This document shows, piece after piece, positions 1 to 64,000 of a stretch of DNA of 64,000 bases (position 1 is the first letter of the stretch; every line of letters starts with the position of its first letter). This DNA comes from Clostridia bacterium (lineage in GTDB: Bacteria; Bacillota; Clostridia; UBA1381). The stretch covers positions 1-64,000 of the forward strand of contig JAFQJD010000007.1 of NCBI GenBank assembly GCA_017415105.1, written 5' to 3'. The notes beneath the pieces are model-generated. The model made no database searches and was not told where the DNA came from. It saw only the letters and a program-made list of their open reading frames with translations. Position numbers and translations under genes: made by a program.

Positions 1-11
1 AGCAAAAAAGA

Positions 12-134
12 CAGCCGCACGTGAGCGGCTGCTTGAAATAGTAATGCGGTGCCAGGCTTCGATGCCCCTTGTAGGGGTTAAGCCTGTAATAGCCCCTTAT
101 AGGGGCTGTGCAAACCACCAGTTTACTGGTGGTT
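12..134. repeat. Cluster of four hairpins, possible mobile-element remnant
   Basis: Four inverted repeats lie end to end. CAGCCGC (12-18) pairs with GCGGCTG (25-31). CAGGCTT (53-59) pairs with AAGCCTG (80-86), with CCCC/GGGG nested inside. AGCCCCT (91-97) pairs with AGGGGCT (101-107). AACCACCAG (113-121) pairs with CTGGTGGTT (126-134). There is no open reading frame here. The string of compact hairpins resembles the structured ends of IS200/IS605-type elements or their non-coding derivatives; that is an inference from shape only. The first hairpin could also be the terminator of a gene lying before the window. Confidence 0.5.
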
Positions 135-145
135 ATGATTTAATG

Positions 146-174
146 TTGACATAAAGTGAGAAATAAAGTATAAT
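146..174 (+). promoter_or_regulatory. Promoter of the YitT gene
   Basis: TTGACA (146-151), a 17-nt spacer and TATAAT (169-174) form a perfect sigma-A-type promoter just after the hairpin cluster. The gene starts 36 nt after the -10 box. Confidence 0.85.
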
Positions 175-210
175 TATTATATATAATGATTGCGAAAAGG
201 ATTTGATTAA

Positions 211-1086
211 ATGAATATAAAACAGGAATTGAAAACGCTGAAATGGCAGAATTTTGTGATGCTTCTTGTGGCAGGTTGTGTTAATGCTTTTGGCGTAACG
301 GTGTTCTTGAACCCTGTTAATCTTTATGATAGCGGAATATCGGGAACATCAATGCTTTTGGGGCAGGTTACTCCCGGATATCTGACACTTTCTGTTTTCC
401 TGCTTATACTTAATATACCGTTGTTCCTGTACGGACTTAAAAAGCAGGGTGCGGCATTTACGGTATATTCAATTTTCACGGTAATCATTTATTCACTTGG
501 TGCGTGGCTGATTACAGAGGTTTTGCCGGTGGATGTCAGCAAGGCTTCACCGATTGCAGGTTCTGATTTACTGCTATGTGCAATATTTGGAGGACTTATA
601 TCGGGCGTGGGCAGCGGTCTTACGATACGATACGGCGGTGCTGTTGACGGTATTGAGGTAATGGCAGTTATATTTGCGAAACGGCTTAACCTGACCGTGG
701 GAACATTTGTTATGATTTATAACGCACTTTTATATGTAATATGCGGTATAGTGCTTGAAAGCTGGACTTTGCCGTTGTATTCGATAGTGACCTATGCTGT
801 AGGACTCAAGACCATTGACTTTATAGTAGAGGGTATTGACCGTTCGAAGGAGGTTATGATTATAACCGATAAACCTGAGGTTGCAGATGCTCTTATGCAG
901 GAATTTGAGTGTGGCACAACAAAGATAACTGCTCTTGGCGGATATTCAAATCAGGAAAAGACAATAATCTATTTTGTTCTTAACCGATTTCAGATTTCAC
1001 GTATGCGTGCCATTATTCACGCAATAGACCCGAACGCATTCGTTACTATAAGCGACGTTGCGGATGTGTACAAAAGAAATGATTGA
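211..1086 (+). CDS. YitT family membrane protein
   Basis: A 291-residue membrane protein of the YitT/DUF161 family with a C-terminal DUF2179 domain. The first ~200 residues hold about five hydrophobic segments (for example NFVMLLVAGCVNAFGVTVFL), starting with the conserved opening of the family. The last ~80 residues form the soluble domain, with the typical stretch KEVMIITDKPEVADALMQEF. Family members are widespread in Firmicutes and their transport role is not settled. AAGGA at 197-201 supports the ATG start. The gene is monocistronic: it has its own promoter, and the next gene has another. Confidence 0.9.
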   Translation: MNIKQELKTLKWQNFVMLLVAGCVNAFGVTVFLNPVNLYDSGISGTSMLLGQVTPGYLTLSVFLLILNIPLFLYGLKKQGAAFTVYSIFTVIIYSLGAWLITEVLPVDVSKASPIAGSDLLLCAIFGGLISGVGSGLTIRYGGAVDGIEVMAVIFAKRLNLTVGTFVMIYNALLYVICGIVLESWTLPLYSIVTYAVGLKTIDFIVEGIDRSKEVMIITDKPEVADALMQEFECGTTKITALGGYSNQEKTIIYFVLNRFQISRMRAIIHAIDPNAFVTISDVADVYKRND

Positions 1087-1115
1087 AAATTCCATAAAAA
1101 AGTGGAAAAATTCCA

Positions 1116-1143
1116 TTGACTTTTTGAAGTTTAGAATTATAAT
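1116..1143 (+). promoter_or_regulatory. Promoter of the SGNH hydrolase gene
   Basis: TTGACT (1116-1121), 16-nt spacer, TATAAT (1138-1143). The ribosome site GGAAAGAGG follows close to the ATG at 1181. Confidence 0.75.
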
Positions 1144-1180
1144 TAATCTATCTTAAATTTTTCCGGAAAGAGGTAAAAAA

Positions 1181-1741
1181 ATGACTAAAGTAACATTATT
1201 AGGCGATTCAATAAGACAGAACTATACCGAGAATACTATAAAGCTTCTTGGTGATGATTTTGAGGTTTTCAGCCCCGAGGACAACTGCCGTTTCTCGAAA
1301 TACACACTACGCGGCATATTTGACAGCTGGGCAGCTGATATGGCAGGTTCGGACATCGTTCACTGGAACAACGGTCATTGGGATACCTGCAACATATTTG
1401 GCGACGGTCATTTCACGCCCGAAGACGAGTATGTGAGAAATATGCTCAGAATTGCAGACCAGCTGCAGAAGAAATATAAGAAGGTAATTTTTGCGACAAT
1501 CACACCTGTAAGAGATGCACACACTCATCACAAAACAGCAGACAGCATCAAGTTCAACAATCTTATTGTTCCGGAGCTTGAAAAGCGTGGCGTTATCATA
1601 AACGACCTTTTCTCTGTGGTTATAAAGGATGTCAATAAGTATATCCGTGAGGATGATAATATTCATCTTACAGAAGAGGGAAAAATAGTATGTGCCGAGC
1701 AGGTGGCAAAGGTAATTAAGGAAGTTGCAGCAACACTGTAA
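1181..1741 (+). CDS. SGNH/GDSL-family hydrolase
   Basis: A 186-residue cytoplasmic protein with the SGNH hydrolase plan. The nucleophile block LLGDSI lies at residues 6-11, and the terminal block DNIHLTEEG carries the Asp-x-x-His pair near residue 160. The middle contains WNNGHWD, which matches the oxyanion-hole asparagine region. There is no signal peptide, so it should act inside the cell as an esterase or acyl hydrolase on an unknown substrate. It stands alone between its promoter and a strong bidirectional terminator. Confidence 0.8.
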   Translation: MTKVTLLGDSIRQNYTENTIKLLGDDFEVFSPEDNCRFSKYTLRGIFDSWAADMAGSDIVHWNNGHWDTCNIFGDGHFTPEDEYVRNMLRIADQLQKKYKKVIFATITPVRDAHTHHKTADSIKFNNLIVPELEKRGVIINDLFSVVIKDVNKYIREDDNIHLTEEGKIVCAEQVAKVIKEVAATL

Positions 1742-1743
1742 GC

Positions 1744-1780
1744 ACTAAAAAAGTCGGTTTTGAAAACCGACTTTTTTAGT
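1744..1780. terminator. Bidirectional terminator between convergent genes
   Basis: An 18-bp perfect stem (1744-1761 with 1763-1780) centred on AAGTCGGTTTT, with T runs on both strands. The stop codon of the minus-strand yifB gene lies inside the stem. Confidence 0.9.
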
Positions 1781-3305
1781 ACCCGATTCTGTCAAAGTTT
1801 CTGTATTGTATTGCCTCTGCGATGTGTGCTGTTTTAATATCATCTGATCCGTCAAGGTCAGCAATTGTACGTGCAACCTTGAGTATTTTACTGTGTGCAC
1901 GTGCACTTAAACCGAGCCGGTCGAATGCAGATTTTAAAAGCTTGCTTTCCGCATCGCCCAATGCACAGTATTTATCAAGCATTGATGCGGTAAGCTGTGA
2001 GTTTGCGGTTATATTATCGTTTTTGTAACGCTCAAGCTGAATTGCGCGGGCTTTATTTACACGTTCTTTAATCTGTGCACTTGTATCTCCGTCAGCGATT
2101 TTTGAAAGGTCGTCATAATCCACAGCCGGTACCTCAATCTGAATATCTATTCTGTCAAGCAACGGTGCGGAAATCTTTGAACGGTAACGCTGTACCTGTG
2201 CAGGTGTACAAGTACATACACGATTTGGGTTATTTCTGTTTCCGCAGGGACACGGATTCATTGCGGCTATGAGCATAATGTTACACGGATAGGAAAGTGT
2301 AGCATTAACACGTGAAATTGTTATAATTCCATCTTCAAGTGGCTGACGCAAAACTTCAAGTGTATCACGCCTGAACTCGGGTAACTCATCAAGGAATAGT
2401 ACGCCGTGGTGTGCAAGTGACAATTCGCCGGGCCGTGGTATACTTCCGCCGCCTGACAGTGCATTTGCCGACACCGTATGATGCGGACTTCTGAACGGAC
2501 GTGTCGTTATAAGCGGTGTGCGTTCAGGTAATGTTCCTGCTATTGAATGAAGCTTTGTTACTTCAAGCATCTCATCAAATGTCATATCCGGAAGAATCGT
2601 GCCGACACGTTTTGCTATCATTGACTTACCGGTTCCTGCAGGGCCCGACATCAAAATATTATGTAAACCACTTGCACCAACCTCAATTGCACGTTTTGCC
2701 TGTTCCTGTCCCTTAACCTCACGCATATCGCAAAGTGAAAGTGCGGCGGAGGTTGCGAAGTTATCAATATTTGTGGTAAACGGTGAAATCGGACGTATGC
2801 CGTCATAATGGTCAATTACATCGTTTAAAGTTTTTACGGGATAGATATCTATGCCTTCAATTACTGCTGCTTCGTCTGCGTTATCATATGGGACAAAGCA
2901 CCGCTTTATGCCGTGCTCATATGCAGAAATCACCATCGGCAGTATGCCGCGGATTGGCTTTACTGTACCGTCAAGTGCAAGCTCACCTAAAAATACAGCC
3001 TCTTCACGGTCTGATATATCAATCTGCTTTGATGCATCAAGAATTGAAAGCGTAATTGCAAGGTCAAAGCCTGACCCTTCCTTTTTAAGTGATGCAGGTG
3101 CAAGATTCATTGTAATCCGCTTTTTTGGGTATTCACAACCGCAGTTTTTTATTGAAGATTTCGCACGGTCACGTGCTTCTTTTACAGTTGTGTCAGGTAA
3201 TCCGATTATATCAAACGCAACGATACCGTTTGATATATCTGTCTGTATTTCTATTATGTTTCCGTCAAGACCCGTAAGGGCGACGGTATTTATTTTTGTA
3301 AACAT
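1776..3305 (-). CDS. comM: YifB/ComM family Mg-chelatase-like AAA+ ATPase
   Basis: A 509-residue protein with the full YifB/ComM layout: an N-terminal ChlI-type domain (about 1-170), an AAA+ core with Walker A GPAGTGKS and Walker B VLFLDELPEF, and a C-terminal helical domain. A cysteine-rich insertion typical of the family (NPCPCGNRNN, then CTC) is present. In Haemophilus and Vibrio, ComM helps branch migration during natural transformation; the role in Clostridia is inferred. The start has GAAAGG upstream, and the gene is a single-cistron unit with its own promoter. Confidence 0.93.
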   Translation of the reverse strand: MFTKINTVALTGLDGNIIEIQTDISNGIVAFDIIGLPDTTVKEARDRAKSSIKNCGCEYPKKRITMNLAPASLKKEGSGFDLAITLSILDASKQIDISDREEAVFLGELALDGTVKPIRGILPMVISAYEHGIKRCFVPYDNADEAAVIEGIDIYPVKTLNDVIDHYDGIRPISPFTTNIDNFATSAALSLCDMREVKGQEQAKRAIEVGASGLHNILMSGPAGTGKSMIAKRVGTILPDMTFDEMLEVTKLHSIAGTLPERTPLITTRPFRSPHHTVSANALSGGGSIPRPGELSLAHHGVLFLDELPEFRRDTLEVLRQPLEDGIITISRVNATLSYPCNIMLIAAMNPCPCGNRNNPNRVCTCTPAQVQRYRSKISAPLLDRIDIQIEVPAVDYDDLSKIADGDTSAQIKERVNKARAIQLERYKNDNITANSQLTASMLDKYCALGDAESKLLKSAFDRLGLSARAHSKILKVARTIADLDGSDDIKTAHIAEAIQYRNFDRIGY

Positions 3306-3335
3306 ATGCGTTCGCCTTTCGTTAATATTATTTTC

Positions 3336-3364
3336 AGTATATCATATTTCGGAAATTATTGCAA
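3336..3364 (-). promoter_or_regulatory. Promoter of yifB/comM
   Basis: Read on the minus strand: TTGCAA (3359-3364), 17-nt spacer, TATACT (3336-3341). Confidence 0.75.
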
Positions 3365-3392
3365 TATAAAAATAAATTTGATGTTGTGCTTG

Positions 3393-3421
3393 TTGACAAA
3401 TGATGGGGTTTGTGTTAAAAT
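3393..3421 (+). promoter_or_regulatory. Promoter of the stalk/DHHW surface cluster
   Basis: TTGACA (3393-3398), 17-nt spacer, TAAAAT (3416-3421). It drives the three-gene exported-protein cluster. Confidence 0.75.
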
Positions 3422-3457
3422 TTTAAGAGTATTATTTTTATAAGGAAAGGCAGAAAA

Positions 3458-4834
3458 GTGAAAAAAATAATATTTTTAATAACGGCATTTTTTCTGTGTG
3501 CTACACCTGTTTTAGCGGATGATATCAGCGTGTATGTAAACGATGAAAAGGTTGTTTTTGAAGAGCAGGAGCCTGTCATTATTAATGAACGTACGATGAT
3601 ACCTGTGCGTGGCGTGCTTGAGGAAATGGGCAAGAACGTAGACTGGGACGTGGATCTCCGAAGTGTTACGGTATCTGATAACGAAAAGTCAGTTATACTT
3701 ACTGTGGGCAGTGATGTGATGCTGATAAAAGAGGCGGAAAAAGAGCGAAAAACTGTTCTTGATACGGCACCGCAGATTATAAATGACAAAACCGTGCTTC
3801 CGATACGTGCACTTGCAGAGGAGTTTGGTGCTTGCGTAAACTGGCTTGATTCAATCCGTTCAGTTATGATTACGACCGATAACTACGGTGATGTTTTAGC
3901 AAATGAGGAAACATATTTAGGTGATACATTCAGAATTCGTGAAGAAACAATTACTGATTGCGGTAACTGTTTCGTACTTAATAACAGCTATCTGTTCACT
4001 ACAGTAAAGGTGCCGGATAACAGGGCGGAGTATTATGCACAGATTGTTAATATGATTGCCGAAAAGGTGCCAGAAGCAAATGTATATAATATGTTACTCA
4101 TCGACTCCAACGAAATCTACGGACCGCAAAGGTTTTATATGAATCAGAAAAAGACGGTTGAGTATATATATTCGATGCTCTCAGACAGTGTTACACCGGT
4201 GCGTGCAGTTGAAAATATCGTAAAACACGCAGATGAAAAGGTATACTTTAATACTGACCATCACTGGACACATCGTGGTGCATTTTATGCGTGGGAGGAA
4301 TATGCAAGGCTCAAGGGCTTTAAACCGCTTGATTTAGAAACCTTTGAAAAAGCAGATACGGATGCATTTTCGGGCTCATTTGTGCAGAGGATGCCAAAGG
4401 AAAATATTCCACAGGGATTGGTAAAGACAGAAACTATGGAGAGGTTTTTACCAAAGTACGATACTGAAGTAACGATATATTCAGACTGGCAGATGACTAA
4501 AAAAATGGGCAAGGTTCCGCTCATAAATCTGCAGAACAATACATACAGCTGTTTTATAGCAGGTGACCATCCGCTTACAGTTATAAAAAGCAGTGTCGGC
4601 AATGGCAAAAAGCTTGCAATAATCAAAGATTCATATGCAAATGCTTTTGTGACGTGGGCAGTCAATGAATATGAATACATCTATGTTATAGACGTGCGTG
4701 GCTTTAAGGGCGGAGGACTTCATATATCAGATTTTTACAATCTTACAAAGTTTGATGATTTAATAATCGAAAGCTATCCGACAGCAGTTGAAAACAATGA
4801 TATGAGGGGACACCTCCTCGAAATGGCACAATAA
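3458..4834 (+). CDS. Exported stalk-domain protein with DHHW/AlgX-like SGNH domain
   Basis: A 458-residue exported protein. Residues 1-20 are a signal peptide ending PVLA. Residues ~22-135 are two halves of a 'copper amine oxidase N-terminal' stalk domain (NERTMIPVRGVLEEMGK and later NDKTVLPIRALAEEFG). From ~140 onward it matches the DHHW family, relatives of AlgX/AlgJ that acetylate polysaccharides. The signature TDHHWT is at residues 266-271 and a serine block KDSYANAF has the candidate nucleophile S392, so the Asp/His/Ser set is complete. It probably acts on cell-wall or capsular glycans outside the cell. It is first in a cluster with a stalk-only protein and an SLH-transglutaminase. Confidence 0.85.
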   Translation: MKKIIFLITAFFLCATPVLADDISVYVNDEKVVFEEQEPVIINERTMIPVRGVLEEMGKNVDWDVDLRSVTVSDNEKSVILTVGSDVMLIKEAEKERKTVLDTAPQIINDKTVLPIRALAEEFGACVNWLDSIRSVMITTDNYGDVLANEETYLGDTFRIREETITDCGNCFVLNNSYLFTTVKVPDNRAEYYAQIVNMIAEKVPEANVYNMLLIDSNEIYGPQRFYMNQKKTVEYIYSMLSDSVTPVRAVENIVKHADEKVYFNTDHHWTHRGAFYAWEEYARLKGFKPLDLETFEKADTDAFSGSFVQRMPKENIPQGLVKTETMERFLPKYDTEVTIYSDWQMTKKMGKVPLINLQNNTYSCFIAGDHPLTVIKSSVGNGKKLAIIKDSYANAFVTWAVNEYEYIYVIDVRGFKGGGLHISDFYNLTKFDDLIIESYPTAVENNDMRGHLLEMAQ

Positions 4835-4850
4835 GAAAGGAAATTTGAAA

Positions 4851-5318
4851 ATGAAAAAGAAAATCATATGTTTAGTAATGGCTTTATCGGCACTTATGAG
4901 CCCGATATATGTAAAAGCAGAGGATAACGTAAAAGTGGTAGTAGACGGTGAACAGGTTGTGTTTGAGGATCAGGGGCCGGTTATAATAGATGAACGCACA
5001 CTTGTTCCGATTCGTGCCGTAATGGAAAAGCTCGGAAAGAAAGTTGACTGGAACGGTGAATTACAGCAGGCAATCGTTTATGATGAATATATAACCGTAA
5101 AACTGACACTTAACAGTGCTGTAATGGTAAACGAAGTCAAGGATCCGATAACAGGTGAGGTTTTTGCATTTGATACAGAGCTTGACGTTGCACCACAGCT
5201 TATAAACGAAAGAACGTGTCTGCCGATACGTGCAGTGGTAGAAGCATTTGGTATAGCGGTAGACTGGGATCAGGAAACACAGTCGGTACTGATACTTTCA
5301 GACGCACTGTTGTGCTGA
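4851..5318 (+). CDS. Secreted stalk-domain (copper amine oxidase N-like) protein
   Basis: A 155-residue protein consisting of a signal peptide (to about residue 23) and one complete stalk domain with the paired motifs DERTLVPIRAVMEKLGKKVDW and NERTCLPIRAVVEAFG. The domain is the same type as the N-terminus of the gene before it, so the two probably arose by duplication. No catalytic domain follows. I chose the ATG at 4851 because AGAAAGG (4834-4840) is then 10 nt away; the TTG at 4845 would be too close. The role is unknown, perhaps a wall-binding or assembly partner. Confidence 0.8.
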   Translation: MKKKIICLVMALSALMSPIYVKAEDNVKVVVDGEQVVFEDQGPVIIDERTLVPIRAVMEKLGKKVDWNGELQQAIVYDEYITVKLTLNSAVMVNEVKDPITGEVFAFDTELDVAPQLINERTCLPIRAVVEAFGIAVDWDQETQSVLILSDALLC

Positions 5319-5331
5319 TAAAGGATAGGAA

Positions 5332-6618
5332 ATGAAAAAAATAATTCTGTTTATAATAGCGGTTCTTATGCTTGTTCCGGTATCGGCATCGGCACAGGAA
5401 TTTATGCTTAATGGCGAGTATCATATAAAATATATGGACGGCACAGGCGATGGTGCTTTTAATCCCGACGGGTTTGTAACACGTGCCGAAGCCTGTCAGA
5501 TTATTTATAACCTTATGACGGAAAAACCGCAGGTTACACGTGAATTTTCGGACGTTGAGAAATCTGCGTGGTATTATGAGCCGGTAAATGCTCTGTATTC
5601 GGCAGGTCTGATTGAGGGGAAATATACCGGGGATGCATATTGCCCCGAAGACCTCATAAGCCGCGGCGAAATGCTTGGGCTTATATGTCAGTTTTTTGAT
5701 GAAACTGACGCACAAAGCAGTTTCTTGGATGTTACAGAGAACAGTGAGTATTACGGTGTAGTTTCAACTGCATCGCAAAATGGATGGATAAACGGCTTTA
5801 GTGACGGTACATTCCGTCCGGAAAATCCTATAACACGTGCCGAGCTTGTGACAGTTTTAAACCGTGTTCTTGATCGGTATGCTGACCGTGAATTTATAAA
5901 AGCAAATGACCGTGTGCGTGTGTTTACAGACGTTGAGCCTGAGCACTGGGCATATTATGATATAACAGAAGCGACGGTTGAACATAATCACGAAAAAGGC
6001 GAAAATGAAAAATGGACCTCGTATATGTGGGAGCCGACAGGGCTTCGTGCGGGATACCATATGATAAACCACTATCTCTATTATGTTGAGGAGAACACCG
6101 GTCAGTTTGCAGTTAACTGCGAATATGACGGGTTCAGGTTTGATTCACGCGGAAGATACACAACCGGGGATGCTGTGCTTGATTCACAGCTACATCAGGT
6201 TATAGCGAGCATCTGCACAAACGAGCCGAAAAGCGAGGCAAACCTTGAGGCTATATATTTTTATGTCCGTGACAATTTCACGTATCAGGCACGCCAGCAC
6301 GTACCACGCGGTGCTACCGGCTGGGAGCTTAAATATGCTGCTCCGATGATGCGGAGTCACTACGGTAACTGCTACAGTTGGGCATCAGTATTTATGTATC
6401 TGACACGTTGTGCAGGTTTTGAGAGCCGTTGTCAGAGCGGAACGACCGGCAAAAACAATAATGCACACGGCTGGACAGAAATCGAATTTGATGGTGTGTG
6501 GTATGTGTTCGACCCCGAAATGGAAAACTCATCAAGAATTGCGAAAAATCCGAATTATCACAAGCGGTATTATAAGCTGCCGTATAATAATCCGATACGC
6601 AGTTATGTAACATATTAA
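5332..6618 (+). CDS. SLH-anchored transglutaminase-like protein
   Basis: A 428-residue exported protein. After a signal peptide (~1-22) come three SLH repeats (about 25-80, 85-140, 140-200), each with the ITRAE/VTRAE-type motif, which normally bind pyruvylated secondary wall polymer. The C-terminal half is a transglutaminase-like (papain-fold) domain with a complete triad: C347 in GNCYSWASV, H379 in NAHGWTE and D394 in YVFDPEM. Such domains cleave or cross-link peptides. Surface location and clustering with a DHHW esterase-like protein suggest envelope modification, but the substrate is not evident. The start has AAAGGATAGG upstream. Confidence 0.87.
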   Translation: MKKIILFIIAVLMLVPVSASAQEFMLNGEYHIKYMDGTGDGAFNPDGFVTRAEACQIIYNLMTEKPQVTREFSDVEKSAWYYEPVNALYSAGLIEGKYTGDAYCPEDLISRGEMLGLICQFFDETDAQSSFLDVTENSEYYGVVSTASQNGWINGFSDGTFRPENPITRAELVTVLNRVLDRYADREFIKANDRVRVFTDVEPEHWAYYDITEATVEHNHEKGENEKWTSYMWEPTGLRAGYHMINHYLYYVEENTGQFAVNCEYDGFRFDSRGRYTTGDAVLDSQLHQVIASICTNEPKSEANLEAIYFYVRDNFTYQARQHVPRGATGWELKYAAPMMRSHYGNCYSWASVFMYLTRCAGFESRCQSGTTGKNNNAHGWTEIEFDGVWYVFDPEMENSSRIAKNPNYHKRYYKLPYNNPIRSYVTY

Positions 6619-6624
6619 ATAACG

Positions 6625-6656
6625 AAAAATGAGTCTGCGTCGTCAGACTTATTTTT
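6625..6656 (+). terminator. Terminator after the surface cluster
   Basis: AGTCTG (6632-6637) pairs with CAGACT (6644-6649). The stem extends through a G-T pair and an A/T tract (6625-6630 with 6651-6656), giving a final T run. Confidence 0.75.
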
Positions 6657-6678
6657 GTATAATAAATGGCGTAAACAC

Positions 6679-6707
6679 TTGACATAAAGAATTAAATGTG
6701 ATAAAAT
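6679..6707 (+). promoter_or_regulatory. Promoter of the yhbY-nadD-yqeK-rsfS-leuS operon
   Basis: TTGACA (6679-6684), 17-nt spacer, TAAAAT (6702-6707). The leader to the ATG at 6739 is too short to hold a T-box for leuS. Confidence 0.8.
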
Positions 6708-6738
6708 ATTACAGACTATTTTTAAGAGGGAGATTCTG

Positions 6739-7041
6739 ATGATTACAGGCAAGCAAAGGGCATATCTGCGTAAAATCGGACACACAATGCAGCCGGTTTT
6801 CCAGATAGGAAAAGACGGTCTTACAGATACCGTTATAGTTGCGATTGATGAGGCACTTGAAAAACGTGAGATCATAAAAATTTCAATACTTGAAACTGCG
6901 ATGCTTGACACAAGAGAAACGTGTGATGAGGTTGCAAAACGACTTTTGGCAGAGCCTGTTCAGGCAATCGGCGGGAAGTTCGTCTTGTACAGAAAATCTT
7001 CAAACGAAAAATATCGCAAAATAGAGCTTCCGAAAAAATGA
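6739..7041 (+). CDS. yhbY: YhbY-family CRM-domain RNA-binding protein
   Basis: A 100-residue protein that is one CRM domain. It begins with the family opening LTGKQRAYL-like ITGKQRAYLRKIGHTMQPVF, and has the GKDGLT loop. YhbY proteins associate with the large ribosomal subunit during assembly. AGAGGGAG sits before the start. The stop overlaps the start of nadD by four bases (ATGA), so translation is probably coupled, and the gene order is the usual Firmicutes order. Confidence 0.92.
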   Translation: MITGKQRAYLRKIGHTMQPVFQIGKDGLTDTVIVAIDEALEKREIIKISILETAMLDTRETCDEVAKRLLAEPVQAIGGKFVLYRKSSNEKYRKIELPKK

Positions 7042-7634
7042 AAAGGATTGGAATTTTAGGTGGTACATTTGACCCGATACATCGTGGGCATATTGAGCTT
7101 GCGTGTGCGGCACTGTGTGAATATAAGCTTGATAAAGTGCTGGTTATGACGGGAGGTATGCCGCCGCATAAACGCGGTGAGATAACGGATGCTTTTGTAC
7201 GGCACGAAATGGTAGAGCTTGCACTTGTGAATGAAGAAAAAATCATTCCGTATGATTATGAGGTTTCAAAAACCGAGTATTCATATACGGCAAAAACACT
7301 TACAGAACTCAAAAAAATTCATCCTGACTGGGAAATATATTTCATAATCGGTGAGGATTCGCTTTATGATTTGCCTCAATGGTACGAGCCGGAAACAGTG
7401 GTTAAAAACTGTATATTGCTTGTTTATCCGAGGGATAATAATTCTGATTTTGAGAAGCTTATAGCTGAAAGAAAAGAACAGTATAGAGCAGATATCCGTC
7501 CGATAACAGCACCGATAGTTGAGGTTTCATCAACCGATATAAGAAACCGTGTAAAGCTGGGAGAGGATATAACCAACCTTGTGCCGGATGCGGTTGTGGC
7601 TTTTATAAAAGAAAAGGGACTATACACCTTATGA
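7038..7634 (+). CDS. nadD: Nicotinate-nucleotide adenylyltransferase
   Basis: A 198-residue cytosolic enzyme that joins ATP and nicotinate mononucleotide to give nicotinate adenine dinucleotide, a late step of NAD synthesis. It shows the nucleotidyltransferase opening GGTFDPIHRGHIELA with the HxGH motif, and the C-terminal signature SSTDIRNRV. Length is normal for bacterial NadD. It overlaps yhbY and yqeK by four bases each. Together with nadA, nadB and nadC elsewhere in the window it covers aspartate to the dinucleotide; nadE is not seen. Confidence 0.95.
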   Translation: MKRIGILGGTFDPIHRGHIELACAALCEYKLDKVLVMTGGMPPHKRGEITDAFVRHEMVELALVNEEKIIPYDYEVSKTEYSYTAKTLTELKKIHPDWEIYFIIGEDSLYDLPQWYEPETVVKNCILLVYPRDNNSDFEKLIAERKEQYRADIRPITAPIVEVSSTDIRNRVKLGEDITNLVPDAVVAFIKEKGLYTL

Positions 7635-8221
7635 CGATAAAAGAAATTGAAAGCAAGCTGAAGAATGAGCTTGATGAAAAACGATATAAGCACAGCATAA
7701 GTGTTGCCGATGAAGCAGTGAGGCTCGCAGGCTTATATGGCGGCGATAAAGAAAAGGCATACCTTGCAGGACTCATACATGACTGTGCAAAGTGCCTGCC
7801 CTATGATAAAGCAATAGAGCTTGCGAAAAAGTACGGATGCGTGCTTGATGACGAAACTCTGGCATGCCCGGGCGTTGTTCACGCACCGATAGGTGCTGTA
7901 GTGGCAGAGCATGAATACGGAATATCCGATACTGAAATACTTGATGCAATCCGGTATCATACGGTAGCACGAAAGGGTATGACTTTACTTGATAAGATTA
8001 TATATCTTGCAGATATGACAGAGCCATACCGTGACTTTAACGGGGTAGAAAACTTACGTAAACTGTGCAATGAGGATATTGACCTTGCTTTTTGTGAAGC
8101 ATTAAGACGTTCACTTCAGTTCAATATAGAAAAGGGAAATATAATGCACCCGAACACGCTTTATGCGTGGAACGAAATGTGTATAAAAAACAAACATAAA
8201 TCAAGGGAGGAAAACAAATGA
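7631..8221 (+). CDS. yqeK: YqeK-family HD-domain phosphohydrolase
   Basis: A 196-residue HD-domain protein. The metal-binding HD pair is in LAGLIHDCAKCLPY, with an upstream histidine in KHSISVADEAVRLA and downstream H-D elements in IRYHTVARKGMTLLDKIIYLAD. Bacterial YqeK hydrolyses symmetrical diadenosine tetraphosphate (Ap4A) to two ADP, which links the gene to stress and translation. It sits in the conserved nadD-yqeK-rsfS order with four-base overlaps on both sides. Confidence 0.92.
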   Translation: MTIKEIESKLKNELDEKRYKHSISVADEAVRLAGLYGGDKEKAYLAGLIHDCAKCLPYDKAIELAKKYGCVLDDETLACPGVVHAPIGAVVAEHEYGISDTEILDAIRYHTVARKGMTLLDKIIYLADMTEPYRDFNGVENLRKLCNEDIDLAFCEALRRSLQFNIEKGNIMHPNTLYAWNEMCIKNKHKSREENK

Positions 8222-8565
8222 CAGCATACGAAAAATCACAGGCTGTTATAAAGGCACTCGATGATAAAAAAGCCTCGAACATTGAGGTTATAGATGTTAA
8301 AGAACGAACATCTCTGAGTGAGTATTTTGTTATTGCATCCTGTCAGTCGACCGTTCAGGTGCGTGCGTGTGCCGATGAGGTTGAAGAACAGCTTGAGGAG
8401 CTTAATATAGAGCTTCGCCATAAAGAGGGCTACAGCACAGGTTCGTGGGTGCTTATGGACTACGGCGATGTTGTAGTTCACGTAATGCAACAGGAAATGC
8501 GTGAGTTCTACGGAATAGAGCGATTGTGGGACGATGCAGGAAAAATACTTACAGAAGAAGATTAA
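8218..8565 (+). CDS. rsfS: Ribosomal silencing factor RsfS
   Basis: A 115-residue member of the RsfS/Iojap family, which binds ribosomal protein uL14 and blocks subunit joining when nutrients are scarce. The family core is clear: [18 protein letters not shown], then the C-terminal [12 protein letters not shown] and [10 protein letters not shown] segments. It overlaps yqeK by four bases. Placement directly before leuS is common in Firmicutes. Confidence 0.94.
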
Positions 8566-8582
8566 GAAAGAGGTATATAGAA

Positions 8583-10994
8583 ATGGCTGATTACAATTTT
8601 AAAGAAATCGAAAAAAAGTGGCAGGACAAGTGGGAAGAGGCTCATGCATTCGAGGCGGAAAATGGCTCGGATAAGGAAAAGTTTTTCGGTCTTATTGAGT
8701 TTCCGTACCCATCAGGTCAGGGACTTCACGTAGGCCACCCCAGAAGCTATACTGCAATGGATATCATTGCAAGAAAACGCCGTATGCAGGGCTATAACGT
8801 GCTTTACCCGATAGGCTGGGATGCGTTCGGTCTTCCGGCAGAAAACTATGCAATTCAGAACAATGTTCATCCGGCAGTTATCACAGCAAAAAATATTGCG
8901 AACTTTACACGTCAGCTTAAGATGCTCGGCTTCTCGTTTGACTGGTCAAGAGAAGTAAATACAACAGATCCGAGCTACTATAAGTGGACACAGTGGATAT
9001 TCCTGCAGTTATTCAAAAAGGGCCTTGCATACAAGCAGGAAATGCCGATTAACTGGTGTACATCATGTAATGTCGGTCTTGCAAACGAAGAGGTTGTAAA
9101 CGGCGTTTGTGAGCGTTGCGGCGGCGAGGTTATCCAGAAGAGACAGAGCCAGTGGATGCTCAAAATCACAGAGTATGCACAGCGTCTTATTGACGACCTT
9201 GACGATATCGACTTCCTTGAGAAGATTAAGACACAGCAGCGTAACTGGATAGGCAGAAGTGAAGGTGCAGAGGTTAAGTTTACACTTACCACAGGCGACG
9301 AAATGGTTGTGTACACAACAAGATGTGACACACTTTTCGGTGCAACATATACAGTTATCTCACCGGAGCATCCGTTAATTGAAAAGCTTGCTGATAAGCT
9401 TACAAATTATGAAGAGGTAAAAGAATATCAGAAGGCAGCCTCAAAGAAATCAGAATTTGAAAGAACAGAGCTTGCAAAGGAAAAAACCGGCGTAAAGCTT
9501 CTTGGTGTTAACGCAATTAACCCGGTAACAGGTAAGGAAATCCCGATATTCGTATCAGACTACGTGCTTGTAACCTACGGTACAGGTGCAATTATGGCTG
9601 TTCCGGCACACGATACACGTGACTGGGAGTTTGCAAAGAAGTTCGATTTGCCGATAATTGAGGTTGTTTCAGGCGGTAAGGATGTAAACGAAGAAGCTTA
9701 CACAGATGTTGCAAGCGGAACAATGGTAAACTCAGGTTTCTTGACAGGTATGGCAGTAAAGGATGCTATCCCTGCAATGATAGACTATCTTGAAAAAGAA
9801 GGTCTTGGCACACGTAAGGTTAACTACAAGCTCCGTGACTGGGTATTCTCACGTCAGAGATACTGGGGAGAGCCGATCCCGATTATTCACTGCCCGAAGT
9901 GCGGTCAGGTACCTGTACCTGAAGATGAACTTCCGCTTGTGCTCCCGGATATGGAAGAGTTTAAGCCGGGCGAGAACGGTGAATCACCGCTTGCAAATGC
10001 AACAGACTGGATAAACACAACATGTCCGTGCTGTGGTGCACCTGCAAAGCGTGAAACTGATACAATGCCGCAGTGGGCAGGTTCAAGCTGGTATTTCTTA
10101 AGATATGCTGATGCACATAACGATAACGCATTAGCATCAAAGGAAGCACTTGATTACTGGACACCCGTTGACTGGTACAACGGCGGTATGGAGCATACAA
10201 CACTCCACCTTCTCTATTCACGTTTCTGGCACAAGTTCCTCTTTGATATAGGTGTTGTTCCGACAAAGGAGCCGTATCAGAAGAGAACATCACACGGTAT
10301 GATTCTTGGCGAGAACGGCGAAAAGATGTCAAAGTCAAGAGGAAATGTTGTAAATCCGGACGATGTTGTAAACGAGGTTGGTGCTGACACATTCAGAACA
10401 TACGAGATGTTTTTGGGTGCATTTGACCAGAGCACACCGTGGTCACAGCAGGGACTTAAGGGTTGCTACAAGTTCATTGAGAAGGTATGGAATCTGCAGA
10501 ACATTATGACCGATGAAGATGGTTACAGCCCCGAACTTGAAAAGGCAATGCACAAGACAATCAAGAAGGTTGGCGACGACTTTGAAAGAATGAAGTTCAA
10601 TACAGCAATTGCATCAATGATGAGCTTCTTAAACGATGTTTCAAAGAAGGGTTCAATCACAAAGGGCGAGTATAAGACATTCATAACACTCCTTAACCCG
10701 GTTGCACCGCACGTAACAGAGGAGCTGTGGCAGATGCTTGGCGGTGAGGGATTGCTTTCACTTGCACCGTGGCCGGCATATGACGAGGAAAAGACAGTTG
10801 ATGACGAGATTGAAATCGTTGTGCAGATAAACGGTAAAATACGTGACAAGATGAGCGTTGCAGCCGACCTTGACCGTGCAGGTCTTGAGGCTGTGGCAAT
10901 GGAATCAGCACGTATCCGTGAACTTACAGAGGGCAAAACAATCGTTAAGATTATAGCAGTCCCCGGCAAGCTTGTAAACATAGTTGTTAAGTAA
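8583..10994 (+). CDS. leuS: Leucyl-tRNA synthetase
   Basis: An 803-residue class I aminoacyl-tRNA synthetase that charges tRNA-Leu. The HIGH-equivalent lies in [16 protein letters not shown] and the KMSKS loop in [16 protein letters not shown]. Zinc-type cysteines are seen in [18 protein letters not shown] and again in HCPKCGQ/CPCCGAP. The editing (CP1) domain carries the [18 protein letters not shown] block. The ATG at 8583 follows AAGAAAGAGG; an in-frame ATG at 8526 lies inside rsfS and is not needed. It is last in its operon, with no T-box seen. Confidence 0.97.
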
Positions 10995-11026
10995 TAATAC
11001 AAATTGAAAAAAGTTGTAAATATCTA

Positions 11027-11055
11027 TTGCACTTTTTGTGAAAATATAGTATAAT
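11027..11055 (+). promoter_or_regulatory. Promoter of the SRP RNA gene
   Basis: TTGCAC (11027-11032), 17-nt spacer, TATAAT (11050-11055). Transcription should begin near 11062, about 25 nt before the conserved RNA core. Confidence 0.8.
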
Positions 11056-11084
11056 ACTATATAAGCAAAAAGTAATACAGAAAA

Positions 11085-11205
11085 CATTTGGCGATGAAGA
11101 GCGAGTCTGTGCGATTGCGTGCCGTAAACCGTGTCAGGTGGGGAACCAAGCAGCACTAAGCGGATTTCGTGATGTGTTACGGGTCACTCGCTCGGAGCCA
11201 TTTAA
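11085..11205 (+). ncRNA. ffs: Signal recognition particle RNA (small bacterial type)
   Basis: The conserved SRP core is visible as GTGTCAGGTGGGGAACCAAG (11131-11150), followed by CAGCACTAAG. This corresponds to the Ffh-binding helix 8 with its GGAA-type tetraloop and asymmetric loop. The outer ends pair: TGGC (11089-11092) with GCCA (11197-11200), and GCGAGT (11101-11106) with ACTCGC (11185-11190). Placement just before dnaX-ybaB-recR matches many Firmicutes, including Bacillus subtilis. The exact ends are approximate. Confidence 0.92.
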
Positions 11206-11251
11206 GAACAGCTATTAAAGAATACCCGATTGCGGTCAAAATAATTTAAAC

Positions 11252-11278
11252 CGTCCGCGGAAATCGCGGGCGTTTTTT
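11252..11278 (+). terminator. Terminator after the SRP RNA gene
   Basis: CGTCCGCG (11252-11259) pairs with CGCGGGCG (11265-11272), followed by six T residues (11273-11278). Confidence 0.88.
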
Positions 11279-11450
11279 AACTTTACAGGAAATTGCGTAT
11301 TTCCTGCAAAGTTAAAAAATATTAAATGCCCATGCGAAATTTTCCTCGCTATGCTTGGAAACGCACATGGGCACGACCAAAGTGCTATCCTTCTATGCCT
11401 GCCGTGGGCGTGCACTGAAGGCACTTTGTTCTATACGGAGGGGAGAAAGT
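11273..11450 (+). other. Structured, non-coding leader upstream of dnaX
   Basis: Between the SRP RNA terminator and the dnaX start lie three successive inverted repeats: a 21-bp stem with one mismatch (11273-11293 with 11299-11319); TGCCCATG (11327-11334) with CATGGGCA (11366-11373), with TTTCC/GGAAA nested inside; and CAAAGTGC (11378-11385) with GCACTTTG (11421-11428). The last ends 8 nt before the ribosome site. I see no clear promoter inside it. It may be a dispersed palindromic repeat or a leader controlling dnaX; I do not recognise it as a known riboswitch. Confidence 0.5.
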
Positions 11451-13337
11451 ATGGCACATCAGGCTATATACAGAAAGTGGCGTCCGATGACCTTTGACGA
11501 TATTGTCGGTCAGGAGCATATAACACGTACACTTAAAAATCAAATACTGTCCGGTGCTGTGGGCCACGCATATCTTTTCTGCGGAACACGCGGTACGGGT
11601 AAAACAACGTGTGCAAAGGTGCTCTCACGTGCGGTAAACTGTTTAAATCCGCAAAACGGAAACCCGTGTAACGAATGTGATGTATGCCGTGGTATACTTG
11701 ACGGCTCAATTATGGATGTTACCGAGATGGACGCTGCATCAAATAACGGTGTTGATGACATCCGTGAGATAATTGAGGATATCAACTACGTTGCTTCAAA
11801 TGCGAAACGCACTGTTTACATTATAGACGAGGTGCATATGCTCTCGGCAAGTGCATTTAATGCACTCTTAAAGACGCTTGAAGAGCCGCCGGAGAATGTT
11901 GTGTTTATCCTTGCAACAACGGAATCGCACAAAGTACCGCAGACGATACTCTCACGTTGTCAGAGATTTGATTTCAAACGTATCAGAAACGAAGATATAA
12001 CCGTCAGAATGAAAGAAATTGCATATGCTGACGGATACGAAATAACAGATGATGCATACCGTATTTTGGCAGCACTTGCCGAGGGCTCGATGCGTGACGG
12101 TCTGAGCATTATGGAACGTGTAATATCCGCTTGCGGTAACAAAGTTACGGCAAAGGATATTGAGGAAACTCTCGGCATCTCATCATCAGATGCGGTGTTT
12201 GAGCTTACCGATGCAATAGCAGAGGGGGATGCTGCACGAGTGGTTGCAGTTATTGACAGAGCAGTGTCAGACGGAAAAGAGCTTTCGCAGCTTGCATCAT
12301 CTGAGCTTGCACATCTGCGTTCTCTGATGCTTTGCAAGATTTCGGATAATCCCGAAACGCTTGTTGACACAGATTCCGCAACACTTGTGAAATACAAAGC
12401 ACAGAGTGAAAAGCTGACATTCGATAAGATAAACCGTGCATCCACTCTTATTTCAAATGCAATGGCGGATGCAAGGGTTGCAAAATCATCACGTATTGTA
12501 TACGAGCTTGCGTTTATAAAGCTTGCAAGACCTGATATGGATAGTAACCCCGAAGCTGTTATGGACAGGCTATCGGCAGTTGAAAACAAGCTTATAACGG
12601 GCGTAATGCCTGTAGCACCGGCAATACCGGCAACGGATAACAGCGATATTATACGTCGTCTTGAACGTGTGGAGGAAGCACTAAAAAACGGAGTAACGGC
12701 AACGGCTGAATTTGAACCTGAGCCCGAGCCGGAACCTCAGAAAATATCCTCACGTATGTTTGTGCCGATACCGGAAGATGAGCTTAATTTTGACTATCCT
12801 ACAGTGGCACTTGCACGTAACTGGGAAAAAACAATTGAGCAGATGCTCAAAAAACAGTGTCCGTTTATAATGCCGCTTAAAAACTGTATGGTCTGCTTTG
12901 ATGCGGAGGGTTTGATTGTTCTTGTTCCGGAGAACAGAGGCTCGTTTACGTTCAGCAGTGCCTTAAACCATATTGAGGATATACGCAAGGTGTTCAGAGA
13001 AGTAACGGGCACAAATTACACAATAAAGATAGTAAAGCGTGACGAATTTGATCCACGCAATATTATAAACCCGTTCGGACTGCCAAAGACAGAGGTTGCA
13101 ACAAAAGAGGTGCAAGAGCCGGTAGTTGAGGCAGAGCCTGAACAAAAAACTGAAGAAACTGACAAGTTCGGTCAGTTCTTTGAACAGTTTTCAAGTATAA
13201 TAACAGACGGTGACAGACAATCGCTTTTGTCAGGCAAACCTGATGATGTTGGTGAGCAGACCGAGATTGAGGATGATGATGAGCGAGAGGAGTTTTTGGA
13301 AGAAAGCGAAATACCGTCAGACGATGAAGAAATATAA
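11451..13337 (+). CDS. dnaX: DNA polymerase III subunit gamma/tau
   Basis: A 628-residue clamp-loader subunit. The ATPase domain has Walker A GTRGTGKTTCAKV, a four-cysteine zinc module (NCLNPQNGNPCNECDVC), Walker B with IIDEVHMLSA, and the sensor segment LEEPPENVVFILATT. Domain III follows. The tau-type C-terminus is acidic and of low complexity. The ATG at 11451 follows a strong GGAGGGGAG; the in-frame extension from 11355 runs through the structured leader and is rejected. It forms an operon with ybaB and recR. No classic A-AAA-AAG frameshift site was noticed. Confidence 0.97.
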   Translation: MAHQAIYRKWRPMTFDDIVGQEHITRTLKNQILSGAVGHAYLFCGTRGTGKTTCAKVLSRAVNCLNPQNGNPCNECDVCRGILDGSIMDVTEMDAASNNGVDDIREIIEDINYVASNAKRTVYIIDEVHMLSASAFNALLKTLEEPPENVVFILATTESHKVPQTILSRCQRFDFKRIRNEDITVRMKEIAYADGYEITDDAYRILAALAEGSMRDGLSIMERVISACGNKVTAKDIEETLGISSSDAVFELTDAIAEGDAARVVAVIDRAVSDGKELSQLASSELAHLRSLMLCKISDNPETLVDTDSATLVKYKAQSEKLTFDKINRASTLISNAMADARVAKSSRIVYELAFIKLARPDMDSNPEAVMDRLSAVENKLITGVMPVAPAIPATDNSDIIRRLERVEEALKNGVTATAEFEPEPEPEPQKISSRMFVPIPEDELNFDYPTVALARNWEKTIEQMLKKQCPFIMPLKNCMVCFDAEGLIVLVPENRGSFTFSSALNHIEDIRKVFREVTGTNYTIKIVKRDEFDPRNIINPFGLPKTEVATKEVQEPVVEAEPEQKTEETDKFGQFFEQFSSIITDGDRQSLLSGKPDDVGEQTEIEDDDEREEFLEESEIPSDDEEI

Positions 13338-13358
13338 TCAAAGGAAGGATTTTTAAAG

Positions 13359-13712
13359 ATGGGAAAGTATAAGGGTTTTTCAGGAGCAGGAATGAATCAG
13401 AAGCAGAATATGAACAGCGTTATTAAGCAGGCACAGAAGATGCAGGAAGAAATGGAACGTGTTCAGCAGGAAACAGAGGAGGAGCAGGTTGAGGCAACAT
13501 CAGGCGGCGGTGCTGTTAAGGTTGTTGTTAACGGTAAAAAAGAGCTTATCTCAATCAAGCTTGATCCGGACGCTGTTGATCCGGACGACGTTGAAACTCT
13601 TGAGGATTTGATAATGGCGGCTGTAAACGAGGGCGTTAAGAAAGCAGAAGAGATAATGTCTGAGAGAATGGGTGCTATAACAGGCGGGCTTAATATTCCG
13701 GGGTTATTCTGA
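13359..13712 (+). CDS. YbaB/EbfC nucleoid-associated protein
   Basis: A 117-residue DNA-binding protein of the YbaB/EbfC family. It has the N-terminal coiled helix rich in Gln/Glu (KQAQKMQEEMERVQQETEEE) and the conserved core GGGAVKVVVNGKKELISIKL. These proteins bind DNA as dimers and usually accompany dnaX and recR, as here. AAAGGAAGG precedes the start. The stop overlaps the recR start (TGATG). Confidence 0.94.
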   Translation: MGKYKGFSGAGMNQKQNMNSVIKQAQKMQEEMERVQQETEEEQVEATSGGGAVKVVVNGKKELISIKLDPDAVDPDDVETLEDLIMAAVNEGVKKAEEIMSERMGAITGGLNIPGLF

Positions 13713-14311
13713 TGTATTCCGCGGCAATAGACGAGCTTATAGAGAAGTTTCTGCGGCTTCCGGGCATTGGCCAAAAGAGTGCAGAACGCATTGCGTTCTA
13801 TCTGCTTGAGAATATGACAGAAAAAGAAGCTGAAGAAATGGCGGCAGCAATAGTCGGTGCAAAACGCAAAATCCGGCTGTGTGAGTGCTGCCAGAATCTT
13901 ACGGACGAATCACCGTGCCATATCTGCTCATCACCTAAGCGTGACAGAGCAACGATATGTGTTGTTGAAGGTCCGGAGGATGTTTCAGCAATAGAGAATA
14001 CGCACGAATATAACGGACTTTATCACGTCCTTCACGGTGCATTATCACCCATGGACGGAATAGGCCCTGACGACATAAAAATCAACGAGCTTTTACTTCG
14101 CCTTACCGATAATGCGGTCAGTGAAGTGATTCTTGCTACAAACCCGACAGTGAACGGTACTGCAACAGCAGTATATATCTCAAAGCTTTTAGCACCGTTT
14201 GATGTTAAGGTAACAAGAATAGCACACGGTATCCCGATTGGCTCGGATATCGAGTATGCTGACAAGATTACTATAATAAAGGCGATGGAAAGCAGAAGTG
14301 AAATGAAATAA
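13712..14311 (+). CDS. recR: Recombination mediator RecR
   Basis: A 199-residue protein that works with RecF/RecO in loading RecA on gapped DNA. It contains the helix-hairpin-helix LPGIGQKSAERIAFYLL, a four-cysteine zinc finger (CECCQNLTDESPCHIC), a Toprim domain starting ICVVEGPEDVSAIE, and the C-terminal GIPIGSDIEYAD segment. Length is standard. It is translationally coupled to ybaB. Confidence 0.96.
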   Translation: MYSAAIDELIEKFLRLPGIGQKSAERIAFYLLENMTEKEAEEMAAAIVGAKRKIRLCECCQNLTDESPCHICSSPKRDRATICVVEGPEDVSAIENTHEYNGLYHVLHGALSPMDGIGPDDIKINELLLRLTDNAVSEVILATNPTVNGTATAVYISKLLAPFDVKVTRIAHGIPIGSDIEYADKITIIKAMESRSEMK

Positions 14312-14316
14312 AACTG

Positions 14317-14347
14317 ATACGGCATATTTTTTTATTGTATGCCGTAT
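14317..14347 (+). terminator. Hairpin after recR
   Basis: ATACGGCATA (14317-14326) and TATGCCGTAT (14338-14347) form a perfect 10-bp stem with a T-rich loop. The T run after the stem is weak, so termination may be partial. Confidence 0.5.
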
Positions 14348-14382
14348 ATTTACTTAAAGAATAAATACAGGAGGAGATACTA

Positions 14383-15081
14383 ATGGAAGCAGTAAAGGAA
14401 TTTATATTTAGCTATGACCTGCACCTGTTGTTCAGGATGATTGTGGCAAGCATTTGCGGTTTTGCTATAGGCTTTGAACGCAAAAACAGGGCAAAGGATG
14501 CCGGAATAAGAACACATTGCATTGTTGCAGTTGCGTCTGCAATGATGATGATTGTATCAAAATATGGTTTCAATGATATGATAGAGAGCATTGAGTTCTT
14601 AAATGCTGATGTACGTCTTGACCCATCAAGAATGGCACAGGGAATTGTTACAGGTGTAGGCTTTTTGGGTTCAGGTCTTATTTTCCACCAGCGTGGTTCA
14701 ACACAAGGACTTACAACCGCTGCAGGTATATGGGCAACATCAGGTATAGGTATGGCACTTGGTGCAGGAATGTATCGTATAGGCATTTTTACGACAATTA
14801 TAATGCTTGTAATTCAGTATTTTCTTCATGCACGAATGAAGTTTACAAAGACACATAAAACAAAGCTTTTACGCGTGTTTGGTGTTACTGAAATAGGTTA
14901 TGAGAAAAAAATGATTGAACAGCTTGCCCAAAAGCAGATTTCCGTCAGTGATGTATCAATCGTAAAAAATGCTGACAATGAAATTGATTATACATTCCAT
15001 ATAGAAATGGCAGACGACAGAGCCGAAGAGGAGCTTGTACGTGAGGTAGAGTATCCGTGCTCACTTAAATATGTAAATTAA
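14383..15081 (+). CDS. MgtC/SapB family membrane protein
   Basis: A 232-residue protein. Residues 1-140 carry about four membrane segments with the MgtC family motifs ICGFAIGFERKNRAKDAGIRT and GFLGSGLIFHQRG. The C-terminal ~90 residues form a soluble ACT-like domain. The family is linked to magnesium limitation and, in pathogens, to control of ATP synthase; the function here is unknown. AGGAGGAGA precedes the start. The nadA operon follows after 12 nt, so the genes may be co-transcribed. Confidence 0.9.
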   Translation: MEAVKEFIFSYDLHLLFRMIVASICGFAIGFERKNRAKDAGIRTHCIVAVASAMMMIVSKYGFNDMIESIEFLNADVRLDPSRMAQGIVTGVGFLGSGLIFHQRGSTQGLTTAAGIWATSGIGMALGAGMYRIGIFTTIIMLVIQYFLHARMKFTKTHKTKLLRVFGVTEIGYEKKMIEQLAQKQISVSDVSIVKNADNEIDYTFHIEMADDRAEEELVREVEYPCSLKYVN

Positions 15082-15093
15082 AGGGAATACATA

Positions 15094-16017
15094 ATGAATA
15101 CAATAAAAGATATCCAGCAAGAAATACTAAAGCTGAAAAAGGAAAATGACATCTGCATACTTGCACATAGCTATGAGGCACACGAAATTCTTGAAATTGC
15201 TGATTTTACAGGTGATTCATATGCGTTGAGTGTGAAAGCAAAATCGGTTGACAACAAAACTGTTCTGATGTGTGGTGTGCGGTTTATGGCAGAAACCGTA
15301 AAAATCCTTTCACCCGAAAAAAAGGTTATCCTTGCTACCCCTGAGGCAGGCTGTGAAATGGCTGATATGATGGATAAGGCAATGATTGAAAAGGTAAAGA
15401 CTCAATATCCGGACTATACGGTTGTTGCGTATGTCAACACTACAGCAGAGCTTAAAACCATCTGTGATGTATGCGTGACATCTTCATCTGCAGTGAATGT
15501 TGTAAAGAATATCAAGAATGACAAAATACTGTTTATACCCGACACAAACCTCGGCACGTTTGTTAAAGAATCGCTCCCCGAAAAGGAGATAATGCTTCTT
15601 GACGGATGCTGTCCGATTCACGCAGCGGTAACTCCTGACGAGGTTGAAATGGCAAGAACGGCACATCCTGATGCATTGCTTTTAGTGCATCCGGAATGTC
15701 GTCCTGACGTTTCTGCTATGGCAGATTTTGCAGGCTCTACAGCAGATATTATGGCATATGCGAAAAAGTCGGATAAAACCGAATTTATAATCGGAACAGA
15801 GATAAGTATAGCCGAACATCTGCAGTATGAATGTCCTGATAAACGGTTTTATCCGTTATCGGGCAAGCTGATATGTAAGAATATGCGTCTTACCACACTT
15901 GTTGATGTTCTGGACTGCTGCAGGGGAGCAGGCGGTGAGGAGATTGTACTAAGTAACGACACAATCTCAAAAGCTAAAAGATGTATTGATGAAATGATAA
16001 GGCTTAATCATGAATAA
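15094..16017 (+). CDS. nadA: Quinolinate synthase
   Basis: A 307-residue 4Fe-4S enzyme that condenses iminoaspartate with dihydroxyacetone phosphate to give quinolinate. The conserved cluster-ligand cysteines are in LMCGVRFMAETVK, in the VHPECRPDV region and near the C-terminus in DCCRGAGGEE. The typical start (ILKLKKENDICILAHSYE) is present. Unlike many Clostridia, where nadABC is one operon, nadA here is joined to mnmA (8-base overlap) while nadB-nadC lie about 13 kb away on the other strand. Confidence 0.95.
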   Translation: MNTIKDIQQEILKLKKENDICILAHSYEAHEILEIADFTGDSYALSVKAKSVDNKTVLMCGVRFMAETVKILSPEKKVILATPEAGCEMADMMDKAMIEKVKTQYPDYTVVAYVNTTAELKTICDVCVTSSSAVNVVKNIKNDKILFIPDTNLGTFVKESLPEKEIMLLDGCCPIHAAVTPDEVEMARTAHPDALLLVHPECRPDVSAMADFAGSTADIMAYAKKSDKTEFIIGTEISIAEHLQYECPDKRFYPLSGKLICKNMRLTTLVDVLDCCRGAGGEEIVLSNDTISKAKRCIDEMIRLNHE

Positions 16018-17041
16018 TAAAACGATAATTGCAATGAGCGGCGGAGTTGACAGCTCCGTTGCTGCATTTTTAACTAAAAATAAAGGATATGACCTGCTTG
16101 GCGTAACTTTATCGCTTACTGATATCCAAACGAGCGATATAGCCGATGCCGGAGCTGTGGCAGAAAGGCTTGGATTTAATCATACCGTACTCGATTTAAA
16201 AAAAGAGTTCAGAGAAGAAGTAATATCACGCTTTGTTGATGCGTATGAGAACCTACGTACCCCAAATCCGTGCATATACTGTAACAGGTTTATAAAGTTC
16301 GGACTTCTGGGTGAGTACGCAGAGTATAACGGATATTCGTATGTTGCAACAGGTCACTATGCACAGATAGCAGAGGAAAACGGACGATATATATTAAAAA
16401 AAGGTGTAGATCCGAAAAAGGATCAGAGTTATGTTCTGTATTCTCTTACGCAGGAACAGTTAAAACACACACTGTTCCCGCTTGGCGGACTTTCAAAAGA
16501 AGAAGTGCGTGAAATTGCAGAGGAAAACAGATTTGTAAACGCACGCAAGAAAGAAAGTCAGGACATCTGCTTTGTGCCTGATGGTGATTATGCAGGCTTT
16601 ATAGAAAGGTATTCGGGCAAGAAATATAAAGAAGGCGACTTCGTTGACCTTGAGGGGAAAGTGTGGGGGACACATAAAGGTTTGATTCACTACACTGTAG
16701 GACAAAGAAAAGGTCTTGGACTTGCACTCCCGAAGCCTATGTATGTCTGTGAGCTTTGCGGTGAGAAGAACTGTGTGGTGCTTGGTGATAATGCCGACCT
16801 GTTCTCAAAAACACTTGATGCAGAGGATATAAACCTCATAACGGTAGACAAGCTTGATAGTGCTATTCGTGCTGAAGTTAAAGTGCGATACAGCCAGTCA
16901 GCACAAAAAGCTACAGTATGGCAGACATCTGATGACAGACTTCATATTGAGTTTGACGAACCGCAAAGAGCCATAACAAAAGGACAGGCAGTGGTTCTCT
17001 ACGATGGTGAAACGGTAATAGGTGGTGGAACAATAATATGA
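16010..17041 (+). CDS. mnmA: tRNA-specific 2-thiouridylase
   Basis: A 343-residue enzyme that puts the 2-thio group on wobble uridine 34 of Lys, Glu and Gln tRNAs. The PP-loop is AMSGGVDSSVAAF. The catalytic cysteines lie in RTPNPCIYCNRFIKFG and in KKESQDICFVPDGD. C-terminal beta domains are complete. The sulfur is probably supplied by the cysteine desulfurase at 52681. It overlaps both neighbours by a few bases, forming a nadA-mnmA-tcdA unit. Confidence 0.96.
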   Translation: MNNKTIIAMSGGVDSSVAAFLTKNKGYDLLGVTLSLTDIQTSDIADAGAVAERLGFNHTVLDLKKEFREEVISRFVDAYENLRTPNPCIYCNRFIKFGLLGEYAEYNGYSYVATGHYAQIAEENGRYILKKGVDPKKDQSYVLYSLTQEQLKHTLFPLGGLSKEEVREIAEENRFVNARKKESQDICFVPDGDYAGFIERYSGKKYKEGDFVDLEGKVWGTHKGLIHYTVGQRKGLGLALPKPMYVCELCGEKNCVVLGDNADLFSKTLDAEDINLITVDKLDSAIRAEVKVRYSQSAQKATVWQTSDDRLHIEFDEPQRAITKGQAVVLYDGETVIGGGTII

Positions 17042-17733
17042 GTGAACGCTTTTCAAGAACCGAACGCCTTTTAGGCAAGCCGGCAATGGACAAACTGAAA
17101 AATGCACGTGTTGCAGTTTTTGGCGTTGGCGGTGTTGGCGGATATGTTGTTGAGGCACTTGTAAGGAGCGGTATCGGTGCAATAGATATTTTTGATAATG
17201 ATACCGTTGCAGAATCAAATATAAACCGTCAGATAATCGCAACTACAGATACAGTCGGCAGATTAAAGGTTGATGTGGCAAAGGAGCGTGCGTTGTCTAT
17301 AAATCCTGACATAAAGGTAACAGTTCACCCTTGCTTTTATATGCCGGATAATGCGGATAAGTACGACTTATCAGTATATTCATATATAGTGGATGCAATC
17401 GACACGGTTACGGCAAAAATCGAGCTTATAAAACGTGCAAAAGAAGCCGATGTGCCGATAATAAGCTCTATGGGGACAGGAAATAAACTTGAGGCATCTA
17501 TGCTTGAAGTGACGGATATAAAAAAGACTGAAATGTGTCCCCTTGCACGCACAATGCGACGCGAACTCAAAAATCTTGGTATAACATCACTTAAGGTTGT
17601 ATATTCAAAGGAAAAACCAATAATTCCTGATGACGGTGACCGGACACCTGCATCAACGGCATTTGTTCCTGCGGCGGCCGGTCTTATAGCAGCCGGAGAG
17701 GTGGTAAAAGATTTAACGAAAAAACTCTCGTAA
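17038..17733 (+). CDS. tcdA: tRNA threonylcarbamoyladenosine dehydratase (TcdA/ThiF family)
   Basis: A 231-residue E1-like protein with the nucleotide-binding glycine motif GVGGVGGYVVEALVRSG, the catalytic arginine region NRQIIATTDTVGRLK, and the family end TPASTAFVPAAAGLIAAGEVV. TcdA uses ATP to cyclise t6A37 in tRNA to ct6A. Pairing with mnmA makes this a tRNA-modification operon. Its stop codon lies in the loop of the terminator. Confidence 0.92.
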   Translation: MSERFSRTERLLGKPAMDKLKNARVAVFGVGGVGGYVVEALVRSGIGAIDIFDNDTVAESNINRQIIATTDTVGRLKVDVAKERALSINPDIKVTVHPCFYMPDNADKYDLSVYSYIVDAIDTVTAKIELIKRAKEADVPIISSMGTGNKLEASMLEVTDIKKTEMCPLARTMRRELKNLGITSLKVVYSKEKPIIPDDGDRTPASTAFVPAAAGLIAAGEVVKDLTKKLS

Positions 17734-17746
17734 TCGAGAGTTTTTT
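17719..17746 (+). terminator. Terminator of the nadA-mnmA-tcdA unit
   Basis: AAAACTCTCG (17721-17730) pairs with CGAGAGTTTT (17735-17744), followed by a T run. The loop is the tcdA stop codon. Confidence 0.88.
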
Positions 17747-17757
17747 CTTGAATTTGC

Positions 17758-17786
17758 TTTACAATTTTACATAAATTTAGTATAAT
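17758..17786 (+). promoter_or_regulatory. Promoter of murD
   Basis: TTTACA (17758-17763), 17-nt spacer, TATAAT (17781-17786). CAGGGAG lies before the ATG at 17818. Confidence 0.8.
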
Positions 17787-17817
17787 AAATATAATAATAA
17801 ATCAGGGAGTAGATAAT

Positions 17818-19176
17818 ATGACAAAGGCTGATAAATTTAAAGAATATATAAATGGAAAGAATGTTACTGTAATCGGTATCGGAATATCAAACCTGCCGCT
17901 TATAAAATATCTTGTAAAGGCAGGAGCAAATGTTACTGCGTGCGATGTTCATGATGAGGAATGGCTTGGCGATAACTATAAAGAATGTGAAAGTTTGGGT
18001 GTTAAAACCTGTCTTGGCGAGGACTATCTTTCAAACCTCACAGATGAGTTGATTTTTAAAACACCGGGTATGAGATTTGATATACCCGAACTCACTGCAG
18101 CACGTGAGCGAGGTGCAGTTGTAACATCGGAGATGGAAGTGTTTTTTGAGCTTTGCCCGTCGCATATTATAGCCGTAACCGGCTCTGACGGAAAAACTAC
18201 AACCACATCACTCATTCACCGTATGCTGAGTGATGCCGGGTATAAAACATGGCTTGGCGGTAACATAGGCAACCCGTTGCTTTCAGATGTTGATGAGATG
18301 TCAGAAAAGGATTATGTGGTGCTTGAACTGTCATCGTTCCAGCTCCATACGATGAAGAAATCACCCGAAATTGCGGTTATAACAAACCTTAGCCCGAACC
18401 ATCTCGACTGGCATACTGACTATAACGAATATATAGATGCCAAAACGAACATATTCAAGTATATGAACCGCAATAACAAGCTTGTTTTAAATGCAGATAA
18501 TCAGGACAGTGCGGCACTCGTTCCTCTTGCACACTGCGACGTAAAGATATTTTCACGCAAGCTTAATGCCTATACAAAGCTTGAGAATGATATGGTAGTA
18601 TGCAATAACAAGCCTGTGCTTAACATAAACGACATCAAAATTCCGGGTATGCATAATGTTGAGAACTATATGGCGGCAATTACGGCAGTTGAAGGACTTG
18701 TGGATGAGGATGTAATAGTAAAAACTGCAAAAGAGTTCGGTGGTGTTCCGCACAGAATAGAGCTTGTAAGAACCTTAAACGGTGTGAGATACTACAACAG
18801 TTCAATTGACTCAAGTCCGAACAGAACAATAAATACACTTAACGTATTCCCAGAAAAGGTTATACTCATAAGCGGCGGCAAGGATAAGGGAATACCGTAT
18901 GATGAAATAGGTGAGCCGATTGCAGACCATGTAAAAACTCTGATTTTAATTGGTGCAACGAGTGAAAAAATAGAAGATGCCTTAAAAGCTACCGGAAGAG
19001 CCGATGAGGTGAAAATAATTCACGCATCGACATATGAAGAGGTAGTAAAAACAGCATATAATGAAGCAGTGGATGGCGATGTGGTCATATTATCGTCAGC
19101 ATCAACGAGCTTTGATATGTTCCGTAATTTTGAAGAACGTGGCAATCTGTTCAAAAAACTTGTAAATGAATTATAA
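17818..19176 (+). CDS. murD: UDP-N-acetylmuramoyl-L-alanine–D-glutamate ligase
   Basis: A 452-residue cytosolic Mur ligase that adds D-glutamate to the peptidoglycan precursor. The Mur ATP loop is TGSDGKTTTTSLIH, followed by LGGNIGNPLL, the SSFQL motif and NLSPNHLDWH. The C-terminal domain has SGGKDKGIPYDE and ends SSASTSFDMFRNFEERG, all standard. It is not within a division-cell-wall cluster here; it precedes the M42 peptidase genes by 11 nt and is probably co-transcribed with them. Confidence 0.96.
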   Translation: MTKADKFKEYINGKNVTVIGIGISNLPLIKYLVKAGANVTACDVHDEEWLGDNYKECESLGVKTCLGEDYLSNLTDELIFKTPGMRFDIPELTAARERGAVVTSEMEVFFELCPSHIIAVTGSDGKTTTTSLIHRMLSDAGYKTWLGGNIGNPLLSDVDEMSEKDYVVLELSSFQLHTMKKSPEIAVITNLSPNHLDWHTDYNEYIDAKTNIFKYMNRNNKLVLNADNQDSAALVPLAHCDVKIFSRKLNAYTKLENDMVVCNNKPVLNINDIKIPGMHNVENYMAAITAVEGLVDEDVIVKTAKEFGGVPHRIELVRTLNGVRYYNSSIDSSPNRTINTLNVFPEKVILISGGKDKGIPYDEIGEPIADHVKTLILIGATSEKIEDALKATGRADEVKIIHASTYEEVVKTAYNEAVDGDVVILSSASTSFDMFRNFEERGNLFKKLVNEL

Positions 19177-19187
19177 AGGAAAAAGAA

Positions 19188-20225
19188 ATGCGAAATCTTA
19201 TAAGAAAATTAAGCGACCTGAGAGGTGCGTCCGGTCACGAGTACAGAATAAATGAAGCAATTGCGGAGATGTTCAGACCATATTGCGATGATGTCAGAAT
19301 TGATGCATTAGGCTCAGTTATCGCAGAAAGAAAATGTGGAAAAGCTAATGCACCGAAGGTAATGCTTGAAGCACATATGGACGAGATAGGTCTTGCTGTC
19401 AGAAAAATAACCGATGAAGGATATATTTACTTTTCAATGCTTGGCGGAGTTGATCAGAGAATACTGCCGTCATCTGAGGTTATAATCCACGGCACACGTG
19501 ATATTGAGGGCGTAGTAGGGTTCCCACCATCGGTTTGCGGTGATCCCCAAAAAAGCTATAAGTTAGACGAGCTTGCAATAGATACCGGACTTGATGCAGA
19601 AACGGTAAAATCTATTGTGACAGTGGGTGACAGCATAACACTACCGCAGTCGGTAGGTGAGCTTGGAGAAGGACAGTTCAGCTCAAAAACAATGGATGAC
19701 CGTGCGTCTGTTGCGGCAATCCTGAAGGTTATGGAGGATATAAAGGACTGTGACTTAGACTGCGATATTTACGCAGTTGCGGCGGTACAGGAGGAGGTCG
19801 GATGCCGTGGCGGTAAAACAACATCGTTTGGTGTAATGCCGGATATGGCGATTGCCATTGATGTTACACACGGTATAACGCCCGATAACTCCGACAATGC
19901 CATTGAGGTTGGAACGGGTACTGCAATGTCAAAGGGACCGAACATTCATCCGAAGCTTGCAGAACGCCTTGAAAAGACGGCAATTGAAAATGAGATACCG
20001 TACAATATCGAAATTGACGGCGGAGCAACCGGCACTGATGCATGGGAAATTCAGGTTTCCGGCGGCGGAATACCGGTGGCATTGATGTCAATTCCGCTTA
20101 AATATATGCATACATCAGTTGAAACACTTGCAATATCTGATGTTTTGGACACTGCAAGAGTTATAACAGAATTTGTAAAAGGACTGGAGGGTGATACAAA
20201 ATGGCTTTGTCTATGGACAGATTAA
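19188..20225 (+). CDS. M42 family metallopeptidase, first of three
   Basis: A 345-residue M42 (TET-type) aminopeptidase. All expected active-site elements are present: metal-binding His63 in EAHMDEIG, bridging Asp in KTMDDRASV, the catalytic/ligand Glu pair in QEEVGCRGG, Asp in AIAIDVTHG and the final His in LKYMHTSVE. The family forms 12-subunit tetrahedral particles that trim short peptides. It should be catalytically active. Its end overlaps the next M42 gene by 25 nt. Confidence 0.92.
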   Translation: MRNLIRKLSDLRGASGHEYRINEAIAEMFRPYCDDVRIDALGSVIAERKCGKANAPKVMLEAHMDEIGLAVRKITDEGYIYFSMLGGVDQRILPSSEVIIHGTRDIEGVVGFPPSVCGDPQKSYKLDELAIDTGLDAETVKSIVTVGDSITLPQSVGELGEGQFSSKTMDDRASVAAILKVMEDIKDCDLDCDIYAVAAVQEEVGCRGGKTTSFGVMPDMAIAIDVTHGITPDNSDNAIEVGTGTAMSKGPNIHPKLAERLEKTAIENEIPYNIEIDGGATGTDAWEIQVSGGGIPVALMSIPLKYMHTSVETLAISDVLDTARVITEFVKGLEGDTKWLCLWTD

Positions 20226-21253
20226 GCGAGCTTAACGCCGTTTCAGGCTTTGAGGACGAGGCAAGGGCGTATCTTATCCCTCTTATTAAAGAAAAATGCG
20301 ATAGCCTTGAGGTTGATAATATGGGAAATATTGTCGCTTTCAAAAAAGGCGAGAGCGATAAATACAAGATACTCCTCGGTACTAATATTGATGAGGTCGG
20401 GTTTATTGTAAGTGAGATTACCGAAAAGGGATTTATAAAATTTAAATCCGTTGGCACGATAGACCCGAGAACAATCGTTTCAAAACGTGTTGCAATCGGC
20501 AAGGACCGTATACCGGGCGTAATCGGTATGAAAGCAATTCACTTGCAGAAAAAGGAAGAACGTGAAGCTGCAGTTGAGGTTAAGGCTTTGTATATTGATA
20601 TAGGTGCAAAGGATAAAGAGGATGCACAAAAGCGAGTTAAGCTCGGTGATGCGATTGCATTTGCTACGAAATTTGATGATAAAGGCAGACTTATAAAGGG
20701 TAAAGCACTTGACCGTTTCGGAACAATTCCGGTACTTTCGGCAATGGACGAAGCTCCGAAATATGACACATATTTTGTGTTTTCTGTTCAACGTGAAATA
20801 CCGTGCTCGGTTATGGGACGTGGAATGAAGATTGCGGCGTACCCCATAAACCCTGACTTCGCATTGATAGTTGATACTGTAAATGCGGATGATTTCCCTG
20901 ATATAAAATCAGCATCCGCAATCCTTGGTAACGGTGCGGTTATAGAGTATATGGACAAAACCTCAATATCCGACACTGCGTTCATAAAAGAAATAGCAAA
21001 AATGGCAAACCGCAGCGGAATAAAGATGCAGAACAAAACAACGACAGCCGGTGCATCTGTTGCAGGTGCAGTCAATGTTGCATCACACGGTGCAGTTACG
21101 GCATCAGTGGGGATTGCGTGCCGTTATTCGCACACACTGGTATCATATATGGATAAGGACGATATAAACGCAGTATGCGATATATGCAAAGTATTTGTAA
21201 AAGAAAGTGACGTGATTATAGATGGATTTATTAAAGAAGCTGACAGAATTTGA
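20201..21253 (+). CDS. M42 family protein with lost active-site residues, second of three
   Basis: A 350-residue M42-fold protein. Two key residues are changed relative to both neighbours. The first metal-binding His is Asn62 (GTNIDEVGF against AHMDEIG), and the catalytic Glu is Arg198 (VQREIPC against QEEVG). The Asp (ALDRFGT), Glu199, Asp (LIVDTVN) and final His (RYSHTLVS) ligands remain. This predicts a peptidase-dead paralogue, perhaps a structural or regulatory subunit of a mixed TET particle; hetero-oligomeric TETs are known in Pyrococcus. GGAGGGTGAT precedes the ATG, and both ends overlap the flanking M42 genes. Confidence 0.88.
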   Translation: MALSMDRLSELNAVSGFEDEARAYLIPLIKEKCDSLEVDNMGNIVAFKKGESDKYKILLGTNIDEVGFIVSEITEKGFIKFKSVGTIDPRTIVSKRVAIGKDRIPGVIGMKAIHLQKKEEREAAVEVKALYIDIGAKDKEDAQKRVKLGDAIAFATKFDDKGRLIKGKALDRFGTIPVLSAMDEAPKYDTYFVFSVQREIPCSVMGRGMKIAAYPINPDFALIVDTVNADDFPDIKSASAILGNGAVIEYMDKTSISDTAFIKEIAKMANRSGIKMQNKTTTAGASVAGAVNVASHGAVTASVGIACRYSHTLVSYMDKDDINAVCDICKVFVKESDVIIDGFIKEADRI

Positions 21254-22202
21254 TGCACCGTCCGGCAAGGAACGGGTTTTGCACACTTTTTTGAAAGAAG
21301 AAGCGGAAAAGCTTGGCTATGAAGTAACAACCGATGCATTAGGTTCGGTTATAGCACATAAAAAGGGTAACGGCAAGAAACTTATGGTTGCCGCACATAC
21401 TGATGAAATCGGTGTTATTGCAAACTATATTGACGATAACGGCTTTATACGTTTTGGTGCAATCGGCGGTCTTTATAAAAAGGAGCTGCATAAACGCCGT
21501 GTCCGTTTCGAGAACGGAACGGTCGGAATTATAGGTGCACAGGAAACGGCATTTGACGATAAACCCGATATAAATAAACTGTTCATTGACATTGGTGCAA
21601 AGAACAAAGAAGAAGCGAAAAAACTCGTAAAAACAGGCGACACGGCCGTTTTTGACGGTGCATTTGCACTTAGCGGTGACACAGTAATATCAAAGGCACT
21701 TGATGATCGTGTGGGCTGTTATATACTGCTTAAAGCGATGGCAGAGATAAAAGAAAGTAAAAACGATTTGTATTTTGTGTTCACAGCACAGGAGGAGGTC
21801 GGAATACGAGGAGCAAAAACCTCAGCATACACAATTATGCCCCATTACGGCATTGCAGTTGATGTTACAGACACAGGCGATACGCCCGATGCACCAAAAT
21901 CCGATGTAAAGCTTGGCGGTGGTGCAGCAATAAAGGTTATGGATCGCTCGGTGCTTTGTGATGCAGAAGTTATCAAGACGCTCCGAACATTGGCAGACGA
22001 AAACTCAATTTCATACACGAACGAGATAATGACTGATGGCGGCACGGATGCAGGTGCTATTGCACTCACAGGCGGGGGTGTAAAGGCAGGAGGCATTTCG
22101 GTACCCGTGAGATATATTCATTCACCGTCAGAACTTGCGAGTGTCTCAGATATCAATGCGTGCATAAAACTACTGACTATAGCTTGTCGATATGAATGGT
22201 GA
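21222..22202 (+). CDS. M42 family metallopeptidase, third of three
   Basis: A 326-residue M42 aminopeptidase with an intact site: His in AAHTDEIGV, Asp in KALDDRVGC, the Glu pair in AQEEVGIRGA, Asp in IAVDVTDTG and His in RYIHSPSEL. It begins 32 nt inside the preceding gene, and I see no strong ribosome site, so it probably relies on translational coupling. The next gene starts 10 nt later. Confidence 0.91.
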   Translation: MDLLKKLTEFDAPSGKERVLHTFLKEEAEKLGYEVTTDALGSVIAHKKGNGKKLMVAAHTDEIGVIANYIDDNGFIRFGAIGGLYKKELHKRRVRFENGTVGIIGAQETAFDDKPDINKLFIDIGAKNKEEAKKLVKTGDTAVFDGAFALSGDTVISKALDDRVGCYILLKAMAEIKESKNDLYFVFTAQEEVGIRGAKTSAYTIMPHYGIAVDVTDTGDTPDAPKSDVKLGGGAAIKVMDRSVLCDAEVIKTLRTLADENSISYTNEIMTDGGTDAGAIALTGGGVKAGGISVPVRYIHSPSELASVSDINACIKLLTIACRYEW

Positions 22203-22212
22203 TGGTGATTTT

Positions 22213-24366
22213 ATGATAAAAAAACTGACAGCACTATTAACTGCACTGATACTTATACTCAACACAGTGCCGGCGCTTGCAACAGGTGAGTATTACGAAG
22301 AACGTGAGCTTCCGAAGATAACCGCAGAAGATCTTGTCTATAAGCCCGTAGATATAACCGAGCTTAAAGGATATATTGAACAGATAAATGGACTTATTAC
22401 TAAAAAAGGTAATGATAAGAAGATAATGAGTCTTATTGATGAATGTTTTGGAATCTATCGAACTGGTTTGAATGCACAGGTACTTGCCACTCTGGCAAAA
22501 GACCGTGACTTCACAGAGGAAAACATTCAGAATATTAATGATGTATCAAAAACAACGGTGGAAATTGCGGAGCTTATAAGCGAGATGATACATTCTTTGT
22601 ATGATAGCGATTATAAGCAGTTGCTTGCAGAAATGTTTGGTACACCCGAGAACGCACTCGATTTTGCGTTGCCTGAGGATGACGGTGAAATTACAGAATT
22701 GCTGAATAAAGAAGCTGAACTTACAAACCAATACAGTGATATATATGGAGATTCTGATGCGTGTGCAGAGCTTTTTGTTGAGCTTATGGGTGTGCGAAAC
22801 AAGATGGCAAAAATATACGGTTATGACAACTATGCAGAGTATGCTAATGAAGTAATCTATGGCAGGGAGCATACACAAGAACAAATGGAAGAATTTTATA
22901 GCGGTGTAAAAGAATTTATTCTGCCGTTATATATGAGTGTAGGCGATGCGTTTATGGAAACGCAGACTTACTTTGTCGTTCCGATGAGCGAGGATGACCT
23001 TTTGCTTAATACAAGAAGAGTGGTTGGTGATGTTAATCCTGAGCTTGCACAGGCTTTTGAATACTTAATCGCAAATAATGTATACGACATAAGGCTTTCT
23101 GATAAGAAAAATCCAAGCAGCGGAGCGTATACAATCACATTACCGGAAAAAGAAGTTCCTTTTATATTCATTAATCCGTATGAAGACTATGAATTTAATG
23201 GTACTTATACGGTAAAGACTTTAATTCATGAATTCGGACATTTTGCGGCACTTTTAAATTCACCTGTTATAGAAAACCGATATGGTTCGCTTTTGAATGC
23301 GACGTGTGTTGATACTGCGGAGGTTCACTCTCAGGGCCTTGAAGTTCTCGCTGAACGTCATTATGGCAAAATATTTTCTGTAAATTCCGCTGAAATGAGA
23401 TATTATATGCTCACAGAACTGACGGGTGCGATAATAGACGGATGTATATTGAACAAATGGCAGGAAAGAATATATGCACTGGAAAATCCGACTGTTGATG
23501 ATTTAAATAGTGTTTTCATAGAAGTAGTGTCTGATTTTCTGGAGAGTGAAAGTACACATGAGGAGGTACAGGAATTGTGGACTGCTGTTCCTCATAACTA
23601 TAATTCACCAATGTACTATTTATCGTACGCACTTTCTGCAATGACGGCACTTGGTATCTACAGTGAGTCAATAGATAATTATGATAAGGCAGTTGATACA
23701 TATATGCGTGTTTCTTCGGAGGGTGCGTATAAAACATTTGCACAGATAACAGAAGAATGTAATCTCTACGATATATATGATGCAGATTTCATCAAAGATA
23801 CTTCTGATACAGTGAGTGATGCGTTTGCACTCGGATATTCGGATATACCCGAGGATGCGTGGTATTTAACGGCATTATATACAGTTTCAAACATAATGCC
23901 CGGAAGAAGTGAGGATAATTTTGCTCCGGCAGAGGCTGTAACACGTGCGGAATTTGTTGGAACAATCGGCAGGATGTATGACTACTATTGTGGCATAGAC
24001 AGAACATATGAAATAGGATTTTCCGATGTGGATAATGATTCAAATGCTGAATATATTGCGTGGGCAGAAACAAACGGGATAGTTGATGGATACGATGATG
24101 AAACTTTTGGAGCAAATGATCCGTTAACCCGTGAGCAGGCGGCAATGATTCTGTACAGACTCTCAGGTGAAACTACAGATATTACAGAACTATCGGGCTT
24201 TACCGATGCTGACTTGATTGCTGATTGGGCAAGAGAGGCGGTTATCTGGGGATATGAGTCATCAGTTATTGATGGTCGTGACAATGATGAGTTTGCACCA
24301 AAAGATAATATAACCCGTGCAGAAACTGCCCAGATAGTAACAAACTATATTTTTAGTCAATATTAA
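22213..24366 (+). CDS. Surface M3-like oligoendopeptidase with SLH domains
   Basis: A 717-residue exported protein. A signal peptide (residues ~1-26) is followed by an M3/PepF-like helical peptidase domain with the zinc motif HEFGH at 339-343 and a candidate third ligand Glu370 in DTAEVHSQG. Residues ~538-717 are three SLH repeats (FSDVDNDSNAEYIAWAE, NDPLTREQAAM, DNITRAETAQ), which should attach it to the wall. PepF-type enzymes are usually cytoplasmic, so export with SLH anchoring is unusual. Following the M42 genes by 10 nt, it suggests a peptide-use operon. I chose the ATG at 22213, where the signal peptide begins. Confidence 0.87.
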   Translation: MIKKLTALLTALILILNTVPALATGEYYEERELPKITAEDLVYKPVDITELKGYIEQINGLITKKGNDKKIMSLIDECFGIYRTGLNAQVLATLAKDRDFTEENIQNINDVSKTTVEIAELISEMIHSLYDSDYKQLLAEMFGTPENALDFALPEDDGEITELLNKEAELTNQYSDIYGDSDACAELFVELMGVRNKMAKIYGYDNYAEYANEVIYGREHTQEQMEEFYSGVKEFILPLYMSVGDAFMETQTYFVVPMSEDDLLLNTRRVVGDVNPELAQAFEYLIANNVYDIRLSDKKNPSSGAYTITLPEKEVPFIFINPYEDYEFNGTYTVKTLIHEFGHFAALLNSPVIENRYGSLLNATCVDTAEVHSQGLEVLAERHYGKIFSVNSAEMRYYMLTELTGAIIDGCILNKWQERIYALENPTVDDLNSVFIEVVSDFLESESTHEEVQELWTAVPHNYNSPMYYLSYALSAMTALGIYSESIDNYDKAVDTYMRVSSEGAYKTFAQITEECNLYDIYDADFIKDTSDTVSDAFALGYSDIPEDAWYLTALYTVSNIMPGRSEDNFAPAEAVTRAEFVGTIGRMYDYYCGIDRTYEIGFSDVDNDSNAEYIAWAETNGIVDGYDDETFGANDPLTREQAAMILYRLSGETTDITELSGFTDADLIADWAREAVIWGYESSVIDGRDNDEFAPKDNITRAETAQIVTNYIFSQY

Positions 24367-24369
24367 AAA

Positions 24370-25161
24370 TTAATCAGATGTTTCGGACGGAATTGTCCGG
24401 AACATCTTTTTGTATGCACGGTAAAAAGATGAATAATCACGCCATCCGCTTTGCAGATAGGCTTGAGTAGGTGCAACACCACCTGAAATAAGATTATGTG
24501 CAAAAATAAGCCTCTTTTCGGTGATATAGCGATAGACGGATATTCCAAGCTCCTGCTTGAAATAATGCGATAGCAGAGTGGGTGAGATATGCAGTGAGCT
24601 TGCTATTTCTGCCAGTGATATAGATTTTTTGTAGTTTTTCTCAATAATATCCAGAGCATCTGCAATAATCGGATTTTTATGTTCGGAACGTAGTGTTACT
24701 GATATCTTAGATGATAAAAGCTTTAGTTCCAGCAAAATCTGTGCGAAGGCAGCCTGCAAAAGAATACTACGTTCACCCACTGAAAAGGGAAGAGAAAAAC
24801 TTTGAATCAGCTGATTGAAAAGCGTCTGTATTGTAGAGGGGATTTGGGGGATAATGAGTATTTCTTTCATAACACTTTCTATCAGGAGAGAAAGCTCAGC
24901 AATATCTGGGAAATTCAAAACGCATCTTTCATATAAGTCCTGATTCTGTATAGAAAATTGATGATAACATTCCTTTGGAATCAGCACCAAAGCTCCTTTT
25001 TTTAAAGACAGCTTTTCTTTTTGCGTTAAAAAAGTAGCTGTGTCACCAATGAAATATAAAATTTCATGATAGGGATGGATTTCCGATGCGTTTGTTATGG
25101 ATGGCCCTTTCGCATATCGGAACAATAACGAACCGTTTTCTATTCTGTTTTCCTGTTGCAT
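24370..25161 (-). CDS. AraC-family transcriptional regulator
   Basis: A 263-residue regulator. The N-terminal ~150 residues look like an AraC cupin sensor (LSLKKGALVLIPKECYHQFS). The C-terminal ~100 residues are two helix-turn-helix motifs (SLAEIASSLHISPTLLSHYF and GVAPTQAYLQSGWRDYSSFYRAYKKMF). The ATG at 25161 has GAGGTGAT at the right distance; an upstream TTG at 25179 lies in the promoter. It is divergent from the ketodeoxygalactonate operon and is its likely regulator. Its last codons overlap the terminator of the peptidase gene. Confidence 0.92.
   Translation of the reverse strand: MQQENRIENGSLLFRYAKGPSITNASEIHPYHEILYFIGDTATFLTQKEKLSLKKGALVLIPKECYHQFSIQNQDLYERCVLNFPDIAELSLLIESVMKEILIIPQIPSTIQTLFNQLIQSFSLPFSVGERSILLQAAFAQILLELKLLSSKISVTLRSEHKNPIIADALDIIEKNYKKSISLAEIASSLHISPTLLSHYFKQELGISVYRYITEKRLIFAHNLISGGVAPTQAYLQSGWRDYSSFYRAYKKMFRTIPSETSD
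24376..24411 (+). terminator. Terminator of the M3-SLH gene, inside the end of the AraC gene
   Basis: AGATGTTTCGGAC (24376-24388) pairs with GTCCGGAACATCT (24395-24407) with one G-T pair, followed by five T residues. It lies within the last codons of the convergent AraC-family gene. Confidence 0.75.
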
Positions 25162-25178
25162 AATATCACCTCGTAACA

Positions 25179-25257
25179 ATTATAACACAGTTTTACAAGA
25201 ATTACAATATAAATAGTGATTTTTGCAATTTACATTGTAAAAATAATAGTGTAATAT
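25179..25257. promoter_or_regulatory. Divergent promoters and candidate operator repeats
   Basis: Minus strand (AraC gene): TTGTAA (25202-25207), 17-nt spacer, TATAAT (25179-25184). Plus strand (operon): TTTACA (25229-25234), 17-nt spacer, TAATAT (25252-25257). TTACAA recurs at 25193-25198 and 25202-25207, and a 13-bp palindrome TTTACATTGTAAA lies at 25229-25241, over the plus-strand -35 box. These are candidate binding sites for the AraC-type regulator, by position only. Confidence 0.6.
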
Positions 25258-25298
25258 AAAAATAAATTGATTACCCATATCGAAAAGCAGGAGGAGTT

Positions 25299-25571
25299 AT
25301 GAACAGAAAAACACCAAAAATCGGATGTCCCAGAAGTGCAATTGAGGGCGGATGTGTCTATTGTGACGGTAGCTTCTCTCTTGTCAGTGACGGAATTTTG
25401 ACAGGTGCCCCAAAAGAATTCGACTTTGAAATTGACGGGATAAGGTACAGCGGTCATCATACGGGTTTTTTGGCATACAGAAACGGAAGCTTTGCATTTG
25501 CAACAGTTGGAAGCGAGCTGTTTATCGGTGATGAAAAAATTGAATTAAAATGGATACAGGGAGTGATATAA
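25299..25571 (+). CDS. Small protein of unknown function, first gene of the ketodeoxygalactonate operon
   Basis: A 90-residue protein that I do not recognise. It has three cysteines near the N-terminus (KIGCPRS, GGCVYCDGSF) and then alternating hydrophobic strands (FDFEIDGIRYSGHHTGFLAY, GSFAFATVGSELFIGDEKIE), suggesting a small beta-barrel. There is no signal peptide or membrane segment. AGGAGGAG precedes the start. Its stop overlaps the aldolase start (TAATG), which supports it being real and co-translated. It could bind a sugar, a metal or an operon enzyme. Confidence 0.75.
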   Translation: MNRKTPKIGCPRSAIEGGCVYCDGSFSLVSDGILTGAPKEFDFEIDGIRYSGHHTGFLAYRNGSFAFATVGSELFIGDEKIELKWIQGVI

Positions 25572-26203
25572 TGGATACAATTAAATGGATAGAGGATAAC
25601 AAGATTATTGTTATAATGCGTGGGTTAACGAAAGACGAAGCGTTAAATGCAGCAGAGGCTATGTACAAAGGTGGAATACGTCTTATTGAGGTGACATTCC
25701 CCAAAGGCGGAAATCCAAAAGAAACGGGTGAAACAATTTCGGCATTATGTGAACACTTCGACGGAAAAATCTGCATCGGTGCAGGCACTGTTGTTACCGA
25801 AGAACAGCTGACAGTGGCAAAAGAATCAGGTGCAAAATACATAATATCGCCGAACACTGATACTGAAATTATCAGAAAAACAAAAGAGCTTGGTTTGGTT
25901 TCAATTCCCGGTGCGTTAACACCATCGGAGGTTGTAATAGCAGATAAGGCAGGTGCAGACTTTGTAAAAATTTTCCCTGTAACAGCATTTGGCAAGAACT
26001 ACATAAAGCAGATTTCCGCACCGCTTAGTGATGTGAAACTGCTTGCCGTAGGCGGAGTAAGTGCAGAAAATATGACAGACTATTTAGCACAGGGTGCAGT
26101 CGGTGTCGGAATAGGCGGAAATGTAGTTAATAAAAAGCTTATAGAATGCGGTGATTTTGAGAGCGTTACAAAAGCTGCATTGTCATACACAGAACAATTA
26201 TAA
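25571..26203 (+). CDS. KDPG/KDPGal aldolase
   Basis: A 210-residue class I aldolase of the KDPG family, cleaving 2-keto-3-deoxy-6-phospho(galacto/glu)conate to pyruvate and glyceraldehyde 3-phosphate. Landmarks are the early VIMRGLTKDEAL, catalytic Glu in GGIRLIEVTF, GAGTVVTEEQ, the Schiff-base lysine in GADFVKIFPV, and AVGGVSAENM. The pairing with a 2-keto-3-deoxygalactonokinase makes the galacto form the likely substrate. The ATG at 25571 overlaps the preceding stop. Confidence 0.92.
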   Translation: MDTIKWIEDNKIIVIMRGLTKDEALNAAEAMYKGGIRLIEVTFPKGGNPKETGETISALCEHFDGKICIGAGTVVTEEQLTVAKESGAKYIISPNTDTEIIRKTKELGLVSIPGALTPSEVVIADKAGADFVKIFPVTAFGKNYIKQISAPLSDVKLLAVGGVSAENMTDYLAQGAVGVGIGGNVVNKKLIECGDFESVTKAALSYTEQL

Positions 26204-26217
26204 GGAGAGAGCAAATT

Positions 26218-27825
26218 ATGGAAAAATTATACAATAACATAGTATTGCCGGAGGAATGGCCACCGAAATATCCGCGTGAGCAATACCGTGACAAGCAACC
26301 GGTACCGTATCTTGAAAATCCGCCTGGGGTAATTGATATTACAGTAGGAAGACAGTTGTTTGTTGACGATTTTCTGATCGAAGAAACAGATCTTGTGCCG
26401 GAGTATCACAGAGCAAAGAAATATGAGGGAAACCCCGTATTAAAGCCCGAAATGCCGTGGGAAACGGAAAATCTTCAGCCGTGTACAACACCAAAGAGCG
26501 GTGGTGTGTGGTATGATTCAAAAGACAAAAAATTCAAGGTCTGGTATGAAGCAAGCTGGCTTCGTAATATGGCATATGCAGAGAGTGATGACGGTATTTG
26601 CTGGGAACGCCCTGATTTGGATATTGAGCCGGGCACTAATAAGATACTTACATATGACCACAGTATCTGCGATGGTATGGTGGATATGGCAAAAGATAAG
26701 CCGGAAGAAAAATTCCTTGGCTTTTTGCGTCCTGACTCGACAACTGTATGGATTGATGATGAGTGCGATGAAAACCAAAGATACAAGATGCTTCTGAGAA
26801 GCCCGGGCGAGGACTGGCCGGCTATCCTTATGACGTCAGCAGACGGAATACATTGGGAGAATGCAGAATTCACATTCCCTGTATGGGACCGTTCTACATT
26901 TTTTTACAATCCGTTCCGTAAAAAATGGGTTTTCAGTGTACGTGATATGCCTTCTGATGGATTTGACAGCGAAACAGGAGAAGAGAAAGTCTTAAGATCT
27001 CGTTTGTACGCAGAATCTGATGAATTCAGTTTTGCAGATGAGAGCAAAAAAGTACAGTGGCTCACGGCAGACAGAGATAACCTTCCCATTCCGTATATCG
27101 GCTTTATACCGCAGTTGTACAATGTTGATGCAAATGCGTATGAGAGCATTATGGTAGGAATGTTACAGCTGTTGCGTGGTCCTGTCCCCAGCATCGGTGA
27201 AGAATTCGGAGTGCCGAAAATAACCGAGCTTGTAGCGATGTACAGCCGTGACGGCTTCCATTTCACACGTCCTACTGATACTCCTATAATAAATGCATCA
27301 ATTGCAGACGGTGAATGGGACAAGGGTTATGTGCAGTCAGTCGGTGGTACCTGTATGGTAGTGGGCGATGAAATATGGATATATTATATCGGCTTTGCGG
27401 GTGAAATGTCGCAGGGTAAGCTTCCGTGGACAGACGGGAACGGAACATACGCCAACGGTGCAACCGGAATTGCAAAACTCCGTCGTGACGGATTTGTTTC
27501 TATGAACGCAAAGGATAAGGGAACTCTTATCACAAGAAAGCTCACGTTCAAAGACAAGAAATACTTGTTTGCAAATTTTGACGGTAAAATCCGATTTACC
27601 GTTATGGATGCGGATATGAATGAACTTGCAGAGAGTGAATGGACAGAAGCGGACAGCACGTGTCTGGAAATTAACCTTGGGGATTTTGACATTGAATCAC
27701 TAAACGAAAAACCGTTCCGTATGAAATTTGAGGTAGAATCCGGCAAGCTCTATTCGTTCTGGTTCTCTGATTCAGAGGATGGCGAGAGCGGCGGATATAC
27801 AGGTGCAGGGTATAAAAAGATATGA
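26218..27825 (+). CDS. Predicted five-bladed beta-propeller glycosidase-like protein
   Basis: A 535-residue cytoplasmic protein related to the GH32/GH43-type propeller superfamily. Near residue 40 it has VGRQLFVDDFLIEE, then repeated blades such as GGVWYDSKDKKFKVWYEA, AYAESDDGICWERPDL, ILMTSADGIHWENAEF, AMYSRDGFHFTRP and GTCMVVGDEIWIYYIGF. The C-terminus is a small beta-sandwich-like module. No signal peptide is present, so it should act on imported saccharides. I cannot assign a CAZy family or linkage by eye. Its place between the aldolase and the kinase implies that it releases a galactose-derived acid or its precursor. Confidence 0.7.
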   Translation: MEKLYNNIVLPEEWPPKYPREQYRDKQPVPYLENPPGVIDITVGRQLFVDDFLIEETDLVPEYHRAKKYEGNPVLKPEMPWETENLQPCTTPKSGGVWYDSKDKKFKVWYEASWLRNMAYAESDDGICWERPDLDIEPGTNKILTYDHSICDGMVDMAKDKPEEKFLGFLRPDSTTVWIDDECDENQRYKMLLRSPGEDWPAILMTSADGIHWENAEFTFPVWDRSTFFYNPFRKKWVFSVRDMPSDGFDSETGEEKVLRSRLYAESDEFSFADESKKVQWLTADRDNLPIPYIGFIPQLYNVDANAYESIMVGMLQLLRGPVPSIGEEFGVPKITELVAMYSRDGFHFTRPTDTPIINASIADGEWDKGYVQSVGGTCMVVGDEIWIYYIGFAGEMSQGKLPWTDGNGTYANGATGIAKLRRDGFVSMNAKDKGTLITRKLTFKDKKYLFANFDGKIRFTVMDADMNELAESEWTEADSTCLEINLGDFDIESLNEKPFRMKFEVESGKLYSFWFSDSEDGESGGYTGAGYKKI

Positions 27826-28772
27826 ACATTTTTACAATCGACGGAGGAACAACCAACACACGAATTGCGTGGGTGTGTGACGGAACGGTTAAAGAACAGA
27901 TAAAAATTCCGTGCGGTGCAGGACGTACAGCAGAAACGGGAAGTAATGCGGAGCTATGCCGAATAATCGGCGAAGGCATTAAAAAGCTATCCGAAAAATG
28001 TGAGGTCAGAGAGGTCGTAGTTTCGGGAATGTGTAATTCCGAGCTGGGTATTTGTGAAGTACCGCATATAACAGCTCCTGCAGATATAAAAACACTTGCA
28101 GGCAGTGTTAAAACTCTCCATATACCTCAGGTAAGTAACCACCTATTCCGGTTAATTCCCGGTATGAAATGCGGTATGGCTTCACTTGAAAGTGCGGATA
28201 TGATGCGGGGCGAGGAAACGGAGTTTTTCGGGCTCTGTAAATCAGCGGGTGTCAGCGGAGCTGTTCTTGCGGTTTTACCTGGAACGCATACAAAGCTTGT
28301 CCGCTCTGATAGTGACGGACAGATAGTTTCCTGTATTACAACAATCAGCGGAGAGATGATAAAAGCACTTTCAGAGAACACAATCCTTAAAAACTCACTA
28401 ACATTGCCGTTTGACAGGAATTTTGATTCTGATGCACTTAAAAATGGGTATCTGTTTGCGAAAACCTACGGTCTTAACAGGGCATTGTTCAAGGTACGGA
28501 TTATGCAGACACAAATGAATGCAGAGGCGACCAAAATCAACAGCTTCTTTACAGGTGCGGTGCTTTGTGCTGATATTGTGACTATTACAGAAGAAGCAAA
28601 GGACGCAAGGGTTATTATAGGCGGTTCAGAACCCCTGAATCTGATGTTTGCAGAATTGATTTCTCTTGAAACAGGAAAAAGCCCCGATATAGCAAAAAAA
28701 GAAGATGCCGAAACGGCATCAGCAATAGGTGCATATGAAATATTTAAAGAAATAAAAATGGGGCAGTGCTAA
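27822..28772 (+). CDS. dgoK: 2-dehydro-3-deoxygalactonokinase
   Basis: A 316-residue kinase of the DgoK family that phosphorylates 2-keto-3-deoxygalactonate at position 6. It opens with FTIDGGTTNTRIAWV (phosphate-binding loop), and has AVLPGTHTKLVR and the DgoK-typical SADMMRGEETEFFGL segment. It overlaps the preceding gene by four bases. With the aldolase it completes the lower De Ley-Doudoroff route. No dehydratase, dehydrogenase or transporter is present in the operon, so those must be encoded elsewhere. Confidence 0.9.
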   Translation: MNIFTIDGGTTNTRIAWVCDGTVKEQIKIPCGAGRTAETGSNAELCRIIGEGIKKLSEKCEVREVVVSGMCNSELGICEVPHITAPADIKTLAGSVKTLHIPQVSNHLFRLIPGMKCGMASLESADMMRGEETEFFGLCKSAGVSGAVLAVLPGTHTKLVRSDSDGQIVSCITTISGEMIKALSENTILKNSLTLPFDRNFDSDALKNGYLFAKTYGLNRALFKVRIMQTQMNAEATKINSFFTGAVLCADIVTITEEAKDARVIIGGSEPLNLMFAELISLETGKSPDIAKKEDAETASAIGAYEIFKEIKMGQC

Positions 28773-28787
28773 GAAAAAATGGCTACG

Positions 28788-28815
28788 AAAAGAGGGTGTC
28801 GCAACACCCTCTTTT
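28788..28815. terminator. Bidirectional terminator between dgoK and nadC
   Basis: AAAAGAGGGTGT (28788-28799) pairs perfectly with ACACCCTCTTTT (28804-28815), with a 4-nt loop. It serves convergent transcripts. Confidence 0.88.
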
Positions 28816-28818
28816 GGC

Positions 28819-29670
28819 TTATATTTCACGTAAATTCTTGAGCGATAAATCAAGTATCGGTGCAGAATGTGTCAAAGCACCGCTTGAGATATAGTCAACA
28901 CCGAGGTCGATGAGCTTTGCAACGTTCTCGCGTGTTACGTTGCCGCTGCATTCGGTTTCGGCACGTCCGTCGATAATTCTGATTGCTTCACGCATTGTAT
29001 CGTGTGACATATTATCAAGCATTATAATATCTGCACCGGCGTCTGCCGCCTCACGCACCATATCGAGTGTTTCGGTTTCAACCTCAATCTTTCTTACAAA
29101 CGGTGCATATTCTTTTGCCATCTCTACAGCTTTCGTGATTGAACCTGCGGCGGCAATGTGGTTATCCTTTAGGAGAATACCGTCTGATAGGTTGTAGCGG
29201 TGATTGTGACCGCCACCGACCTTTACGGCATATTTTTCAAATATACGCATATTCGGCGTGGTCTTGCGGGTGTCTAAAAGCTTCGTTTTACCACCCTCAA
29301 ACAGCTTTGCAATTGAGCTTGTGTATGTAGCAATACCGCTCATTCTCTGCAGGTAGTTGAGAGCTGTACGCTCACCTGATAAGAGAACACGTATATCGCC
29401 GGTTACTGTACCTATCTTTTCACCGTTTTTTACTTCGTCACCGTCTTTGAAATCCATTTCAAATTCAGTTTTTGAATCAAGCAGAGTGAACACTCTCATA
29501 AATACGTCAAGTCCGGCGAGAACTCCGTCTTCCTTGCATATCAAATCAACCGTACCCTTGCGGTATTCACGCATAACGGCGTTAGTTGTAACGTCCTCAC
29601 TCGAGATATCCTCACGCAGTGCTGAAAGTATAAACTCATCTGCGTTCATAAGCATTGTAATATCATTCAT
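28819..29670 (-). CDS. nadC: Nicotinate-nucleotide pyrophosphorylase (carboxylating)
   Basis: A 283-residue phosphoribosyltransferase converting quinolinate and PRPP to nicotinate mononucleotide. Typical blocks are EDISSEDVTTNAV, RTALNYLQRMSGIATYT, LDTRKTTPNMRIFEKYAV, KVGGGHNHRYNLSDGILLKDNH and DIIMLDNMS. AGAAAGGA lies upstream of the ATG. It overlaps nadB by eight bases on the same strand, so the two are co-translated. Confidence 0.96.
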   Translation of the reverse strand: MNDITMLMNADEFILSALREDISSEDVTTNAVMREYRKGTVDLICKEDGVLAGLDVFMRVFTLLDSKTEFEMDFKDGDEVKNGEKIGTVTGDIRVLLSGERTALNYLQRMSGIATYTSSIAKLFEGGKTKLLDTRKTTPNMRIFEKYAVKVGGGHNHRYNLSDGILLKDNHIAAAGSITKAVEMAKEYAPFVRKIEVETETLDMVREAADAGADIIMLDNMSHDTMREAIRIIDGRAETECSGNVTRENVAKLIDLGVDYISSGALTHSAPILDLSLKNLREI

Positions 29671-30940
29671 TGTTCTCTATCCTTTCTATTTCAGTACGTG
29701 CAATTTTTTTATAGTCCTTGTCGCAGTCTATGTATTCGTCAAGATTTACTGTATGGTCAATAGCTTCGCAATTGTCAAATTCGCCTGCAATATGCAGTGC
29801 CGCACGTTTTGCAAAAACAAGCGACTCAAGCAGGGAATTGCTTGCAAGACGGTTTTTGCCGTGTACACCGTTGCACGAGGTTTCACCGGCAGCGTACAGG
29901 TTGGGCATTGTTGTCTTGGAATACTTATCAACCTTTATTCCACCCATAAAATAGTGCTGTGCGGGTACAACCGGAATACATTCCTTTGTAACATCATACC
30001 CCTCTTTTAAGCAGTGCTTATATATGTGAGGAAAATGCGAGAGAATATCATCTTTGGGTATGGGTGCCATTGACAGCCATACATGGTGAGTGTTATCCTT
30101 TTTCATTTGCTTCCATATTGCTGCAGAAACGGTGTCACGTGGCTGAAGCTCGTCAGTGAACCGCTCCATATTCTTGTCAAGAAGAACAGCACCCTCGCCA
30201 CGAACAGATTCGGATATCAGAAAACGTCTGCCCTTTGTTTTTGAGTAGAGCGTTGTCGGATGTATCTGTACATAGTCGGGATTTTCAAGCTCAATGCCGT
30301 GCTTTAAGGCAATTGCAATTGCATCCGCTGTGAGATGTGCGTAGTTGGTACTGTTATTGAACAGTCCGCCGATACCGCCTGTTGCGAGGATAGTGTACTT
30401 TGCACTGATTTGTGTCATAGTGCCGTCGGGGTATCGTGCGACAATTCCTGTACAACGACCGTCACAGACTGTTATATCTATCATTTCAAGATTTTCTGTG
30501 ATGCGTATATTTTTGCGGGTTTTAACCTCTGCAATCAGCTTTGAGGTTATTTCCTTGCCGGTTATATCCTCGTGATAGCAGATTCTCGGACGGCTGTGTG
30601 CCGCCTCACGTGTAAAATCAAGCTCACCATCGGGTGTTCTTGCAAAATCAACTCCATAGCCTATAAGCTCATCTATTACCTCACGTGACGAACGGAGCAT
30701 AATATCAACCGATTCCTTTCGGTTTTCATAATGTCCTGCACGCATCGTATCTTCAAAATATGCATCATAATCTGACTCGTCGTACATAACGCATATACCG
30801 CCCTGTGCTAAAAACGAGTCACTTTTATCTATCTGTGATTTTGTTATCAGTAGTATGTTCTTGTCCTCAGGCAGGTTAAGAGCAGAAAAAAGTCCTGCAA
30901 CGCCTGTGCCCACAATGAGGATATCTGTTGTATCTTTCAT
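29663..30940 (-). CDS. nadB: L-aspartate oxidase
   Basis: A 425-residue FAD enzyme that oxidises aspartate to iminoaspartate for NadA. The FAD motif is ILIVGTGVAGLFSALNL, with the substrate-loop HSRPRICYHEDITG, an active-site HPTTLYS segment and AAGETSCNGVHGKNRLASNS. At 425 residues it is about 100 shorter than the E. coli enzyme: the C-terminal helical domain of the fumarate-reductase fold is mostly missing. The ATG at 30940 follows AAAGGAGC; a longer in-frame reading upstream passes through the promoter and is rejected. Confidence 0.94.
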   Translation of the reverse strand: MKDTTDILIVGTGVAGLFSALNLPEDKNILLITKSQIDKSDSFLAQGGICVMYDESDYDAYFEDTMRAGHYENRKESVDIMLRSSREVIDELIGYGVDFARTPDGELDFTREAAHSRPRICYHEDITGKEITSKLIAEVKTRKNIRITENLEMIDITVCDGRCTGIVARYPDGTMTQISAKYTILATGGIGGLFNNSTNYAHLTADAIAIALKHGIELENPDYVQIHPTTLYSKTKGRRFLISESVRGEGAVLLDKNMERFTDELQPRDTVSAAIWKQMKKDNTHHVWLSMAPIPKDDILSHFPHIYKHCLKEGYDVTKECIPVVPAQHYFMGGIKVDKYSKTTMPNLYAAGETSCNGVHGKNRLASNSLLESLVFAKRAALHIAGEFDNCEAIDHTVNLDEYIDCDKDYKKIARTEIERIENNE

Positions 30941-30970
30941 AAAAGCTCCTTTGTGAGTTTTATTCTCTAT

Positions 30971-30999
30971 ATTATACACCCGAAACGAAAACTTGTCAA
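30971..30999 (-). promoter_or_regulatory. Promoter of nadB-nadC
   Basis: Minus strand: TTGACA (30994-30999), 17-nt spacer, TATAAT (30971-30976). It is a consensus promoter. I saw no obvious NiaR-type operator. Confidence 0.85.
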
Positions 31000-31015
31000 T
31001 ACAACAGTAAAAATC

Positions 31016-31044
31016 TTGAAAAAATAAAAAATATGTGATACAAT
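31016..31044 (+). promoter_or_regulatory. Promoter of the ABC exporter gene
   Basis: TTGAAA (31016-31021), 17-nt spacer, TACAAT (31039-31044). GAGGTGA precedes the ATG at 31066. Confidence 0.72.
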
Positions 31045-31065
31045 AAATTACAGAGGTGACATAAG

Positions 31066-32811
31066 ATGAAAACAAAACAACATAAGATTTCAAATCTGAA
31101 ATTCTTTTCAAAATACTATAAGCCCTACATATGGATAATAATATTCGACCTTATATGTGCGTGTTTAACTACTGTGTGTGAGCTTGTACTGCCGATGCTT
31201 GTGCGACATATAACAACGGCTGTGGGCGAGGGGACATTGCTTCTCCAGACGGTACTCAGGATAGGCTTCTTATACCTTTTCTTGAAGATTGTTGACACTC
31301 TTGCAAATTACTATATGGCAAACACAGGTCACGTTATGGGTGCAAAAATCGAAACGGATATGCGTAACGATTTGTTTTCGCACCTGATGAAGCTGTCGTT
31401 TAACTATTTTGACAACACAAAGGTCGGACAGATAATGTCACGAATATCAAACGACTTATTTGATATAACCGAGTTTGCACATCACGGCCCGGAAGAAATT
31501 TTTATGTGCACCATAAAAATTGTGGGTGCGTTTATAATATTGAGCGGTATAAATGTTCCGCTTACACTTATCATATTTGCACTTCTGCCGCTTATGATGC
31601 TATCAACCATATTCTTCCGCAAAGGGATGAAGGATGCATTTAAAAAACAACGTGAGCAGATAGGTGAGCTTAATGCACAGGTTGAAGACAGCCTTTTGGG
31701 TGTGCGTGTAGTTAAGAGCTTTGCAAATGAGGAAAAAGAGAAAGAGCGTTTTCGTGACGGCAACAAAAAGTTCTTTGAGAGAAAGAAAACGTCATATAAA
31801 TATATGGCACGCTTTCAGGCTTGTACAAGGTTCTTTGACGGTGTTATGTACGTAGCAGTGGTTGTTGCCGGCTCAATATTTATGATAAACGGACATATCA
31901 ATGCCCCTGACCTTGTTGCATATATTCTCTATATTCAGACGCTTATGGCGGCAATAAGACAGCTTGTGGCATTTACCGAACAGTTCCAGCGAGGCATCAC
32001 GGGCATTGAGCGTTTTACGGAGATAATGAACGAAGTACCTGATATAACGGACTTGCCCGAGGCAAAGGATATTGAGGAAATCGAGGGAAATATTGAGTTT
32101 AAAAACATCAGCTTTTCATATTCTGACAGTGCCGAGGTTTTGTCGGATATCGACATCAAGGTAAACAAGGGTGAGAACATCGCAATCGTTGGTCCTTCGG
32201 GAAGCGGTAAGACAACACTTTGCAATCTCTTGCCGAGATTTTACGAGCTTACCGACGGTGATATAACAATCGACGGAATATCTGTAAAGGATATTACACT
32301 AAAATCCTTGCGTGACCATATCGGCGTTGTTCAGCAGGATGTGTATCTGTTCAGCGGAACAGTACGTGAGAATATAACCTACGGCTGTCCTGACGCAACG
32401 GACGAGGCAATAATTGAGGCGGCAAAGAATGCCGGTGCACACGAGTTTATAATGTCACTGCCTGACGGATATGATACATATGTCGGCGAACGTGGCTTAA
32501 AGCTTTCGGGCGGACAGAAGCAGAGAGTGTCAATAGCACGTCTGTTCCTCAAAAATCCACCGATACTGATACTTGACGAGGCAACATCAGCACTCGATAA
32601 CGAGAGCGAGCTTATAGTTCAGAAATCGCTTGAACGCCTTGCGAAAAACCGTACAACATTCACTATTGCACACAGACTTACCACTATCCGTAATGCCACA
32701 AAGATAATCGTTCTTACCGAGGACGGAATTTCCGAAATGGGTACGCACGAGGAGCTTATGGCACAAAACGGTGAGTATGCAAGACTTTACGGATTATATA
32801 CTTCGATATAA
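31066..32811 (+). CDS. ABC transporter, fused permease and ATPase
   Basis: A 581-residue half-transporter of the exporter type. Residues ~1-310 form the six-helix membrane domain, and ~340-581 the nucleotide-binding domain with Walker A GPSGSGKTTL, the Q-loop VVQQDVYLFSG, signature LSGGQKQRVSIARLFL, Walker B ILILDEATSALD and the H-loop AHRLTTI. It should act as a homodimer exporting a lipid, drug or peptide; the substrate cannot be read from the sequence. It has its own promoter and a strong hairpin right after the stop. Confidence 0.93.
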   Translation: MKTKQHKISNLKFFSKYYKPYIWIIIFDLICACLTTVCELVLPMLVRHITTAVGEGTLLLQTVLRIGFLYLFLKIVDTLANYYMANTGHVMGAKIETDMRNDLFSHLMKLSFNYFDNTKVGQIMSRISNDLFDITEFAHHGPEEIFMCTIKIVGAFIILSGINVPLTLIIFALLPLMMLSTIFFRKGMKDAFKKQREQIGELNAQVEDSLLGVRVVKSFANEEKEKERFRDGNKKFFERKKTSYKYMARFQACTRFFDGVMYVAVVVAGSIFMINGHINAPDLVAYILYIQTLMAAIRQLVAFTEQFQRGITGIERFTEIMNEVPDITDLPEAKDIEEIEGNIEFKNISFSYSDSAEVLSDIDIKVNKGENIAIVGPSGSGKTTLCNLLPRFYELTDGDITIDGISVKDITLKSLRDHIGVVQQDVYLFSGTVRENITYGCPDATDEAIIEAAKNAGAHEFIMSLPDGYDTYVGERGLKLSGGQKQRVSIARLFLKNPPILILDEATSALDNESELIVQKSLERLAKNRTTFTIAHRLTTIRNATKIIVLTEDGISEMGTHEELMAQNGEYARLYGLYTSI

Positions 32812-32851
32812 ATGACACAAGCCTGACCGTTTCGGTCAGGCTTGTGTCATT
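32811..32851. terminator. Long hairpin after the ABC exporter gene
   Basis: A perfect 19-bp stem (32811-32829 with 32833-32851) centred on CCTGACCG TTT CGGTCAGG. There is no T run after it on either strand, so it may stop transcription poorly or protect the 3' end. Confidence 0.65.
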
Positions 32852-32895
32852 AGTTGATTGGCGTGGTAAGATTAGAGAAACACTTTAAACAAATT

Positions 32896-33064
32896 AAAAA
32901 AGGTGTGTAGCAAGAGCTACACACCGAAAAAATGCATAACTCTTGGGTTTGTTACCACACAAAATCCAATATTTACACCGAGTATGCAAATAGAGCATGC
33001 ATTTTTTGCCGTAAAGCAAAAAAAACACCCGGTATAAACAAGAATATTGATTTTGTGTGGTGAC
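32896..33064 (-). ncRNA. Candidate structured small RNA, unknown family
   Basis: A non-coding unit on the minus strand with its own promoter and terminator. From the 5' end: an outer stem of about 20 bp (33064-33043 with 32972-32951, one bulge); a second stem (33036-33027 with 32983-32974); an inner hairpin-rich tip; a single-stranded stretch; and a terminator hairpin GGTGTGTAGC/GCTACACACC (32925-32902) followed by six T residues (32901-32896). Two alternative pairings exist: 32997-33007 with 32927-32937 (11 bp), and 32940-32945 with the terminator loop at 32911-32916. I do not recognise it. A 6S-like regulator is one possibility. Confidence 0.65.
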
Positions 33065-33067
33065 TAT

Positions 33068-33096
33068 AATATATCATATTTTACTTAAAATGTCAA
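33068..33096 (-). promoter_or_regulatory. Promoter of the candidate small RNA
   Basis: Minus strand: TTGACA (33091-33096), 17-nt spacer, TATATT (33068-33073). The predicted start near 33061-33064 coincides with the first paired bases of the RNA. Confidence 0.75.
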
Positions 33097-33105
33097 TATA
33101 TAGCG

Positions 33106-33134
33106 TTGACAAATTTTAAATTAAATGGTATAAT
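33106..33134 (+). promoter_or_regulatory. Promoter of the monooxygenase-like gene
   Basis: TTGACA (33106-33111), 17-nt spacer, TATAAT (33129-33134). It lies back to back with the small-RNA promoter; the two -35 boxes are 9 nt apart. Confidence 0.85.
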
Positions 33135-33169
33135 AACAATATAAAGTATTTGGAAGGGAAAAAGCTCTT

Positions 33170-33466
33170 ATGATAACGATTGTAGCTGATTTTGATGTTA
33201 AGCCTGATTGCGTGGACGAGTTTATAAAGCTTGCACGTGAGTGTACAATGAACACCAAAAAAGAGGCAGGCTGTCTTTCATACAAGGTGTTTGAAGGCTA
33301 TGATGATAAAGCAAAATTCACATTTATAGAGGAATGGGCAAATGAGATTGCCATTGAAAAGCATAACGCAATGCCGCATTTTAAAAAGTTTATTGATGCA
33401 ATCGGACCGGTTTTAAACTGTCCGCCGTCAATAAAGAAAATATCACGTGTAACGGTAATACGATAA
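33170..33466 (+). CDS. Antibiotic biosynthesis monooxygenase (ABM/YgiN-like) protein
   Basis: A 98-residue dimeric alpha-beta barrel protein of the ABM family. It shows the usual VADFDVKPDCVDEFIKLARE start, a GCLSYKVFEG strand, FIEEWANEIAIEKHNAMPHFKKF and a closing strand. Family members act as quinol or heme-related monooxygenases or simply bind small molecules; the specific role is unknown. GGAAGGGA precedes the start. Single-gene unit. Confidence 0.88.
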   Translation: MITIVADFDVKPDCVDEFIKLARECTMNTKKEAGCLSYKVFEGYDDKAKFTFIEEWANEIAIEKHNAMPHFKKFIDAIGPVLNCPPSIKKISRVTVIR

Positions 33467-33492
33467 GTCACAATGAAAATTGTGACTTTTTC
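33465..33492 (+). terminator. Terminator after the monooxygenase-like gene
   Basis: AAGTCACAAT (33465-33474) pairs with ATTGTGACTT (33479-33488) around a GAAA loop, followed by T residues. The gene's stop codon touches the stem. Confidence 0.82.
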
Positions 33493-33507
33493 TAAAGAAG
33501 GGTTAAT

Positions 33508-34206
33508 ATGATTTTTACAATAGCAGATTTACATTTACCTCTTGGTATAGATAAGCCGATGGATATATTCGGAAGCCGTTGGGAGAATTATGTCGAAAGA
33601 CTGCGTGAGAACTGGCAGGCATCGGTAAAACCTGACGATACCGTTGTATTGCCCGGTGACTTTTCGTGGGCGACATATATTGATGAGGCAAAAGCGGATT
33701 TTGACTATCTTGAGAGCCTGAGTGGTAGGAAAATCATACTGAAAGGTAATCACGACTACTGGTGGACTACGATGTCAAAAATGAATGAGTTCATTGACAA
33801 GAACGGATATAAATCGGTTTCGTTTATGCACAATAACTCATTTGAGGCAGAGGGGATTTCAATATGCGGAACACGTGGCTGGCTATACCCCGGATTTTCG
33901 GGCTATACCGAAAGTGATGAGAAATATTTTATGCGTGAGGTTGCAAGACTTGAAATCTCGCTTAAAACCGCAAAAACGGACGAAATATATGTATTCACAC
34001 ACTATCCGCCGATGTCGGCTCAGTGTGAGGGAAATGCGTTTATTGATATGTTAAAAAAATATAATGTAAAAAAATGCTTCTACGGACACTTGCACGGCAC
34101 AAGCCACGCAAACCGTATCCGTGAAGAATATGACGGTATAAAATACTATCTTATATCGTCCGATTTCCTTGGGTTTATGCCCAAATGCATAAAGGGGGAA
34201 CAATGA
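33508..34206 (+). CDS. Calcineurin-like metallophosphoesterase
   Basis: A 232-residue phosphoesterase with the complete metallophosphatase signature: ADLHLPLG (D-x-H), LPGDFSW (GD), LKGNHDYWW (GNHD), THYPP and FYGHLHG (GH-x-H). There is no signal peptide. It binds two metals and hydrolyses phosphoester substrates, unidentified here. The closest general resemblance is to the COG1768-type group. It is coupled to the next phosphoesterase gene by overlapping stop and start. Confidence 0.88.
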   Translation: MIFTIADLHLPLGIDKPMDIFGSRWENYVERLRENWQASVKPDDTVVLPGDFSWATYIDEAKADFDYLESLSGRKIILKGNHDYWWTTMSKMNEFIDKNGYKSVSFMHNNSFEAEGISICGTRGWLYPGFSGYTESDEKYFMREVARLEISLKTAKTDEIYVFTHYPPMSAQCEGNAFIDMLKKYNVKKCFYGHLHGTSHANRIREEYDGIKYYLISSDFLGFMPKCIKGEQ

Positions 34207-34718
34207 TGAAGATAATGATAGCATCAGATATACACGGCTCGGAGAAGTGGGCAAAACGTCTTGCTGAAGAATATGAAAAGAGCGGAGCAGAGAAGCTTGT
34301 TCTGCTTGGAGATATACTGTATCATGGACCGAGAAATTCACTTACTGACGGACACAATCCGCAGGGCGTTATCTCAATATTAAACGACCTTGCAGAGGAA
34401 ATCATATCTGTTCGCGGTAACTGTGATGCAGAGGTTGACCAGATGGTGCTTGCATTTGATATAATGGAGGACTATGAGTGCCTTAAGGACGGTGATAGAA
34501 CCCTTTGGTTTACTCACGGACACGTATATAGCGTTGATTATTTCCCGAAAGCAAAAGAGGGGGATATAATCGTGCAGGGACATACGCACATCCCAATGGA
34601 CGAGGAGCGAGGCGGCATCCGTTGCGTAAACCCCGGCTCGGTTTCACTCCCCAAAGGCGGAAGCAACCACCAGTGTCTGATATACGAGGACGGCGAATTT
34701 TTAACGGTAAACTTGTGA
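34203..34718 (+). CDS. yfcE: YfcE-family phosphodiesterase
   Basis: A 171-residue metallophosphoesterase of the YfcE/MJ0936 type, with SDIHGSEKW, LLGDILYHGPRN, VRGNCDAEVD, FTHGH, VQGHTHIPM and the closing NPGSVSLPKGG. The E. coli homologue has Mn-dependent phosphodiesterase activity on model substrates. AAAGGGGGA precedes the start. The ATG at 34203 overlaps the stop of the upstream gene; the next ATG (34206) would serve equally well. Confidence 0.92.
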   Translation: MMKIMIASDIHGSEKWAKRLAEEYEKSGAEKLVLLGDILYHGPRNSLTDGHNPQGVISILNDLAEEIISVRGNCDAEVDQMVLAFDIMEDYECLKDGDRTLWFTHGHVYSVDYFPKAKEGDIIVQGHTHIPMDEERGGIRCVNPGSVSLPKGGSNHQCLIYEDGEFLTVNL

Positions 34719-34739
34719 GAGAAATTTACTTTATTGTTC

Positions 34740-34768
34740 TTGACAAATTCAGTTATTTAAGGTATAAT
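34740..34768 (+). promoter_or_regulatory. Promoter of the SLH surface protein gene
   Basis: TTGACA (34740-34745), 17-nt spacer, TATAAT (34763-34768). The consensus match and the ideal AAGGAGAG ribosome site suggest strong expression. Confidence 0.85.
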
Positions 34769-34821
34769 TATCATAATTGGTGTATTGTATATTAAATTAT
34801 AAATATAAGGAGAGAATGACT

Positions 34822-36363
34822 ATGAAGAAGTTATTATCATTTATTATTGCATCAGCACTTTCACTGTCATCTGTTGGTGCAGTTTTTGCGGCACCGAATG
34901 TTTTCGGAATTGAACCGGAAACTACAGTTGACGTTGGTCTTGATGTAAAGATTAAAGGAACAACAGGCGAGTATGGCGATTATGCTACAGCAGAAAATCC
35001 GTACATAAGCTATGTGGTGTCCTTGACATCTGAAGGCACAATCAATGCAAAAGCAACTCTTGATATGAGTGAGGTTGCAGCAAAGTGGAATGAGTATATT
35101 GATGCGGCTGTTTCAAAGGGAGTGCCGAGAGCTACAGCTTTGGGATATACCGAACTCGATGAGAGTAGATTTTATCTGAAGGTTACTACTAACCCTGCTA
35201 TTACAAACATACAGGGCAGAAACCTTACACTTAGCTGGAGTGACAAGGCACGAGAGCTTTTTGAGCAGGAAGGCCTTGCAGATTATGAAGAAACGGTTAG
35301 CGGTAACACATATACCGTTACAATGAAGGTTAAGGGAACAAACGCACAGCTTGATGCATTTTTCAACTCAAACCCGATGGCAGAGATTTCACTTGAAATC
35401 CCGGGCACGACAGTAACCGGAATTGGTGGTCCGTATGCTATTGAGTCAGAGTTTACAGGAACAATTGACATTGATGTTCCGGGTGATGAGAACGATATGG
35501 TTGTTAGATTCAGTGATACTGACACAAACTATGTAAAACAGCTTCTTGCATCAGTGCCTGGTCCTGTTGGCGGCGGTGGCGTAGTGAGACCTGTTGCAAC
35601 ACCTACACCGACAGTAGCTCCGACAGAGGCTCCGACAGCAACACCTGAACCACAGCTTGACGGAACAGCTAATGGCGCAAAGCTTAACTATGAAGATCAC
35701 TATGCATATATTATAGGATATGACGATCAGTACGGCAAAGATGAAGTAAGACCTGAAAATCCGATAACACGTGCTGAGGTTGCAACAATCTTCTACAGAT
35801 TGCTTGATGATGAATCACGTGAGAAGTTCAGAACACAGGAGAATGAGTTCTCGGATGTAAACGAGGGCGACTGGTATAACAACAACATCTCAACAGTTGC
35901 AGCAGCAGGTATTGTAAACGGTTATGATGACGGAACATTCCTGCCGAACAACAAGATAACAAGAGCTGAATTTGCAACAATTGCTGCAAGATTTACGTCA
36001 TTGGTACATGAGGGCGAGAACCTCTTTACAGATATTGACGGACACTGGGCGGCAGAATATATAAATAATGCTGCAATTACAGGCTGGGTAAACGGCTATG
36101 ATGACGGAACATTCAAGCCGAACGCCGAGATAACAAGAGCAGAGGCTATAACACTTATAAACAGAGTTCTTTATAGATATGTTCTGGAAGAAGACTTGCA
36201 TGAGGATATGATTGTATGGTCGGATAATACCCCTGACAAGTGGTATTACACAGCTGTTCAGGAGGCTACAAACTCACACGAATATGATCGTGAGCATATA
36301 GGAGAATATGAGACTCATACTGCAATTACAGAACCTCATGACTGGGAGTCACATGAACAGTAA
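34822..36363 (+). CDS. SLH-anchored surface protein with uncharacterised N-terminal domain
   Basis: A 513-residue exported protein. Residues 1-23 are a signal peptide (cleavage near VFAAP). Residues ~25-245 form a beta-rich domain I do not recognise, possibly immunoglobulin-like (VDVGLDVKIKGTTGEYG, IPGTTVTGIGGPYA). A Pro/Thr linker (ATPTPTVAPTEAPTATPEP) follows, then three SLH repeats (RPENPITRAEVA, LPNNKITRAEFA, KPNAEITRAEAI). The ATG at 34822 is 7 nt from AAGGAGAG. Codon use favours fewer alternatives than its neighbours, which fits an abundant envelope protein. Confidence 0.85.
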   Translation: MKKLLSFIIASALSLSSVGAVFAAPNVFGIEPETTVDVGLDVKIKGTTGEYGDYATAENPYISYVVSLTSEGTINAKATLDMSEVAAKWNEYIDAAVSKGVPRATALGYTELDESRFYLKVTTNPAITNIQGRNLTLSWSDKARELFEQEGLADYEETVSGNTYTVTMKVKGTNAQLDAFFNSNPMAEISLEIPGTTVTGIGGPYAIESEFTGTIDIDVPGDENDMVVRFSDTDTNYVKQLLASVPGPVGGGGVVRPVATPTPTVAPTEAPTATPEPQLDGTANGAKLNYEDHYAYIIGYDDQYGKDEVRPENPITRAEVATIFYRLLDDESREKFRTQENEFSDVNEGDWYNNNISTVAAAGIVNGYDDGTFLPNNKITRAEFATIAARFTSLVHEGENLFTDIDGHWAAEYINNAAITGWVNGYDDGTFKPNAEITRAEAITLINRVLYRYVLEEDLHEDMIVWSDNTPDKWYYTAVQEATNSHEYDREHIGEYETHTAITEPHDWESHEQ

Positions 36364-36370
36364 ATAAGAT

Positions 36371-36404
36371 AAAGAACTGAGCCTCTGGGTTCAGTTCTTT
36401 GTTT
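36371..36404 (+). terminator. Terminator after the SLH surface protein gene
   Basis: AAAGAACTGAGCC (36371-36383) pairs with GGTTCAGTTCTTT (36388-36400) with one G-T pair and a TCTG loop. It ends in a short T-rich run. Confidence 0.75.
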
Positions 36405-36447
36405 GGCTAATGCGCTTAGGAAATTACAGTGAAAGGAAGTCTTAATT

Positions 36448-38955
36448 ATGAGATTAGCAAAAATCATTTCGGCAATTGCTATTGCGATTTGTACTTTTGC
36501 TACAGCAACAGCAGTATATGCCACAGAGACAAGCGAATTACCGACAAGCCTAATAAACGGTAGCTTTGAGATACCGGTTGTTGGTGAGATATCAAAGACT
36601 GACGGTGATTTAAGCTCCGGTACTCAAGGTGCGTGGTATCTGCAGACTAATGAAGGTTTTGAGGAAATGGCTAAAAATCAGGGCTATGACGGATTTGGTT
36701 GGAGAACTACTGCGTATGACGAGAAAATTGAGCTTGTTTCTGTAAACCGTGCTGATACCTCAGGATATAAGGTAGAGCCATATGACGGTGATCAATTTGC
36801 AGAACTTATTGCTGAGGAACAGTCATCAATATACCAGACTATATCGACCACAACCGTGGGTGAGGTGTTTAACTGGAAGCTTGCTCATGCGGGACGTTCT
36901 ACAAAGGATACAATGGGTCTTTTTATAGGCCCTGCACAAGCCAATTATCAGAAAAACATTGCTGCAGGTAACGATATCTTTATGTGGATGGCAGAGCTTA
37001 TAAAGAATACATCACAGATTGACTGGGAAACTGCAGAGGTAGGATATACAAAGCATACGGTTTATTCGCGGGAAGATATAGATTTATCAGAGGTTACAAG
37101 TCAGAATTATACAGAATATTTCTCATTCACAAAAACAGCGGAAATAAATCAGGAATGGCGTTGTTGGCTTATTACCGACGATGCAGGAGTATGGGGTGAG
37201 TATAGTGACTTTTACACTGTACCTGATGACCAACCGGAAACAACCTTTGCATTTACGGCAATTACCGGATATGAAAACTATCCGACAATAAAAGGGCAGT
37301 ATAATGAGGGGAACCTGCTTGATGCCATCAGCTTTGCAACCTTCTATCCGCTGCGTGTTGCAACAACGCAGGGTGGTACAGGTACTGTAAGTGCAGGCGA
37401 AACAACGCAAGAGGTTTCTTATGATGCTGACTATACCGGTATTTTTGATGACGGTACTGTTGTAACAGTTACTGCCATTCCGCAAGAGGGTTATCATCTT
37501 CTGGGTATGTATATTAACGGCGTGTTCTGTACAGGGGATGATGCAGGGCATTTTACCGATTTAGGTGACGGAGTATATTCTCATACAGTAACAATGGATA
37601 CGGCAAGATATGTTCAGCTTGTTTTTGCAAAAGAGGGAACGGTTATATATGACCCTAACGGCGGAACATTCCGTGACTCTCCAGAGGATACCGAAATAAG
37701 AATGGCGTCGGTTGCAGACGAGGAAAATAACACATACGAAAAATGGGCAAATACGGAGGACGCACTGCCGCCAAACGATAAAACGCGGTTTATAGGCTGG
37801 TATGTGGGACGTATTGCATATAATGGTGCAGCAGGCGGTGCACTGATAACAAGCGACCATACTGTTACATATAATACCGGCACAGTGCCCGGTGATACAA
37901 GTGATGACACCATTGACCTTGACTATACGCTTGCGGTAAGAAACGCATCAAGCAGTCAGGCTTTTGACCTTAGTGACGGTCTTGTAATGATTGCCGAATG
38001 GGAATATCTGCAGGAAACTGCTGTCAGGACGAAGCCCATGGAGGACGGTCATTATTTAGACGATAACACGGGCGGATATGTAACGCAGACAATTGCTGAT
38101 ATTGATTCGGACAGAGTTCGTGATAATGGCTACGGAAGACTTCGGGATGTTGTAACCCTTCATGCAAAAGCCAACGATGGTTACCGTTTCAGAGGCTGGT
38201 ATGATACAGAAGGAAATCTGCTATCGATAAGAGATGTTTATGAATACGAGGTTTCGGGTCATACTATAGTTTATGCGTATTTCAGTGAATTGCATCATCC
38301 GATTGTATCGTTTGTATCAGCAACCGGCAATGAGCTTCTTAACGGACAGAGTACGCATACAATTTATTGCGGAACAGGTGTGACACCTGAATCGGCTCTT
38401 ACGGGAATTGGCGGAGAAAATGTGTACGGAAGCACTATATCAACGGGCTTCATAACAAGACAGTTACTTGATCCGGCACATAAATATGCATATAGTCAGT
38501 GGTCGATAATCATTCCTGTACCTGACGGTGAAAATTCGGTATTTATAAAGAAATCTTCAGATGCGACAAGCAGTAATTTCGTTTTTGATGCAACTCCTGT
38601 AATTGAAGATGCATCAGGCGTTCAGGTGAATAAGGGAAATATATATAAAGTAACCTCTTTTGTGGATGGCTCAGATCATATTACAATCAATCTGTTCAAT
38701 ACTTTATTTATTCCTACTATTATGACATCAGAGGGCGAAATTGAACTTATATACGGTATCACACTTGACAGTATATATGCACCGGGTGCTCAGGCAACAC
38801 TTGATTTAAAAGAACACGTTTCAGATATGTTGTTTGAGTCGGTTGATATAACAGAGGATGGCGAAAAATTTAACCATTCCAAAACATTTGACGAATATCT
38901 GACTGATGCAGATAATAAATATTCAACTGCTAAACCAGTATCGGAGGCGAAATAA
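36448..38955 (+). CDS. Large exported protein with Listeria-Bacteroides-type repeats
   Basis: An 835-residue exported protein. After a signal peptide (residues ~1-26, ending AVYA) comes a carbohydrate-binding-like segment opening LINGSFEIPVVGE (~30-270), then InlB-B/Listeria-Bacteroides-type beta repeats with the GY-x-F-x-GWY pattern (EGYHLLGMYINGV, DKTRFIGWYVG, NDGYRFRGWYD) between ~300 and 630. The last ~200 residues are unassigned. It has no SLH, LPXTG or membrane anchor, so it may be secreted or held by a partner. The small peptide gene begins directly after its stop. Confidence 0.78.
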   Translation: MRLAKIISAIAIAICTFATATAVYATETSELPTSLINGSFEIPVVGEISKTDGDLSSGTQGAWYLQTNEGFEEMAKNQGYDGFGWRTTAYDEKIELVSVNRADTSGYKVEPYDGDQFAELIAEEQSSIYQTISTTTVGEVFNWKLAHAGRSTKDTMGLFIGPAQANYQKNIAAGNDIFMWMAELIKNTSQIDWETAEVGYTKHTVYSREDIDLSEVTSQNYTEYFSFTKTAEINQEWRCWLITDDAGVWGEYSDFYTVPDDQPETTFAFTAITGYENYPTIKGQYNEGNLLDAISFATFYPLRVATTQGGTGTVSAGETTQEVSYDADYTGIFDDGTVVTVTAIPQEGYHLLGMYINGVFCTGDDAGHFTDLGDGVYSHTVTMDTARYVQLVFAKEGTVIYDPNGGTFRDSPEDTEIRMASVADEENNTYEKWANTEDALPPNDKTRFIGWYVGRIAYNGAAGGALITSDHTVTYNTGTVPGDTSDDTIDLDYTLAVRNASSSQAFDLSDGLVMIAEWEYLQETAVRTKPMEDGHYLDDNTGGYVTQTIADIDSDRVRDNGYGRLRDVVTLHAKANDGYRFRGWYDTEGNLLSIRDVYEYEVSGHTIVYAYFSELHHPIVSFVSATGNELLNGQSTHTIYCGTGVTPESALTGIGGENVYGSTISTGFITRQLLDPAHKYAYSQWSIIIPVPDGENSVFIKKSSDATSSNFVFDATPVIEDASGVQVNKGNIYKVTSFVDGSDHITINLFNTLFIPTIMTSEGEIELIYGITLDSIYAPGAQATLDLKEHVSDMLFESVDITEDGEKFNHSKTFDEYLTDADNKYSTAKPVSEAK

Positions 38956-38956
38956 A

Positions 38957-39139
38957 ATGAAAAAATATGTGACTCCGAAAATACAGGTATATCATTTTAT
39001 AGACCGCATTGCGACTGCTGAAGTATCGCCACTGAGCGAAGTGTATGCAGCGGGGAGCACAAACTCGGTTATATTGAACGGTGCGAAGGCACAAAGAACA
39101 ACGACAGCAGATATTAAGGATATTCTTGAATTTAAGTAA
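38957..39139 (+). CDS. 60-residue peptide downstream of the large exported protein
   Basis: A 60-residue peptide that starts one nt after the preceding stop, with its own GGAGGCG (38942-38948). It begins MKKYVTPKIQVYHFIDRIAT and then has a small-residue middle (VYAAGSTNSVILNGAKAQR). Short peptides with the MKKY-x-x-PK-x-x-V start are common in gut Firmicutes and their role is not established; this is recalled, not searched. It lacks a signal peptide. It may be a partner or precursor peptide. A terminator follows at once. Confidence 0.7.
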   Translation: MKKYVTPKIQVYHFIDRIATAEVSPLSEVYAAGSTNSVILNGAKAQRTTTADIKDILEFK

Positions 39140-39142
39140 ACA

Positions 39143-39176
39143 AAAAAATCAAGTGGATTTTTCCACTTGATTTTTT
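39143..39176. terminator. Bidirectional terminator
   Basis: AAAAAATCAAGTGGA (39143-39157) pairs with TCCACTTGATTTTTT (39162-39176), loop TTTT. It serves the small peptide gene and the convergent deacetylase-like gene. Confidence 0.9.
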
Positions 39177-39180
39177 GTTG

Positions 39181-40377
39181 TTATTCTGCTTCTATTTCGT
39201 TACCTGATGCCGGTGGCAGAGTTGCCGTCTGCGGTGCAGGTGTTATTGTTGCAGGTTTTTGTGTAGGCTTCTTTGTAGCTGCCGGAGCAGTTGTAGCTGC
39301 CGGCTTTTTCGTAGCCTTTGGAGTTGCAGTCGCTGATGAGGGTTTCTTAGTTGATGTTGGCTTCTTTGTCGGACGCTCACTGTCTTCGTCCTCATCCTCA
39401 TCTGATGGGGTGTTGCCCTCTTCGTCCTCAAATTCTGCTTCTTCGTCTTCGTACTCTATTTCATTGATGAACTCTATCTCATCAAGTCTGCTGAATGTAT
39501 AGCCTTTTTCCATAAGATACTCTATAAGGTTGCCGAGCATCTTCGGTGTTGCCGTGTTCTCTTCCTTGTTGTTAAGCTGTATAACAAGGTTATTGAGGTC
39601 AGGCTCGTTGTTCTTGTAATAAGTCATAAGCTGTTCTGCTGAACGTGCTGTATTTGAATCGCCTACGCCTGCGTTCCAGTCGCAGTAGTAATATCCGTTC
39701 TCTGCAAGCTCGTCTTTGTATCTCTGCTTCTCTGAACCAAATGCCGAGTTCTCATAGCTTCCGCCGAGGAATCTGTAAAGCTTTATAGGCTTCTTTTTGT
39801 CCGGTGTATTTTCAACTATAAGGTCGTAAGTTTCTTCAACTTCATCCATAAAGGTCGTTTTGTCTGCATATAATATATCAGCATTACCGGATTTTGAAAG
39901 CGGAAGGACAAGATGACCTTCTTCAATAGCACGTGTACATAGATAGGGGTTGTCCTTTATGTCAGTGCCGTTCATAAAGAATGTAGCTTTTACATTGTAT
40001 CTTCTCAATACATCAAGTATTGCAGGTGTAACATCCTCTGACGGGCCATTATCGAATGTGAGATATACATGGTCAGTCTGACCTGAATCCTTTATAATGT
40101 CGAGATAGTTGTTTCTGCCCTCCTTAGGCTCGGGCATTGACGGATCAAACTTTGCTTCCTCGTCGTTTTTATCCGGCACCTCTGTTACTACCGGAGCAGT
40201 GTTTTCTTCTGAAGGTTTGTTTGCACACTTCGCGATATTAAAAATCAGAAGAAATGCCAGAAATGCAATTGCTATTATTAAAACTATACGTTGTATTTTT
40301 CTTTGCCGTTCTCTCTTTTTATGTTGCATTTTAAGGCGTTCACGTCGCCTTGCTTCAAAATCCTGTGATAATGCCAC
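39181..40377 (-). CDS. Membrane-anchored NodB-like protein with degenerate active site
   Basis: A 398-residue protein: a basic N-terminus, one membrane segment (about residues 33-52, IVLIIAIAFLAFLLIFNIA), a polysaccharide-deacetylase fold (~100-300), and a Lys/Pro/Thr/Ala-rich tail (~325-398) that may sit in the wall. The usual metal Asp of TFDDGP is Asn110 (TFDNGPS). The H-x-x-x-H motif is absent (EEGHLVLPLSKSG), and the LxH block is LVIQLNN. It is therefore probably not a working deacetylase. I chose the GTG at 40377 because GAGGTGAAA precedes it. It is divergent from pdaA. Confidence 0.82.
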   Translation of the reverse strand: MALSQDFEARRRERLKMQHKKRERQRKIQRIVLIIAIAFLAFLLIFNIAKCANKPSEENTAPVVTEVPDKNDEEAKFDPSMPEPKEGRNNYLDIIKDSGQTDHVYLTFDNGPSEDVTPAILDVLRRYNVKATFFMNGTDIKDNPYLCTRAIEEGHLVLPLSKSGNADILYADKTTFMDEVEETYDLIVENTPDKKKPIKLYRFLGGSYENSAFGSEKQRYKDELAENGYYYCDWNAGVGDSNTARSAEQLMTYYKNNEPDLNNLVIQLNNKEENTATPKMLGNLIEYLMEKGYTFSRLDEIEFINEIEYEDEEAEFEDEEGNTPSDEDEDEDSERPTKKPTSTKKPSSATATPKATKKPAATTAPAATKKPTQKPATITPAPQTATLPPASGNEIEAE

Positions 40378-40431
40378 TTTTTTCACCTCGTATATAAAAT
40401 TAACAAACGGAGAAAATCTCCCTACAGGAGT

Positions 40432-40460
40432 ATTATACACTAAAGAGCACAAAAATTCAA
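40432..40460 (-). promoter_or_regulatory. Promoter of the NodB-like gene
   Basis: Minus strand: TTGAAT (40455-40460), 17-nt spacer, TATAAT (40432-40437). I found no clear sigma-A promoter for pdaA on the other strand, which would fit a sporulation sigma factor. Confidence 0.72.
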
Positions 40461-40504
40461 TGATTTTCTTTAAAAATTTTCAAAAAATAATAAGGAGTGA
40501 TAAA

Positions 40505-41293
40505 ATGCATAAGATTTTGGCAGTATTATGCACGTTAATGTTTTTTGTTACGGGTTGTTCGGAGTCGGGGAATACGGAAACTGTTGAAACATTATCAGAC
40601 TACGAAAGCTTAAGTACACAAGGGCAAGGCTGGGGATTTGTACGAAAGAAGGGCAAGGCACCTGACATCCCATCAGCACAGGTTGAGCTTTTGCGTAAGT
40701 ATAACGGCGAATACCTTGGAAAAGAGGATGAAAAGGCACTGTACCTGACCTTTGATGAAGGGTATGAAAACGGCTTTACGGCAGTAATCCTTGACGTTCT
40801 TGCAAAAACAAAAACACCTGCCGCATTTTTTGTGACAGGTCCGTACCTTGAAGGTCAAGAGGAGCTTGTAAAACGAATGATAGACGAGGGGCATACCGTA
40901 GGCAACCATACCGTAAACCATCTGAATTTACCCAATCAACCCCCTGAAACCGTGAGCGATGAAATAACAGAGCTGAACGAAATGTGTGAAGAAATGTACG
41001 GGTACAAGATGCAGTATATGCGTCCGCCGGAGGGTGAATTTTCTGAAAAGTCGCTTGCCGTTACAAACGATTTGGGGATGCGGACAATTATGTGGAGCTT
41101 TGCCTACAAGGACTGGGACATAAATAATCAGAAGGGTGCAGACTATGCATATGAGAGTGTGATGCCTTATCTGCACGACGGTGCAGTGATACTTCTGCAC
41201 GCCGTGTCGAGTGATAATGCATCTGCACTTGAACGGATCATTACAGATGCAAAAAAAGCGGGGTACACCTTTAAAACTCTGGATGAGTTATAA
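40505..41293 (+). CDS. pdaA: Delta-lactam-type peptidoglycan deacetylase (PdaA-like lipoprotein)
   Basis: A 262-residue lipoprotein (lipobox FVTGC) with a NodB domain of the PdaA subtype: LTFDEGYENG (D84/E85), GNHTVNH (H135, H139), YMRPPEGEFS and ILLHAVS. PdaA removes the acetyl group from N-acetylmuramate during muramic delta-lactam formation in spore cortex, so it points to sporulation. The TFD-x-GYENG variant is normal for this subfamily and not a defect. AAGGAGTGAT precedes the ATG; the in-frame reading further upstream overlaps the divergent gene and is rejected. Confidence 0.9.
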   Translation: MHKILAVLCTLMFFVTGCSESGNTETVETLSDYESLSTQGQGWGFVRKKGKAPDIPSAQVELLRKYNGEYLGKEDEKALYLTFDEGYENGFTAVILDVLAKTKTPAAFFVTGPYLEGQEELVKRMIDEGHTVGNHTVNHLNLPNQPPETVSDEITELNEMCEEMYGYKMQYMRPPEGEFSEKSLAVTNDLGMRTIMWSFAYKDWDINNQKGADYAYESVMPYLHDGAVILLHAVSSDNASALERIITDAKKAGYTFKTLDEL

Positions 41294-41531
41294 TACGGCA
41301 GGTTTCTTTTTCAAGCCTTACACTAACCGGATTTTTTGTGGTATTTATAACGGCTTTCGGGTACAGAAACAGAAGTGTGCGTAATCCGTATTCTGTTTCG
41401 GATTCAGAACGTGGCGAATAAAAAACTGTATGTACATTACGGTTTATGATGCTGTTTGCAATTAGGAGCATCAGTATAGAAATACCCGATATTATAACGA
41501 ATAACGAACAAATTACAACTAAAAATTCCAT
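41271..41531 (-). CDS. Small membrane protein of unknown function
   Basis: An 86-residue protein with one N-terminal membrane helix (VVICSLFVIISGISILMLLI) and a polar C-terminus (YSPRSESETEYGLRTLLFLY, then NPVSVRLEKETC). I do not recognise it. GAAAGGTTGTG lies just before the ATG, inside one arm of a perfect 14-bp inverted repeat. Its 3' end overlaps pdaA by 23 bases in the opposite direction. Confidence 0.6.
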   Translation of the reverse strand: MEFLVVICSLFVIISGISILMLLIANSIINRNVHTVFYSPRSESETEYGLRTLLFLYPKAVINTTKNPVSVRLEKETCRIITHPEF

Positions 41532-41533
41532 AT

Positions 41534-41590
41534 AGCTTTCACAACCTTTCTTTTGTATAATATGAATATAAAACACAGGTTGTGAAAGCT
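41534..41590. promoter_or_regulatory. Perfect 14-bp inverted repeat before the small membrane protein
   Basis: AGCTTTCACAACCT (41534-41547) and AGGTTGTGAAAGCT (41577-41590) are separated by 29 nt. On the minus strand the arm nearest the gene contains its ribosome site, so a hairpin could hide it. Alternatively it is a protein operator lying before the ABC-F promoter. Confidence 0.6.
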
Positions 41591-41600
41591 TTTGTTGTAC

Positions 41601-41629
41601 TTGACAAATATATGGAATTTTAGTATAAT
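41601..41629 (+). promoter_or_regulatory. Promoter of the ABC-F gene
   Basis: TTGACA (41601-41606), 17-nt spacer, TATAAT (41624-41629). Confidence 0.87.
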
Positions 41630-41670
41630 ATACGTTGAATAATAATGTATTAAAAAGTACGAGGTAAATA

Positions 41671-43284
41671 ATGATTACAGTAACAAATTTAAGCGTGAAT
41701 TTTGACGGTCAGCCGTTGTTTAAGGATGTAGATTTGAAATTCACACCGGGCAACTGCTATGGTGTTATAGGTGCAAACGGTGCAGGCAAGTCCACGTTTT
41801 TAAGAGTGCTTTCGGGCGACCTTGATTCAACATCGGGTGATGTGTCTATTGCACCCAACTGCCGTATGTCAGTTCTTAAGCAGGACCACTTTGAGTTTGA
41901 TGAGTACACAGTATTGGACACTGTCATAATGGGTAACAAAAAGCTCTATGACATAATGAAAGAAAAGGATGCTCTTTATATGAAAGAGGACTTTTCTGAT
42001 GAGGATGGCATCCGTGCCGCAGAGCTTGAAGCAGAGTTTGCGGAAATGGACGGTTGGGAAGCAGAATCTGATGCATCAAAGCTGATACAGGGACTCGGAC
42101 TTCCTGAGAGCCTGTTATATTCAAATATGGCAGACCTCGGCGGTAACGAAAAGGTCAAGGTTCTTTTAGCACAGGCACTTTTCGGCAACCCCGACATCAT
42201 ACTTCTTGACGAGCCTACAAACCATCTTGACATAAACGCTGTTGAATGGCTTGAGGACTTTCTGATGGACTATGAGGGTACGGTTATAGTTGTATCGCAT
42301 GACAGATATTTCTTGAATGTTGTTTGTACCCATATGGTTGATATTGACTACGGTAAGATAAAAATGTATGTCGGAAACTATGAGTTCTGGTACGAATCAT
42401 CACAGCTTGTTCAGAAAATGATAAAACAGCAGAACAAGCGAAATGAAGAAAAAATAAAGGAGCTTGAAACATTTATTCAGCGATTCTCGGCAAATAAGTC
42501 AAAGTCGAAGCAGGCAACAAGCCGTAAGAAAATGCTGGACAAGCTTACTGTAAACGAAATGCCGGCATCATCACGCCGTTATCCTTTTGTCGGCTTTGAG
42601 ATGGACCGTGAGGCAGGAAAGGACCTCCTTACAGTAACAGAGATTTCAAAGAGCTTAAACGGCGAGATGTTGTTCGATAAAATATCATTCACGCTTAACC
42701 ACGGCGACAAGATTGCAATAATCGGCGAGAATGAGCTTGCGGTTACTGCGCTCTTGAAAATTCTTGCCGAAGAGGACGAGCCGGATTCAGGTGAAATCAA
42801 GTGGGGTGTAAGCACATCACGCAGTTATTTCCCGAAGGACAATAACGAGTATTTTGAGGGCTCGACGTTAAACCTTTGCGACTGGTTAAGACAGTATTCA
42901 AAGCCCGGATTTGAAACGCAGAACGACACGTATATACGAGGCTTTCTTGGCAGAATGTTGTTCTCGGGTGATGATGTTTTCAAGCAGGTAAAGGTGCTTT
43001 CAGGTGGCGAAAAGGTGCGTTGTATGCTCTCACGTATGATGCTTTTCGGCTCAAACGTACTGTTGCTTGACCAGCCTACAAACCATCTTGACCTTGAGTC
43101 AATTACTGCAGTGAACAACGGTCTTGCAGCGTTCAAGGGTAATGTAATTTTTGCATCGCACGACCACGAGTTTATGAACACAATCGCAAACCGTATTATA
43201 AGAATAAATGCGGACGGAAGCATCACAGACAGAATGTGTACCTATGACGAGTATTTAGAGAAACTGAAGAATGGTGAGGTGTAA
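41671..43284 (+). CDS. ABC-F family ATPase
   Basis: A 537-residue soluble protein with two ATP-binding cassettes and no membrane segments, joined by a charged linker (about 240-310). The first cassette has GANGAGKSTFL, LGGNEKVKV in place of LSGGQ, and ILLDEPTNHLD. The second has LSGGEKVR and LLDQPTNHLD, but its Walker A reads GENELAVTALLK, without the Lys and Ser/Thr. ABC-F proteins act on ribosomes in translation or antibiotic protection. This looks like the YkpA/YbiT-like housekeeping group. It is followed after 3 nt by thyA. Confidence 0.9.
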   Translation: MITVTNLSVNFDGQPLFKDVDLKFTPGNCYGVIGANGAGKSTFLRVLSGDLDSTSGDVSIAPNCRMSVLKQDHFEFDEYTVLDTVIMGNKKLYDIMKEKDALYMKEDFSDEDGIRAAELEAEFAEMDGWEAESDASKLIQGLGLPESLLYSNMADLGGNEKVKVLLAQALFGNPDIILLDEPTNHLDINAVEWLEDFLMDYEGTVIVVSHDRYFLNVVCTHMVDIDYGKIKMYVGNYEFWYESSQLVQKMIKQQNKRNEEKIKELETFIQRFSANKSKSKQATSRKKMLDKLTVNEMPASSRRYPFVGFEMDREAGKDLLTVTEISKSLNGEMLFDKISFTLNHGDKIAIIGENELAVTALLKILAEEDEPDSGEIKWGVSTSRSYFPKDNNEYFEGSTLNLCDWLRQYSKPGFETQNDTYIRGFLGRMLFSGDDVFKQVKVLSGGEKVRCMLSRMMLFGSNVLLLDQPTNHLDLESITAVNNGLAAFKGNVIFASHDHEFMNTIANRIIRINADGSITDRMCTYDEYLEKLKNGEV

Positions 43285-43287
43285 CCA

Positions 43288-44115
43288 ATGAGTAAAGCAG
43301 ACGAATTATTTATAAAAAACTGCCGTGAGATTATAGACAACGGCTTTTCGGATGAAGGCTTGCCCGTACGCCCGAAATGGGAGGACGGAGTAAGTGCTCA
43401 TACAAAAAAGAGCTTTTGTATTGTAAACCGCTATAATCTTGCAGAGGAATTTCCAATACTCACATTAAGACGCACATACCTTAAAAGTGCGGTTGATGAG
43501 ATTTTGTGGATATGGCAGAAAAAGTCAAACAATATCAAGGATTTGCACTCACATATATGGGATTCGTGGGCGGATGAGAACGGCTCAATAGGAAAGGCTT
43601 ACGGCTATCAGTTAGGCGTAAAGCACAGCTATCCCGAGGGCGAGTTTGACCAGGTTGACAGAGTTATATACGACCTTAAAAACAACCCGTCATCACGCAG
43701 AATTATGACAAATATCTATGTGCATCAGGACTTGAAGGATATGAACCTTTATCCGTGTGCATACAGTATGACATTCAATGTATCGGGTAACACACTCAAT
43801 GCGATACTCAATCAGCGTTCGCAGGATATGCTTGCGGCAAACAACTGGAATGTTGTTCAGTACAGTGCATTGCTTATTATGATGGCAAAGACTGCAGGAC
43901 TTGTACCGGGTGAATTGGTGCACGTTATTGCCGATGCTCATATATATGACAGGCACATTCCTATAATTGAGAAGATTATCAGTAATGAGCCGTATGATGC
44001 ACCGATACTGCACGTTGCAGACAAGACAGATTTCTATGAGTTCACACGTGATGATTTCACGCTTGAGAACTATAAATACCACGAGCTTGACGAAAAAATC
44101 CCCGTGGCTATATAA
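43288..44115 (+). CDS. thyA: Thymidylate synthase
   Basis: A 275-residue enzyme methylating dUMP to dTMP with methylene-tetrahydrofolate. The catalytic Cys157 is in LYPCAYSM, followed by LNQRSQDMLAANNWNVVQY (dUMP contacts) and the HVIADAHIYDRH segment. The protein is complete. No dihydrofolate reductase gene is adjacent, although the ThyA reaction releases dihydrofolate. It is close behind the ABC-F gene and probably shares its promoter. Confidence 0.96.
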   Translation: MSKADELFIKNCREIIDNGFSDEGLPVRPKWEDGVSAHTKKSFCIVNRYNLAEEFPILTLRRTYLKSAVDEILWIWQKKSNNIKDLHSHIWDSWADENGSIGKAYGYQLGVKHSYPEGEFDQVDRVIYDLKNNPSSRRIMTNIYVHQDLKDMNLYPCAYSMTFNVSGNTLNAILNQRSQDMLAANNWNVVQYSALLIMMAKTAGLVPGELVHVIADAHIYDRHIPIIEKIISNEPYDAPILHVADKTDFYEFTRDDFTLENYKYHELDEKIPVAI

Positions 44116-44134
44116 CTGAAAGGATAAAAGAAAA

Positions 44135-44926
44135 ATGAAACTTGGATTTATTGGTGCGGGCAATATGGGCAGTGCCATAATCGGCGGTGCAATATCAGCA
44201 GGTGTTGTAAATGGTAAGGACATTACAGTATCTGACCGTGACACACAAAAGCTTGATGCACTCAAAGAAAAATACGGTGTAAATACTAAAACAGACAACA
44301 CGTATTCTACAGCCTGCGATATTGTATTCCTGTGCGTGAAGCCGAATGTTCTGGCAGATGTGATAAACGAAATATCAGGTGAAAAAAACTCAAACACTGT
44401 ATTTGTATCAATTGCGGCAGGACAGTCAACCGAAAAAATCGTAAATCTGTTTGGTGAGCCTGTCAAGGTGGTACGTGTTATGCCGAACACTCCGGCACTT
44501 GTGGGTGAGGGAATGTCGGCAGTATGTGCAAATACAAATGTAACAGAAAACGAGTTGAAGTCCGTACTTGATATATTGCGTTCATTCGGACGTGCAGAGG
44601 TTGTTTCGGAAAGTCTTATGGACACAGTAACGGCTGTCAGCGGCTCGTCACCTGCGTATGTGTTTATGTTTATTGAAGCTATGGCAGATGCGGCGGTAAA
44701 GGGTGGTATGACACGTGATATGGCATATACCTTTGCGGCACAGTCTGTCTTGGGCAGTGCAAAAATGGTTCTTGAAACCGGTATGCATCCGGGTGCATTA
44801 AAGGATATGGTATGCTCGCCCGGCGGTACAACAATTGATGCTGTTGCCGTGCTCGAAAATGAGGGTATGCGTAATGCCGTTATGAAGGCAATGGAAGCTT
44901 GTATAAAGAAATCAAAATCAATGTAA
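44135..44926 (+). CDS. proC: Pyrroline-5-carboxylate reductase
   Basis: A 263-residue enzyme for the last step of proline synthesis. It shows the dinucleotide motif GFIGAGNMGSAIIGG, the RVMPNTPALVGEGM block, and the C-terminal SPGGTTIDAVAVLE signature of the family. GAAAGGA precedes the start. No proA or proB is nearby. Confidence 0.95.
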   Translation: MKLGFIGAGNMGSAIIGGAISAGVVNGKDITVSDRDTQKLDALKEKYGVNTKTDNTYSTACDIVFLCVKPNVLADVINEISGEKNSNTVFVSIAAGQSTEKIVNLFGEPVKVVRVMPNTPALVGEGMSAVCANTNVTENELKSVLDILRSFGRAEVVSESLMDTVTAVSGSSPAYVFMFIEAMADAAVKGGMTRDMAYTFAAQSVLGSAKMVLETGMHPGALKDMVCSPGGTTIDAVAVLENEGMRNAVMKAMEACIKKSKSM

Positions 44927-44944
44927 ACAAAAGAGGAAAAACAA

Positions 44945-45880
44945 ATGAATTTATTCATAACATTTCTACTGCTCATAATAGGGTTTGTACTTCTGGTAAA
45001 GGGCTCGGATGTGTTCGTTGACGGTAGCGTGTCGGTGGCAAAGCTTTTGCGTGTGCCGGCAGTGATTATCGGACTTACTATTGTTTCAATGGGAACATCA
45101 GCACCTGAGGCAGCAGTCAGTATAACTGCCGGAATAAAAGGCAGTAATGAAATTGCAATTTCTAACCTTGTTGGCTCAAATGTTTTCAATATGCTTTGTG
45201 TTGCGGGTGTAAGTGCCATAATAACACCGTTTGTGGTTGATAAGACAGTATTAAAACGTGACTTTCCGGTGTCAATAGCGGTTATGGCACTTGCGGTACT
45301 TATGGCATTTACCGGCAGCGAAGTAACAAGAGTTGAAGGTATAATATTTCTGGTAATATTTGTTGGATATATTGCATATCTTGTAAGAAACGCAATTAAA
45401 AACCGCGAAAAATCGAATAATAACGAAAGGCCTATGCCGGCATTGAAGAGTGTCTTATTTATAGTTGTAGGTCTTGCAGCTATAATATGCGGAGGTCAGC
45501 TTGTTGTTGAGAGTGCAAAGGCTATTGCAAAAGCCTTCGGAATGTCCGAAACACTTATAGGCGTTACGATAGTAGCTATCGGTACATCTCTGCCTGAGCT
45601 TGTAACAAGTATTGTTGCGGCATACAAGGGACAGAGCGAAATTGCAATAGGAAATGTTGTAGGTTCAAATATATTTAATATTACATTTATACTCGGTCTT
45701 TCATCTGCATTTACCCCGATAGCGGTTGTAAATGAAGCTATGATTGATAATATGATAATGATTGCGGTAAATGCAATAGGATTTGTTTTTTGTCTTACAG
45801 GCAAAAAACTCAACCGTATTGAAGGTGCGGTTATGATTGGTATGTACGTTTTGTATACAGTATATTTATTGATGCGTTAG
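44945..45880 (+). CDS. Calcium/sodium antiporter (CaCA family)
   Basis: A 311-residue membrane protein with about ten helices. It carries the two inverted alpha repeats of the K-independent CaCA family: SMGTSAPEAAVSI (about residue 57) and AIGTSLPELVTSI (about residue 216), each with the acidic ion-binding residue. YrbG-type exchangers expel calcium in return for sodium or protons. AAGAGGAAA lies before the ATG. Confidence 0.92.
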   Translation: MNLFITFLLLIIGFVLLVKGSDVFVDGSVSVAKLLRVPAVIIGLTIVSMGTSAPEAAVSITAGIKGSNEIAISNLVGSNVFNMLCVAGVSAIITPFVVDKTVLKRDFPVSIAVMALAVLMAFTGSEVTRVEGIIFLVIFVGYIAYLVRNAIKNREKSNNNERPMPALKSVLFIVVGLAAIICGGQLVVESAKAIAKAFGMSETLIGVTIVAIGTSLPELVTSIVAAYKGQSEIAIGNVVGSNIFNITFILGLSSAFTPIAVVNEAMIDNMIMIAVNAIGFVFCLTGKKLNRIEGAVMIGMYVLYTVYLLMR

Positions 45881-45893
45881 GGGAGGTAACAAT

Positions 45894-46469
45894 ATGAAAA
45901 TATGTATTTTTGGTGCAGCAAGTAATCTGATAGATGATAAGTACATCAAAAGGTCAGAGGAGTTATGCTATAAAATAGCAAAGAACGGACATGAGCTTGT
46001 GTTCGGTGCAGGTGCAAACGGACTTATGGGTGCGGCGGCACGATCTTTTACACGTGCCGGCTCAAAGATAACGGGAGTTATACCGCATTTCTTTAAAACA
46101 GATACGGTTGAGCCGATTTATGATAAATGTGATGAACTGATTTTTACCGACACAATGCGTGAACGTAAAAAGATTATGGAGGATATGGCGGATGCATTTG
46201 TGGTTCTTCCTGGCGGTATAGGTACACTTGAGGAGCTGTTTGAGATAATAACTTTAAAACAGCTTGCACAGCATAAAAAGCCTATAGCTTTCTTTAACAT
46301 ATATGATTATTACGATAAGCTTATGGGATTTATGGACCATTGTGAGCATGAGAAGTTTATCCGTGAGGGATGTCATAATCTATATCTTGCAACGGATGAT
46401 GACGAAAAGCTCATTGACTATATCGAGGATGATACTCCGTTTACATTAGGACTTAAAGATTTAAAATAA
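45894..46469 (+). CDS. LOG-family nucleotide phosphoribohydrolase (TIGR00730 type)
   Basis: A 191-residue Rossmann-like protein of the LOG family, with VFGAGANGLMGAAARSF, the DTMRERKKIM motif and LPGGIGTLEELFEI (PGGxGTxxE). In plants and actinobacteria these enzymes release cytokinin bases from their 5'-monophosphates; in Firmicutes the physiological nucleotide is not known. GGGGAGGT precedes the start. Confidence 0.92.
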   Translation: MKICIFGAASNLIDDKYIKRSEELCYKIAKNGHELVFGAGANGLMGAAARSFTRAGSKITGVIPHFFKTDTVEPIYDKCDELIFTDTMRERKKIMEDMADAFVVLPGGIGTLEELFEIITLKQLAQHKKPIAFFNIYDYYDKLMGFMDHCEHEKFIREGCHNLYLATDDDEKLIDYIEDDTPFTLGLKDLK

Positions 46470-46506
46470 AAAATATTGCGTGTGTCAAAAACACGCAATA
46501 TTTTTT
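46470..46506. terminator. Bidirectional terminator
   Basis: AAAAATATTGCGTGT (46470-46484) pairs with ACACGCAATATTTTT (46492-46506). It ends both the LOG gene and the convergent export-protein gene. Confidence 0.9.
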
Positions 46507-47006
46507 TAGATAATACTTCCTATTACGCCGTAGCTTACAAGTGTCATCACAAGCCCTGCTGTCATTACTCCCAACAGAACGAAGAACAAGCTCTTTTTTC
46601 TGTTCAGCCCGAGCAGTACAGCTAACAAACTTCCTGTCCATGCACCAGTTCCCGGAAGCGGTATAGCAACAAACAGGAACAGCCCCCAATATCCGTATTT
46701 CTGAATCTGGTCAGATTTTTTCATAACCTTTTCTTCAAGCTTTATCGGAATTTTTGAAATATGCTTTACTGTTTTCATCCAGTCAAAAATCTTTTCAATA
46801 AACAACAGTATAAACGGAATCGGAATCATATTACCGATAACTGCCGCAATATATGTCTGAATTAACGGAAGCTTTAGAAGCCCTGCAACAAGTATACTGC
46901 CACGCAATTCAAGTAGTGGTATCATTGAAATCAGTGCAGTTACCAACTGATGGGGAATACCCCAGCCTACAAGTGCGTCTTTTATTGCTATTGCTATACT
47001 ATCCAT
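46506..47006 (-). CDS. COG2426-type small membrane export protein
   Basis: A 166-residue membrane protein with about four helices, of the 'putative small multi-drug export' family. Typical parts are ISMIPLLELRGSILVAG, IGNMIPIPFILLFIE and ATPLPGTG-like VAIPLPGTGAWTG. The transport function is only putative in the family. The ATG at 47006 has a strong GGAGG. It overlaps the lipid kinase gene by eight bases. Confidence 0.88.
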   Translation of the reverse strand: MDSIAIAIKDALVGWGIPHQLVTALISMIPLLELRGSILVAGLLKLPLIQTYIAAVIGNMIPIPFILLFIEKIFDWMKTVKHISKIPIKLEEKVMKKSDQIQKYGYWGLFLFVAIPLPGTGAWTGSLLAVLLGLNRKKSLFFVLLGVMTAGLVMTLVSYGVIGSII

Positions 47007-47922
47007 TATTTCCTCCGATATCTTTATTCTCGCAGATAAACTGCACGGCATTGTGGTTTACAACAAAGTCAACCGAATCGTATTCGCCGCCAAACTCACC
47101 GTCAAGTGTCCATTTAACAGGCTCATCTGTTGTTATATGTGCACTTTTTGCAGAAATTATACTTGCCCCGTGAACTTCCGTTTCGCCGTTTCGAATTCCT
47201 GCAATGATTACGGGCAGGTCTAAAATATTTACTGACTTTGGCACAACTGCAATCTCAAAAATACCGTCGCTTGTGTCAATATCATAAAACTTACCGAACG
47301 TAAATCCACCAACACTCGTTGAGTTCATTATAAGAACAAGTGCTGCGTTGGTTTGGATAACTTCGCCCGAATCTGTAACAATCCGTGTGTTTACGCCTTT
47401 GATTCTCGGCAGACTTTTAAGCCCTTCTAAAAAATATGCCGCAGAGCCTAAAATATTCTTGTTAATCTGCGGTGTTGCATAAGAAACATCGGTAAACGCA
47501 CCGAATGCCGCAACATATATAAACGGCTTGTTGTTGAATGAGCCGATATCATAATTCAAAAATCTGCCGTTTATGATTTCATCAACTGCATCAAGCGGAG
47601 TGGGGGGTATGTTATTTGTTGATGCAAAATCGTTCATTGTACCCGACGGAATATATCCTATAGGGATACGGCTGTCCTTGTCGATACGCAGCATACCGTT
47701 TACCGCTTCATTAAGCGTACCGTCACCGCCTGAAATTACTGCGATATCATACTGTGATGCACAGGACTGGATCTTTCTTTCGCAGTCATTGGCGTGCTTT
47801 GTAGGATAAACCGTAACCTCATAGCCGGCATCGGTGAATTTGTCAATTATCTCAAAAAGCGAGTTTTTTATCTTGCCTTTTCCTGAATTGGGGTTAAATA
47901 TAAAAAGTATCTTATTTCCCAT
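46999..47922 (-). CDS. Diacylglycerol kinase-family lipid kinase
   Basis: A 307-residue cytosolic kinase of the YegS/BmrU/DgkB group. The catalytic glycine motif is ISGGDGTLNEAVNGM, with IFNPNSGKGK at the start and a beta-sandwich C-terminal half (IMNSTSVGGFTFGKFYDID). It phosphorylates diacylglycerol or another lipid; the exact lipid is uncertain. It is first in a two-gene unit with the export-like membrane protein. Confidence 0.92.
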   Translation of the reverse strand: MGNKILFIFNPNSGKGKIKNSLFEIIDKFTDAGYEVTVYPTKHANDCERKIQSCASQYDIAVISGGDGTLNEAVNGMLRIDKDSRIPIGYIPSGTMNDFASTNNIPPTPLDAVDEIINGRFLNYDIGSFNNKPFIYVAAFGAFTDVSYATPQINKNILGSAAYFLEGLKSLPRIKGVNTRIVTDSGEVIQTNAALVLIMNSTSVGGFTFGKFYDIDTSDGIFEIAVVPKSVNILDLPVIIAGIRNGETEVHGASIISAKSAHITTDEPVKWTLDGEFGGEYDSVDFVVNHNAVQFICENKDIGGNNG

Positions 47923-47967
47923 TTTATCTACCTCTGTAAACTATGATGAAAAATGACCTCTACATAT

Positions 47968-47995
47968 ATTATAATACTTTTTTTAAACTTGTCAA
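47968..47995 (-). promoter_or_regulatory. Promoter of the lipid kinase unit
   Basis: Minus strand: TTGACA (47990-47995), 16-nt spacer, TATAAT (47968-47973). Confidence 0.75.
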
Positions 47996-48015
47996 TAACT
48001 TAAATTGTAAATTTC

Positions 48016-48044
48016 TTGAAATTTGGTATATAGTATGATATAAT
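48016..48044 (+). promoter_or_regulatory. Promoter of the M20 peptidase unit
   Basis: TTGAAA (48016-48021), 17-nt spacer, TATAAT (48039-48044). Confidence 0.75.
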
Positions 48045-48074
48045 TAGTGTATCAATTCACGGAGGGAACGGAAA

Positions 48075-49334
48075 ATGGATACAAAGCACATTTTAAATCT
48101 GATTGAGGAAAGAAAATATGAGCTTTTTGAGCTTCTGAGCTCGTTTGTAAAGTTTAACACAGAAAATTTCAGAAGCTCCGGTAACGAAGAGGAGTTTGCA
48201 AAGCATTTACATAAGCTCTGTCAGGATATGGGGCTGGAGAGTGATATTTATTCTCCGCTTGAGATAGATGGGTTTGAAAATCATCCCGATTATATGCCGG
48301 GCAGAGGGTTGGAAAACCGCTATAATGTAACAGCACGCTGGAGAGGCACACAGGACGCTGACGATCTTATGCTTATGGGACATTCTGATACGGTCGAAAT
48401 AGGCGATATTGCAAACTGGGAAAGAGAGCCACTTTCGGGTTCTATAGAGGACGGCAGGATATGGGGCAGAGGTACCGGTGACGACAAATACGCACTTGCA
48501 ACAGTATTGTTTCTCATAAAGCTTTTTAAAGAAGAAGGCTTTGTCCCCAAGAAGAATATTTTATTCTCTGCATATGTTGATGAAGAACACGGTGGCTCGC
48601 ACGGTGCTTTGGCGGCTGTATTAAAATATCCCTGTCCGAGAATTGTTAGTATGGACGGTTGTGAGGATCAGATATGGCACTGTGGCTCGGGTGGTCAGGA
48701 AGTACATTATGCTTATCATACAAAGGATACTGTTGACAGTGCAAAGCTTGCCGCAAGTGCACTTCCGATTGTCATAGAAGAAATCGAAAAGTTTGGTGAC
48801 CGTCGCCGTAACGAGCTTGCCCGAAATAGATTCTACAAGGGAACAATCATCCCCGAAACTGCACTTCGTTATATGGATGTGCATGCAGGAGATCACGGTA
48901 ACGACCTCGGAACGGGAACGGTATATTTTACTTTCTATACCGACAAAACAAGAGAGGAAATTGAAGTGGAGTTTAAAGAGCTTGAATCAGTTCTAAAAAA
49001 GCGTCTTGAGCCCATGGGAATTAAAGGTGACGGTATAATACCGAGAACACGTTTCTTCCATTACGTACATTGTGAGCCTGACAGTGAGGATATAAAGGCA
49101 ATGGTAGATGCGGCGGTCGAGGCGACGGGCAAAGCACCGATTGTATGCGGTTCGTGTCTTTCAGACTTGTCTGTTATATCAAAGTACGGCAGTAGTGAGG
49201 CATACGGCTTTGGTATGGGACGTGACTTCAGCCTGCCGGGCGGTGCACATCAGCCTAACGAATTTATTGAATGTGATAAATTTGTAGAATACACAAAGAC
49301 CATTGCGGCTTATATTATTAAGACGATGGGATAA
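48075..49334 (+). CDS. M20-family metallopeptidase
   Basis: A 419-residue cytosolic dizinc hydrolase of the ArgE/DapE/ACY1 superfamily. The site elements are in order: LMGHSDTVEIG (His and Asp), GRGTGDDKYAL (bridging Asp), DEEHGGSHG (catalytic Glu and ligand Glu), DGCEDQ, and the C-terminal SLPGGAHQPNE (His). The substrate is not predictable: dipeptides or an N-acyl amino acid. GGAGGGAAC precedes the ATG. The stalk-repeat gene follows after 29 nt and may be co-transcribed. Confidence 0.9.
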   Translation: MDTKHILNLIEERKYELFELLSSFVKFNTENFRSSGNEEEFAKHLHKLCQDMGLESDIYSPLEIDGFENHPDYMPGRGLENRYNVTARWRGTQDADDLMLMGHSDTVEIGDIANWEREPLSGSIEDGRIWGRGTGDDKYALATVLFLIKLFKEEGFVPKKNILFSAYVDEEHGGSHGALAAVLKYPCPRIVSMDGCEDQIWHCGSGGQEVHYAYHTKDTVDSAKLAASALPIVIEEIEKFGDRRRNELARNRFYKGTIIPETALRYMDVHAGDHGNDLGTGTVYFTFYTDKTREEIEVEFKELESVLKKRLEPMGIKGDGIIPRTRFFHYVHCEPDSEDIKAMVDAAVEATGKAPIVCGSCLSDLSVISKYGSSEAYGFGMGRDFSLPGGAHQPNEFIECDKFVEYTKTIAAYIIKTMG

Positions 49335-49363
49335 TGTGAAAGTAAAAGAAAGGATGTGTTGTT

Positions 49364-51478
49364 ATGAAAAAAGTAATCAGTTTTTTAATCGTAATTATGA
49401 TGATGTCAACCACAGTATTGGCTGATACGGCAGACGGCTTGCGTGGGATGCTGGCAGAGCAGGCACAGCTTGAGTCATTTGAAACTAAAACTGTACTTAC
49501 GGCAAAATTGAATAAACCATTAGAAGTAATTGAGTATATTCCTGCTGATGAAGATTTTGATGTTGATTACAGTATGCTCATTGGTGACCTTATTAAATCG
49601 AAGGCAACAATAGAATGTGCATTTAATGTGTCAGAGGACTATAAAAAAATTCAGATGTCGATAAGCACCGCATGCGATATTCCTGTACATATCAACGACG
49701 GATTAAAGTTTGACGCATATGCAAAATCCGGAATCTGGTACAATTATGATGTAACAGATGCACAAAATCCGGTTTTCACTGTTATCAGCAAGAGCCCGAT
49801 TGAGCCGTATTATGAGTTTTTTGATTTGATTAAAGAAAGTGGCATGGATTTTTCTTCGGTTATAAATGCTGATGTAATAAAAGACGCAATTGACGGCCTT
49901 GTTACTGCGATTGAAAACAATGCAGATATAACAAGAACAGCAAAAGGCTACACAGTAAATTTCGATGATGCCGGCTTTGCCGGATTTATCCGCGACTGTG
50001 CCGGTATGGCGGAAACTTATATTACAGATGATGATATAAAAGAAGCGTTGAAAGAGGTTTCTGTATACAACAATTTTGATGTTATCGGGGAAGATGGTAT
50101 AACGCTTCAGATAACGAAGAATGCAAACGGCAATATCACTGCTTATGCTGAAAAGGTTCACATTGATTTTAATCTTTTTGATTTGCTTGCAAGTATAGGT
50201 ATGTCGACAGACGGACTTGAACGTGATAAATCGCAGATAGACATCACCTTTGAAGCAGTTTCAGAGATTTCGGGGCATAACCGGACAACGGTTGCTATTC
50301 CTGAACTGACAAAGGATAATTCAAGGCATATGTATGAATATCACTACGGAGAGGGTTATTATTATCCTGAAAAATCACCTGTTTTTGAGGATAACAAGAT
50401 ATATTATCCGATGAATGAGATTATTGAACTTTGTGAGATAGGCATTGTAATTGACGGCAATAAAGTAATATCGGGTGATGCAGTTTTTGAGTGTGACCAG
50501 ACACAACTGATTATGGTTGATGATGAGCCATATGTAACAGAGGATGTGCTTGAATTCATCGGTCTGTCTTATGTGGATGTCAATTACGATGTAAACCAGG
50601 AAAAGTTTAAATACTATTTCATATATACTGTGCCCGATGCACCCGAAGAAGATGAATATGATGATTTTTATGAAGACTATTATGATGCATATGAATCACG
50701 TTATTTGCGTATCGGATTTGATATAAACCGTGCACCGTATGCAGATAAAGGAATATACTTTATGCCTGTTTATGAGTTTGTGTGCGGATTGGGCAATGGT
50801 GAGTTTGAATACGGTTATAAATCATTGAAGTATACAGCTACTAATGAAAATACAGATGGAATAAAAACTCTTTTGGTAAAAGATGGTGACAGCTTCGTTA
50901 CTGTAAACGGAGAAAAAATTGCTATCGAAAAACCTGCGGTTGAAGTAGACGGGGTTCTGAACATTCCTGTTAGCTTTGTCAGAACTTACGGTTATTCAGC
51001 AGAGATAAGAAGTAATTTTTCTGTCAGTGCAGACGGTTATGCACACACAACATACAGTTTTACAAAAGAAAATCCTTTGTACGTGGAAGTGCCATATGAA
51101 GCACCGTATCTGTATGTGGATATAGTATCAGATCAGATGCCATATGTTGATGACGGCAAAGTGTTTGTGCCACTGTACGATTTACTCTACGGTATGTATG
51201 AAGGCGAGTTTTCGTTCACAGAAAACGGAATGGAATATGTAGCTACGGAGGATAATGACTACGGAATTAAAAAGGTATCGGTTGCTGTCGGCGATGATTT
51301 TGTGGTGGTTGATGATGAAAAGGTGGGGATTGAAAACAAAGTAGTGCGTGTAAACGATATTATCCGCGTACCACTTGCATTCACAGAAGCGTTGGGATTT
51401 GAAACGGAGGATATAAATATCTATGGTTCAGAGACTTGGTTTAGCTTCTCGATACCTAATCCGAATTACACAGAATAA
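49364..51478 (+). CDS. Large exported stalk-domain protein with tandem repeats
   Basis: A 704-residue exported protein. A signal peptide (to about residue 20, VLADTA) is followed by an uncharacterised ~290-residue domain (20-310). Three copper-amine-oxidase-N/stalk-type units come next (~325-420, ~445-555, ~580-704). The last two are clear tandem copies, sharing the patterns DGIKTLLVKDGDSFVTVNGEK and YGIKKVSVAVGDDFVVVDDEK followed by VPVSFV/VPLAFTEALGF-like ends. An acidic Glu/Asp/Tyr linker (DEYDDFYEDYYDAYE) separates the first from the second. It is probably an envelope protein; no enzyme motif is seen. Confidence 0.8.
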   Translation: MKKVISFLIVIMMMSTTVLADTADGLRGMLAEQAQLESFETKTVLTAKLNKPLEVIEYIPADEDFDVDYSMLIGDLIKSKATIECAFNVSEDYKKIQMSISTACDIPVHINDGLKFDAYAKSGIWYNYDVTDAQNPVFTVISKSPIEPYYEFFDLIKESGMDFSSVINADVIKDAIDGLVTAIENNADITRTAKGYTVNFDDAGFAGFIRDCAGMAETYITDDDIKEALKEVSVYNNFDVIGEDGITLQITKNANGNITAYAEKVHIDFNLFDLLASIGMSTDGLERDKSQIDITFEAVSEISGHNRTTVAIPELTKDNSRHMYEYHYGEGYYYPEKSPVFEDNKIYYPMNEIIELCEIGIVIDGNKVISGDAVFECDQTQLIMVDDEPYVTEDVLEFIGLSYVDVNYDVNQEKFKYYFIYTVPDAPEEDEYDDFYEDYYDAYESRYLRIGFDINRAPYADKGIYFMPVYEFVCGLGNGEFEYGYKSLKYTATNENTDGIKTLLVKDGDSFVTVNGEKIAIEKPAVEVDGVLNIPVSFVRTYGYSAEIRSNFSVSADGYAHTTYSFTKENPLYVEVPYEAPYLYVDIVSDQMPYVDDGKVFVPLYDLLYGMYEGEFSFTENGMEYVATEDNDYGIKKVSVAVGDDFVVVDDEKVGIENKVVRVNDIIRVPLAFTEALGFETEDINIYGSETWFSFSIPNPNYTE

Positions 51479-51483
51479 TAACA

Positions 51484-51511
51484 AAAAAGACATCCTGATG
51501 GATGTCTTTTT
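51484..51511 (+). terminator. Terminator after the stalk-repeat gene
   Basis: GACATCC (51489-51495) pairs with GGATGTC (51500-51506), flanked by A and T runs that extend the stem. Confidence 0.87.
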
Positions 51512-51514
51512 ATG

Positions 51515-51591
51515 TGGTAGCGGTAACTAGATTCGAACTAGTGACACTGCGGGTATGAACCGCATGCTCTAGCCAACTGAGCTATACCGCC
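51515..51591 (-). tRNA. tRNA-Met (anticodon CAT), elongator
   Basis: A 77-nt tRNA on the minus strand. Acceptor GGCGGTA pairs with TACCGCT (G1-U72 wobble), the D-arm is GCTC/GAGC, the anticodon stem TGCGG/CCGCA with loop TTCATAC gives CAT, and the T-arm ACTAG/CTAGT has loop TTCGAAT. The CCA end is encoded. The paired acceptor end and lack of three G-C pairs in the anticodon stem argue against the initiator. It resembles Bacillus elongator tRNA-Met, although a CAT-reading tRNA-Ile2 cannot be fully excluded. Confidence 0.95.
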
Positions 51592-51605
51592 GAACAACAT
51601 AAGCT

Positions 51606-51634
51606 ATTATACACTATAATTTGCTGGTTGTCAA
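51606..51634 (-). promoter_or_regulatory. Promoter of tRNA-Met
   Basis: Minus strand: TTGACA (51629-51634), 17-nt spacer, TATAAT (51606-51611). Confidence 0.87.
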
Positions 51635-51653
51635 GCATTTTTTTTGAAAAAAT

Positions 51654-52469
51654 TCAATTTTTTTCAAGCCCGAGTATGCGTTCTGCATTTTTGTGTGTTA
51701 TAAGCTCAAAATCATCGTCTGAAATCCCCGATGCTTTTAAGAACCGCAACGTATCAACCGGGGATTCCCATGGCATATCCGAGCCGAAAAGGATTTTGTC
51801 TGCACCGTGATTTTCTATTATGCGTCTGTACTGCTCAGGAGTTATATAGTTGCTCACAATCGAAATATCAAAATATGCTTTTGAGTTTATCAGATACTTT
51901 TCAATGTCATCCCACTGATTGAAAGCTCCCATATGTGCAAGGATAACAAACGAATCGTCAACCTTATTAAGCATAGGTCTTATTCTTGCAAGGTCCGCTT
52001 TAAACGGTGCAGGAATACCTATATCATGCCCCGAATGAATCGTAACATACATTCCTTTTTCAGTTGCACACTTTACAAGCTTGATAAATTCATCACTGTC
52101 GGCATTTGTATCCTGATAATCAGGGTGGAGTTTGATGCCCTTAAAGCCCATATCTGAAAGCTCTGTCAGCTTATATTCGATATCCGTATCCTGGGGGTGT
52201 ATTGTGCCGAAAGATATTATTTTATCTGATGTAATCTCCTTTGCAAATCTGTTAATCGATGCATATTGCGACGGTTTTGTGGCAATCGGCATTGTAACAC
52301 TCATATCAACACCTGTTTCTTTCATATTCTCAAGAAGAAGCTTGGGTGTTCCGCCATAGTTTAGTTTTTGATTGATTTTATAAGTATCACGCATTTTTCC
52401 CAAAAGATATGCAAGTGTCTTTTCTGCTATTGCATCGGGAAAAGTGTGGACGTGAAAGTCTATTAACAT
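51654..52469 (-). CDS. Amidohydrolase-family metal-dependent hydrolase
   Basis: A 271-residue TIM-barrel hydrolase of the amidohydrolase-2 group. Metal and active-site motifs are IDFHVHTFP (H-x-H), IKLHPDYQD, TIHSGHDIG, LAHMGAF and LFGSDMPWESP (the catalytic Asp). It acts in the cytosol on an unknown substrate; relatives include decarboxylases and lactonases. The ATG at 52469 follows AGGTGAC. It is a single gene. Confidence 0.88.
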   Translation of the reverse strand: MLIDFHVHTFPDAIAEKTLAYLLGKMRDTYKINQKLNYGGTPKLLLENMKETGVDMSVTMPIATKPSQYASINRFAKEITSDKIISFGTIHPQDTDIEYKLTELSDMGFKGIKLHPDYQDTNADSDEFIKLVKCATEKGMYVTIHSGHDIGIPAPFKADLARIRPMLNKVDDSFVILAHMGAFNQWDDIEKYLINSKAYFDISIVSNYITPEQYRRIIENHGADKILFGSDMPWESPVDTLRFLKASGISDDDFELITHKNAERILGLEKN

Positions 52470-52491
52470 TTTTGTCACCTCGATAGCTGTT

Positions 52492-52520
52492 ATTTTAGCA
52501 CAACAAAGCATAAAAATCAA
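52492..52520 (-). promoter_or_regulatory. Promoter of the amidohydrolase gene
   Basis: Minus strand: TTGATT (52515-52520), 17-nt spacer, TAAAAT (52492-52497). Confidence 0.62.
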
Positions 52521-52609
52521 GTTTTTTTGGCAAGATAAACAATAAAATTTATATATTCTTCAATAGATGTCAAATATGTGCAAAATATGGAATAGATGGC
52601 AGAAAACTA

Positions 52610-52638
52610 TTGACAATGCGGATTATTTGGAGTAAAAT
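52610..52638 (+). promoter_or_regulatory. Promoter of nifS-nifU
   Basis: TTGACA (52610-52615), 17-nt spacer, TAAAAT (52633-52638). Confidence 0.78.
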
Positions 52639-52680
52639 AATAAGGAGTGGGCGATAGACCACATGGAAAGGAATGATAAG

Positions 52681-53889
52681 ATGAAAACGGTATATTTAGA
52701 CAATAATGCAACGACAAGTATCAAACCTGAGGTTGTTGAAGCTATGATGCCGTATCTTACTGATATATGGGGCAATGCCTCGTCGGTTTTCTACGAAGTT
52801 GGTCAGAAAGCCGAGGCGGAGCTTATTAAGCTTCGAGAGAGTGTTGCGAAAAACATTGGTGCAAAGAACGCAAACGAAATCTATTTCACATCATCCGGCT
52901 GTGAGGCTGATAACTGGGCTATAAAAGGCTATGCGTTTGCAAACAAGCGAAAGGGTAACCACATAATCACAACAAAGATTGAGCATCACGCAATCCTTGG
53001 CACGTGTGAATTTCTTGAAAAGCACGGCTTTAACGTGACGTATCTTGATGTTGACGAGGCTGGTATAGTAACGCCCGAAGCGGTAGAGGCGGCAATAACT
53101 GATGATACAATCCTTATCTCGGTTATGATGGCGAATAACGAAATCGGAACAATTGAGCCGATAAAGGAGATTGCAGAGGTTGCAAAGAAGCATAAAATTG
53201 CGTTTCACACAGACGCAGTGCAGGCAATCGGACACGTGAGGGTTGATGTTACTGATTTAGGTGTTGATATGCTTTCAATCAGTGCACATAAGTTCCACGG
53301 CCCCAAAGGCGTTGGAATGTTGTATATAAAGAACGGTACACGAATTGATAACCTTATCCATGGCGGCGGTCAGGAGAGGGGTAAGCGTGCGGCAACAGAA
53401 AACCTTGCAGGAATTGCAGGTCTTGCCAAGGCACTTGATATTGCAGTATCGGATATTGATAAGAATATGGCACACATGCAAAAAATGCGTGACAGACTTA
53501 TAAACGGTATCCGTGAAAGAATAGATTATATAAAGCTTAACGGACCGACTGACGAGCGTCGTTTATGTAATAACGTAAACTTCTCTTATGAGTTTGTTGA
53601 GGGTGAAGCAATACTTATGCGACTTAATATGAAAGGCATCTGTGCATCAAGCGGAAGTGCCTGTGCATCAGGTTCGCTTGACCCGTCGCACGTGCTTTTG
53701 GCTATCGGTGTACCGCACGAGATTGCACACGGCTCGATAAGGTTCAGTGTGAGTGAGGATACAACCGAAGAAGAGGTTGACTATGTCCTTGAGACAATGC
53801 CGAAAATTATAGACGGCTTAAGAGCCATGTCGCCGATGTTCGAGGCATTTGAGGAGGGTAAGTTAGAGTCGTTTACTAAGAAAGTCTGA
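52681..53889 (+). CDS. nifS: Cysteine desulfurase (NifS/IscS type)
   Basis: A 402-residue PLP enzyme that removes sulfur from cysteine for Fe-S clusters and tRNA thiolation. Landmarks are YLDNNATTSIKPEV, TSSGCEADNWAI, IEHHAILGTCEFL, the PLP-binding Lys204 in SAHKFHGPKG, and the active Cys328 in SSGSACASGSLDPSH. AAAGGAATG lies before the ATG at 52681; the ATG at 52663 has no good site. With the nifU-like scaffold it forms a two-gene unit; there is no iscR nearby. It is the probable sulfur donor for MnmA. Confidence 0.95.
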   Translation: MKTVYLDNNATTSIKPEVVEAMMPYLTDIWGNASSVFYEVGQKAEAELIKLRESVAKNIGAKNANEIYFTSSGCEADNWAIKGYAFANKRKGNHIITTKIEHHAILGTCEFLEKHGFNVTYLDVDEAGIVTPEAVEAAITDDTILISVMMANNEIGTIEPIKEIAEVAKKHKIAFHTDAVQAIGHVRVDVTDLGVDMLSISAHKFHGPKGVGMLYIKNGTRIDNLIHGGGQERGKRAATENLAGIAGLAKALDIAVSDIDKNMAHMQKMRDRLINGIRERIDYIKLNGPTDERRLCNNVNFSYEFVEGEAILMRLNMKGICASSGSACASGSLDPSHVLLAIGVPHEIAHGSIRFSVSEDTTEEEVDYVLETMPKIIDGLRAMSPMFEAFEEGKLESFTKKV

Positions 53890-53976
53890 ATAAATCATTC
53901 ATCTTGCACTTTTGTGCTCACTCGCGTACCTATGTACAGCTCGTTTGCCTAAAAGCACAATCTGAGCAATTTATTC
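53888..53976. repeat. Palindromic intercistronic element A
   Basis: GAATAAAT (53888-53895) and ATTTATTC (53969-53976) close an 89-nt element with inner stems TTGTGCT (53912-53918) with AGCACAA (53954-53960) and GTAC/GTAC at its centre. It lies between nifS and nifU. It shares ATCTT, CACTTTT, GTACAGC and CAATCTG in the same order with element B at 55456-55560. Confidence 0.6.
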
Positions 53977-54019
53977 AAACTTTGATATAAACCACCTAAA
54001 ATAGAAAGGAATCAGAAAA

Positions 54020-54469
54020 ATGTACAGCGAAAAAGTAATGGACCATTTTGAAAACCCGAGAAACGTGGGCAAGCTCGAAGATGCTAATGCTGTCGGTGAG
54101 GTTGGAAACGCAACTTGCGGTGACATAATGAAAATATATATGAAAATAGAAAACGGTATCATTGAGGATGTATCTTTTAAGACATTCGGCTGCGGTGCCG
54201 CAATCGCAACAAGCTCAATGGCAACGGAGCTTGTTAAGGGTAAGACGGTTGAAGAAGCTCTACAGCTTACAAACAAGGCAGTTATGGAAGCACTTGATGG
54301 ACTTCCGCCGGCAAAGGTACACTGCTCGGTATTGGCAGAGCAGGCAATCCACGCAGCACTTAAGGACTACAGCGAAAAGACAGGTATTGACCTCGGACTT
54401 CCGGAATCAGTGCATGAGTTTGACTGTGCATCATTCCATAAGTCGATGAATGAGGAAAATAAAAAATAA
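54020..54469 (+). CDS. nifU: NifU-like Fe-S scaffold protein
   Basis: A 149-residue IscU/NifU N-terminal-type scaffold on which Fe-S clusters are built from NifS-derived sulfur. The three ligand cysteines are in GNATCGDIMKIY, FKTFGCGAAIA and KVHCSVLAEQAI; a further Cys lies near the C-terminus (EFDCASF). There is no C-terminal Nfu domain. GAAAGGAATC precedes the start. It is probably co-transcribed with nifS through element A. Confidence 0.94.
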   Translation: MYSEKVMDHFENPRNVGKLEDANAVGEVGNATCGDIMKIYMKIENGIIEDVSFKTFGCGAAIATSSMATELVKGKTVEEALQLTNKAVMEALDGLPPAKVHCSVLAEQAIHAALKDYSEKTGIDLGLPESVHEFDCASFHKSMNEENKK

Positions 54470-54486
54470 AAGAGAATACGGTGGCG

Positions 54487-54515
54487 AAGCAACGTAGTGA
54501 TTGACTATGTTGCTT
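54487..54515 (+). terminator. Terminator after nifU
   Basis: AAGCAACGTAGT (54487-54498) pairs with ACTATGTTGCTT (54504-54515) with one G-T pair, followed by T residues to 54520. Confidence 0.87.
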
Positions 54516-54537
54516 TTTTTATTCATAAAAAGAATAT

Positions 54538-54588
54538 TTAACACACAATTAACATACCATAACTTTCAGAATTAACATAGCCTATGCT
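54538..54588 (+). promoter_or_regulatory. PhoP-box array and promoter of the pst operon
   Basis: TTAACA at 54538-54543 and again at 54549-54554 are exactly 11 nt apart. A degenerate copy TAACTT follows at 54560-54565 and TTAACA again at 54572-54577. This matches the known PhoP box of Firmicutes, TT(A/T/C)ACA repeats on an 11-nt period. A -10-like TATGCT (54583-54588) lies just downstream with no -35 box, as expected for an activated promoter. Confidence 0.82.
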
Positions 54589-54638
54589 AAACTGTTATCG
54601 TAGTCAAAAAAAGAAAAAATTTAAGGAGAGTGATTTTG

Positions 54639-55451
54639 ATGAAAAAAATCATAAGTATTTTGACAGTAGTAGGTTTGCTGATGGCTTGCTTCACAGGTTG
54701 TGGCAGCACAAGCACAGAGGATGGCATAGTTGCAACGGATGGCTCAACCTCGATGGAAAAGGTAATTGGATATTTGTCTGAAGTCTATATGGAAGAAAAT
54801 TCAGATGTAAAGGTTACTTATAATCCCACAGGCTCAGGTAGTGGTATTCAGGCAGTGCTTGAGAGCAGATGCGATATCGGTCTTTCAAGCCGTGATTTGA
54901 AAGATGAGGAGAAAGCAGAGCTTAACGGAACGGTAGTCGCTATTGATGGTATTGCAGTAATTGTAAACCCTGAAAACCCTGTTAAGGACCTTACAATCGA
55001 ACAGATTGCAGGACTTTATAAAGGCGAAATTACAAATTGGAGCGAGGTCGGCGGTGCAGATGCTCCCGTTGTACTTATCGGAAGAGAGGCTGCATCCGGC
55101 ACAAGAGACGGCTTTGAAACTATCACATACACAGAAGATTTATGCAAATATTCACAGGAGCTTACATCCACAGGTGATGTTGTGCAGACAGTAGCTTCTA
55201 ACCCCAACGCAATCGGCTATGCTTCCGTTGCATCTGTAAAAGATACAGTTAAAATGCTTGATGTTGAGGGCGTTGCACCTACAACAGAAACAATCCAGAA
55301 CGGCACATACAAAGTTCAGCGTGATTTTATCTTCGTAACAAAGAAAAACGCGGTGCTAACTGATGCTGCAAAAGCATTCTTTGACTTTGCAACATCTGAA
55401 GCAGCAGACGATTTAATTGTAAAAGCTGGGGCAGTACCCGTGGCAAGATAA
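54639..55451 (+). CDS. pstS: Phosphate-binding lipoprotein PstS
   Basis: A 270-residue lipoprotein (lipobox FTGC at about residues 20-23) that captures inorganic phosphate for the Pst transporter. Family marks are VATDGSTSMEKVIGYLSE, YNPTGSGSGIQAVLE, GLSSRDLKDEEK, and GREAASGTRDGFE, which line the phosphate pocket. The ATG at 54639 is 8 nt from AAGGAGAG. It is separated from pstC by the palindromic element B. Confidence 0.95.
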   Translation: MKKIISILTVVGLLMACFTGCGSTSTEDGIVATDGSTSMEKVIGYLSEVYMEENSDVKVTYNPTGSGSGIQAVLESRCDIGLSSRDLKDEEKAELNGTVVAIDGIAVIVNPENPVKDLTIEQIAGLYKGEITNWSEVGGADAPVVLIGREAASGTRDGFETITYTEDLCKYSQELTSTGDVVQTVASNPNAIGYASVASVKDTVKMLDVEGVAPTTETIQNGTYKVQRDFIFVTKKNAVLTDAAKAFFDFATSEAADDLIVKAGAVPVAR

Positions 55452-55455
55452 GGAT

Positions 55456-55560
55456 TAGGCTGATTAAATTTCCGCATCTTATCACTTTTTGTATGGGGCA
55501 GTACACTCGTACAGCACCCATACTTCAAAGCAACAATCTGCGAAAATTTCTTTCAGCCTA
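55456..55560. repeat. Palindromic intercistronic element B
   Basis: TAGGCTGA (55456-55463) pairs with TCAGCCTA (55553-55560). The stem continues through AAATTT and CGCA/TGCG, and an inner stem GTATGGG/CCCATAC (55491-55497, 55517-55523) caps it. It lies between pstS and pstC and is related to element A. In this position it could act as an mRNA-stabilising or partly terminating hairpin that lets pstS outnumber the other subunits. Confidence 0.65.
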
Positions 55561-55587
55561 TAATTGCTAAAAAGAAAGGATAAAGTT

Positions 55588-56454
55588 ATGAAAAAAGCAG
55601 CAAATTTTATTGAAAAAGCAATGAATATTATCTTCACACTCTGCGGATTTTTAGCTGTTGCTTTTGTCATTCTCATTACCGGATTTCTTTTAACATCAGG
55701 TATGCCTGCCATTGGCAAAATTGGCATCACAGACTTTTTATTCGGGACGGAGTGGGCATCAACTGCCGCAACTCCGTCTTACGGCATTTTACCTTTTATT
55801 CTTACATCGGTGTATGGAACATTCGGTGCAATAATAATTGGTGTACCGTTAGGTCTTATGTGTGCAATATTTGTTGCAAAAATGGCAAAGACATCAATAG
55901 CTAAAACAGTTCGCACAAGTGTTGATTTGCTTTCGGGAATACCGTCAGTTGTTTACGGTCTTGTAGGTATGATAATAATTGTACCGCTTGTGCGTGAAGC
56001 CTTCAATTTGCCGGACGGAGCAAATTTATTCTCGGCAATTATAGTTTTAACAGTTATGATATTGCCATCAGTAATATCAGTATCGGAAACGGCAATAAGA
56101 GCTGTACCGAAAGAATACGAAGAAGCATCACTCGCACTCGGTGCAACCAAAACCGAGACTGTTTTTAAAGTTATCGTTCCGGCTGCAAAAAGCGGAATAC
56201 TCACATCAGTTGTACTCGGTATCGGAAGAAGCATCGGCGAAGCAATGGCAGTTATGATGGTATCAGGTAATGTTGCAAATATGCCCGGACTTTTCAAAAG
56301 TGTGCGTTTTCTTACAACGGCGGTTGCAAGTGAAATGTCATATTCATCGGGGCTTCAGCGAGAAGCACTTTTCTCTATCGCATTGGTGCTGTTTGTGTTT
56401 ATATTGATAATAAACCTTGTGTTAAATCTGATAGTAAAAAAAGATAAGGAGTGA
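55588..56454 (+). CDS. pstC: Phosphate ABC transporter permease PstC
   Basis: A 288-residue inner-membrane permease with six helices and the EAA-like loop (VPKEYEEASLALGATKTETV). Other marks are FGTEWASTAATPSYGILPF and LSGIPSVVYGLVGM. It pairs with PstA to form the channel. The ATG at 55588 follows AGAAAGGA; the earlier in-frame TTG-type reading is not used. Confidence 0.95.
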   Translation: MKKAANFIEKAMNIIFTLCGFLAVAFVILITGFLLTSGMPAIGKIGITDFLFGTEWASTAATPSYGILPFILTSVYGTFGAIIIGVPLGLMCAIFVAKMAKTSIAKTVRTSVDLLSGIPSVVYGLVGMIIIVPLVREAFNLPDGANLFSAIIVLTVMILPSVISVSETAIRAVPKEYEEASLALGATKTETVFKVIVPAAKSGILTSVVLGIGRSIGEAMAVMMVSGNVANMPGLFKSVRFLTTAVASEMSYSSGLQREALFSIALVLFVFILIINLVLNLIVKKDKE

Positions 56455-56458
56455 GTGT

Positions 56459-57325
56459 ATGCAAGATAAAATATCAACAAAAAGAAAAGTCAAAAGTGCT
56501 ATCCTAAATATTTTGATGTATTTATCGTCAGGAATTATTTGCCTTATCTTTCTTGGACTTGTTGGATATATTTTATACAGAGGTCTGCCGCATATTACAC
56601 CCCAACTTCTTACATCAAAGCCAAGCCTTATTCGTGAAACTGTCGGCATACTTCCAAACATATTAAATACCATATATATTATTTTAATAACACTTGTTAT
56701 TGTACTTCCTATCGGTGTCGGAGCAGCTATTTACTTAAACGAATATGCAGAAAACAAAAGAAAAGTCCGTATAATCGAGCTTGCAACAGAAACTCTTTCA
56801 GGTATCCCATCAATTATTTATGGCTTGGTTGGTATGCTGATATTTGTTCAGTTCTTTTCGCTTGGTACAAGTTTACTTGCAGGTTCGCTCACACTTGTTA
56901 TTATGACGCTTCCTACGGTAATCAGAACAACACAGGAGAGCTTGAAAACTGTCCCGCAAGGGTATCGAGAAGGCTCTTTAGCATTAGGTGCCGGAAAATG
57001 GTATATGATTAGAACGGTAGTACTTCCGTCAGCCATTGACGGAATTGTAACAGGTTGCATTTTATCAATCGGAAGAATTGTCGGCGAAAGTGCGGCACTC
57101 CTCTTTACCGCAGGTATGGCAAACGAGGTTCTTGGACTTGTAGATGCAGTAAAACCGGGTAATGCAGGCTCATCACTTACGGTTGCACTTTATATGTATG
57201 CGAAAGAACGAGGTGAATTTGAAATTGCTTTTGCGATAGCGGCAATACTTTTGGTGCTTACCTTTGTAATCAATCTGAGTGCAAAACTTACGGCTAAAAT
57301 GCTGAAAAAGAAAGGAGCAAACTAA
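56459..57325 (+). CDS. pstA: Phosphate ABC transporter permease PstA
   Basis: A 288-residue permease, partner of PstC. It has six helices, the [20 protein letters not shown] segment, the EAA-like loop ([20 protein letters not shown]) and [16 protein letters not shown]. It starts 4 nt after pstC and its stop overlaps the pstB start (TAATG). Confidence 0.95.
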
Positions 57326-58074
57326 TGGGTATAATCACAGCGAAAAATCTTAACTTATGGTACACTACAAATCACGCCTTAAAGGATATTAACATAGAAC
57401 TTCCCGAAAGGCAGATTACTGCGTTAATCGGTCCTTCAGGATGCGGTAAATCTACATTTTTGAAAAGCCTAAACCGTATGAATGATTTGGTTGAGGGATG
57501 CAGAATTGAGGGAGAAATAACCCTTGACGGCGTTGACATTTATAAAGATATGGATGTCAATATTTTAAGAAAAAAGGTCGGCATGGTTTTCCAAAAGCCT
57601 AATCCGTTCCCGATGAGCATTTATGACAATATTGCATACGGTCCCCGTATTCACGGTATAAAATCAAAAGTTGTCCTGGATGAAATCGTTGAACGCTCAT
57701 TAAGACAGGCTGCAATTTGGGATGAATGTAAAGACCGACTTAAAAAGAGTGCTCTCGGTATGAGTGGCGGTCAGCAGCAAAGGCTTTGTATCGCAAGAGC
57801 TTTGGCGGTAGAGCCGGATATACTTCTCATGGACGAGCCGACATCGGCACTCGATCCTATTTCTACATCGAAAATTGAAGATTTGGCAGTAGAACTTAAA
57901 GAAAAATATACAATCGTTATGGTTACACATAATATGCAGCAGGCGGCAAGAATTGCAGACAAAACAGCATTTTTCCTGCTTGGCGAAGTCATAGAATTTG
58001 ACGAAACTGAAAAAATGTTCTCCGCACCGCAAGATAAGAGGACAGAAGATTATATTACAGGGAGGTTCGGATAA
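57325..58074 (+). CDS. pstB: Phosphate ABC transporter ATPase PstB
   Basis: A 249-residue ATPase with Walker [18 protein letters not shown], the PstB-typical [24 protein letters not shown], signature [16 protein letters not shown], Walker [14 protein letters not shown] and an H-loop THNMQQA. It powers the PstCA channel and helps PhoR sensing through PhoU. It overlaps both neighbours by one base. Confidence 0.97.
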
Positions 58075-58721
58075 TGCGTAATCGTTTTGATGAACAATTA
58101 AACAACTTAAATAATGAACTTATTACAATGGGAGCACTCTGTGAAGAAGCAATTTCAAGTGCCGTAAAATTGCTTGTTGACAATGATGTAAAAATGAAAG
58201 AAAATGTTCTTGAAACAGATAAGCAGATAGACCAAAAGGAAAGAGATATTGAAACTCTTTGTATGAAGCTTTTAATGCAGCAGCAGCCCGTTGCAAGTGA
58301 TTTAAGAACAATATCCTCTGCACTAAAAATGATTTCTGATATGGAGCGTATCGGAGACCAAGCATCTGATATTGCAGAAATTGCAGAATATGCTTACGGC
58401 AGCGGTATGGAAAGCGAAACACACATTGCTGAGCAGGCATCCGCAACCATTCAAATGGTTACAGATAGCATTGATTCTTTTGTGAAAAAAGATGTTAATT
58501 TGGCTTATACAGTTATTGAACACGACAACATCGTTGATGATTTGTTTGATAAGGTAAAGGGCGAGCTTATAACCGCTATTGAAAACAAGGCAGCAAATGC
58601 AGAGGCTCTTATTGACCTTTTAATGATTGCAAAATACTTTGAGCGTATTGGTGACCACGCTGAAAATATCGCAGAATGGGTAATTTATTCCATTACAGGA
58701 AAACATGTCGGGGATAAATAA
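58074..58721 (+). CDS. phoU: Phosphate signalling regulator PhoU
   Basis: A 215-residue helical protein with the two PhoU repeats. Each carries the metal-binding motif E-x-x-x-D: KMISDMERIGDQASDIAE and MIAKYFERIGDHAENIAEW. PhoU links Pst transport activity to PhoR and dampens the response in high phosphate. It is the last gene of the pst operon; a separate promoter follows for phoP-phoR. Confidence 0.96.
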   Translation: MRNRFDEQLNNLNNELITMGALCEEAISSAVKLLVDNDVKMKENVLETDKQIDQKERDIETLCMKLLMQQQPVASDLRTISSALKMISDMERIGDQASDIAEIAEYAYGSGMESETHIAEQASATIQMVTDSIDSFVKKDVNLAYTVIEHDNIVDDLFDKVKGELITAIENKAANAEALIDLLMIAKYFERIGDHAENIAEWVIYSITGKHVGDK

Positions 58722-58756
58722 AGTTATGTGTAAAATGATAAAATATAAGACTTTCA

Positions 58757-58785
58757 TTGAAAATATACACATTTTATGGTAAAGT
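58757..58785 (+). promoter_or_regulatory. Promoter of phoP-phoR
   Basis: TTGAAA (58757-58762), 17-nt spacer, TAAAGT (58780-58785). No TTAACA repeats are seen here, so this unit may be constitutive. Confidence 0.6.
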
Positions 58786-58818
58786 ATATATGTAAATCAT
58801 ATTTCGGAGGTGAAAGCG

Positions 58819-59499
58819 ATGATTTATTTTGTAGAAGATGATGCCAATATCCGCAAGCTCGTTTGCTATGCTCTTGAAAAAGAGGGTTATGCAGTAAAAG
58901 GATGTAGCTTGCCGAGCGAATTTTGGCAAGAGATGAATAGAGAAATTCCACAGCTTATTTTACTTGATATAATGCTTCCTGAAGAAGATGGACTTTCTAT
59001 ATTAGGCAAACTTCAGGCAGATAGCAATACATCAAATATCCCTGTAATTATGATTACTGCGAAAGGCAGTGAATTTGACAAGGTAACAGGTCTTGATATG
59101 GGAGCAGACGATTATATTGCAAAACCGTTTGGTATGACGGAGCTTACAAGCCGTGTTCGTGCGGTTTTAAGAAGATATGAAAAAACAAATAAGTCAAAGG
59201 AATATAAAATCGGTGATTTGTATGTAAATCCCGAAAAGCATATTATTGAAGTTGCAGGTCATGAAGTCAATCTTTCTTTCAAAGAGTATTCACTTTTAAT
59301 GGTACTTTTGGAAGCAGAGGGAAATGTAGTTTCAAGGGATACCTTACTTAGTCGTGTATGGGGAGAGTTTTATGATGAGTCAAGAACTCTTGATGTGCAT
59401 ATAAGAAAGCTCCGTATGAAACTTGAAAACGCAGGAGAGCTTATCCATACCGTTAAAAATATAGGTTACAAGCTCGGAGGTAATGAGAATGGTCAATAA
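58819..59499 (+). CDS. phoP: OmpR-family response regulator PhoP/PhoB
   Basis: A 226-residue response regulator. The receiver domain has the acidic pocket FVEDDANI, the phosphoacceptor Asp50 in LILLDIMLP, Thr in MITAKGS and Lys in DYIAKPFG. The C-terminal winged helix has LSFKEYSLLMVLLE and the recognition end TLDVHIRKLRMKLE. It should bind the TTAACA array before pstS. The ATG at 58819 is 7 nt from GGAGGTGA. The phoR gene overlaps its 3' end. Confidence 0.95.
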   Translation: MIYFVEDDANIRKLVCYALEKEGYAVKGCSLPSEFWQEMNREIPQLILLDIMLPEEDGLSILGKLQADSNTSNIPVIMITAKGSEFDKVTGLDMGADDYIAKPFGMTELTSRVRAVLRRYEKTNKSKEYKIGDLYVNPEKHIIEVAGHEVNLSFKEYSLLMVLLEAEGNVVSRDTLLSRVWGEFYDESRTLDVHIRKLRMKLENAGELIHTVKNIGYKLGGNENGQ

Positions 59500-61159
59500 A
59501 ATATTTCGTTCAAACTTCTTTACCTCAATGCTTATCCTGCTTATGAGCTTTTGTTTAATTTTCGGTGTTTTGTTCGGTTATTTTGAAGCACAAATGTTTA
59601 CAGAGCTTGAAAGCGAAGCGGGATACATATCCTATGCAGTAAAAAAAGACGGCATTGATTTTATAAGCGATTTTAATGAAAAAGGCAAAAGAATAACTTT
59701 GGTATCAAGTGATGGTACAGTTTTAGCAGATACAAAAGCCGATGTAGAGGAACTTGAAAATCACGCTGACCGTAAGGAAATTGCGGATGCTCTTAAATAC
59801 GGAAAAGGTACCAGTTCAAGATATTCCGATACTTTGATGCAGAAAACCTTGTACTATGCAGAAAATCTTGATGACGGAACTATACTTCGTGTATCAACCA
59901 CTCAGAATTCTGTGGTTATAATATTACTTGGTCTCCTGCAACCGCTTATTTTAATTATTGTACTTGCACTTATTATTTCAATTTTCTTGTCATACAGATT
60001 ATCAAAGGCTATTATAAAGCCGATTAACGAACTGGACCTTGATAATCCGGCAGCGAATGAAACCTATGAGGAACTCTCGCCGCTTCTTAAAAAAATGTCG
60101 GCACAGAAGAAAACCATTGACAGACAGATAAAGGAAGCCGAACAGAAACAGGAAGAATTTAAGTTGATTACCGAAAACATGAGCGAAGGACTTTTGGTAA
60201 TTGATAAGGATAGTAATGTTTTAGCTTACAATCAGGCGGCAGTTCGCCTGCTTGAAATATCGGATGTGAAAAACGGTAGTGTGCTTGCCTTAAATCGCAG
60301 TAAAGGGTTTAGAAGCGTTGTTGAAAAAGTACTTTCGGGAGAACGTGCAGAAAACGATATTACCCACGATAAAAACACCTACAATTTAATTGCAAATCCT
60401 GTTTATGAAAACGAAAAAATTATCGGTGCAGTTATCGTAATAATTGACGTCACCGAAAGTGTGAAGCGTGAGCAATTAAGACAGGAATTTACATCTAATG
60501 TATCTCACGAATTAAAAACGCCTCTTACCTCTATTTCAGGTTTTGCCGAAATGATGAAATCGGGCGGAACACCGGATGAAACGGTTGTTGACTTTTCGAC
60601 TTCCATTTATGATGAAGCACAAAGGCTTATTACCCTTGTCAGTGACATTATGAAAATATCCGAGCTTGACGAAGGTGTGATACCTTTTGAAAAGGAACAG
60701 GTTGATTTATGCGAACTTTCAAAGGATATTATTAAAAGACTTACTCCCGTTGCAAATAAAAGGAACATCACTTTGAATGTTATCGGCGATACCGCTTTTG
60801 TGTACGGCACAAAGAAAATCATTGATGAAATGATATATAACCTTTGTGATAATGCTATTAAGTACAATAAAGAAAACGGAACTGTTGATGTTATTGTAAA
60901 CCAAGCAAAAGACAAAACAAGTGTTACTGTAAGAGATACGGGAATTGGTATTCCGGCATCCGAACAAAACAGAGTTTTTGAACGCTTTTACCGAGTGGAT
61001 AAAAGTCATTCAAAACTTGTTGGCGGAACAGGTCTTGGTCTTGCAATCGTAAAACACGGAGCTGCATACCACGATGCGGAGGTTTCTCTTGAAAGTACGC
61101 AAGGACAGGGAACAAAGATGACTGTAAGCTTTAAAAGACCGACAACGGAGAAACAATGA
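59489..61159 (+). CDS. phoR: Phosphate sensor histidine kinase PhoR
   Basis: A 556-residue membrane kinase. One helix at ~8-32, an extracytoplasmic loop (~33-150), a second helix (~150-172), a PAS domain (NMSEGLLVIDKDSNVLAYNQ), the dimerisation domain with phospho-His340 in VSHELKTPLTSISGF, and an ATPase domain (N-box YNLCDNAIKYNKENG, G1 VRDTGIGIP, G2 GGTGLGLAIVKHG). It phosphorylates PhoP under phosphate limitation. The ATG at 59489 has GGAGGT at 7 nt; the ATG at 59483 is too close to it. Confidence 0.94.
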   Translation: MVNKIFRSNFFTSMLILLMSFCLIFGVLFGYFEAQMFTELESEAGYISYAVKKDGIDFISDFNEKGKRITLVSSDGTVLADTKADVEELENHADRKEIADALKYGKGTSSRYSDTLMQKTLYYAENLDDGTILRVSTTQNSVVIILLGLLQPLILIIVLALIISIFLSYRLSKAIIKPINELDLDNPAANETYEELSPLLKKMSAQKKTIDRQIKEAEQKQEEFKLITENMSEGLLVIDKDSNVLAYNQAAVRLLEISDVKNGSVLALNRSKGFRSVVEKVLSGERAENDITHDKNTYNLIANPVYENEKIIGAVIVIIDVTESVKREQLRQEFTSNVSHELKTPLTSISGFAEMMKSGGTPDETVVDFSTSIYDEAQRLITLVSDIMKISELDEGVIPFEKEQVDLCELSKDIIKRLTPVANKRNITLNVIGDTAFVYGTKKIIDEMIYNLCDNAIKYNKENGTVDVIVNQAKDKTSVTVRDTGIGIPASEQNRVFERFYRVDKSHSKLVGGTGLGLAIVKHGAAYHDAEVSLESTQGQGTKMTVSFKRPTTEKQ

Positions 61160-61176
61160 TACTTACGTATCATTGT
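61153..61176. terminator. Hairpin between convergent phoR and spmA
   Basis: ACAATGATAC (61153-61162) pairs with GTATCATTGT (61167-61176), loop TTAC. T runs are short, so the terminator call is tentative. Confidence 0.45.
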
Positions 61177-61738
61177 AAAACTGCCCTATAAGCTTTACTG
61201 ACAAAACACCCACACATACAGCAAATGCTGATGCTATCCATACCGGCAATATAATGGAAGTAGGATTATGTGAGCCTGCGGCGGCACGAAGTGCAATAAT
61301 GGTCGAGGGCAGAAGCTGGAACGAGGTTGTGTTGAGTGTCACAAGCATACACATATTGACAGACGGCTTTTCGGGGTATGGGTTTTCCTCATCAAGTGTT
61401 TTTGCGGCAAGCATCCCCATTGGTGTTGCGGCATTGCCCATGCCGAGAATGTTTGCGGTTATATTCATTGAGATATAATGTCGTGCCTTTTCGGAGCTGT
61501 TGGGGAATAGTCGTGTAACAACAGGTGCAATAAAACGGCATATCAGATTTGATACGCCGCTTTTTTCTGAAATTTTCATTATACCTGTCCAGAAGCACAT
61601 CGCTCCGGCAAACGATATAAGTGTGGAAACGGCAGTTGATGCACCTTCAAAAACGGCGTTTATCGTTTCATCAATTCTGCCTGTTATAACTGCGGTGATA
61701 ATTGATACAATCACCATAAAACTCCATATAAAATTCAT
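61163..61738 (-). CDS. spmA: Spore maturation protein A
   Basis: A 191-residue membrane protein of the SpmA/nucleoside-recognition family with about five helices. Marks are FAGAMCFWTGIMKISEKSGVSN, RLFPNSSEKARHYISMN, MGNAATPMGMLAAKTL and LNTTSFQLLPSTIIALRAA. In Bacillus, SpmA and SpmB are needed to dehydrate the spore core. Here no spmB follows: phoR converges 3 nt away. It is downstream of manA on the same strand. Its ribosome site and start lie in a hairpin. Confidence 0.92.
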   Translation of the reverse strand: MNFIWSFMVIVSIITAVITGRIDETINAVFEGASTAVSTLISFAGAMCFWTGIMKISEKSGVSNLICRFIAPVVTRLFPNSSEKARHYISMNITANILGMGNAATPMGMLAAKTLDEENPYPEKPSVNMCMLVTLNTTSFQLLPSTIIALRAAAGSHNPTSIILPVWIASAFAVCVGVLSVKLIGQFYNDT

Positions 61739-61766
61739 GCATACCACCTCATTAGATGGTATGCAT
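61737..61766 (-). promoter_or_regulatory. Hairpin enclosing the spmA ribosome site and start
   Basis: A perfect 10-bp inverted repeat, ATGCATACCA/TGGTATGCAT (61737-61746 with 61757-61766), with a 10-nt loop. In the spmA mRNA the loop holds the ribosome site GAGG and the 3' arm includes part of the start codon, so folding would limit initiation. Confidence 0.55.
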
Positions 61767-61772
61767 TTTGTT

Positions 61773-62714
61773 TTATACATATGCAATTATTGCTTCAAAA
61801 TCACCTGATAGCTTTACCGTTGCATTCTGTGCCGGAATGAACACTGTGTCGCCTTTTGAGAGCTCTGTTATATCTCCGTTAAGCTCAAGCTTTCCGCAAC
61901 CGTCAGTAACTGTCAGTGAACGGAAACAATCGCTGTCAACCGTAAATTCTGCGGTGTTTTCACATACGACCTTTTTAACCGTAAAATACTTACAGCTCGC
62001 AAGTGTGTCACTGTTTGCAGTTTCAGATATCTGTGATGGTGTAAGACGGGATACATCAATAGCCTTTTCTATATGTAGCTCTCTTGGTTTTCCGTCTGCA
62101 CCTCTGCGGTCATAGTCATAAACACGGTAAGTGGTATTTGAATTCTGCTGTATCTCGCATATCAGAATACCTGAACAGATTGCATGGATTGTGCCTGATG
62201 GCATAAAGAAAACGTCACCTTTTTTAACGGGAACCTTGTTTAAAATTTCAAGCAGAGTGTTGTTTTCTATTCGCTCTCTGAACTCGTCTTTTGAAACTTC
62301 ACGGTTTACTCCGTAGTACAGGAACGAATCCTCTTCGCAGTCTACAATATACCACATCTCTGTTTTGCCGTATTCGCCTTCAACACGCAATGCATATTCG
62401 TCATCCGGATGCACCTGTATAGAAAGGTTATCCTTTGCGTCAATGAACTTAATTAAAATGGGGAAGAAATCAAACCCTGCCGCACGGTGACCGATACATT
62501 CATCACCGCCGTTTGCTTTAATATACTCTGAAAGTGTGAGCCCTTTAAATTCACCGCGGGAAACTATACTCTCTCCATCCGGATGTGTTGAAAGTTCCCA
62601 GCTCTCTGCCGCTTTTTCCTTATCAGTTTTTTTGCCGTAATCGGTTACGAGTCTCATTCCGCCCCAAAGATAGTCTTTTATGGGTGCAGTAAGTTTTATT
62701 GCACTGTAATTCAT
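61773..62714 (-). CDS. manA: Class I mannose-6-phosphate isomerase
   Basis: A 313-residue zinc cupin enzyme interconverting mannose 6-phosphate and fructose 6-phosphate. Seen are KDYLWGGMRLVTDYG (substrate loop), WELSTHPDGES, the metal ligands in IQVHPDDEYALRVEGEYGKTEMW, and MPSGTIHAICSG. Length matches the short Firmicutes form. The ATG at 62714 follows GGAGG; the longer in-frame reading crosses the promoter and is rejected. spmA follows on the same strand after 34 nt. Confidence 0.94.
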   Translation of the reverse strand: MNYSAIKLTAPIKDYLWGGMRLVTDYGKKTDKEKAAESWELSTHPDGESIVSRGEFKGLTLSEYIKANGGDECIGHRAAGFDFFPILIKFIDAKDNLSIQVHPDDEYALRVEGEYGKTEMWYIVDCEEDSFLYYGVNREVSKDEFRERIENNTLLEILNKVPVKKGDVFFMPSGTIHAICSGILICEIQQNSNTTYRVYDYDRRGADGKPRELHIEKAIDVSRLTPSQISETANSDTLASCKYFTVKKVVCENTAEFTVDSDCFRSLTVTDGCGKLELNGDITELSKGDTVFIPAQNATVKLSGDFEAIIAYV

Positions 62715-62741
62715 AATTGCCTCCTGATGTTGTTTTTCTAT

Positions 62742-62770
62742 AGTATACCACATTTGAAAAAACAAGTCAA
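62742..62770 (-). promoter_or_regulatory. Promoter of manA
   Basis: Minus strand: TTGACT (62765-62770), 17-nt spacer, TATACT (62742-62747). Confidence 0.8.
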
Positions 62771-62807
62771 TAATGGAATAAAATGGATTATTTTTTAAAT
62801 AAAGTAA

Positions 62808-62836
62808 TTGCAATTTCTCATAGAATATGATATAAT
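62808..62836 (+). promoter_or_regulatory. Promoter of glcK
   Basis: TTGCAA (62808-62813), 17-nt spacer, TATAAT (62831-62836). Confidence 0.82.
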
Positions 62837-62866
62837 TATAGATAATATTTTTTGGAGGTAGCTATT

Positions 62867-63802
62867 ATGTATATAGGTATAGATTTAGGCGGTACAAATA
62901 TTGCTGTAGGTCTTGTGTCAGAGGATGGAAAAATTATCCGTCAGGCATCAACGCCCACACTCAATGAGCGTGAAGCAATTGAGATTGTAAAGGATATGGC
63001 GATGCTTATAGAAAAGCTTGCAAAGGAAGAAGGCATTGCGGTTTCGGATATCAAGGGCGTGGGTATAGGAAGCCCGGGCTCGATTGATTTTGATAACGGC
63101 ATTGTTGTATATACAAACAACCTTAAAATGGATATGTTCCCGATTGCAGATGAGCTTAACAAGCTTACAGGTTTGCGTGTTGCTGTTGATAATGACGCAA
63201 ACTGTGCAGCAATGGGCGAGTATGTTGAATATGAGGACAAGGTAAAGGACTTTATCTTTGTTACACTTGGCACAGGTGTTGGCGGTGGTGTGATTCTGGA
63301 TAAGAAAATGCTTCACGGCTTTAACGGTGCAGGTGGTGAGGTAGGCCACATTGTTATAGAAATGAACGGCGAGCAGTGTACTTGTGGCAGAAAGGGTTGC
63401 TGGGAGGCATATGCATCAGTTACGGCACTCATAAGAGATACAAAGCGTGCAATGGAAAAGAATCCGACAAGCCTTATGCACGAGTTTGCAAAGAAAGAAG
63501 GGGCAGTTACAGGCAGAACCTCATTTGATGCGGCAAAGGCAGGCGATAAGGCGGCACAGGAGGTTGTTAATCAGTATGCTATTTATGTTGCAGAGGGTAT
63601 AACAAACCTCGTAAATATATTCCAGCCCGAAATGATTTGCATAGGCGGCGGAATCAGCCGTGAGGGCGAGTATCTTGTAGGCCCTGTACGTGAATACGTA
63701 AATAAAAACGATTATAACAAGCATATGAAGAAGACAGAGATAGTATCTGCAAAGCTTTTCAATGATGCAGGTATTATCGGTGCGGCTATGGTCGCAAGAT
63801 AA
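62867..63802 (+). CDS. glcK: ROK-family glucokinase
   Basis: A 311-residue ROK kinase making glucose 6-phosphate from glucose and ATP. It opens with the phosphate loop GIDLGGTNIAVGLV, then VDNDANCAAMGEYV (catalytic Asp), GTGVGGGVI, and the ROK zinc signature EVGHIVIEMNGEQCTCGRKG followed by CWE. Specificity for glucose is inferred from close likeness to Firmicutes GlcK. GGAGGT precedes the ATG at 62867. The next gene begins one nt after its stop. Confidence 0.94.
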   Translation: MYIGIDLGGTNIAVGLVSEDGKIIRQASTPTLNEREAIEIVKDMAMLIEKLAKEEGIAVSDIKGVGIGSPGSIDFDNGIVVYTNNLKMDMFPIADELNKLTGLRVAVDNDANCAAMGEYVEYEDKVKDFIFVTLGTGVGGGVILDKKMLHGFNGAGGEVGHIVIEMNGEQCTCGRKGCWEAYASVTALIRDTKRAMEKNPTSLMHEFAKKEGAVTGRTSFDAAKAGDKAAQEVVNQYAIYVAEGITNLVNIFQPEMICIGGGISREGEYLVGPVREYVNKNDYNKHMKKTEIVSAKLFNDAGIIGAAMVAR

Positions 63803-64000
63803 ATGCGTGAATTTACTGTAGCAGAAAACGACGGCGGACAGCGACTTGACAGGTTCATAACAAAGCTTATGCCGAAACTGCCTAAGTCTATGCTTTATAA
63901 GGGGCTTAGAAAAAAGTGTGTACGTCTTAACGGCAGTCACGAAAAGGACGGAGCAGTTTTCGTTTCAGCAGGGGATGTTGTCACGTTGTATTTTGCCGAT
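63803..64000 (+). CDS. RluA-family pseudouridine synthase, 5' part
   Basis: Sixty-six codons are visible before the window ends. The reading MREFTVAENDGGQRLDRFIT continues as an S4 RNA-binding domain (KSMLYKGLRKKCVRLNGS, then AGDVVTLYFAD), which is the usual N-terminus of RluA-type 23S rRNA pseudouridine synthases. The catalytic domain lies beyond the end. The start follows the glcK stop directly, so translation is probably coupled. Confidence 0.8.
   Translation, partial: MREFTVAENDGGQRLDRFITKLMPKLPKSMLYKGLRKKCVRLNGSHEKDGAVFVSAGDVVTLYFAD

Follow-up and report, generated by a model that had tools for sequence, protein, structure and literature searches.

A probably loop-donating M42 pseudoenzyme beside active paralogues in aminopeptidase arrays of Clostridia

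Paralogous M42 aminopeptidases are known to associate. PhTET2 and PhTET3 of Pyrococcus horikoshii enter one 12-subunit particle in vitro, although both partners are active, the building blocks are modelled as homodimers, and none of the subunits is dead (PMC4220976). The Bacillus subtilis M42 paralogues YtoP and YsdC (model 9a5r, a fold match) were crosslinked together in cells, but this pair is not known to include a dead member (PMC10090944). Thermotoga maritima has the same three types of protein as the arrays reported here, TM1048, TM1049, and TM1050 (1vho, 2fvg, and 3isx/4p6y), and their loops follow the pattern of intact arrays, with a His in 1vho and 2fvg and none in 4p6y (TmPep1050). 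Unlike the second member at our locus, however, 2fvg keeps its whole site. The three T. maritima genes are neighbours.

In the mitochondrial processing peptidase (MPP), a dead homologous subunit lends a substrate loop, and in both MPP and bacterial M16B heterodimers the metal site lies on one subunit (PMC11266112, PMC12731061). These enzymes differ from the present case in belonging to family M16 and in being clam-shell shaped rather than tetrahedral, and the available parts of the sources describe no reciprocal loop loss. We encountered the MPP-like pattern at the level of sequence, as a live first member (P1) without the substrate loop and a dead second member (P2) with it; Pfam scans of both gave M42 only, and not M16. 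Human DNPEP (family M18) resembles our locus in that His170, at the tip of a loop swapped from the opposing dimer subunit, completes each site; the H170F enzyme is inactive, and M42 proteins conserve this His (PMC3472314). Unlike the arrangement considered here, DNPEP forms homodimers with two complete sites (PMC3472314). The corresponding His123 of PhTET2 possibly sits close to the site of the neighbouring subunit, and mutating it lowers substrate affinity up to tenfold (PMC8993905). Among open-licence papers we found no M42 pseudoenzyme or dead M42 subunit, and the term "M42" is absent from a 2024 review of metallopeptidase pseudoenzymes.

The M42 locus and its middle member

The window, the whole 64,000-nucleotide stretch analysed, contains three forward-strand M42 genes (P1, P2, and P3; Table 1), which are all those of the 1.8-Mb assembly (assembly-wide count, 3). 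ORF coordinates and PF05343 scores agree with the initial annotation that they overlap head to tail, by 25 nt between P1 and P2 and by 32 nt between P2 and P3. P2 scores far above the PF05343 curated cut-off of 23.2 bits, and its AF2 model (pLDDT 86.9, pTM 0.87) has the M42 fold. In structure comparisons the closest folds were TET aminopeptidases, including 5ds0 (Z 43.8, rmsd 1.8, 339 aligned) and PhTET2 1y0r (Z 42.3, rmsd 1.5, 319 aligned).

Table 1. Features of the M42 locus and its surroundings (positions in the window)
Feature	Position	Strand	Remarks
Terminator-like site before MurD-like gene	17718-17747		Consensus match only
Promoter-like site before MurD-like gene	17758-17795		Consensus match only
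MurD-like ligase, upstream of P1	17818..19176	+	ORF and Pfam
P1 (P0001, 345 aa)	19188..20225	+	PF05343 254 bits; AF2 pLDDT 86.2, pTM 0.87
P1 loop GVVGFPPSVCGDPQKSYKLDEL, no His	19509..19574	+	Shortened by 3 residues relative to f1 arrays in which P2 is intact
P2 (P0002, 350 aa), M42 pseudoenzyme, proposed loop donor	20201..21253	+	PF05343 223 bits; closest PDB chain 2fvg/TM1049
P2 first metal motif LGTNIDE	20375..20395	+	Alignment; Asn62 replaces His (PhTET2 His68), Asp64 kept
P2 inter-subunit loop GVIGMKAIHLQKKEEREAAVEVKAL	20516..20590	+	His114 (PhTET2 His123)
P2 bridging-Asp motif GKALDRFG	20699..20722	+	One residue deleted; KALDDR elsewhere
P2 catalytic motif VQREIPCSVMGRG	20786..20824	+	Arg198 replaces catalytic Glu (PhTET2 Glu212), Glu199 kept
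P2 motif LIVDTVN	20864..20884	+	Asp225 kept (PhTET2 Asp235)
P2 motif YSHTL	21125..21139	+	His311 kept (PhTET2 His323)
P3 (P0003, 326 aa), TmPep1050/PhTET2 type	21222..22202	+	PF05343 296 bits; PDB matches 1y0r, 4p6y
P3 short loop GIIGAQETAFDDKPDINKL, no His	21525..21581	+	
M3-like metallopeptidase with three SLH domains, next after P3	22192..24366	+	ORF and Pfam; 11-nt overlap
Terminator-like site past M3-like gene	24376-24407		Consensus match only

Alignment to PhTET2 bears out the initial reading that P2 has Asn62 for the first metal His and Arg198 for the catalytic Glu. The accompanying statement that the other ligands remain stands for Asp64, Glu199, Asp225, and His311 but not for the Asp182-Asp183 pair of PhTET2, in which Asp182 bridges the metals; P2 has a single Asp here (KALDRF for KALDDR). 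Four residues are inserted after Glu199. Set against the catalytic Glu and five metal ligands of an active M42 enzyme, P2 is therefore deficient at Asn62, at Arg198, and at the shortened Asp pair. Every metal ligand and the catalytic Glu are retained in P1 and P3, as had been claimed, and the complete P1 site consists of His63, Asp65, Asp170, Glu202/Glu203, Asp225, and His308. Chance or sequencing error does not account for the loss in P2, because each of the 16 P2 copies readable in the window genome's genus lacks the catalytic Glu, as do copies in seven further genera. Judged by these residues, P2 is a real, conserved pseudoenzyme. The sole loop His of the window genome sits on this dead P2, and neither P1 nor P3 carries one.

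Site and loop loss in Clostridia arrays

We collected P2 relatives from 70 genomes of the window genome's family (f1), 69 of which had a P2 match, giving 68 copies with a readable site. The catalytic Glu was lost in 45 of these, spanning 8 of 17 genera, and 23 were intact. Alternative ligands at the lost positions, named at the outset as evidence that would speak against a dead site, were looked for in the relatives and none was found; eight different residues (R, K, Q, H, S, Y, L, or C) replace the Glu, and the metal ligands erode differently lineage by lineage. The metal ligands are wholly or mostly retained in the dead P2 copies at loci L055, L053, and L070, where Tyr, Gln, and His stand in place of Glu, which suggests that the catalytic Glu was the first P2 residue to go. 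In a tree of P1 and P3 from which loop and active-site columns had been removed, the f1 dead-P2 arrays formed one clade (support 100), and in the first set of loci all P2 copies outside f1 were intact. The dN/dS of dead P2 was 0.06 to 0.23 in 12 pairs, several with dS >1, indicating purifying selection; it was about twice that of P1, which counts against a heterodimer reading.

The loops of f1 were kept and lost in a different pattern from the sites. All dead (45/45) and intact (23/23) P2 copies retained the loop His. In P1 this His was present beside intact P2 in 21/21 arrays and stood at its column in 6/45 of the dead-P2 clade, and loop length was 25 residues in 21/21 arrays with intact P2 versus 19 to 22 in 45/45 with dead P2. 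Beside intact P2, the loops read Pro-Pro-His in P1 and mostly Ile-His or Val-His in P2, with no such His in P3; no aligned P3 copy had a His at the loop place, occasional others lying elsewhere within the span. We then scored the columns conserved in arrays with intact P2. The f1 dead-P2 clade kept 13/34 columns of the P2 site motifs and 9/10 of the P2 loop, versus 28/28 of the P1 site motifs and 2/11 of the P1 loop; the corresponding values in family f43 were 12/30, 9/11, 20/21, and 1/6. By Fisher tests, the excess retention of the P2 loop had a p of 0.007 in f1 and 0.11 (not significant) in f43 alone, and the deficit of the P1 loop a p of 4e-6 in f1 and 3e-4 in f43. If P1 and P2 dimerised, the pair of lost elements would make up one of the crossed sites, and the pair of retained elements would make up the second.

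The proposed survey of Clostridia showed that the array is widespread and that P2 death recurs, in f1, f43, f81, and f19. In a class-wide sample the array was common (matches at 1e-55 in 61 of 118 genomes, a few of them of P3 type only), and outside f1 and f43 all three members were usually intact. Of 208 arrays, 192 had readable P1 and P2; four (G165, G192, G334, and G490) were set aside for truncation or the presence of X, and adding four f19 arrays to the remaining 188 gave 192 in the final counts. Before counting we removed the broken, duplicate, or surplus copies at L225, L226, L229, L240, L245, and L246, along with L237, for which L301 was substituted, and L096 to L100, L102, and L103, which lay outside the consolidated set. 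Dead P2s are overrepresented, weak P2 matches having been deliberately sought (18 genomes, then f43, then f19); the P1 loop was not considered in choosing genomes. The f43 search took in all 49/49 matching genomes and another search part of 207.

In 188/188 arrays P2 kept its loop His, and in 187 of these P1 kept its catalytic site. The P1 loop His was missing from 53/60 arrays with dead P2 versus 3/132 with intact P2 (192 arrays). Dead P2 was found in 12 f43 arrays (genera g66, g119, g160, g223, g250, and g252), in f81 (G404), and in f19 (G108, G142, G168, and G195), and 17/17 of these arrays had lost the P1 loop His and kept both the P2 loop His and the P1 site. Relatives with intact P2 and a Pro-Pro-His P1 occur in f43 and in f19 (G387 and G455). 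The link between P1 loop loss and P2 death is, on these sequences, strong yet not absolute. The remaining 7/60 dead-P2 arrays, all in f1, retain the His in a shortened P1 loop; G050, G364, and G233 have lost the P1 His though P2 is intact; G178 has Gln for the first His of P2 beside an intact P1 loop; and seven intact-P2 arrays of f13 and f47 have a short P1 loop with His. These exceptional arrays may be stages, in either order.

P2 death requires nine changes on the tree of 192 arrays, at least six of them on supported branches. A Pagel-type test of correlated evolution between P2 death and P1 His loss, of a kind that single events can inflate and run on a quick tree with long branches, gave a likelihood ratio (LR) of 62.3, the maximum in 60 simulations of independence being 10.7. 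With the 188-array set, the LR was 43.1 without the f1 dead clade and 26.7 in f43 alone. As a control, P3 death versus P1 loop loss showed no such link (LR 5.8, p 0.21). A stricter, independent-pairs test, underpowered with only 6 usable pairs, had 4.9 in the same direction, 0 opposite, and 1.1 without difference (median p 0.0625).

Some genomes carry a reduced set. G142, G195 (f19), and G404 (f81) each have just two M42 matches, a live P1 that lacks the loop and a dead P2 that carries it; in G404 these sit on different contigs. Five genomes had been picked as having P1 without a P2 match, on the expectation that a lone P1 would retain its loop. Four (f19) proved to have a dead P2 adjoining P1, below the P2 search threshold, and fit the pattern of P1 loop lost and P2 loop kept; in the fifth, G197, P1 keeps PPH and the short contig holds no P2.

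The P3 site was lost independently in f43 (nearly family-wide), f11, f13, f19, f21, f30, f32, and one f1 genome (G035), and in most families with a dead P3, P1 and P2 are unaffected. P3 is absent from G142, G195, and G404, and some genomes (f47) have none beside P1-P2. In genus g9 (L059, L072, L158, and L159) the order is P3, about 1.6 kb, P1, P2. Since P3 has moved in g9 with P1-P2 adjacency kept and is missing or dead elsewhere, we conclude that P1 and P2 behave as the unit and P3 as an addition. P3 is also broken in 12/12 dead-P2 arrays of f43; in these arrays, as in G142, G195, and G404, the P1 site is the one live M42 site that the P2 loop could serve.

A crossed-site heterodimer and its alternatives

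Based on these patterns of retention and loss, we consider it likely that the catalytically dead P2 is an obligate heterodimer partner of P1 and provides its His loop in trans to the P1 metal site. Each protein would thus probably depend on the other for function. The loops would cross within a P1:P2 dimer, so that site A would combine the P1 metal center with the P2 loop, and site B the P2 metal center with the P1 loop. The P2 His loop would clamp substrate in the metal site of P1. Site B, its halves encoded in two genes, would have decayed as a unit in the f1 clade and several other lineages, and site A would have been kept as a unit. We infer the physical P1:P2 heterodimer, the crossing of loops in these proteins, and a tetrahedral assembly, perhaps with P3 dimers. 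The comparisons give good support to a dead subunit retained beside active paralogues with which it works. Among the roles first suggested for it, the substrate-guiding one takes a specific form, P2 keeping the clamp loop that P1 and P3 lack. More broadly, it seems fairly likely that the M42 arrays of Clostridia encode obligate crossed-site P1:P2 heterodimers, and that at least six lineages lost one site piecemeal, from two genes, in a recurrent one-way ratchet from two sites to one that leaves an enzyme dependent on its dead partner's loop. An intact array, such as that of Ruminiclostridium cellobioparum (L094), is predicted to give heterodimers with two live sites. TmPep1050, the P3-type protein of T. 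maritima, and CelM cleave Leu-pNA when made alone (PMC3511314); TmPep1050 is active without a loop His, and therefore the loop is not always required, which counts against the heterodimer reading.

An unlikely alternative is that P2 is a homomeric, nonenzymatic protein, such as a peptide binder or regulator, whose loop has a task of its own, with P1 loop loss as a separate change of specificity. Purifying selection on P2 and the retained fold would suit such a protein. However, across at least six supported changes the P1 loop disappears along with the P2 site, whereas it does not follow P3 death, and what dead P2 preserves best is a loop that acts on another subunit in relatives. We regard it as very unlikely that the P2 loop instead serves the P3 active site in P2:P3 dimers. 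Under that arrangement the decay of the P1 loop alongside the P2 site is left unexplained, and the P2 loop is kept where P3 is dead (12/12 f43 dead-P2 arrays) or absent (G142, G195, and G404), even though the lack of a loop His in every aligned P3 would give P3 a use for it. That P2 is still a peptidase with replaced residues is highly improbable: Glu199, Asp225, and His311 remain, and L055 keeps all metal ligands and misses only the catalytic Glu, but eight different Glu replacements offer no consistent substitute and the erosion of metal ligands is lineage specific. Least credible is a functionless product of a decaying pseudogene, for which the lost site and roughly doubled rate might be cited, given a full-length frame across 8 genera (in copies that no contig end truncates), dN/dS of 0.06 to 0.23 in 12 pairs, and 9/10 loop columns kept.

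If P1 and P2 do form a heterodimer with crossed loops, M42 gene sets would offer a testable rule for the choice of partner among paralogues, the orientation of the pair, and the purpose for which a dead member is retained. The arrays would represent a repeated natural experiment in the passage from symmetric dimers to obligate heteromers, with lineages at various stages, some having lost the loop while the site is still intact and others the site while a remnant loop persists. A single recombinant P1 or P2 from such genomes is predicted to look weak or inactive, and annotation of P2 as an aminopeptidase would be wrong.

Neighboring genes and further observations

L303, L304, and L306 (f19) are minimal two-gene sets of a live P1 without the loop His and a dead P2 with it. 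Dead third members occur in at least seven other Clostridia families (L193, L199, L201, L203, L204, L206 to L210, L218, L257 to L299, and L071). Besides its own array (L057), genome G021 carries one that matches the array of G017, from another genus, at every P1 and P3 column (L052 and L056), reflecting either contamination or recent transfer.

An Rfam search at the M42 locus gave no match. The promoter- and terminator-like consensus matches suggest that the genes from the MurD-like ligase to the M3-like peptidase form one transcript. The M3-like SLH protein is a probable surface peptidase and probably shares this transcript with the M42 set.

Follow-up and report, generated by a model that had tools for sequence, protein, structure and literature searches.

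A stand-alone copy of an uncatalogued structured RNA family of Clostridia with the features of a transcription attenuator

Transcription-terminating riboswitches, such as the c-di-GMP-I/II, preQ1 and Na+ classes, lie in 5′ leaders with a start codon just downstream, contain conserved single-stranded stretches and share one strand between terminator and antiterminator. Second-messenger riboswitch classes are present in many copies per genome. T-box RNAs and ribosome-mediated attenuators also choose between a terminator and an antiterminator in leaders of Clostridia, and 6S RNA (RF00013) is a stand-alone, rod-like RNA of 160–200 nt. EutX/Rli55 is a riboswitch-controlled small RNA and a sponge for EutV; it stands alone, has its own promoter and a riboswitch-like terminator decision, and lies apart from, or opposite, the genes that it serves (PMC5821096).

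These features recur in the RNA family described here. Unlike the transcription-terminating riboswitches, however, the family has no match to an Rfam class, bears its own promoter directly before each copy, and in about half of its members has no gene directly downstream. Neither ANTAR hairpins nor a cobalamin aptamer were identified in it, in contrast to EutX/Rli55, and its orphan copies resemble the leaders themselves. It differs from 6S RNA by having a terminator/antiterminator pair, copies in leader positions and many copies per genome, and from T-box and ribosome-mediated attenuators in having no Rfam T-box match and no conserved upstream ORF. The RNA analyzed here is a stand-alone copy of a structured Clostridia RNA family that probably functions as a three-way transcription attenuator, the leader copies acting in cis and the orphans possibly in trans.

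The locus lies on the minus strand of the window, which is the whole 64,000-nt stretch analyzed from a Clostridia bacterium (contig JAFQJD010000007.1), between two genes that we read from their translations as those of an ABC transporter and an antibiotic-monooxygenase-like protein (Table 1). The ABC transporter gene converges on the RNA and ends 84 nt past its terminator; standing alone, the window copy is an orphan and does not occupy a leader position before a gene. An earlier note on this DNA had proposed an unrecognised, rod-like small RNA with its own promoter, a terminator with six U residues, competing folds and no ORF. The promoter is present with 11 of 12 consensus matches in a consensus scan (33096–33068), and the predicted RNA start, at about 33061, is the first base of P1. 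The terminator is as proposed, no ORF of at least 50 aa occurs within the RNA, and the predicted fold is far more stable than those of shuffled sequences (−63.9 kcal/mol vs −31.0 ± 3.9; z −8.5; 0 of 200 shuffles as good). A cmsearch with the covariance model R1 (see below), which includes the window sequence itself, gives 143.5 bits at 32896–33065.

Table 1. Features of the RNA locus and its predicted structural elements (window positions)
Feature	Position	Strand	Sequence, pairing or energy	Basis
RNA locus		−	between ABC transporter gene (31066–32811, +) and antibiotic-monooxygenase-like gene (33170–33466, +)	genes read from translations
−35 element	33091–33096	−	TTGACA	consensus scan
−10 element	33068–33073	−	TATATT; 17-nt spacer from −35	consensus scan
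Predicted transcript, stand-alone family copy	32896–33061	−	about 165 nt	cmsearch, fold z, orthologue
P1 5′ strand	33049–33061	−	ACCACACAAAAUC; pairs with 32966–32954	fold
P1 3′ strand	32954–32966	−	GAUUUUGUGUGGU	fold and family covariation
P2 5′ strand (consensus P2)	33025–33033	−	ACCGGGUGU; pairs with 32985–32977	
P2 3′ strand region	32977–32987	−	GCAUACUCGGU	fold and family covariation
P3 hairpin	33002–33024	−	UUUUUUUGC-UUUAC-GGCAAAAAA; −6.3 kcal/mol	
Long-range helix 5′ strand	32993–33007	−	AAAAAAUGCAUGCUC; partner 32942–32927; −13.9 kcal/mol (isolated duplex)	nearly invariant in family
Linker	32927–32942	−	GAGUUAUGCAUUUUUU; long-range helix 3′ strand, alternatively part of antiterminator	
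Antiterminator hairpin	32912–32944	−	14 bp, 32944–32931 with 32925–32912; −13.7 kcal/mol	nascent fold
Intrinsic terminator	32896–32925	−	10-bp stem 32925–32902, loop of 4, U-run 32901–32896; stem −17.4 kcal/mol	

Several further features surround the locus. The divergent monooxygenase gene has its own perfect promoter (TTGACA-17-TATAAT, 33106–33134, plus strand), and the −35 boxes of the two transcription units stand back-to-back, 9 bp apart (33091–33111), so that the RNA and monooxygenase transcripts may compete. Directly downstream of the RNA terminator, after the ABC transporter stop codon, lies a perfect hairpin (GACACAAGCCTGACC-GTTTC-GGTCAGGCTTGTGTC, 32814–32850) with no T-run on either strand. 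Elsewhere in the window, Rfam matches were obtained for the bacterial small SRP RNA (11098–11197, plus strand) and a tRNA (51518–51591, minus strand).

Two competing pairings had been pointed out in the earlier note. The 11-bp match is exact (AAAAAAUGCAU, 33007–32997, with AUGCAUUUUUU, 32937–32927) and extends to a long-range helix of 15 pairs with one bulge, in which the complementary partner of the linker is the AUGCAUGCUC strand; the A-run of P3 is common to P3 and this helix. The six-base match of 32945–32940 with the terminator loop was correctly seen but understated, being part of the 14-bp antiterminator hairpin, which in the predicted nascent fold forms in the linker before the 3′ arm of the terminator is made. 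The energies of P3, the long-range duplex, the antiterminator and the terminator (Table 1) suggest that both folding decisions are balanced enough for switching. The long-range helix with P1 retained is a predicted pseudoknot, and is counted against the attenuator reading.

A DNA search over 61 genomes, this genome included, gave matches in 26, some of the weakest of which cover the promoter only. On an alignment of 20 copies (A1), RNAalifold chose the long-range match as consensus, unprompted. Within the order, R1, a covariance model built from A1 whose E-values are rough, has matches in 76 of 95 genomes, which cover 25 of 27 genera; within the class it has matches in 96 of 391, most related genomes being MAGs, whereas none of 298 other genomes sampled from the phylum bears the family. 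Full scoring gives 8 copies for this genome and, for G049, G069, G089, G143, G323 and G153, 26, 21, 12, 21, 27 and 15, respectively. Among named genomes, the core motif is carried almost solely by Clostridia, Oscillospiraceae and Monoglobus MAGs, mostly from herbivore guts. A clear copy is also borne by a contig labelled Bacteroides sp. (L124), which is probably a binning error. Two exact patterns of the core motif are absent from viral contigs, and a viral origin of the RNA was set aside. Head-to-tail neighbours number 18 among 190 copies, at a spacing of 45–303 nt; one contig with three tandem copies also bears a match to the Type II hammerhead ribozyme (L101:833–906, minus strand; 55.6 bits).

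The RNA, described earlier as unrecognised, has no counterpart in Rfam either. Among 4227 models, none matches the window RNA at its gathering score (best sub-threshold score 25.6 bits, cut-off 90), and scans of related copies gave no match over a copy in 20 loci at gathering thresholds or in 16 loci at E 0.01; a known Rfam family was ruled out because none of these scans matched over a copy. A search limited to open-access literature found no description of the family, which is absent from Rfam 15 and previously uncatalogued. The 6S-like identity suggested in the earlier note did not hold. The rod-like shape interrupted by an internal loop, together with a size of about 165 nt, would suit a 6S-like regulator of RNA polymerase, but this genome has a separate, true 6S gene (G000:C15:9593–9791; 51.7 bits vs a gathering score of 46.4), as found in 21 of 26 genomes searched, neither the window copy nor its related loci match RF00013, and 8–27 copies per genome and leader positions are unlike 6S, making this idea very unlikely.

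Covariation of P1, P2, P3 and the terminator was counted in an alignment of 107 distinct copies (A4). These helices are paired in 92.6% of cells, with double changes in 39 of 42 pairs: 15/15 in P1, 10/10 in P2, 5/7 in P3 (93% paired) and 9/10 in the terminator helix (98.1% paired). The covariance-model check proposed in the earlier note has thus yielded homologues in which all four helices covary strongly. The covariation score of A4 is 0.495, vs 0.190 in shuffles, which leave the relatedness of the copies in place, and at most 0.082 in slid structures, a control that flatters the result because A4 was fitted to this structure. The long-range helix and the antiterminator are cleaner tests as both lie outside the model. 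The former (the A-run of P3 plus UGCAUGCUC, paired with GAGCnAUGCAUUUUU) is 96.3% paired in the family and has 7 double-changed pairs vs 3.3 in shuffles (0 of 500 shuffles). The antiterminator duplex scores 17.1 with the copy's own terminator 5′ arm vs 13.6 with permuted partners (z 12), and linker and terminator co-vary both in leaders (z 11) and in convergent orphans (z 8.1). The idea that orphans have a weakened antiterminator was rejected, as the drop is slight (median 16.5 vs 18, p 0.025) and the coupling is retained. Both competing pairings seen at the window locus are therefore conserved in the family, which also has a near-invariant AAAAAUGCAUGCUCUAUUUU strand. On comparative evidence, terminator and antiterminator are mutually exclusive and tied to the aptamer fold, as in riboswitches.

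A sigma-70-like promoter (at least 9 of 12 matches) precedes 87% of 189 copies, vs 11% in shuffles, and the distance from the end of the −10 element to the model start is 2 or 3 nt in 159 of 165 promoter-bearing copies, suggesting that transcription begins at P1. Homologues, covariation and this promoter placement over some 190 copies put the observation at the window locus beyond chance. For placement counts, ORFs and start codons were called mechanically. Leaders, defined by an end no more than 40 nt upstream of a start codon, make up 91 of 190 copies; this riboswitch-like 5′ position directly before a gene, which the window copy does not have, suggests that about half of the copies are cis-leaders. 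The gap from terminator to start codon has a sharp peak at 16–19 nt (49 copies), with 18 more copies at 20–23 nt. The remaining copies face a convergent gene (40), have a same-strand gene 40–250 nt away (32) or have none near (22). The earlier statement that the RNA is standalone and not a simple riboswitch is thus right for the window copy in its first part, whereas the family consists of leaders by about half and, as a whole and with the orphan copies included, looks like a riboswitch-type transcription attenuator. A translated upstream ORF beginning ATG CAT GCT CTA TTT was also considered and rejected, since a Shine-Dalgarno sequence precedes AAAAATG in none of the 149 copies that have it and the stop distance is variable.

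The proteins encoded behind leaders (n = 70) include 15 with BspA-type leucine-rich repeats, three copper-amine-oxidase N-terminal domains, three dockerins, and SLH, RCC1, CHAP and M23 once each; short lipoproteins or small proteins make up many of the rest. Small cysteine-rich proteins of about 72–84 aa that share a GKDC-GNGE-CCCDEC-CC pattern are encoded repeatedly behind leader copies of different genomes (L146:206–454, L184:739–966, L188:1839–2054, L202:699–950). A conserved protein of 78–79 aa (MNIKVELLKNYISDFI...) lies 16–17 nt behind the RNA in several genomes (L032:1683–1916, L131:1748–1981, L155:1752–1988, L166:1748–1984, and L094).

An alternative is a family that is primarily a trans-acting small RNA: the terminated RNA would be the product of every copy, and gene-proximal copies would be small-RNA genes whose terminators leak or whose promoters have been co-opted. 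Roughly half of the copies lack a gene directly downstream, convergent copies keep both the promoter (87.5%) and the covarying antiterminator, head-to-tail neighbours occur, and the syntenic orphan described below is maintained with compensatory changes, all of which would fit such a role. However, the sharp 16–24-nt gap peak with a Shine-Dalgarno sequence and the conserved antiterminator suit a cis attenuator and not a plain small RNA, and this alternative is judged improbable. Conversely, it is not obvious what an antiterminator would do in an orphan that lacks a downstream gene, and the attenuator reading suits the leaders better than the window copy.

The family, its pairings, promoter, terminator and leader spacing are computational observations, from which the following attenuation mechanism is proposed. 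Each copy would start at its own promoter, and P1, P2 and P3 would fold first. In one outcome, the linker behind P1 would invade P3 and pair with the conserved AAAAAUGCAUGCUC strand, allowing the terminator to form and transcription to stop after about 165 nt; the pairing of linker and upstream strand would thereby be an anti-antiterminator. In the other, the free linker would pair with the 5′ arm of the terminator as an antiterminator, and RNA polymerase would read on. In the leaders, which are about half of the copies, read-through would soon reach the Shine-Dalgarno sequence and start codon of a gene (peak 16–24 nt), and these copies would be on/off leaders in cis, to all appearances for secreted and small proteins. 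A ligand or protein bound to the conserved UCUAUUU strand and the P1/P2 internal loop may decide between P3 and the long-range helix. Orphans would release the terminated RNA in trans, most simply as a decoy titrating the same effector, by analogy with EutX/Rli55.

Regarding the effector, a further difference from the transcription-terminating riboswitches is that no GGDEF protein was found in this genome, or in the carriers G022, G050, G054, G055 and G057, all of these genomes being incomplete; c-di-GMP or cGAMP is therefore unlikely as ligand. In a variant of the attenuator mechanism, which we consider rather doubtful, one of the folds is stabilised by an RNA-binding protein instead of a metabolite, with the orphans as its sponges. 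The abundance of orphans in one genome, and of unlinked targets with mixed functions, fits the titration of a limited factor, and the near-invariant strand could be a protein site; against this, no candidate protein was identified, and ANTAR target hairpins were compared through the Rfam scan only. A broader reading, put forward tentatively, is that of a new global riboswitch class for a cellular signal in gut Clostridia, whose targets, surface proteins and small proteins, are scattered over the genome and tuned in trans by orphans, as decoys or by pairing with leaders via the palindromic AUGCAU.

The narrow distribution of the RNA at the window locus counts against the attenuator reading. Twelve genomes of the genus have the monooxygenase gene; the RNA lies beside it only in this genome and in G015, its nearest relative in the comparison, and is absent there from the 10 others. 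The neighbouring protein is 94% identical to that of G015 (48–67% in the other genus genomes) and the promoter region is 93% identical to that of the G015 orthologue (L036, L050), whereas the RNA itself is 65% identical to its syntenic orthologue over 154 aligned positions, with 11 double compensatory changes, two single conservative changes and three broken pairs. The compensatory changes suggest that the structure of the stand-alone copy is retained despite rapid change in its sequence; an identity of about 65–72% in the RNA body (L036/L050) would reflect either an unexpectedly rapid evolution under constraint or the substitution of a different copy. Six other copies in this genome share 66–71% identity with the window copy; three of them are orphans that lie between convergent genes, two are leaders and the sixth lies 87 nt before a gene bearing an export signal. 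An eighth, weak copy (37 bits) lies 16 nt before a small XRE-like gene. A MITE-like mobile repeat with P1 as its terminal inverted repeat would account for many copies per genome, tandem neighbours and diverse surroundings, but the low identity of same-genome copies to the window copy, the covariation of P1 in place of a fixed terminal repeat, the constant distance of the promoter outside P1 and the orthologue at the same locus make a mobile repeat very unlikely.

With 8–27 copies per genome in many gut Clostridia lineages, the family would rank among the more abundant cis-regulatory RNAs there. It points to a signal governing adhesin-like BspA repeat proteins as well as lipoproteins and small proteins; its stand-alone copies let one ask whether attenuator RNAs also act in trans.
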